This document shows, in pieces, positions 1-21,335 of a stretch of DNA of 21,335 nucleotides; positions within the stretch are counted from its first letter, which is position 1; every line of letters begins with the position of its first letter. The translations under genes and the position numbers were made by a program. The notes under the pieces were generated by a model. That model saw only the letters and a program-made list of their open reading frames with translations, was not told where the DNA came from and searched no databases. The stretch comes from a virus, in IMG/VR virus record IMGVR_UViG_3300027985_001688, positions 1 through 21,335 of that record; one strand, given 5' to 3'.

Positions 1-4
1 CAAA

Positions 5-17
5 ACAAATATTTTGT
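5..17. promoter_or_regulatory. Operator-like inverted repeat upstream of early promoter
   Basis: ACAAA-TAT-TTTGT is a perfect 5-bp inverted repeat with a 3-bp spacer in AT-rich non-coding DNA about 45 bp upstream of the probable early promoter. The position fits a binding site for a phage repressor or Cro-like protein whose gene would lie to the left of the window. Such a short repeat can arise by chance in AT-rich DNA. Confidence 0.25.
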
Positions 18-46
18 GATTCTGACACGGAATAAATAACTACATT

Positions 47-89
47 AGCTATTTTTAGCTTGACTTTATCACTAGGCATTTGATAATAT
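47..89 (+). promoter_or_regulatory. Probable early promoter with overlapping operator-like repeat
   Basis: TTGACT at 60-65 and GATAAT at 82-87 are separated by 16 bp, close to a sigma-70 promoter; TAATAT at 84-89 with an 18-bp spacer is an alternative -10. Immediately upstream, AGCTA-TTTT-TAGCT (47-60) is a perfect 5-bp inverted repeat whose right arm touches the -35 box, as expected for an operator that blocks polymerase. The first gene with a good ribosome binding site begins at 133. I infer that this promoter starts the early operon. Confidence 0.55.
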
Positions 90-132
90 TGCTCTAATAG
101 TCGCATGAAATGTGATTGTTAAAGGAGCGCAA

Positions 133-351
133 ATGCAAATCGACCCCCTCACACCCCTCCACCTAAAACGGTACAACTCGGCGATCTTCGCCGTCAAAGA
201 ACTCATCGAAGCGCAGCACGTCGACGGATACGAATTTATGATCGACACGCTGATGATGGCGTTTTTCGGCATAGAGCACATCGTGTCAGAGCTGGAGAAC
301 CAGCAGCGGCAGGACATGCTCAAGAAGGCTATGGAGGCGCATAGCGCATGA
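133..351 (+). CDS. Small early phage protein, unknown function
   Basis: I do not recognise this 72-residue protein. The ATG at 133 is preceded by AAAGGAG at 121-127 with five bases between, a much better start than the in-frame GTG at 112. The sequence looks mostly alpha-helical, with a hydrophobic middle (MIDTLMMAFFGIEHIV) followed by a charged helix rich in Q, R and K. There is no clear signal peptide, cysteine pair or known motif. It is the first gene after the candidate early promoter, and its stop overlaps the next possible ATG as ATGA at 348-351. As the first early gene it might be regulatory or anti-host, but that is inferred from position only. Confidence 0.6.
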   Translation: MQIDPLTPLHLKRYNSAIFAVKELIEAQHVDGYEFMIDTLMMAFFGIEHIVSELENQQRQDMLKKAMEAHSA

Positions 352-360
352 ACATTCCTA

Positions 361-380
361 CACCGCCCCGCGGGGCGGTG
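361..380. repeat. 20-bp perfect GC-rich palindrome in early leader
   Basis: caccgccccgcggggcggtg is identical to its own reverse complement over all 20 bases. It lies between the stop of the first gene (351) and the well-supported start at 420. In RNA it would fold into a very stable GC stem. No U-run follows, so it is not a standard intrinsic terminator. Likely roles are a translational or antisense-RNA control hairpin, or a protein binding site. Confidence 0.75.
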
Positions 381-419
381 CATGGAGCGTTCGGCTCACA
401 AACTACGCAAGGGAAAGCA

Positions 420-683
420 ATGGCAATGGACCAGATGACGATCGCAGAACAGAAGTTCTGGAGACGCGAAGAGATCACGATATGTATGGTGGTGAAGCAA
501 GGGTGTTGCGAGGGCATCGTTTGGGAGGGGCTATTCTACCCTGATGACCGCTTTGAAGGGCTGGAAGGACAGCGGGCCTACGTCATCAAGAGCGAGGACG
601 GAGAACACGCCTACATGTTTACCGAGGCCGGGAAGTTCGCTACAGGGTACAGGATCGGTGCGGGAAGCGAATTTGAATTTTAG
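420..683 (+). CDS. Small early phage protein, unknown function
   Basis: I do not recognise this 87-residue protein. I chose ATG 420 because AAGGGA at 409-414 lies five bases upstream. An in-frame ATG at 348 overlaps the previous stop and would add 24 residues, including the motif GSQTTQGKAM, but its coding region would have to run through the 20-bp palindrome at 361-380. From memory, similar Gly-Ser-Gln-Thr-Thr-Gln-Gly leaders precede Icd/Ash-like genes in other phages; I cannot verify this. The body is acidic and beta-rich (EGIVWEGLFYPDDRFEGLEG, then YVIKSEDGEHAYMF) with three cysteines, two adjacent. It ends eight bases before the helicase gene, so the two are probably co-transcribed. Confidence 0.6.
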   Translation: MAMDQMTIAEQKFWRREEITICMVVKQGCCEGIVWEGLFYPDDRFEGLEGQRAYVIKSEDGEHAYMFTEAGKFATGYRIGAGSEFEF

Positions 684-691
684 GAAGTGAT

Positions 692-1600
692 ATGACAAAT
701 CCATTCATAGGGCGCGGCCTGACGGTGAATGACAAGCCGAGGGAAGTCGAGTTTATTCTTGACGGGTTTCTGGGCAAAGAGGTCATTACGCTGTATTATG
801 CCCCGCCTAAAAGCGGGAAAAGCATTTTGGCATTCGCGCTGTCGCGGTACGCGCATGACATAGCGGGGATGCGCGTGCTCTATTTCGACTTCGACAACTC
901 GCTGGTCGCCCTGGAAAACCGTAAGGTCTTCGGTAACCTCCCGGCGATGAAACAGTACGACTACATTCACATGGACAAGATCGCAATGACACGCGACAAG
1001 GTGCTGCAGGAGCTTATGCAGTTCGCAAAACAGCCCGGAAAACCGTTGGAGAACTACTTCCTCGTCTTCGACTCGCTGACGGACTTTACGGACACGAACG
1101 AGCACAACGCGAAAATCTTCATGGGTAAGATGAAAGCACTGCGTGCCGCCGGGGCGACGATATTGATTCTTCACCACATGAATAAGAGCGAACGGAGCTA
1201 CCAGGGCGCGCAGGATTTCGTATCTGCCGCCGACAACAGCTTCTCGCTAGAGATGCCAGTCAGCGGCGAGACGAACCCGTTTAGCGTGTTCACGATGGAG
1301 AAGTACCTCTCAAGGCTAAAGGGCATCAAGAATACGGCGTATTCGGTCGCAAACGGGGTATTCACTCTGGAATCGATACCGTACAGCGAAGCCATCATCC
1401 CGCAAAGCGAGCAGGCGTTTATCGACGAGACGATTAAGATCATCAAGAAACAGCCCGGCATCAAGCAGGGAGAACTACTCAAGCAAGTCGGCAAGGATGC
1501 CGGAAACAAGAACGGGAAGATCCTGCTAGACAAATACAAAGGCCGATGCTGGGTCACGGAAAGCGGATCAAAGAACGCCATCCTCTACTATTTGCCGTAG
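692..1600 (+). CDS. RecA-fold ATPase, RepA/AAA_25-like replicative helicase
   Basis: This 302-residue protein has a RecA-type ATPase core. Walker A is APPKSGKS at residues 37-44, beta-strand RVLYFDFD follows near 61-68, and Walker B is LVFDSLTD near 124-131. A third strand, ATILILHHMNKS, ends in paired histidines at about 161-162, and QGAQDFVSAADNSFSL follows. This order is typical of AAA_25 proteins and RSF1010 RepA-type hexameric helicases. Residues 240-302 look like a winged helix (IIKKQPGIKQGELLKQVG), probably for DNA binding. Start 692 follows GGAAG at 684-688. The gene lies directly upstream of a repeat-rich spacer and a DciA-like gene, which supports a role in phage replication. A MuB-like transposition ATPase is less likely because the MuB-type N-terminal HTH is absent. 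Family-level call strong; helicase activity inferred. Confidence 0.75.
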   Translation: MTNPFIGRGLTVNDKPREVEFILDGFLGKEVITLYYAPPKSGKSILAFALSRYAHDIAGMRVLYFDFDNSLVALENRKVFGNLPAMKQYDYIHMDKIAMTRDKVLQELMQFAKQPGKPLENYFLVFDSLTDFTDTNEHNAKIFMGKMKALRAAGATILILHHMNKSERSYQGAQDFVSAADNSFSLEMPVSGETNPFSVFTMEKYLSRLKGIKNTAYSVANGVFTLESIPYSEAIIPQSEQAFIDETIKIIKKQPGIKQGELLKQVGKDAGNKNGKILLDKYKGRCWVTESGSKNAILYYLP

Positions 1601-1820
1601 CGACAAGACTTCTACAAAACTAACCACCCTCTAAAAACGCCTATATTGCGTACTTTCAGACCATTTTATAATTCTGTCTTGTCGTCTTGTCAGTCTTGTA
1701 TGCATCATTATGAAAAGCGATTTTCACCCGGACATGAGACGCCATTTTTTTGGCGGTGACAAAACAGACAAAACGACAATACAGGGGTTTTAAATGCGCT
1801 TCAAATGCCGTAAATACCGT
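1601..1820. repeat. Iteron-like repeat cluster, candidate phage replication origin
   Basis: The 282 bp between the helicase and DciA-like genes have no convincing ORF but contain ordered repeats. GTCTTGTC occurs at 1676-1683 and 1684-1691, with GTCTTGTA at 1693-1700. A mirrored set follows on the other strand: GACAAAAC at 1758-1765 and 1767-1774, and GACAATAC at 1775-1782. The 25-bp arms match at 20 positions and keep the same 8/9-bp spacing in mirror order. GACAAGAC at 1602-1609 is another copy. Between the arms, CGCCA-TTTTTT-TGGCG (1740-1755) is a hairpin. A second family follows: AAATGCGCT (1792), AAATGCCGT (1803) and AAATACCGT (1812). AT-rich DNA at about 1640-1675 could unwind. An operator cluster is the main alternative. 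Confidence 0.5.
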
Positions 1821-1882
1821 GCTTTTAGGCTGCGTTCCAGTTTTGTGAAAGCGTTGTAAAACTAAAAAAAGGAGCAAAACGA

Positions 1883-2350
1883 ATGAGCAAATGGCAGGAC
1901 CGGTCAGGACAGGAGCAGATCGACCTCTTCAACCATCCCAAGATGAAACAGCACGACGCCATCGACAAACTGGCCGATGCGCTGCCTGATGCGCTGCTCA
2001 AGGGGTTCCGCTACGGGGAGCTGCGCGGGCAGATCCTCGTGCTGCACTTCACCCACCCAGGCCACCTCAACGAGTTCAAGATCCGCAAGGATGAGATCCT
2101 GGAGAAGATGCGCTCGATCTACAAGGAGCACGGGCTCCGGGAGAGCATCGTCTTCAAGGACGTCAAGGCAGAGCAGCGGTACCAGCCGCCGCCGAAGCAG
2201 GTAGCCGAGCAGAGCCTGGAGTTCGAAGACCGGGCGAAGGGAGACTTCGAGAACACGCAGACGAATCCGGTCCTGAATCGGATCTTCGAGAACATCAGAA
2301 AAACGATCAAGGAGCGACACGATGGAAGAGCCGGAAATGCTGACTCATGA
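1883..2350 (+). CDS. DciA-like (DUF721) protein, possible helicase loader
   Basis: This 155-residue protein resembles DciA/DUF721, the ancestral bacterial DnaB-helicase loader. Residues about 25-97 carry the recognisable pattern: a helix ending LLKGFRYGEL, the strand ILVLHFTHPG, then NEFKIRKDEILEKMRSIYKE and a final strand SIVFKDVKA. This matches the DUF721 strand/helix order and its LxFxxxHPGxxxEF-like signature as I remember it. A proline- and acid-rich linker leads to a C-terminal helix (NPVLNRIFENIRKTI) that could dock on a partner. AAAAAAAGGAG ends at 1874, eight bases before the ATG. Its neighbours are a RepA-like helicase and a candidate origin, which fits a loader. The match is from memory of the pattern, without alignment; a different single-strand DNA or RNA-binding protein is possible. 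Confidence 0.5.
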   Translation: MSKWQDRSGQEQIDLFNHPKMKQHDAIDKLADALPDALLKGFRYGELRGQILVLHFTHPGHLNEFKIRKDEILEKMRSIYKEHGLRESIVFKDVKAEQRYQPPPKQVAEQSLEFEDRAKGDFENTQTNPVLNRIFENIRKTIKERHDGRAGNADS

Positions 2351-2507
2351 AGAAATATGGGAATTCATTCGCATCCTCCAGAAACATATGGCGAAGTTCG
2401 ATGGAAGAAAGATCACAGAGATACCGGAGAAAGAAGCACTGGATGCCTACGATGAAGCGTGGGAAGAATTCGAAAAGGAGCGACACAATGACACAGGCAC
2501 AGACTGA
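2322..2507 (+). CDS. Small acidic early protein, unknown function
   Basis: This 61-residue protein is very acidic and helical (THEEIWEFIRILQKHMAKFD, then EALDAYDEAWEEFEKER). I do not recognise it. It starts inside the end of the DciA-like gene (29-bp overlap) and its own end overlaps the GemA start by 20 bp, so the three are probably translationally coupled. Its start is preceded by AAGGAGCGACAC (2309-2320), the same 12 bases found before the next gene (2475-2486). This supports a real gene despite its size. Confidence 0.6.
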   Translation: MEEPEMLTHEEIWEFIRILQKHMAKFDGRKITEIPEKEALDAYDEAWEEFEKERHNDTGTD

Positions 2508-2886
2508 TTTCCGAAAGCTGCTGCTCAAGCAGATCCACACCAGCCCCCGCTGGCGCAACCACTTCGGCGAGAACAGGGAGGCGTACGAGGAGCTGCTGCA
2601 GGATCACTTCGGGCACCGCAGTAGCGCGAAGCTCTCCATCACCCAGCTGCAGCAGCTGAACAGCTATATGCAGATGGAGCGCAGCCTGCCGCGCCGCAAG
2701 CTCGCCAGCCCGCAGCAGCTCTTCAAAATGAGCGAGATCTGGGCGGAGAAGGCGCGCACGCCGACCGACGCCGCGCTGCTGGTCTTCGCCGCGCGGATCT
2801 GCGGCCGGACGCCCGACAGCCTGCCTGACCTCTCCCCGGCCGAAGCGCAGAAGGTGATCATCGCGCTGAGCAAGATGGGAGGGTGA
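2488..2886 (+). CDS. gemA: Mu GemA/gp16-like protein (DUF1018)
   Basis: This 132-residue protein matches the DUF1018 pattern of Mu GemA (gp16). The N-terminal part has RKLLLKQIHTSPRW followed by NREAYEELLQDHFGHRSSAKLSITQLQQL, the 'Y..LL...G..S...L....L' block. The C-terminal half has PQQLFKMSEIWAEKA, then DAALLVFAARICGRTPDSLPDLSPAEAQKVIIALSKM, the block that ends GemA proteins. In Mu, GemA influences host gene expression and DNA supercoiling; its mechanism is poorly understood. ATG 2488 follows AAAAGGAG at 2473-2480; an open frame extends upstream to 2347 but lacks a ribosome site there. The gene closes the early operon and lies before the zinc-ribbon gene, a position like that of Mu gemA before the middle/late regulator mor. 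Confidence 0.75.
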   Translation: MTQAQTDFRKLLLKQIHTSPRWRNHFGENREAYEELLQDHFGHRSSAKLSITQLQQLNSYMQMERSLPRRKLASPQQLFKMSEIWAEKARTPTDAALLVFAARICGRTPDSLPDLSPAEAQKVIIALSKMGG

Positions 2887-2887
2887 G

Positions 2888-3100
2888 ATGATATGCCCCT
2901 ATTGCGTCAATGACAAAACGCAGGTGGTAGGTACGGTAAAGGCCGGAACGGTCGTCGAGCGCTTCAGGCGGTGCCCGAGGTGCAACAAGACATTCCAGAC
3001 GACGGAAGCAATCAAATTTGACAGTTATTGGGGGGAGTATGCAAGAGCAACTGGTGAGCAGCTTGTTGAAGAGCAAGAAAAACACGACAAAGGACATTGA
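2888..3100 (+). CDS. Zinc-ribbon protein, NrdR-like / Ogr-Delta-like putative late regulator
   Basis: This 70-residue protein has a clear zinc ribbon: C3-x2-C6 (MICPYC) and C29-x2-C32 (RRCPRC), followed by NKTFQTTEAI. The second half closely resembles the N-terminal ribbon of NrdR (CxxCxxRFTTFE), but the NrdR ATP-cone is missing. The same architecture occurs in the small Ogr/Delta proteins that activate P2-type late promoters. It lies between the last early gene (GemA) and the head genes, and the phage has P2-like head genes, so a role as late transcription activator is attractive. The start lies one base after the GemA stop, with GGGAGGG upstream. The 3' end overlaps the MuF gene by 62 bp. 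A truncated NrdR captured from a host is the alternative. Confidence 0.6.
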   Translation: MICPYCVNDKTQVVGTVKAGTVVERFRRCPRCNKTFQTTEAIKFDSYWGEYARATGEQLVEEQEKHDKGH

Positions 3101-4298
3101 GGCTCTGATAGACGAATATATCGCCTCCGTATCACAGAGCGCCAGGGCGAAGAGCAAGGCTTTCCTGGCGGATATGCTGGTCTTCCTGGTACAGAACAGC
3201 ACGCTGCCGAAGACCGAGCTGCTGAAGATCGCCGACGCAAGACTGCAGCAGCTCGCATTCGATATCCCGACCGATGCCATCGAGGCCATCTACACGAAAA
3301 CGGCGGCCGATGCACTCAGCACCGCCTTCGTCTTCGACAAGGTCGATGCGGATGCCATCGCCGTAATGCATCAAAACTTCTTCTGGCTAAAGGAGGACGG
3401 CACAGAGCGCGTGCAGCAGCTGGTACGCGGCAGCATCGAGGAAGCATTCAACGGCACCGTCCCCGTCAAGGAGCTCGGCGCCAATCTTCGCGAGAAGTTC
3501 GGCGGCATTACCGACGATACGGAGCGCTACTTCCAGGGTGTCTCCGACCACATCATCCGCCAGAGCCAGAACATCGCGCGGATCCGGCAGTATGAAAAGG
3601 GGAAGGTAGAGAGAGTAAAGATCATCGCGGTGATGGATGACCGCACCTCGACGATCTGCCGAAGCATGAACGGCCGTGTCATCGACGTGCCGCACCTCTC
3701 CGGCCAGGCAGACGCCATACAGGCGGCGCGGACGGTGGAGCAGAAAAAAGATGCAGCGGTATGGCTAGGCGGTGCGCACTTCGGGAAGCTGCCGAAAAAC
3801 CTCGGTCTTCCGCCGTACCACTTCCGGTGCCGCACGCTCATTGCCCCATTTTTTGGAAATGAAACGCAAGTAGGGGACAGGACAGCGACTGGTTCCTACC
3901 TTCCGGGGCAGAAGTACGACGACAGCATCGTGGTCTTCTCGCATATTGATACGACCGGCCGCGAGTTCGTGGTCACGAAGAAGATGATGCGGAAGTTCGC
4001 AAAGCACAGCGTGGAACCTGAGCAGGTATTGGCATCGCTCAACTCCATCAACGCGATCGGGCTACATGCAAAGGAGCCGGGCCGCTTCTCGGTGAAGTGC
4101 GATAACGGGTTCTATATGTCCGTGGAGGGGACGAAGATCGTCACGATCTTTAAGCCGACACGGGCCATGAAATACTACTACGCCGACAATACCAAGTCGG
4201 GTACAATTCAGACAGAGGTGAAAAAATGCGACAGTTCGAGATCAACGTTGACAAAGGTGCTCAGTGGTTTATTTGGGAGCTTGGGTCGACAAGGGTGA
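3039..4298 (+). CDS. MuF-type minor head protein with extra C-terminal domain (toxin candidate)
   Basis: This 419-residue protein contains a phage Mu gpF/SPP1 gp7-type head morphogenesis domain. The helical N-terminus (1-160) is followed by the diagnostic block at about 170-272: IIAVMDDRTSTICRSMNGRV, then the PPYHFRCRT motif near 258-266. MuF proteins sit at the portal and are packaged in small numbers. Residues about 275-419 are additional. They contain VVTKKMMRKFAKHSVEPEQV and, further on, YMSVEGTKIVTIFKPTRA, a helix-then-strands order reminiscent of the PBECR/BECR-fold RNase domains often fused to MuF. That assignment is from pattern memory and unproven. ATG 3039 is chosen because GGGGGGAG immediately precedes it; the upstream TTG at 3018 has no such site. 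The last 73 bp overlap the next gene, a possible immunity partner. Confidence 0.8.
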   Translation: MQEQLVSSLLKSKKNTTKDIEALIDEYIASVSQSARAKSKAFLADMLVFLVQNSTLPKTELLKIADARLQQLAFDIPTDAIEAIYTKTAADALSTAFVFDKVDADAIAVMHQNFFWLKEDGTERVQQLVRGSIEEAFNGTVPVKELGANLREKFGGITDDTERYFQGVSDHIIRQSQNIARIRQYEKGKVERVKIIAVMDDRTSTICRSMNGRVIDVPHLSGQADAIQAARTVEQKKDAAVWLGGAHFGKLPKNLGLPPYHFRCRTLIAPFFGNETQVGDRTATGSYLPGQKYDDSIVVFSHIDTTGREFVVTKKMMRKFAKHSVEPEQVLASLNSINAIGLHAKEPGRFSVKCDNGFYMSVEGTKIVTIFKPTRAMKYYYADNTKSGTIQTEVKKCDSSRSTLTKVLSGLFGSLGRQG

Positions 4299-4549
4299 CG
4301 GCTTCAGGTGCAGCATACACGTCCGTGCCGTTCGGTATATGCCGCAGGAACGAAACCGGCCTGCTCGTTGCCTTCGACAGCCATATCGATACCGACATGA
4401 TCAAAGCGGTCGCCGACGACCCGCTCTTTGACGAGACGGTCATCTTCTCCGTAAAAGTAGACGACGTACGTCAGCGCGGCATGTTCGATGGCACCTTCAT
4501 CGACGCCCTGCTCTGGCTGCTCAACCGCAAAGAGGAGTACGGGTTATGA
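4226..4549 (+). CDS. Small protein overlapping MuF gene; possible immunity or head protein
   Basis: I do not recognise this 107-residue protein. It begins inside the MuF gene in another frame, with AGAGGTGA five bases before ATG 4226, and ends in an ATGA overlap with the gp10-like gene. The sequence is mixed alpha/beta: an N-terminal strand region (QWFIWELGSTRVTASG), a central segment (GLLVAFDSHIDTDMIKAVAD), then VIFSVKVDDV and a helical end (FIDALLWLLNRKEE). It has no signal peptide or membrane segment, so it is probably cytoplasmic. Its position directly behind a MuF protein with an extra C-terminal domain is where MuF-toxin immunity genes occur. A small structural or connector protein is the other reasonable reading. 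Confidence 0.6.
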   Translation: MRQFEINVDKGAQWFIWELGSTRVTASGAAYTSVPFGICRRNETGLLVAFDSHIDTDMIKAVADDPLFDETVIFSVKVDDVRQRGMFDGTFIDALLWLLNRKEEYGL

Positions 4550-4995
4550 TCGACGTACAGGACACCCTTGAGGAGTTGCTGCTGCGCATCGCCTTCGAGA
4601 TCGAGGCCGAGGCAAAGGAGATCGCGCCGAAGCGCGAAGGTGACCTGGCCAGAGACATCCAGGTCTTCATGGACAACCTCGCCGCGCTCGATGTCTCCAT
4701 CGGGAACTCGACCCTGATCGAGTACGCCCCGTTCGTTCACAGCGGGACAGGGCTCTACGGCCCAAATAAGAAGCGCATCACCCCCAGAGAGAAGCAGGCG
4801 TTGCGCACACCGTACGGACCGCGCAAGAGCATCGCCGGCCAGAAGCCGCAGCCTTACCTAAACGACGCGGCATCAAACATCCTCTCCTCCGGGAAGCTCG
4901 ACATCATATTCGACGAGTTCTCCGGCCGCCTCGGCGACGATGTCTTCGACGCCATCCGCTCCCAGCTCAAAAGCCTGCATGTCGACGTTACATGA
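4546..4995 (+). CDS. HK97 gp10-like tail-completion/connector protein
   Basis: This 149-residue protein fits the HK97 gp10-like family, which completes the top of the tail at the head-tail joint. It has a helical start (LEELLLRIAFEIEAEAKEIAPKREG), then the typical LARDIQVF / VSIGNSTLIEYAPFVHSGTG block, in which the protein reads as 'Y A P F V H x G T G'. After a basic segment comes GQKPQPYLNDA, the usual 'P x P F L' motif near the C-terminus. It is coupled to the preceding gene by ATGA. Its stop at 4993-4995 lies inside the end of the convergent terminase gene, giving an 8-bp tail-to-tail overlap. In most phages gp10-like genes sit beside the connector genes; here the operon is broken by the inverted packaging genes. 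Confidence 0.7.
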   Translation: MIDVQDTLEELLLRIAFEIEAEAKEIAPKREGDLARDIQVFMDNLAALDVSIGNSTLIEYAPFVHSGTGLYGPNKKRITPREKQALRTPYGPRKSIAGQKPQPYLNDAASNILSSGKLDIIFDEFSGRLGDDVFDAIRSQLKSLHVDVT

Positions 4996-6562
4996 TCCAG
5001 GCCCCTCCTCCCTTCTTCCTCACTACTACCTCCACGAACGACAGTGCCAGCGCCAGCGCCCAGAAGCGGTCGGCGTGACCGTGCTCGTTCCGCTTTGAAT
5101 CATATTTGAAACTCTTTGCCCCCACCAGCCTTTTGATGGCGTGAAGGTCCGCGATGAGCAGCGGATCGTTCGGGATCCTGATGGTCTTGTCCTCGAAGTG
5201 CTTTTTGAGGTTCAGCGCCATGGCCTCCTTTGAGCTGTTCGTGAACCATACCCCGCGCACCCGGCTTTTGAAGGCGTCGTACATGTTCTCGGCCAGGTTG
5301 TTCCCGAGGCCAGTCTTGTCGATGGCGAGCTGCGCCAGCGGGTAGGTACGCATGAACTGTTTCAGGTGCGCTTTCTGGTCGTCGTACTTCGCCTTGGCCA
5401 GTACATCCATCATGGCCGCCTCGTAGATCTGGCCGGCCAGCACGACGCCGGCCAGCGTGGAGCGGTCTTTCGTCCGCCCGACGTCGTAACCGGAAAAGAG
5501 CGTATTTTGCGATTTCGGCGTGTAGTACGAGAGCCCAGGATCGACACAGCTCTTGATGAGCTCGATGGAGAGCAGGCTGCTCTCGTCGTCGACGAACTGG
5601 CACTCGTACGCCGATGCCCAGGTATCCGCATCGAAGAGCGCCCGCATCGTCTCGAGGTCGAAGTCGAGCCCGTCTTTGATGGCGCGGTAGATGTCGATCC
5701 GGAAGCGCGTGAACATGAAGTAGCGCTCCTCGTCAACGATAAGATCGTGGAAGAGGCTGCGCTCCTCGAACGGGGTGGACATGATCGTCAGGCGGCCTTT
5801 GATGGCCCCGATCGACGGGACGAAGGCGTGCCAGATCTTTTTTGGGTTTGCGTACCAGGCGAATTCGTCCATCCAGATATCGCCGGTGAAACCCTGGACG
5901 GTACGGAAGTTGTGCGCCAGCGCCTTGATGATGGCACCGTTGGCGAGGTGCAGCTCCTTCTCGGTATCTTTGACGAACTCGATGCCGTACCGCTTCGCCC
6001 ACTGTTTCGCGTAACGGATGAGGATGAGCGCCTGCTCCTCCGACGCCGATAGGAAGAGCTGATCACGCCCGGCGACCGCACCGATAAGCGCATCGGCAGC
6101 GGCGGAGTATGAGAACCCGATCTGGCGGGCTTTCACGACAAGGCGGAACTGGTCCTCGCACTCAATGAACTCGCGCTGGTAGCCATAGAGCCCACCGGTC
6201 TCCAGGATGCGGCGCTTCAGGTCGAGCGCCTCTTTTGAACCTGAAATGTCGATGACGGGCTTCTGCCGCTTGGCAGCCCTGTCCGTCTTCGCCTGAACAC
6301 GCTCGAGCGTCGCTAGCGACTTCGACAGCATCGCGATCTTCCGGCTGACCGCCTCCGTAGGTTCACGCCGGGAGAGCTTTTCGATCTGCTTGCGGATGTT
6401 CTTGATGGACTTCTTGACGTCCTTCTCTTCCTTCTCCCTCTCATTGCGCCAGTTGCGCAGGGTGCCGCGGTTGCACCCGATCTCGTCGGCAACCTCCTGC
6501 ACCGGGATCCCCGCATCCATCAGCTGCAGCGCTTCTTGTTTCTGCTCCTCACTATACGCCAT
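4988..6562 (-). CDS. Terminase large subunit, P2 gpP/Mu gp28-like
   Basis: This 524-residue protein is the DNA-packaging motor. An N-terminal helix-turn-helix (residues 1-45, VQEVADEIGCNRGTLRNWRN) and a charged coiled coil (45-100) precede the ATPase. The P-loop variant is KARQIGFSYS at 144-153; Walker B is DIWMDEFAW at 228-236; a coupling motif MSTP lies at 261-264. The C-terminal RNase H-like nuclease has the expected acids in SGYDVGRTKDRSTLAG (D360), AIDKTGLGNN (D415) and HGHADRFWALAL (D498). The fused HTH is typical of P2 gpP and may take over DNA recognition, since no separate small terminase is visible. Start 6562 follows GGGGAG nine bases upstream. It is transcribed after the portal gene on the minus strand and collides with the gp10-like gene. 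Confidence 0.9.
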   Translation of the reverse strand: MAYSEEQKQEALQLMDAGIPVQEVADEIGCNRGTLRNWRNEREKEEKDVKKSIKNIRKQIEKLSRREPTEAVSRKIAMLSKSLATLERVQAKTDRAAKRQKPVIDISGSKEALDLKRRILETGGLYGYQREFIECEDQFRLVVKARQIGFSYSAAADALIGAVAGRDQLFLSASEEQALILIRYAKQWAKRYGIEFVKDTEKELHLANGAIIKALAHNFRTVQGFTGDIWMDEFAWYANPKKIWHAFVPSIGAIKGRLTIMSTPFEERSLFHDLIVDEERYFMFTRFRIDIYRAIKDGLDFDLETMRALFDADTWASAYECQFVDDESSLLSIELIKSCVDPGLSYYTPKSQNTLFSGYDVGRTKDRSTLAGVVLAGQIYEAAMMDVLAKAKYDDQKAHLKQFMRTYPLAQLAIDKTGLGNNLAENMYDAFKSRVRGVWFTNSSKEAMALNLKKHFEDKTIRIPNDPLLIADLHAIKRLVGAKSFKYDSKRNEHGHADRFWALALALSFVEVVVRKKGGGAWIM

Positions 6563-6657
6563 GCGCTATATCTCCCCAATATCGCTTTTAAATGCTAATC
6601 CGTCCCTTTGGTCGAATAAAATCGTTTCTGCGTTTTTAAACACGTTTTAAACACCTT
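6563..6657 (-). repeat. Portal-terminase spacer with tandem AT-rich repeat
   Basis: The 95-bp gap between portal and terminase genes contains gtttttaaacac (6632-6643) followed directly by gttttaaacac (6644-6654), a near-perfect tandem repeat. On the coding (minus) strand it reads GTGTTTAAAAC then GTGTTTAAAAAC. It could be a regulator binding site or part of a second promoter for terminase. I see no terminator hairpin. Confidence 0.5.
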
Positions 6658-7722
6658 CTAGCCGTTATTAAGATTCTTTTGCCACCCGAGAATCTCTCTC
6701 GCCTCCTGCTGGGTGATGATCTTGCTGTTCACGAGGTTGGTGACGACGTCGGAGTCGTCCTTGAAGTTGGTCACGTCCAGGGGCTTGATGGTGAGCGGAA
6801 GGTCGATAGAGTCGAAGAACCCCTCGAGCAGCTCTATTTTCGGTTTAACGACGATCTCGTTAAAGCTGTGCAGCTGCCCGATCAGCTCCCCGCCGCCGCC
6901 GAGCCCGCCGGCGTTCATGATGCCGAGCAGCCGCGGAGGCACGCCGTGGGCCGCTGCGATCTCGTCGCGGTTGACCTCCTTGAGGCTCTTGTGGGACATG
7001 TCCTCGACCTTCCCGAGCTCCTCGAAGCGGATCTTCGCATCCTTGTCTCCGATGCTGTCGGCGGAGAGGATCAGCGTCTTGTGCGCCTTGTCGTACCCTT
7101 TGAAGGCACTGCCGAAAAAGGTCTTGAAGCTGTCGAGCTGCTCCGATGACGGTTCACCGTTCTCGTAGATAATCGCCATGTCGGGGCGGCCGCCGTTGTC
7201 GAAGAAGACGTCGTTGTATTTATCAGCTTTCTGCGTCGATAGGATCTGCAGCACGGTCGTCAGGTAGTCGGGCTCTCCGTACCATCGTGACGCTGGAGAG
7301 TGGTATTTGAAATGATGGCCTTCAATCTTGTGGGACTGCCCGGTGCTGTCGAGCTGGTACAGGTTACCGTCGCGGTCGATCCGCCCCTCGAACCCTGGAA
7401 GATTGTAAAGCGTGAAGTTAGACAGGAGTCCGCTGCGCTCGATAAACGCGTTACCGTAGATCTCTGCATCCAGGGCGAAAGCGAAAAGCAGCTGCTTCGC
7501 ACTCGTGCCGGGCGGAAGGTACCGGTCGAACCGGTGCGTGTCAACCTGCGACAGCAGCCCCGCCTTGATCTTGAGCGCACGGTGGTGGTAGACGTTTGCA
7601 TAATTGAGCGCCAGCAGCGAATTGAAGTCAAGGAAGGGATCGATGTAACCGTCCATGGTGACGTCTGTGCCGACGATCTGCTGCGAGCTATCCTGTTTCC
7701 GGATAATGATGCGGTCGTTCAT
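6658..7722 (-). CDS. Phage portal protein, PBSX/P2 gpQ family
   Basis: This 354-residue protein fits the PBSX/P2 gpQ portal family, whose members are close to 350 residues. Evidence includes an N-terminal region with YIDPFLDFNSLLALNYANVY, a central block GHHFKYHSPASRWYGEPDYL in which the family usually has 'HI....sp.....YG.P.yl.al', and the strong RDEIAAAHGVPPRLLGIMN motif followed by a glycine-rich stretch. The protein forms the dodecameric channel for DNA entry and exit. Start 7722 has GGGGA upstream. The frame stays open upstream for about 290 codons, but that portion is antisense to the protease gene and not credible. It heads the minus-strand packaging operon; divergence from the protease/capsid operon matches P2 organisation, though P2 has terminase before portal. 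Confidence 0.85.
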   Translation of the reverse strand: MNDRIIIRKQDSSQQIVGTDVTMDGYIDPFLDFNSLLALNYANVYHHRALKIKAGLLSQVDTHRFDRYLPPGTSAKQLLFAFALDAEIYGNAFIERSGLLSNFTLYNLPGFEGRIDRDGNLYQLDSTGQSHKIEGHHFKYHSPASRWYGEPDYLTTVLQILSTQKADKYNDVFFDNGGRPDMAIIYENGEPSSEQLDSFKTFFGSAFKGYDKAHKTLILSADSIGDKDAKIRFEELGKVEDMSHKSLKEVNRDEIAAAHGVPPRLLGIMNAGGLGGGGELIGQLHSFNEIVVKPKIELLEGFFDSIDLPLTIKPLDVTNFKDDSDVVTNLVNSKIITQQEAREILGWQKNLNNG

Positions 7723-7777
7723 ATTTTCCCCGTGAAGCGTTTTGCCAATGATAGTTCGTTCTTTTTTTCCAAACACT

Positions 7778-7806
7778 CGCAATGCACGTATATAGAGTGC
7801 TTTGCG
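7778..7806. promoter_or_regulatory. Inverted repeat between divergent packaging and capsid operons
   Basis: CGCAATGCAC (7778-7787) and GTGCTTTGCG (7797-7806) are inverted copies with one mismatch, separated by nine bases that contain TATATA (7789-7794). The site lies in the 135-bp gap between the divergent portal and protease genes. TTTCCA at 7766-7771 with a 17-bp spacer would make TATATA a weak plus-strand -10 box. A shared operator or activator site for both late operons is likely. The P2 Ogr dyad TGT-N12-ACA was not found here, so the regulator would have a different specificity. Confidence 0.5.
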
Positions 7807-7857
7807 GGGGATGATAGTGCAAAAATACGGTGAACTTAACCAACCGAAGGAGGGGCC

Positions 7858-8649
7858 ATGCCCAACATGCTGAAGGAGATCGACATCACGCACATCTCGC
7901 TCGTCAAAAAGGGGGCCAACGGCAAAACGGTTATTTACAAGTCCGACGATACCGACCCCTCTTATGACGTTGCGCTCCGTGTGATGAAGACGGATAACGA
8001 GAAGGGGATCCTTTACGGCATCGTCTATGCGCCGGACCAGGAGGACAGCCAGGGCGACATCGCAAACGCTGCGGAGATCGAAAAAGCGGCATACAGCTTC
8101 ATGAAGTCGCTGAACCTGCGAAACGTCGACCGCGAGCACGACTTCGAGAACCGTGACGCATACGTGGCGGAGAGCTGGCTGGTACGCAAGAGCGACCCGA
8201 TATTCCCCGACGAACCCGAAGGGGCGTGGGCCGTCGCCATCAAGCTCGAGAGCGAAGAGCTCATCAAGGCGGCGAAAGACGGTGACATCAACGGCCTCTC
8301 CATGGCCGGAACCGCCAAGCGCGAGCCGGTGGAAAAGATGTCGACGGAAGCCAAGTCTCTGGTACAGCAGATCGCCGCGGGCTTTGACGAGCTCTGGGTC
8401 GAGATGCGCGGTCGTATTGCCAAGAGCAGCGGAAAGAAATGGGAAGAGGTGGAAGAAAAGGATATCGCCGAAGTGATCAAGAAGAGTATGGAACCCATGG
8501 TGACGATGTTCGGCGATATCCAGCAGACCATCGACAAGATGTCCGAGCGCCAGGATGCCATGGAAGAGAAGCTGAAGAAGTCTGGCCAGAACCAAACACC
8601 ACCTCCGCCGGCAGGAGATGAAAACACAACAACGAAAGGAATCATGTAA
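7858..8649 (+). CDS. XkdF-like prohead protease fused to scaffold
   Basis: This 263-residue protein matches the XkdF-type (S78-like) phage protease. The signature is GILYGIVYAPDQEDSQGDIA, then NVDREHDF, VAESWLV, PEGAWAVAIKLESEELIKAA and DGDINGLSMAG; the histidine in REHDF and the serine in GLSMAG are the likely catalytic residues. From about residue 165 on, the sequence becomes charged and coiled-coil (QTIDKMSERQDAMEEKLKKS) with a PPPP segment, which is typical of an internal scaffold. It therefore probably directs capsid assembly and then cleaves itself and perhaps the capsid protein. ATG 7858 follows AGGAGGGG. It opens the plus-strand head operon and overlaps the capsid gene by one base (TAATG). 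Confidence 0.75.
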   Translation: MPNMLKEIDITHISLVKKGANGKTVIYKSDDTDPSYDVALRVMKTDNEKGILYGIVYAPDQEDSQGDIANAAEIEKAAYSFMKSLNLRNVDREHDFENRDAYVAESWLVRKSDPIFPDEPEGAWAVAIKLESEELIKAAKDGDINGLSMAGTAKREPVEKMSTEAKSLVQQIAAGFDELWVEMRGRIAKSSGKKWEEVEEKDIAEVIKKSMEPMVTMFGDIQQTIDKMSERQDAMEEKLKKSGQNQTPPPPAGDENTTTKGIM

Positions 8650-9809
8650 TGGAAATTCTCTCCCTCAATGACATCGTAAAAAGCGGGTCTATCATCCCGA
8701 CGGACGTGACGCTCAGCGGTGAACTGACGCCGAAGCAGTCTCGTACCTTCGTCAAGGCGATCATTGCCAAGGACGGCTTTCTTAAAAAGATCACGACCGA
8801 CGTTGCCGGAAAGCTGACGAAAGAGCGCTCCGCCAACGACGTGGCCAAAGGGGTGCTTACCCGTCACATCGCCGGGCAGGAAGCCCCGGACGCCAACTTC
8901 AAGAAGCTGGGCAAGGTCGGCTGTACCCTGAACATGACGAATGGCGTCGAGCTCAACGCGAAGATCATCGACGATACGCTCTACGATAACGCGGACAACC
9001 CGACTTTCGAGCAGGAGCAGTTTGACGGCTTCAATATGGCCTTCAACAATGACCTGCAGCTGCTCGGTATCGTGGGGCAGGCTGACAATACAGCCATCGA
9101 CGCCCCGTTCAACGAGCTGGCAATCGGATGGGTCTACGTGGCAAAAAACAGCGCCGACGCAACGAAGGTAACCTCGTCCAATACGAGCCAGATCGAGCGC
9201 CTGAAGCATGTCGTCGCCAACATGCACGAAGATATCAAGGGGCGCGCAACGATCGTTATGTCCGCTGTCGATTATGACGAGTACCAGCTCGAGATCGCCG
9301 AGAAGCATCAGAATACGGCGGTCCTGCTCAATGCCGACGCCCGCCGCTTCATGGGCTACCCGCTCGAAGTGCTCAACGATATGCCGACGGGAACCTACCT
9401 GGCAACGATCCTGAAAAACTTCATTTTCGGTATCGCCGCGCGCGTCAAGCGCAACCGCTGGTACAACAACGAGGAGTCGGCGCTGAAGTACAAGTTCGTC
9501 GTCTATCCGGACTACGAGTTCGATATCCACAAGTACGTCACGCTCTCCGAGTTCCTCGAGCTTACGCTTGATGCCTATACGGCAACGATGGCATACGGGA
9601 GTGCAGCAGTTGTTACGGTCACGCAGGCGGCAGGAAGCGGAATCGCCGGCGTTATGGTCGTCTCGGCGGATGACACGATCGCAACGGCGGTCTACAATGC
9701 GGCTAACGGTGAGATCACTATCACTGGTGTTGCGACAGGAGTTGTCGGCCTGACCGTTAGCGACGGAACATCCTCGAAAAATATCATTGTGACCGTAACG
9801 GCACCGTAA
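8649..9809 (+). CDS. Major capsid protein with C-terminal Ig-like domain
   Basis: This 386-residue protein lies directly after protease/scaffold and has the size and helix/strand texture of an HK97-fold major capsid protein, closest to the P2 gpN group. Typical parts are the N-arm (TPKQSRTFVKAIIAKDGFLK), GQADNTAIDAPFNELAIGWV, MSAVDYDEYQLEIAEKHQNT and the late YNNEESALKYKFVVYPDYEF segment. Residues about 319-386 form an additional beta-rich, Gly/Ala/Thr-rich domain: VVSADDTIATAVYNAANGEI then TGVVGLTVSDGTSSKNIIVT. This resembles a BIG2-type Ig-like fold. Such domains decorate phage surfaces and are thought to bind sugars or mucus. The junction near residue 310 lacks a stop and the frame is continuous, so this is a true fusion. 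Confidence 0.85.
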   Translation: MEILSLNDIVKSGSIIPTDVTLSGELTPKQSRTFVKAIIAKDGFLKKITTDVAGKLTKERSANDVAKGVLTRHIAGQEAPDANFKKLGKVGCTLNMTNGVELNAKIIDDTLYDNADNPTFEQEQFDGFNMAFNNDLQLLGIVGQADNTAIDAPFNELAIGWVYVAKNSADATKVTSSNTSQIERLKHVVANMHEDIKGRATIVMSAVDYDEYQLEIAEKHQNTAVLLNADARRFMGYPLEVLNDMPTGTYLATILKNFIFGIAARVKRNRWYNNEESALKYKFVVYPDYEFDIHKYVTLSEFLELTLDAYTATMAYGSAAVVTVTQAAGSGIAGVMVVSADDTIATAVYNAANGEITITGVATGVVGLTVSDGTSSKNIIVTVTAP

Positions 9810-9819
9810 GGAGTAGATG

Positions 9820-10155
9820 ATGGCAGTAGTGGTCAATGACCTCCGCACGCTCCTGAAAATGGAGCAGCTCCAGGATCCGGACATCGAGCCGCATCTTGCC
9901 CGTGCCGTTCTCGACTTCTCCGGCACTGTTTTTGACAGCGTGGAGATCGAGAAGGAGGCGGTAGGGTCAAAAGCCATCTACTATATCGCTCCGCTGCTGT
10001 GGCTTCGGATCCAGCAGCGCGTCAACGAATACGACGAAAGCCTTGAGACGTTTAAAGATGTCAAGAGCTTCCAGGCGTACTGGCTCGACCGCTCCCGGAG
10101 CGCCGCCGAGCTCGGGACAACGGCAGCGGACGGTCTGCAGTGGAGAGAAGTATGA
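9820..10155 (+). CDS. Putative head-tail connector protein
   Basis: This 111-residue protein follows the capsid gene, where head-completion/adaptor proteins normally lie. It is mostly helical: NDLRTLLKMEQLQDPDIEPH, then RAVLDFSGTVFD and IAPLLWLRIQQRVNEYDESL, ending in SFQAYWLDRSRSAAELG. That organisation is like gp6/HK97-type connectors, but no motif is decisive. TAAGGAG at 9807-9813 favours ATG 9820 (six-base spacing) over ATG 9817. It is coupled to the next gene through ATGA at 10152-10155. Confidence 0.55.
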   Translation: MAVVVNDLRTLLKMEQLQDPDIEPHLARAVLDFSGTVFDSVEIEKEAVGSKAIYYIAPLLWLRIQQRVNEYDESLETFKDVKSFQAYWLDRSRSAAELGTTAADGLQWREV

Positions 10156-10451
10156 CGGAAACGGAAGCCAAGCAGCTTATCAGCGATGTCGTCGTGAACT
10201 ACACGGACGACTACAAGATCGTGGGCTTCGGCGCGAAACCGGTCAACCGTATGACCTATAAGCGCCGATACGGCATCGCGGTAAGTCCTGAGAATGCTAC
10301 GCCGAACCTGTTTAACGACCTGCTCCTGCTGGCAGCGAACAATGCGTCCATGACGTTCGGCGGTGCCGAGCCCATGCTCAACCGCGCCGACGTCCTCGTG
10401 GAGTACCTCTTCATGGACGTCGAGTATGAAACCGTCCGCGGAGGCGTGTGA
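10152..10451 (+). CDS. Small head-tail joining protein, unknown family
   Basis: I do not recognise this 99-residue protein. It contains a short helix (TEAKQLISDVVVNY), a strand-rich middle (YKIVGFGAKPVNRMTYKRRY, GIAVSP), a helix (LFNDLLLLAANNASM) and an end with NRADVLVEYLFMDVEYETV. ATG 10152 overlaps the previous stop, with GGAGAGAAG just upstream; the earlier in-frame ATG 10140 lies inside the previous gene without a good site. Its place between the connector and the major tail protein suggests a neck or tail-terminator role, by position only. Confidence 0.5.
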   Translation: MTETEAKQLISDVVVNYTDDYKIVGFGAKPVNRMTYKRRYGIAVSPENATPNLFNDLLLLAANNASMTFGGAEPMLNRADVLVEYLFMDVEYETVRGGV

Positions 10452-10768
10452 TGCAGATCGAAATCGGCCTGGCCTTTCAGATCCTGATCGCCGTCGCGGG
10501 TATCGTCGGTTCCTACACTACCCTCAAGATGCGTACCCACCAGCATGCCAAAGAGCGCAAGGAGCTACTGGAACGTATCGGATCACTTGAAGAGCGTGCC
10601 GTATTGCTAGAGAAAGAGCAGACGGCACTGCTCTCCCGCCGCGAAGCGGAAGAGCACTTTGTCTCGAAGCTCGAGTTCAAGCTGACGATGAAGAATGTCG
10701 ACGACAAGCTCGGGCATATCGAGACCAACCAGAGTGAAATACTGAAGATCCTTAGAGGAGGAAGATAA
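10451..10768 (+). CDS. Membrane-anchored coiled-coil phage protein, DUF2730-like
   Basis: This 105-residue protein has one N-terminal hydrophobic segment (LAFQILIAVAGIVGSYTTL, about residues 7-25), a short basic stretch, and then a long coiled coil (ELLERIGSLEERAVLLEKEQ, later LEFKLTMKNVDDKLGHIETN). The architecture is that of Mu gp25-like DUF2730 proteins and also of small i-spanin-like lysis proteins. With head-tail genes on both sides, a DUF2730-like role is a little more likely, but neither is proven. ATG 10451 shares a base with the previous stop (TGATG) and has GGAGG upstream. It would sit in the inner membrane with the coiled coil in the cytoplasm or periplasm. Confidence 0.5.
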   Translation: MQIEIGLAFQILIAVAGIVGSYTTLKMRTHQHAKERKELLERIGSLEERAVLLEKEQTALLSRREAEEHFVSKLEFKLTMKNVDDKLGHIETNQSEILKILRGGR

Positions 10769-11103
10769 TGCCACCGAAAAAGAAAGTTGAAGAAACAGAA
10801 GCACCGGTCCAGGCACCGGCGTCTTCCGAACCGGTTGCACCGGTTGAAGAAGTGACGGGTGATGCGGCAGCAGTAGCACCGACAGAACCGGACGTACCGA
10901 ATACCGATGATGCACCTGCAAAGGATGAGGAATCCACCGGCACCGCCGCATCGCAGGCGGAACCGGACGAAGTCGAAGTCGAGGCGATCATGCCCCTGAA
11001 CAAGAAAGGCCATACGATCCCGCCCAAAGGGAAGACGACACTTCCGCGTCAGACGGCAGAGATCCTGGAATCTGTCGGGAAAATCAATATCATCAAGGAG
11101 TAA
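10768..11103 (+). CDS. Pro/Ala/Glu-rich linker protein with small C-terminal domain
   Basis: This 111-residue protein starts with a basic MPPKKK, then about 65 residues of low complexity made of A, P, E, V and T (for example APVQAPASSEPVAPVEEVTG), which must be disordered. The last 40 residues form a compact basic domain, VEAIMPLNKKGHTIPPKGKT, ending LESVGKINIIKE. Such 'disordered arm plus small beta domain' proteins occur beside head-tail genes as minor capsid or head-fibre proteins. ATG 10768 overlaps the previous stop (TAATG) and has a strong AGAGGAGGA site. Function unknown. Confidence 0.5.
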   Translation: MPPKKKVEETEAPVQAPASSEPVAPVEEVTGDAAAVAPTEPDVPNTDDAPAKDEESTGTAASQAEPDEVEVEAIMPLNKKGHTIPPKGKTTLPRQTAEILESVGKINIIKE

Positions 11104-11106
11104 CCC

Positions 11107-11682
11107 ATGGCAAACCCTACAGCTACCGTTTCCCGCTACATCGGCGGCGGACGCCTCTTTTTTACACCGTATGAGAACGGCGCCTATGGTGCGGATATCG
11201 AAATCGGAGAGGTAAAGGATTTCTCTCTGAATATCGCGCTGACATCGGCTGATGCCATCTCCCAGGACTCCGGTCCTGAACTCGTCGTAGAGGATGTCGT
11301 CACGAAGTCGGATGCGAAGGTATCATTCACTACGCAGAACCTGAATGATAACAATCGTGCTCTGGCACATATGGGGACGCTCACATCAGAGGTGTTCGCT
11401 ATCGGGGATACGCTTCCCGACGGTACTGTTGCAACCGAAGAGACCACCGTAGCGAAGATCATCGGTATGGATAAGACACAGCTCAAAGGGAAGCTCCGTG
11501 TCGTCTCCGAGCCCATCAACGACAGCGCGAAGCGCCCGGTCCTCATCATCCCGATGTGTTCCGTCCGCCCCTCCGCATCCGTCGGTTATATCATGACCGA
11601 CTTTGCCAAGCTCCAGTTCGAGGGTAAAGCGCAGAATACGGCAGATGGCTTCTTCACCGAATACGTCATGGATATCGCGTAA
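11107..11682 (+). CDS. Major tail (tube) protein
   Basis: This 191-residue protein has the size, position and beta-rich composition of a siphovirus major tail protein. It begins with ATVSRYIGGGRLFFTPYENG, followed by IEIGEVKDFSLNIALTSADA, SKSDAKVSF-like strands (VVTKSDAKVSFTTQNLND) and a C-terminal sheet ending AQNTADGFFTEYVMDIA. Similar 'decorated beta-sandwich' tail proteins commonly contain the phrase 'G...dv......d..s.f.'. It directly precedes the chaperone frameshift pair and tape measure, exactly the lambda-like order (tube, G/GT, H). It should polymerise into the tail tube. No sheath gene lies next to it, so the tail is probably non-contractile. Confidence 0.75.
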   Translation: MANPTATVSRYIGGGRLFFTPYENGAYGADIEIGEVKDFSLNIALTSADAISQDSGPELVVEDVVTKSDAKVSFTTQNLNDNNRALAHMGTLTSEVFAIGDTLPDGTVATEETTVAKIIGMDKTQLKGKLRVVSEPINDSAKRPVLIIPMCSVRPSASVGYIMTDFAKLQFEGKAQNTADGFFTEYVMDIA

Positions 11683-12167
11683 TGGCTATCCTGACCTCAT
11701 TCGAGATTAACGTCGAGATCGACGACAAGTCCTACACCATCGTTGCCGGCGGCCTTGACAAGCGCAGGGAGAAGGAGATCGAACAGAAGCGCAAGGAGCG
11801 CATCGATCTTGATCGCAAACGCGAAGAGCTCGTGTCGAAGGTCCAGCTCAACGGGGCGGAGTACCAGGCGAATGAGACGCTGATGAAGAACATGAAGATC
11901 ACCGAAAGAGGAGAGCTGGCCGGTGAGCAGAAGCGTTTTGTCCGGGAGAACAGAGAAGCGGCGGCGCAGATCAGAGCGCTTGACGAGCAGATCGCAAAGA
12001 TCAGAGCTGAGGGCGACGTCGAAAGCCGCATGCGCTTCGACGGCATGGTCGAAGAGGGTGAAGGGAAGCGCGAGCTCGTCAAGTGCGTCGAGACGACCAG
12101 CCTGACCTATGCCGTCCTGGTGACGGAGATCCTCACGCTGATCGCCAAGGAAAAAGAAAAAAAGTAG
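11682..12167 (+). CDS. Tail assembly chaperone, upstream frame (gpG-like)
   Basis: This 161-residue protein lies between the tube and tape-measure genes and ends in the run AAG GAA AAA GAA AAA AAG TAG. The first 25 residues are a beta hairpin (FEINVEIDDKSYTIVAGGLD). The middle (about 26-110) is a long, highly charged helical region with an RERE/EKEI pattern, which is unusual for gpG and probably coiled-coil. The last part, KCVETTSLTYAVLVTEILTL, is a compact helix. The role is to bind the tape measure during tail assembly, as lambda gpG does. ATG 11682 overlaps the preceding TAA. A fraction of ribosomes should slip to -1 and make the longer product. Confidence 0.7.
   Translation: MAILTSFEINVEIDDKSYTIVAGGLDKRREKEIEQKRKERIDLDRKREELVSKVQLNGAEYQANETLMKNMKITERGELAGEQKRFVRENREAAAQIRALDEQIAKIRAEGDVESRMRFDGMVEEGEGKRELVKCVETTSLTYAVLVTEILTLIAKEKEKK
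12158..12164 (+). promoter_or_regulatory. Programmed -1 frameshift site A AAA AAG
   Basis: In the upstream frame the codons read GAA AAA AAG TAG, so the heptamer A AAA AAG sits in the correct phase immediately before the stop. This is the strong bacterial slippery sequence known from E. coli dnaX. After a -1 slip, translation continues as GTA GCG AAC GTC without stop to 12406. AAGGA at 12147-12151, about seven bases upstream, could act as the internal Shine-Dalgarno stimulator. I see no strong downstream hairpin. Confidence 0.85.
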
Positions 12168-12406
12168 CGAACGTCGTTTCCTACCTTCGTACGGCTGGGA
12201 AAAATAACGGCATATTCGTCTATGAGCTAAACGGTGCGTATGAGCATGCCCTGGCGAACCTGTACTATCTCAGTGTGTCGGAAGGGATGAACGGCGTCAC
12301 ATTCGACTTCAGAATTATCGAGACGTTCGCACAGGAGTGCGGCTGGGAAAGCCTGGATACGCTGCTGCTCATTCGCAGCATCACTGCCAGGGTCAAAGCA
12401 AAATAG
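12164..12406 (+). CDS. Tail assembly chaperone extension (gpT-like), made by -1 frameshift
   Basis: This segment codes for about 80 residues in the -1 frame, starting VANVVSYLRTAG and containing YELNGAYEHALANLYYLSVS, then FRIIETFAQECGWESLDTLL and RSITARVKAK. It has no credible start codon or ribosome site of its own. It is therefore most likely translated only as the C-terminal part of a fusion of about 241 residues (161 upstream codons plus 80). This is the G/GT arrangement of lambda-like tails: the short form coats the tape measure and the long form recruits tube subunits. The stop at 12404-12406 lies ten bases before the tape-measure start. Confidence 0.75.
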   Translation, partial: VANVVSYLRTAGKNNGIFVYELNGAYEHALANLYYLSVSEGMNGVTFDFRIIETFAQECGWESLDTLLLIRSITARVKAK

Positions 12407-12415
12407 GAGGAGACG

Positions 12416-15400
12416 ATGGGCGATACGCGTGAAGTGCGGATCCGGCTGAAACTTGACAGTGACACGAAAGAGCTCGTCGTAACAGAACGTGACGTCAAGA
12501 AGCTCGGCAGCGCGATCAGCGGTACGGAGAGCCAGGCAAAAAAGCTCGATGCCTCGTTTATGAAAGCCGCCAAGTGGGGCCTCGGCATCCTCGGGGTCAC
12601 TTCGCTGATCGGAACGCTCCGCGACGTGCTGCGCGGCGCCGTCGCCGCATCCGATGAATGGAAGCTGATAGAGGGTCGTATCGACCTTGTCTCAGCGTCC
12701 ACGCAGGCACTGATCTCCAACCAGCATGCACTCTACGATATCTCCCAGGAGACATTCACCGCCTATGGTAACAGCGCGGATCTCTTCGTGCGCATCAGCA
12801 ACGCGACGAAGGAGATGGACATCGCACAGCGTTCCGTGCTTGATGTCACCGAGACGGTCAACAAGGCCCTGATTGTCTCAGCGGCGAGTGCGCAGGAGCA
12901 GAGCTCGACCATCACCCAGCTTGGGCAGGGACTTGCCTCCGGAGTACTGCGCGGAGAAGAGTTCAACTCCATTATGGAGAACGGCAACCGGATCGCCCGT
13001 GCACTGGCTGACGGTCTCGGCGTCACTCTGGGACAGCTGCGCTCCATGGCTGAGCAGGGAGAACTCACCTCCGAGCGTGTCGTTAATGCGCTGCTGAGCC
13101 AGAAATCAGCGATCGACAACGAGTTCGCCCGGATGCCGCTGCGCATCGAGCAGAGCTTCACCACGCTCGACAACAGCATCACCCGCTTTATCGGACAGGC
13201 GGACACGGCCGTCGGCGCGAGCAACAGGATCGCCGAGTCTATCCGCGGCATCTCCGAGACGATCGACGGCATCGATATGAACGATCCGGAGATATTGGAA
13301 GGCATCGACCGTACCATGGCTACGCTTAGCCGTACGATCGATATGTATAACGTCCTGTACGAAACGGTGGAGAACGGCGCCCAGATATCTATCAACGGTA
13401 TCGCACAACTCATGTACGGAACGCTCGGTACGATCGCCGAGATGATCCGGCGCGTCACCGAGGGGCTCAATGCCATAGGCCTCTCCTCCGACGAGACGCT
13501 GGCTGAGTCCCTGCAGCTGGAGATCGAACTGTACGAGGCGGCGGAGAAAGCACAAAAAAGCGAGCTGGAAAACCGTGCAGAGATCGTCGAGGCGCTTGAA
13601 AAAGCGAACGTCACCATCGAAGAGCGTATCGATCTTTACCGTAAAGAGCGCGAGGAGCGGAAAAAGAACGACGACGCTGCACGACAAAATACGGGTGGAG
13701 ACGGAAGTATAGGGAGTGGTTATACGCTACCAGGCGGAAAGCTGACGGAAGTGCTTCCGAACATAGGCGCAATGGTTAAGCAGCAGATGCAGGAAATGGA
13801 TGCATTGGAGCAAAAGCGCATTGCGAATGATGAAGCTGAAGGAGAACTGCAGCTGCAGTGGTTCCGCGACCAGGAAGCCCAGGCAAAACGGACATCTGAT
13901 CTTATGGATCAGATTTGGTTGGCATCGGCTGACGGGTTTGAGAAAAAAGTATATGACATCGCGCAGAAATGGGAGGGACTTCTGCAGGACATTGAAAACC
14001 CGGAGCTCCTCGCATGGGCATCAAATGCAATCAGCAACGAGATAGAGGCTGCCGCATCGGGAACGGGATGGCAGGATGTCTGGACGCAAAATGCTGCTCA
14101 GACCTTTACGAATGCCATCCAAGATGCGCTCGATGGATCGTTCGATTTCAGCAAGCTCGCAAACAGCATCGCCAACGCTGTCGCGCAGGTACTGTCACAA
14201 GCAGGTCCTCCTGGTATGGCCGCTGCAGTCGGCGTACAGCTTTACGAGCCGCTTCTCAAGGCGGCGACGAGCGGGCTCGGCGGGAAGGCGTACGAGGGCG
14301 GAATTATCGGGACACTTCTGTCACCGTTTACCGGCATCGGCGCGTTTACTGGATCGATACTCGGGTCTCTCTTCGGTAATACTAAAAAAGTGGAATCAGG
14401 CATTTCGGTCCGGGACGTGTTGAGCGAGGATTACGCCGATCTGCTTGGATACAACGTCTACAAGAAATCATCTATTTTCGGATCATCTAAAAAGACGAAA
14501 TATTATGACCTCGCTAAAAGTGAGATCGATTCTATCGTCGGCGTCATCGTCAATATGGATAATGCGCTGGAAAACGGTTTCGGTATCCTGGAAGGCATAA
14601 AGATCAATGCCGGAAATTATGCGGCGGACAAGCTCTTCAACGAGGAGATACCGAAGCAGATCATATCGGCAGTTCTTGGCAGCATGGCGGACGCCGTTAC
14701 GACAGATGAAATTTACGGCATGTGGAAGTCATACGCCGAAAGCATTGACTCAAACGTGTATGAGGCCATGATATCCGGTATGCAGTCTGTTGTCGGTACA
14801 CAGCGTAACTATCAGGAGTGGTACTACGGTTTCACCGGTCAGGACCAGTCGCTGCTTAAATACCGTGCGGACTATCTGCAGACGGACCTGCAGCAGCTCG
14901 AATCCGCACTCGGCGTATCAGGGATAACGACGGAAAACTATCTTGCAAGATATCAGGAAGCAGTAAGCTCCAGTCTTACACCGGAAATGATCGATAGGTG
15001 GGGTGCGCTCGGTGAAGCGCTCATTGCAGCTACGGAAGCGTCTAAAGCGTATGAAGATGCCCTCGGAAATACCGCGGATCGGACAAATCTGCTTAAGAAG
15101 CTCGATGACGCTTACCTGGGACAGTATAGTCCGCTCAGCCTGCTTGATAAGACTGCCTATGCCAATAATATCGCCTATTTATCTTACGATACAGGTGACC
15201 AGAGCGCTGTTGATGCTCAATTACAGGCACTACAGGCGGTGGCGGCATCGGCAACACGCGATGAGCAACTGGTCCCAGAGTTTGCAGCATATACAAAGCT
15301 TCTCTCAGAGCAGGCGGCGGATGCAACACGTCAGAACATTGTTGACGAAATCCGCAGTCTCAAAAGTGCTGTAGAGGATCTCAAGTATGCTACAGAGACA

Positions 15401-15448
15401 AACGGGAATCTGCTCAGCGCAATCGAGCAACAGGGAAGTGTGGCATGA
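12416..15448 (+). CDS. Tail tape measure protein
   Basis: This 1010-residue protein is the longest in the window. Its N-terminus carries the typical tape-measure domain: ISGTESQAKKLDASFMKAAK, then NQHALYDISQETFTAYGNSA and LGQGLASGVLRGEEFNSIME with NGNRIARALADGLGVT following. A charged coiled coil lies around residues 375-420. A Gly/Ala-rich hydrophobic part around 590-660 (SQAGPPGMAAAVGVQLYEPL, GIIGTLLSPFTGIGAFTGSI) could cross a membrane during DNA injection. At about 1.5 angstrom per residue the tail would be near 150 nm long. AGGAGGAG precedes ATG 12416. From about 13,680 on the coding becomes more AT-rich than the first half, which suggests recombination within the gene. Confidence 0.9.
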   Translation: MGDTREVRIRLKLDSDTKELVVTERDVKKLGSAISGTESQAKKLDASFMKAAKWGLGILGVTSLIGTLRDVLRGAVAASDEWKLIEGRIDLVSASTQALISNQHALYDISQETFTAYGNSADLFVRISNATKEMDIAQRSVLDVTETVNKALIVSAASAQEQSSTITQLGQGLASGVLRGEEFNSIMENGNRIARALADGLGVTLGQLRSMAEQGELTSERVVNALLSQKSAIDNEFARMPLRIEQSFTTLDNSITRFIGQADTAVGASNRIAESIRGISETIDGIDMNDPEILEGIDRTMATLSRTIDMYNVLYETVENGAQISINGIAQLMYGTLGTIAEMIRRVTEGLNAIGLSSDETLAESLQLEIELYEAAEKAQKSELENRAEIVEALEKANVTIEERIDLYRKEREERKKNDDAARQNTGGDGSIGSGYTLPGGKLTEVLPNIGAMVKQQMQEMDALEQKRIANDEAEGELQLQWFRDQEAQAKRTSDLMDQIWLASADGFEKKVYDIAQKWEGLLQDIENPELLAWASNAISNEIEAAASGTGWQDVWTQNAAQTFTNAIQDALDGSFDFSKLANSIANAVAQVLSQAGPPGMAAAVGVQLYEPLLKAATSGLGGKAYEGGIIGTLLSPFTGIGAFTGSILGSLFGNTKKVESGISVRDVLSEDYADLLGYNVYKKSSIFGSSKKTKYYDLAKSEIDSIVGVIVNMDNALENGFGILEGIKINAGNYAADKLFNEEIPKQIISAVLGSMADAVTTDEIYGMWKSYAESIDSNVYEAMISGMQSVVGTQRNYQEWYYGFTGQDQSLLKYRADYLQTDLQQLESALGVSGITTENYLARYQEAVSSSLTPEMIDRWGALGEALIAATEASKAYEDALGNTADRTNLLKKLDDAYLGQYSPLSLLDKTAYANNIAYLSYDTGDQSAVDAQLQALQAVAASATRDEQLVPEFAAYTKLLSEQAADATRQNIVDEIRSLKSAVEDLKYATETNGNLLSAIEQQGSVA

Positions 15449-16881
15449 CCTATAACGTCCCTGTCAAAACAAATCTGATCAGTACCGACATAGTCGATCC
15501 GACAGCGATCTGGGACAACACGGTAAAACAGGACTATCCGGCCGATACCGAAGTGAAATACAATACCGGGATCTACCTCAATGCTACAAAAGGTACGATA
15601 TCCGTTTTGGCCTATAACTCGATGAACACCTACCAGGACGGAGATTTCATTCTCAAGGACGGTTTGGTAAAGGTAAAGACACCATTTTCCGGCGCGGTAC
15701 CTAAGGCACCTAAGGACTATATGGATGGCACGGATGCCACCATGGATAATACGGCATGGACCAAGCGCTACACGAAGATCGCCGATTTTACATCATGGTC
15801 AAGTAACGGTATGACGATCCAGTACAACGATGGGACACATAATAATTACCATCAAATCTATCCGCATGCATCATCACCGACGGGATGGTATTACGTCACG
15901 ACATTCACTGAAGGGGTGACAGTCCATAAGCTCACAGCAAATGCCGAGGTCCTTGAGTCGCTATCGTCAGGAACGGTTGAGCAGATTCCTATCGACTCCG
16001 CGGCATATGACTTCCCTGGGTACTGGGCGGGGCAGACGGTGATCATCGACGCGACCGGGGTGTATGTCAGAACTGACGTGACAGCAGATATTGAAGCGGT
16101 AACCGGTGAATCGTTCACGTTTGAGACTGCTGTTTCTCCGGAGGACATAGGGTTCAGCTATTACCATATTGACGACGAGAATTCGCCGTTTGATGATAAA
16201 CAGTACACATCTGTCATCAGGTCATCATCGCAGCAATGGGTCGTGTCGGCAGATGCATATTTCGACTGTATAGCGCTGGGGCGTCTGCGTGCAGATTCCG
16301 TAGATGTTGTCTTTAAAGATGCCGATGGAGTTGTCGTCTCCACCGTGCAGGGGAAAGATGTAAACGACACAATCGATGCGTACATCGAGCCAGAGCCTAC
16401 GACAGAGTTTGTTTATGCGGGGAGCGTGATCGGACCTGGTGGTAGAGCGGAGATCTCGATAAACAGTGCCGGGTTAGATACGGAGGCGGGGATTATTTTC
16501 GCTGCGAAATCCATCAAAGTAGGTGCAACAAATCTCGAATTTGCGCATGATGTAAAAAACTTTGACCGCGATCAAGTAAGCCCGATCAGCGGATATATTG
16601 ACCACATAAAGGGGCACCGTGTTCTAGTACATAGAGGGTCTTACGATATTCAAATGACAGATTATGACAAATGGGTGCTTCTCAACAAGAAGATGACGCA
16701 GGAGCTTATCGGGATCGATGGATCTGATATGACGGCGAACGAAGCTGCGGACGGAGTAAGCCGATTTAAATCGACGCGGATCATCGGTCGTATTGAACAG
16801 ATGAAAATGGGGACTACTATTAAAAACGGAGAAATGGAAAATGTTACCCCGATCTCATACATGTATAAGGAGATTGTCTGA
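15445..16881 (+). CDS. Tail tip / structural protein, unknown family
   Basis: This 478-residue protein follows the tape measure and overlaps it by 4 bp (ATGA), so it should belong to the tail tip. It is beta-rich with many Tyr, Thr, Asp and Gly. The N-terminal 100 residues read like a small domain with NTVKQDYPADTEVKYNTGIY and DFILKDGLVKVKTPFSG. The C-terminal 170 residues contain GGRAEISINSAGLDTEAGII and end with RIIGRIEQMKMGTTIKNGEM. Similar 'distal tail / central fibre' proteins follow the tape measure in other siphoviruses. I do not recognise a named domain. Its frame is uninterrupted. Confidence 0.6.
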   Translation: MTYNVPVKTNLISTDIVDPTAIWDNTVKQDYPADTEVKYNTGIYLNATKGTISVLAYNSMNTYQDGDFILKDGLVKVKTPFSGAVPKAPKDYMDGTDATMDNTAWTKRYTKIADFTSWSSNGMTIQYNDGTHNNYHQIYPHASSPTGWYYVTTFTEGVTVHKLTANAEVLESLSSGTVEQIPIDSAAYDFPGYWAGQTVIIDATGVYVRTDVTADIEAVTGESFTFETAVSPEDIGFSYYHIDDENSPFDDKQYTSVIRSSSQQWVVSADAYFDCIALGRLRADSVDVVFKDADGVVVSTVQGKDVNDTIDAYIEPEPTTEFVYAGSVIGPGGRAEISINSAGLDTEAGIIFAAKSIKVGATNLEFAHDVKNFDRDQVSPISGYIDHIKGHRVLVHRGSYDIQMTDYDKWVLLNKKMTQELIGIDGSDMTANEAADGVSRFKSTRIIGRIEQMKMGTTIKNGEMENVTPISYMYKEIV

Positions 16882-17297
16882 TGAATTGCATTTGTGACCC
16901 TTCGTCACTCCCGAGAGTATTCCCGGACAACCTTGTCTATATCATGGACAAGGGCCGTTCAAACACGGTGCCTAAGAAAAAGAAGTATCTCGGAGGGAGG
17001 ACAGAACTGACGACATACCCGGTAGCAAACATAGAGGTTTTCGTATCGAATGAAGTCGATAAAGCGATTTTTCTTGAGTGGTGGGTGACAGAACTTAACT
17101 ATGGGACAGAGTCATTTTCAATCAAGTTTCCATTCTTCGGAATATGGAAGGATTGGATAGTCACGGCTATAGGTGATGAAATGAAAGAGGAGCCATCACT
17201 TGAAAGCGGTACGGTAAAGCTTTCCCTTAAACTGGTCGATGACCTTCAGGAGGCAATTAATACCAATATATGTCAGGAGTGCACAGCATGGGTATAA
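16881..17297 (+). CDS. Small tail protein, unknown family
   Basis: This 138-residue protein overlaps the previous stop by one base (TGATG). It begins MNCICDPSSLPRVFP with two cysteines and has a third pair near the end (NICQECTAWV), a cysteine-at-both-ends layout that could bind metal or make disulfides. The centre, FLEWWVTELNYGTESFSIKF followed by IWKDWIVTAIGDE, resembles the small baseplate/tail-tip proteins that fold as a beta barrel. Its neighbours are tail-tip and fibre genes. Function not established. Confidence 0.55.
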   Translation: MNCICDPSSLPRVFPDNLVYIMDKGRSNTVPKKKKYLGGRTELTTYPVANIEVFVSNEVDKAIFLEWWVTELNYGTESFSIKFPFFGIWKDWIVTAIGDEMKEEPSLESGTVKLSLKLVDDLQEAINTNICQECTAWV

Positions 17298-17599
17298 AAA
17301 CGTGTGTGAAAGTGGCGTGCACGGCACGAGATGAATCTTCGCAGTTTAAAGTTGCTGCAGAGATGGCGAAAGATGCTTCTGAGGCGGCACTTGTTTCTGT
17401 CATTGCATCAGAAGAAAAGACAAGAGAGTATATGAATTCAGCCAGCTTATTTTCCCAGTCAGCAGAAAGTGCTGCAGAGCGGGCAGAGGCAGCGGTACCA
17501 ATCGGTGAAGGGTATTCACAATCATATATAGATTCGATGTTAGATGCGATTATTACGCCAATAGTAGCTCTTACGATTATTAATTCAACGAAAGGATGA
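17288..17599 (+). CDS. Alanine-rich helical tail protein with terminal NSTKG motif
   Basis: This 103-residue protein starts at ATG 17288, preceded by CAGGAG at 17274-17279; an in-frame ATG at 17270 lacks a site. Much of it is a helical Ala/Ser/Glu repeat (VAAEMAKDASEAALVSVIAS, LFSQSAESAAERAEAAV), like the coiled shafts of tail fibres. The C-terminus (DAIITPIVALTIINSTKG) resembles that of the 51-residue protein at 17867. The last codons AAA GGA TGA double as ribosome binding site for the next gene. Base composition is more AT-rich than in the head genes. I take it for a fibre shaft or linker component. Confidence 0.5.
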   Translation: MGIKTCVKVACTARDESSQFKVAAEMAKDASEAALVSVIASEEKTREYMNSASLFSQSAESAAERAEAAVPIGEGYSQSYIDSMLDAIITPIVALTIINSTKG

Positions 17600-17601
17600 G
17601 C

Positions 17602-17865
17602 ATGAAAAAAGTTGTGACTGTAAATGCTGAATATGTATTGGCCCTTAACGGGGCAGGTATCATACAGCCGAAACATGAGGAGCCCTATAGAGTGTACGTT
17701 GGGTTGACAAAACCAGCAAGTGATACACCGGTATATTTTGATGCGGTGAATGACTATGAAAAAGACTCTGGTCTTTTTACGTATTCGGGGTATCAAAACG
17801 TATATATCCGTTGTCCGCCCATCCCTGGTAATACTGAGATGGTGTTCATCACAGACGAGGTTTGA
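17602..17865 (+). CDS. Small beta-rich tail-associated protein, unknown function
   Basis: I do not recognise this 87-residue protein. ATG 17602 is preferred because AAAGGA (17591-17596) is correctly spaced; ATG 17596 overlaps the site itself. The sequence appears to form a small beta domain with many tyrosines and prolines (PYRVYVGLTKPASDTPVYFD, LFTYSGYQNVYIRCPPIPGN). There is no signal peptide. It lies between two small proteins that share a C-terminal motif, inside the fibre gene cluster, and is probably a fibre or tail-tip decoration component. Confidence 0.45.
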   Translation: MKKVVTVNAEYVLALNGAGIIQPKHEEPYRVYVGLTKPASDTPVYFDAVNDYEKDSGLFTYSGYQNVYIRCPPIPGNTEMVFITDEV

Positions 17866-17866
17866 C

Positions 17867-18022
17867 ATGCAAATAACTTACCCGATACCAAAGGACTTCT
17901 CCGCCGCAGCAATGCGTGCGGCGCTCCGCAGGATGGTAGATATCGGTACAACAGAAGAAGCATTCAATGAAGTGCTTACCGCGATCGTAGCGATCGCGAT
18001 TCAAAATTCAATCAAAGGATAA
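17867..18022 (+). CDS. 51-residue tail-cluster protein with NSIKG C-terminus
   Basis: ATG 17867 lies one base after the previous stop with GAGG seven bases upstream. The protein begins MQITYPIPKDFSAAAMRAAL, then RRMVDIGTTEEAFNEVLTAI and ends VAIAIQNSIKG. The end resembles that of the protein at 17288-17599 (nine of sixteen residues identical over the last 16). Its DNA contains CGCGATCG-TAG-CGATCGCG (17980-17998), an 8-bp inverted repeat. An open frame extends upstream to 17750, but that part overlaps the previous gene in another frame and lacks a site. Role unknown; perhaps an adaptor or fibre-trimer peptide. Confidence 0.45.
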   Translation: MQITYPIPKDFSAAAMRAALRRMVDIGTTEEAFNEVLTAIVAIAIQNSIKG

Positions 18023-18026
18023 AACA

Positions 18027-18932
18027 ATGGCAGTTCCATTTGATATTGCTTCATTCAATCTGATCTCTATGGCAGATAACATTGTTGCACTCGGTAGTAG
18101 CAATCCTGCTACTTTATCAATCCCTCAAAAGGATGAAAACGGAAATCTCATCACTGTTAATATGTATAACAGAGGATGGTGGATGCAGAAGATTTGGGAT
18201 GATGTCGGCGCTGCCGTCGGACAGCTTATGAAAACGTTCTATCTCGATACCGATCCTGCAGTCGGAAACGATCTGAATCCGGGAACGGCTGCTGAGCCGT
18301 TTCTTTCGGTCAAAAAGGCATTGCAGGCTGCTGCTCCCGGAGCATATGTAACCATCTATCTGAAAAAAGACCAGGTATACCAGATGCCGACCGATGTGAA
18401 AAACTTTATTTGTAATTATGAGCGGATTCAATTCGCATCATATGGCGACGGACTCACCCCCGCAAAATTGAAATGGTCCTGGATAGAGGACGGTGGTGAG
18501 GCATACCTTGCTGGCGGGATCGACTTCAAAGGCTCTCTCGTTCTTACGACTGTAGGCGTTCAATGGTATACCGATGATAAAACATCACTGCTCCCGTCGA
18601 GCTATTACTGCCCGCTCCGTCGGGACTTTATCCACGCGGATGTCATTTTCTTTGGAGATACCAGCGAATCGCATTACATTGGAGACGGCGTCGATATGAC
18701 CCAATTCGTATCGCATGGTGCAGGTGGGCTTGGATGTTATATGACTTCATTCGTTACCAGCGGCGGAGTGGATCACGGGCATCTCGTCAATATTGTTGCA
18801 GGGGCATGCAAAGTATCCATGTCCGCGTTATCAACAGTCGATGGGCAGCAATTGTCAGCAGATTACATCAAAGGTCTTGTGCTCGACCCGAATGGTGTCC
18901 CGCGCAATCTCATCACGAATATCGTACTTTAA
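18027..18932 (+). CDS. Probable tail fibre/receptor-binding protein
   Basis: This 301-residue protein is the best candidate for host recognition. An N-terminal segment (1-65) with WWMQKIWDDVGAAVGQLM may attach to the tail. After it comes FYLDTDPAVGNDLNPGTAAE-P-F-L-S-V-K-K-A-L, the phrase 'Y.D...GnD.n.Gt...PF.tv..Al' that often begins the beta-helix of phage tailspikes. YVTIYLKKDQVYQM follows. The rest is beta- and glycine-rich (HGAGGLGCYMTSFVTSGGVD, HGHLVNIVAGACKVSMSALS), as in a C-terminal receptor-binding part. ATG 18027 lies after AAAGGAT. It could also be a shorter accessory fibre, since no enzyme motif is visible. Confidence 0.55.
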   Translation: MAVPFDIASFNLISMADNIVALGSSNPATLSIPQKDENGNLITVNMYNRGWWMQKIWDDVGAAVGQLMKTFYLDTDPAVGNDLNPGTAAEPFLSVKKALQAAAPGAYVTIYLKKDQVYQMPTDVKNFICNYERIQFASYGDGLTPAKLKWSWIEDGGEAYLAGGIDFKGSLVLTTVGVQWYTDDKTSLLPSSYYCPLRRDFIHADVIFFGDTSESHYIGDGVDMTQFVSHGAGGLGCYMTSFVTSGGVDHGHLVNIVAGACKVSMSALSTVDGQQLSADYIKGLVLDPNGVPRNLITNIVL

Positions 18933-18942
18933 AGGATAAGTC

Positions 18943-19386
18943 ATGATTAATTACCTCAAAATCGGCGGAAGCATCTATCCGAAAGTCAATTCTATCGATA
19001 CGGATGATCGGTTTGCACCTATCACGGATCTGGTCGAACTCAAGGCGGCGGCCATCGACACGATGAACTGGCTCACGACGATGCGCGTCCAGGCGCTCAG
19101 CGGCGGCGATGCGGGGAAAGTGGCAGCGGCTGAAACGAAAGCGATTGTACTGCTCGCAAAGGTGCTCGCGGCGCAGAACCCGGACGTGTCGTCACTCACA
19201 CCGCTCGAAACATCGGCCTGGAATAAACTGCTTGCCAGTGCAGACGCGGCGTACTGCGACAGCGAGCTGCTCAACACCTCGCTCGATGCTCTGCAGGCGA
19301 CGCTGACAACGTTCGAAGATCGCTCGACCCGCATTGCGGCGGCGGCGACGATCGAGGACGTCGTCGCGATCATCGAGGAGGTATGA
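18943..19386 (+). CDS. Helical fibre-associated protein, possible chaperone
   Basis: This 147-residue protein follows the fibre gene and starts at ATG 18943 after AAAGGATAAG, the same kind of junction seen before 17602 and 18027. An N-terminal short strand (NYLKIGGSIYPKVNSIDTDD) precedes helices rich in Ala, Leu and Thr (VELKAAAIDTMNWLTTMRVQ, ETKAIVLLAKVLAAQNPDVS, ending IAAAATIEDVVAIIEEV). Fibre assembly chaperones are small, helical and placed just behind fibre genes, so that role is possible, but no family signature is visible. GC content is higher than in the preceding fibre genes. Confidence 0.5.
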   Translation: MINYLKIGGSIYPKVNSIDTDDRFAPITDLVELKAAAIDTMNWLTTMRVQALSGGDAGKVAAAETKAIVLLAKVLAAQNPDVSSLTPLETSAWNKLLASADAAYCDSELLNTSLDALQATLTTFEDRSTRIAAAATIEDVVAIIEEV

Positions 19387-19390
19387 CGTG

Positions 19391-19468
19391 ATGCATCTCC
19401 TCGATATCACAGCGATGTCGCTCGGCGGGATCCCGGCAGCCTCTGCAGCCTTTTCGCTGTTTGCATAG
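19391..19468 (+). CDS. 25-residue hydrophobic micropeptide
   Basis: A short frame starts at ATG 19391 (or GTG 19388) right behind the previous stop, with an ideal AGGAGGT at 19376-19382 eight bases upstream, and ends with TAG at 19466-19468. The peptide begins MHLLDITAMSLGGIP and ends AFSLFA, a hydrophobic sequence of about one membrane-spanning length. It precedes the holin gene by nine bases. The strong ribosome site argues for real translation; it may be a small lysis-related membrane peptide, or only a coupler that brings ribosomes to the holin start. Confidence 0.4.
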   Translation: MHLLDITAMSLGGIPAASAAFSLFA

Positions 19469-19477
19469 GATAGGGTC

Positions 19478-19897
19478 ATGTGGTGGGACAAAGCACTGTC
19501 AGTATTGACATCGATCGTCAAAGATCCAATCGTCGAATGGCAAAAGCGTAAAACGCTTGTCGTAGAGAATGAGAATAAACAGGCTGACCGTGATCATGAG
19601 GCCCGCATGAAGAAGATCGACGTTGCATTTGAGCTGGCAAAGCAAGGGCAGCAGATCGAGGCGGATTGGGACACGAATGCTCAGGAGCAAATGAAACACT
19701 CTTGGAAGGATGAGTGGTATGTGCTGCTTTTCTCCATCCCTCTCGTTCTTGTATTCATCCCGGATATGCAGCCGTACATTATCAAGGGCTTCGAGGCACT
19801 GAACAAGACGCCTGAGTGGTATAGATGGATGGTTATGGGCATTGTTGCATCGACGTTCGGTCTGCGCTGGATGTTCGGGAGGCTGAAGCTGAAATAG
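19478..19897 (+). CDS. Holin of the 3-TM (GTA-like) type
   Basis: This 139-residue protein resembles 3TM holins of gene-transfer agents and phages. The N-terminal amphipathic part (MWWDKALSVLTSIVKDPIVE) leads into a charged helix (NENKQADRDHEARMKKIDVA, ELAKQGQQIEADWD). Then come hydrophobic segments EWYVLLFSIPLVLVFIP and EWYRWMVMGIVASTFGLRWM, and a basic tail GRLKLK. Holins form membrane pores that release endolysin at the end of the lytic cycle. ATG 19478 follows GGATAGGG. No endolysin gene is visible in this window, so that partner must lie elsewhere. It is the last clear phage gene. Confidence 0.65.
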   Translation: MWWDKALSVLTSIVKDPIVEWQKRKTLVVENENKQADRDHEARMKKIDVAFELAKQGQQIEADWDTNAQEQMKHSWKDEWYVLLFSIPLVLVFIPDMQPYIIKGFEALNKTPEWYRWMVMGIVASTFGLRWMFGRLKLK

Positions 19898-20090
19898 GGA
19901 TGCGTATATGGTAGATAGTGATCTGGAACTACTTAGTTTTGAATTTAAAATGTAGTAAGTGTGTCGTTAATACGGCTATTTTCTGGTAAAACTTGCATTT
20001 CATTTTCAAAAAAGTATCGTTTTAAAATCGGTTTTACACGAGTATTACTGCAAGTTTGATTTTACGACAAGCGGTAGCGAAGGCGGGGAC
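19898..20090. other. AT-rich segment holding probable prophage right boundary
   Basis: No gene is supported here. AAACTTGCA (19989-19997) and TGCAAGTTT (20049-20057) form a perfect 9-bp inverted repeat 51 bp apart, and TTTTAAAA (20020-20027) is palindromic. The composition is AT-rich up to about 20,060 and then jumps to GC-rich coding. The frame of the following small gene stays open upstream to 19971 and gains CKFDF at about 20,049-20,063, as if a host gene had been cut there. I place the right prophage junction at about 20,030-20,060. Confidence 0.4.
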
Positions 20091-20342
20091 ATGAATGTTT
20101 CCATCAAAGAGCAGACCTCACCGCTCGACAAGCCGTCGGTCACGATCCTGGACACGGCGTCCGGAACCCGGCATGTTTTTACCAATATCAAGTATACGGA
20201 AAATACATTGTCATCGGAAGGGATTCAGGACGTCAATATCGACTTTTCCCTTTCCCCGGGGGGAAACAGACTGAGCCTGCTTGTTTTTGACAGTGACAAC
20301 AAAGCGGCGGTGTACGACTATCGCTGCGAAAAAAGAGAATAG
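20091..20342 (+). CDS. Small host protein, probably N-terminally truncated by the prophage
   Basis: From ATG 20091 the frame codes for 83 residues with a weak GGCGGGG ribosome site. The sequence is beta-rich (SVTILDTASGTRHVFTNIKY, NIDFSLSPGGNRLSLLVFDS) and ends YDYRCEKRE. The open frame continues upstream and, around 20,046, reads YYCKFDFTTSGSEGGD directly in front of the methionine; this supplies a cysteine that could pair with the C-terminal one, as in small secreted proteins. I therefore think the original gene had a signal peptide that was removed by phage insertion. If so, ATG 20091 is only a fortuitous or secondary start. I do not recognise the family. Confidence 0.45.
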   Translation: MNVSIKEQTSPLDKPSVTILDTASGTRHVFTNIKYTENTLSSEGIQDVNIDFSLSPGGNRLSLLVFDSDNKAAVYDYRCEKRE

Positions 20343-20379
20343 GTTTTAATAACGATAGCGGAAGCATAAGTAAAAGAAG

Positions 20380-20463
20380 TGGTACCGCTGGCCGGACTTG
20401 AACCGGCACATCCGAAGATAACGGATTTTGAATCCGTCGTGTCTACCATTCCACCACAGCGGC
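20380..20463 (-). tRNA. tRNA-Leu (anticodon CAA)
   Basis: The minus strand folds as an 84-nt leucine tRNA. It begins GCCGCTGTGGTGGAATGGTA, with acceptor stem GCCGCTG pairing with CAGCGGT (one G-U pair), followed by A and an encoded CCA. The anticodon arm ACGGA-TTCAAAA-TCCGT gives anticodon CAA. A variable arm (ATC-TTCG-GAT) and the T arm GCCGG-TTCAAGT-CCGGC follow. The long variable arm is characteristic of class II tRNAs such as leucine. It stands between the remnant host gene and ftsK, transcribed away from ftsK. Confidence 0.95.
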
Positions 20464-20591
20464 ATTTGCAGAGCCGAATTTTAGTCGATCCATCCTTAAG
20501 GGCACCTCTAAGCCTGCACTTTTGCCTTGCAATGGGCGGGCAAAGCAGTTTTTGTTATAATCCCTAACAAGACTTGAAACGAGGGTAGTTT
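20464..20591. promoter_or_regulatory. Intergenic promoter region between tRNA-Leu and ftsK
   Basis: TATAAT at 20556-20561, about 30 bases before the ftsK start, is a consensus -10 box on the plus strand; no good -35 box lies upstream. TTTGCC (20521-20526) and GGCAAA (20539-20544) form an inverted repeat overlapping the expected -35 region and could bind a regulator. On the minus strand TAAAAT (complement of 20478-20483) is a possible -10 box for the tRNA. Confidence 0.45.
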
Positions 20592-21335
20592 TTGCGGCAG
20601 GCATTTTTCATCACTGTTTTGGCCATTCTGATGTATGCGGGGATCTCGACGATCATCCAGGATGCGGCATTGATCGGGACGATCGGGGAGATTATCGCCA
20701 AGGCGAACCGGGCCCTTTTCGGCTACGTCTCCTTCGGCTATCTTTTCGTGCTGCTTTACCCGCTGTACGCCTATTATAAAAACAGCGGGATCGATGTCGA
20801 ACGCACCGAGAAGACCCTGGCCGGGATACTGCTCTTCTTCTCCGTGCTGATCCTGCAGGCCCTGGTGACGGTGGGGCCGCTCCGTGGCGCTTTGGGCGCG
20901 GGATTCGTCGACTTTCTCGAACCCTATATCGGGACCTTCGGTCTCTGGGTCTTCTGGCTGATGACGGTGACGATCGCCGCCGTCATCCTGATTGATGCCG
21001 AAAAGTTCCCCTCCATGCCGAAATTGCCGTTCTCTTTCAAAAAGTCGGAGAGTGACGAAACGGCAGAGACGGAGAAGGCGCCCGTCAAACGGGCCGCGAA
21101 GAAAAGCGGCGTATCCGGGGGGCTGTTCGACGACGACCCGTTCGATATGCCGGCGTATGAACGGATGAACATGCCGCTGGATACCGCGGATTCGGCGATC
21201 CGCCTGGTGCCCAAAGCAGAGAAAAAAGCTTCCGACAGGGTGGAGGAGCTTTTGGAAACGGCATCGCCCACGGCCGAGAAGAAAGGGACGATCCTTGACA
21301 TCGCCGAGGAGATCAAACAGAAAAAAGGTACCGTG
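20592..21335 (+). CDS. ftsK: DNA translocase FtsK, N-terminal part (cut by window edge)
   Basis: The visible 248 residues start with TTG at 20592, six bases after GAGGG, and run off the right edge. Four membrane segments are clear: QAFFITVLAILMYAGIST (about 3-20), FGYVSFGYLFVLLYPLYAYY (about 44-63), TLAGILLFFSVLILQALVTV (about 74-95) and FGLWVFWLMTVTIAAVILI (about 115-135). A charged, Lys/Glu-rich linker follows (KKSESDETAETEKAPVKRAA). This four-helix anchor plus linker is the N-terminus of FtsK, which pumps chromosome DNA at the division septum and helps resolve dimers through Xer recombination. The motor domain lies beyond the window. A start at ATG 20631 would cut the first helix. It is host, not phage. 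Confidence 0.8.
   Translation, partial: MRQAFFITVLAILMYAGISTIIQDAALIGTIGEIIAKANRALFGYVSFGYLFVLLYPLYAYYKNSGIDVERTEKTLAGILLFFSVLILQALVTVGPLRGALGAGFVDFLEPYIGTFGLWVFWLMTVTIAAVILIDAEKFPSMPKLPFSFKKSESDETAETEKAPVKRAAKKSGVSGGLFDDDPFDMPAYERMNMPLDTADSAIRLVPKAEKKASDRVEELLETASPTAEKKGTILDIAEEIKQKKGTV

Follow-up and report, generated by a model that had tools for sequence, protein, structure and literature searches.

A non-coding gap at positions 1601-1882 of IMG/VR record IMGVR_UViG_3300027985_001688 (positions 1 to 21,335; this whole 21,335-nucleotide stretch is referred to as the window) carries short repeats in mirror order, and raises the question of which protein reads these repeats and with what consequence for the phage. 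The record is a virus contig with genes for GemA, a Mu-F-like head protein, terminase, portal, protease, capsid and tape-measure protein, and a tRNA-Leu after the phage genes is followed by a host ftsK-like gene with its closest match in a Campylobacterales MAG (70%). In relatives whose early region is intact, genes for a MuA-type transposase (rve + Mu-transpos_C) and a MuB-like ATPase are present. Because of this gene content, the ftsK-like match and the MuA and MuB of the relatives, the window is a Mu-like prophage and its lineage is that of the Mu-like transposable phages of Campylobacterota. Two further genes of the window can be described here. A 70-aa zinc-ribbon protein with an NrdR-like N-terminal domain is encoded at 2888-3100, after gemA, and its cysteine pattern presumably recalls Ogr/Delta-type late activators. 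The large terminase (4988-6562, minus strand) has a transposase/resolvase-type helix-turn-helix fused at its N-terminus.

The gene upstream of the gap, hel (692-1600, plus strand), had been labelled a RepA-like helicase and the downstream gene DciA-like, labels that proved approximate. The hel product is a RecA-fold AAA_25 ATPase (Pfam AAA_25, 1.7e-8), for which the helicase label is only putative; its top PHROG match, PHROG 6357 (4e-48), is of unknown function. The AlphaFold model (pLDDT 88; second model 84) comprises a RecA-fold core and a C-terminal winged helix. Foldseek searches with the full model retrieved RecA, RadA and KaiC from the PDB, and phage primase-helicases and AAA proteins from BFVD. 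The winged-helix codons span 1403-1600 (plus strand; residues 238-302), with the order helix-helix-helix-strand-strand according to DSSP of the models, and a Foldseek search with this domain alone retrieved weak hits, for the most part winged-helix regulators (E no better than 0.018). The downstream gene, dci (1883-2350, plus strand), is DciA-like at best: its product matches Pfam DciA (PF05258) at 0.0012 and misses the gathering score (19.4 bits vs 24). It is followed by gemA (2488-2886, plus strand), a member of the Mu GemA family (Pfam GemA, 8.2e-11), which in the relatives is usually the next gene after hel and the repeats.

All the repeat elements listed in the initial annotation are present in the gap, with an abundance above chance. 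The G/T-rich repeats GTCTTGTC (1676-1683), GTCTTGTC (1684-1691) and GTCTTGTA (1693-1700), at spacings of 8 and 9, are mirrored by GACAAAAC (1758-1765), GACAAAAC (1767-1774) and GACAATAC (1775-1782), at spacings of 9 and 8. The two 25-nt arms match as an inverted repeat at 20 of 25 positions, as had been claimed, and the best 25-mer inverted pair of the gap (best in register) reaches 21/25, a value found in none of 500 dinucleotide shuffles. A small hairpin, CGCCA-TTTTTT-TGGCG (1740-1755; 5-bp arms, 6-nt loop), lies between the inner arms, and a further inverted copy, CGACAAGAC, is found at 1601-1609. The motif GTNTTGTC occurs 14 times in the window, with 2.4 copies expected, and six of these copies fall within 1602-1782.

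These elements form part of a long imperfect inverted repeat (1603-1857, centre at about 1729.5) that fills the non-coding gap. Its self-complement score is 158, compared with 67 +/- 11 (maximum 124.5) in shuffled sequences, none of which reached it in 1000 trials, and the outer arms alone score 44.5, as against 24.7 +/- 4.4 (again 0/1000 as high). Among 702 windows of the record, the gap palindrome ranks at the top. The gap also displays several features of iteron origins. Its tandem short repeats exceed chance (three tandem 7-mers with 14/14 identity; 0/500 dinucleotide shuffles of the gap reach this value, the maximum being 12), it is A+T-rich (GC 0.397 vs 0.537, with 6 of 1053 windows as low), and the neighbouring hel contains a candidate repeat-reading domain in the form of the predicted winged helix.

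The whole gap appears to be best read as two mirrored-repeat cassettes, arranged back to back in opposite orientation. Cassette 1 (1601-1700, plus strand) consists of a degenerate A/C-rich arm at about 1602-1629 (beginning GACAAGAC), a core (1630-1675) containing AACGCCTATATTGCGT and CATTTTATAATTCT, and a G/T-rich arm (1676-1700) with three copies of GTCTTGTC at 8/9-bp spacing; a -10-like TATAAT (1667-1672, plus strand) lies inside this core. Cassette 2 (1758-1857, minus strand) is an inverted copy, with an A/C-rich arm (1758-1782) composed of GACAAAAC, GACAAAAC and GACAATAC, a core (1783-1838) containing AAATGCCGTAAATACCGTGC, and a G/T-rich arm at about 1839-1857. The mirror arms seen initially are thus real, but they are inner arms, one from each of two cassettes, that face each other. 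Likewise, AAATGC (1792-1797), AAATGCCGT (1803-1811) and AAATACCGT (1812-1820), which had been taken for a second repeat family, are present and belong to core 2 rather than to a separate family. The position and layout of cassette 1 are those seen in the relatives, the early-region cassette of L121 has a core identical to the AAATGCCGTAAA of cassette 2, and L138 likewise has two cassettes in opposite orientation. As the outer arm of cassette 1 is degenerate and this cassette is weak on its own (z 0.7 within the first 150 nt), the gap could alternatively be read as a single inside-out cassette.

The recurrence of this element was analysed in relatives of hel. Neither hel nor dci, when searched as single proteins against viral and genome contigs, gave a match, and the relatives were recovered through profile-based and whole-genome searches, which located hel homologues in 75 of 397 Campylobacterota genomes as well as in IMG/VR contigs. 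By blastn, the gap gave only short low-complexity matches in the 397 genomes (the window's own host not being among them), and the exact arm pattern was found in viral contigs in one unrelated phage, L091. What the relatives share is an architecture with unrelated letters: a palindromic core preceded by roughly three 9-bp units in tandem and followed by roughly three mirrored ones. A strong inverted repeat (z >= 2.8) is present within 150 nt of the hel stop codon in 38 of 63 loci, representing 32 distinct phages, and almost every one of the 38 has its highest autocorrelation at a lag of 9 bp; most of the remaining loci score about 0 for an inverted repeat behind hel. The cassette of L111 illustrates the layout, with TGCAACCGT, TACAACCAC and TACAACTAC on one side of the core CACAAATAAAGGCTTATAATAT, and GTGGTTGTA, TAGGTTGTA and AGGGTTGCA on the other. 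Other phages use other units, such as TAATACCGC (L115), TACCACAC (L104-L107), GAAACACTG (L102) and TTATACATC (L136). The cores are A/T-rich and often palindromic (AAAGCC...GGCTTT). The closest hel relatives of the window, L102-L107 (about 40%), have a single cassette behind hel, and L104-L107 mix 8- and 9-bp spacing as the window does. The mirror order, initially regarded as unusual, is therefore the norm of the lineage.

In a second group of phages hel abuts gemA, with dci usually just upstream of hel. The idea that these phages have no cassette proved to be wrong, as most of those with sufficient sequence have the cassette at another location; L120, L125, L129, L135, L137 and L143 are short contigs, too short to locate it. 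It lies in the leader that separates the repressor from the first early gene, or comparably far upstream, in L121, L126, L139, L055, L052, G539 and G446, about 0.6 kb behind hel in L134 and G510, and in the late region of L124 (at +3.1 and +5.3 kb). Loss of the repeats with retention of the flanking genes, which had been named as an argument against an origin, is thus seen just locally, where hel abuts gemA. The place of dci also varies: it is directly upstream of hel in L121-L127, downstream in L141 and in the window, far upstream in L047/L102/L103/L140, and undetected in the majority of phages whose cassette lies behind hel. Mutual exclusion of cassette and dci was considered and discarded, being a tendency only, since both adjoin in the window and L102/L103/L140 have dci far upstream.

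Some relatives carry cassettes at two or three intergenic sites, and two adjacent cassettes with different units are present in L047/L140 and in L136. The order of the arms relative to transcription varies among phages. L142 has a cassette behind hel as well as four upstream unit copies; the latter are in tandem directly upstream of the hel start (TACAACACA, minus strand; L151, 1450-1540). In L057 and L059, an extra cassette is located about 5.3 kb behind hel, in the divergent portal/protease gap. One arm lies within the hel reading frame, directly after the winged helix, in L046, L050, L141, G441 (L222) and G236 (L224), where the in-frame arms give hel tails such as TTDTTVTT or VTNVTN.

The sequence of the units follows the winged helix. 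In partial rank correlations over 29 phages, cassette similarity gave values of 0.44 for the winged helix, 0.35 for gem and 0.02 for the ATPase core, and in the 16 phages with MuA the partial correlation was 0.76 for the winged helix vs 0.15 for MuA. Two natural domain swaps show it directly. L119 and L130 share about 100% DNA identity through the ATPase core, which drops to 65-73% over most of the winged helix and the cassette and then recovers. Conversely, L119 and L111 are 50-82% identical in the core and 88-97% in the winged helix and most of the cassette. These two identity profiles show that the winged helix and the cassette are swapped between phages as one module of about 270 bp. Linkage could explain part of the covariation where the cassette adjoins hel, as the partial value of 0.35 for gem indicates. 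Six phages have two well-separated sites (0.9-11.3 kb apart), and in each of them the unit is common to both sites. The summed own-phage similarity is 332, compared with a permutation mean of 150, and the identity permutation alone reaches it (1/720), in permutations that ignore phylogeny. This comparison does not depend on the cassette adjoining hel; the differing units of the adjacent cassettes in L047/L140 and in L136 speak against it.

Covariation of the repeats among related prophages had been put forward as a check, and it is borne out: the architecture is kept and the unit varies with the winged helix of the adjacent hel. The proposal that the repeats are sites of a sequence-specific protein is supported, at the level of sequence comparison, by both of these observations. 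The element is real and recurrent, and its covariation with the winged helix makes a function very probable.

The explanation favoured here is that the cassette is the recognition site of the hel winged helix, most likely for assembly or loading of the ATPase in replication; we regard the chances of this explanation as evenly balanced, with binding and the replication role both inferred. A cassette would consist of an A/T-rich palindromic core with about three tandem 8-9-bp units per side in mirror order, and the C-terminal winged helix of hel would recognise the cassette of its own phage, one unit corresponding to one winged-helix contact. The dyad would gather several ATPase subunits, and the RecA-fold ATPase would be assembled or loaded on phage DNA for replication, giving the cassette an origin- or loading-site role; autoregulation may be an additional role. 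A more specific form of this proposal is put forward tentatively and is, taken as a whole, somewhat less likely than not. In it, each phage would have a mirrored cassette of its own, with about 3+3 units of 8-9 bp, read by a swappable winged helix; the two would be exchanged together as a site-specific replication or loading module, giving every phage a separate specificity, and the six units would perhaps match a ring of subunits. A cumulative GC-skew inflection at the gap, suggested earlier as a sign of an origin and looked for as the strand-composition switch of iteron origins, is absent at 1.6-1.9 kb of this record, which is a fragment. The adjacent cassettes with different units in L047/L140 and L136, and the arms located within the hel reading frame of several relatives, also weigh against the favoured explanation. 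Moreover, an internal origin is in principle unneeded for these phages, because cassette-bearing relatives encode MuA and MuB and transposition would in principle suffice.

The strongest rival, which we consider rather unlikely, is that the cassettes are operators: a regulator, either the hel winged helix or another protein, would bind the mirrored repeats around a -10 element in the core to control the downstream genes, and separated copies would form a regulon. The presence of several cassettes per phage at different intergenic sites fits operators equally well. Operators are also consistent with the TATAAT of core 1 and of the cores of L048, L111, L119, L113 and L122, with the location of the extra cassettes (early leader; divergent portal/protease gap), with the unit common to well-separated copies, and with the resemblance of the winged helices to those of repressors in weak Foldseek matches. 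However, a promoter scan called no sigma-70 promoter pair in the gap, a -10-like element is missing from the cores of many relatives, and an arm inside the hel reading frame, as found in some phages, also counts against operators. Furthermore, L139 has a separate repeat cluster with TTGACA about 300 bp from its early cassette, so that the repressor operators of this phage look separate from the cassette.

An RNA structure in the early transcript, acting in processing, antitermination or translation control before gemA/dci, is improbable. The gap folds into one giant hairpin at -65.8 kcal/mol and the cassettes of the relatives fold at about -21 to -41 kcal/mol, but the folding z of the gap is only -1.9, and the variable arm order relative to transcription also argues against an RNA element. 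The operon strand has no G-U bias (9 vs 21 in the arms and 36 vs 74 overall), its folds are on average 2.3 kcal/mol less stable than those of the complementary strand, and no Rfam family matched the element, whether taken from the window or from eight relatives; these results make a site in double-stranded DNA the more likely interpretation. A hairpin in single-stranded DNA, or an RNA from the minus strand, may be an alternative.

It is very improbable that the cassettes are sites of the MuA-like transposase, either as internal ends or as a transpositional enhancer. Tandem copies of AGCAATACAACC occur at the left ends of some relatives, with TACAAC in common with their cassettes, and some termini resemble the cassette unit. 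Nevertheless, L054 has ends of the AGCAAGTAAACC type and L112 of the AGCAATACAACC type, yet their cassettes are alike, while L048 and L112 show 0.82 similarity in MuA but 0.25 in the cassette, in line with the low overall partial correlation. Cassette units were therefore rejected as transposase end sites, because the end repeats change independently and the cassette does not follow MuA. A degenerate mobile element (MITE-like) or a functionless inverted duplication, which the two cassettes of the window resemble (arms about 76% complementary), is also very improbable given that no extended DNA match to the gap occurs in the 397 genomes, from which the window's host is missing, that 32 distinct phages have the architecture at this position in unrelated letters, and that the cassette travels with a protein domain.

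The ends of these phages present some features of their own. Candidate left ends begin near TGT in L112 (L148), L118 (L149), L110 (L150), L041 (L152), L054 (L166), L056 (L168) and L107 (L159). The tandem transposase-type repeats of the left ends differ by phage (AGCAATACAACC, AGCAAGTAAACC, AAGCGACAC and AAAGGAACAC), and L041, L056 and L112 have at least two end modules in tandem. Distinct phages share sequence upstream of the presumed left end in the pairs L102 (L154)/L047 (L169) and L104 (L156)/L107 (L159), which suggests that the two phages of a pair inserted at one site or that the phage end lies further out. The termini of L102 and L047 (TTTAAGTGTTGCYAAACTG) resemble part of the L102 cassette. 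The presence of one cassette unit at the termini of several phages is suggestive, although it is contradicted by L047, and the right ends are not reliably located.

Several known systems provide a frame for the preferred reading, a winged-helix recognition site for ATPase loading. Iteron origins composed of direct-repeat arrays, as in P4 alpha, lambda O and RepA plasmids, place short tandem units in an A/T-rich segment close to the gene for the protein that binds them. The cassette is similar to them in its short tandem units, its A/T-richness and its location near the gene of the presumed binding protein, but it differs in having mirror arms around a palindromic core and a unit that changes between close relatives. 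The operators and internal activating sequence of Mu are repeated protein sites in the Mu early region. The cassette also belongs to Mu-like phages and its repeated sites lie in the early region of some relatives, whereas in most phages analysed here it is found behind hel, with units that follow the winged helix rather than MuA.

Closer parallels are found in replication modules. In pRN1, replication assays established that replication depends on a stem-loop of about 100 bp located behind the replication gene, and stem-loops of this type, also reported for phage BIP-1, are conserved in structure and variable in sequence (PMC4234260). The cassette is likewise a stem-loop of about 100 bp directly behind an ATPase gene, with a layout kept without sequence conservation. 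The pRN1 orf904 product is a replication protein with helicase and winged-helix domains, of the prim-pol/SF3 helicase type; in contrast, hel encodes an AAA_25 RecA-fold ATPase without a prim-pol domain, its likeness to phage primase-helicases being at the level of the fold only. Tandem 9-bp units as in the cassette are not described for pRN1, and the pRN1 origin was assayed, whereas the present work is sequence analysis. In PLE satellites, the DNA-binding domain of RepA covaries with the iteron origin, and only cognate pairs replicate (PMC8263062). That system pairs a RepA_N protein with semi-palindromic iterons of about 30 bp, unlike the RecA-fold ATPase with a winged helix and mirrored 8-9-bp units considered here, and its covariation is functionally proven, while the functional meaning of the covariation is inferred for the cassette. 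The replication-loading role is favoured because the PLE RepA/iteron pairs and pRN1 show that such modules can be origins.

Protein-specific repeat sites are already known as a kind, of which the cassette would be a variant; searches of the literature on Mu-like phages of Campylobacterota, inverted iterons, RepA-like helicases and DciA gave no account of it. The findings link a widespread, unnamed family of phage ATPases to a recognisable DNA site, provide a signature usable for annotating such prophages, and offer dozens of natural specificity pairs, each a winged helix with its 9-bp unit, for studying how DNA is read. Should replication be started or loaded at this site, transposable phages would possess a second route for helicase recruitment, one resembling an origin, and origin-like recognition would exist inside phages thought to replicate by transposition alone.
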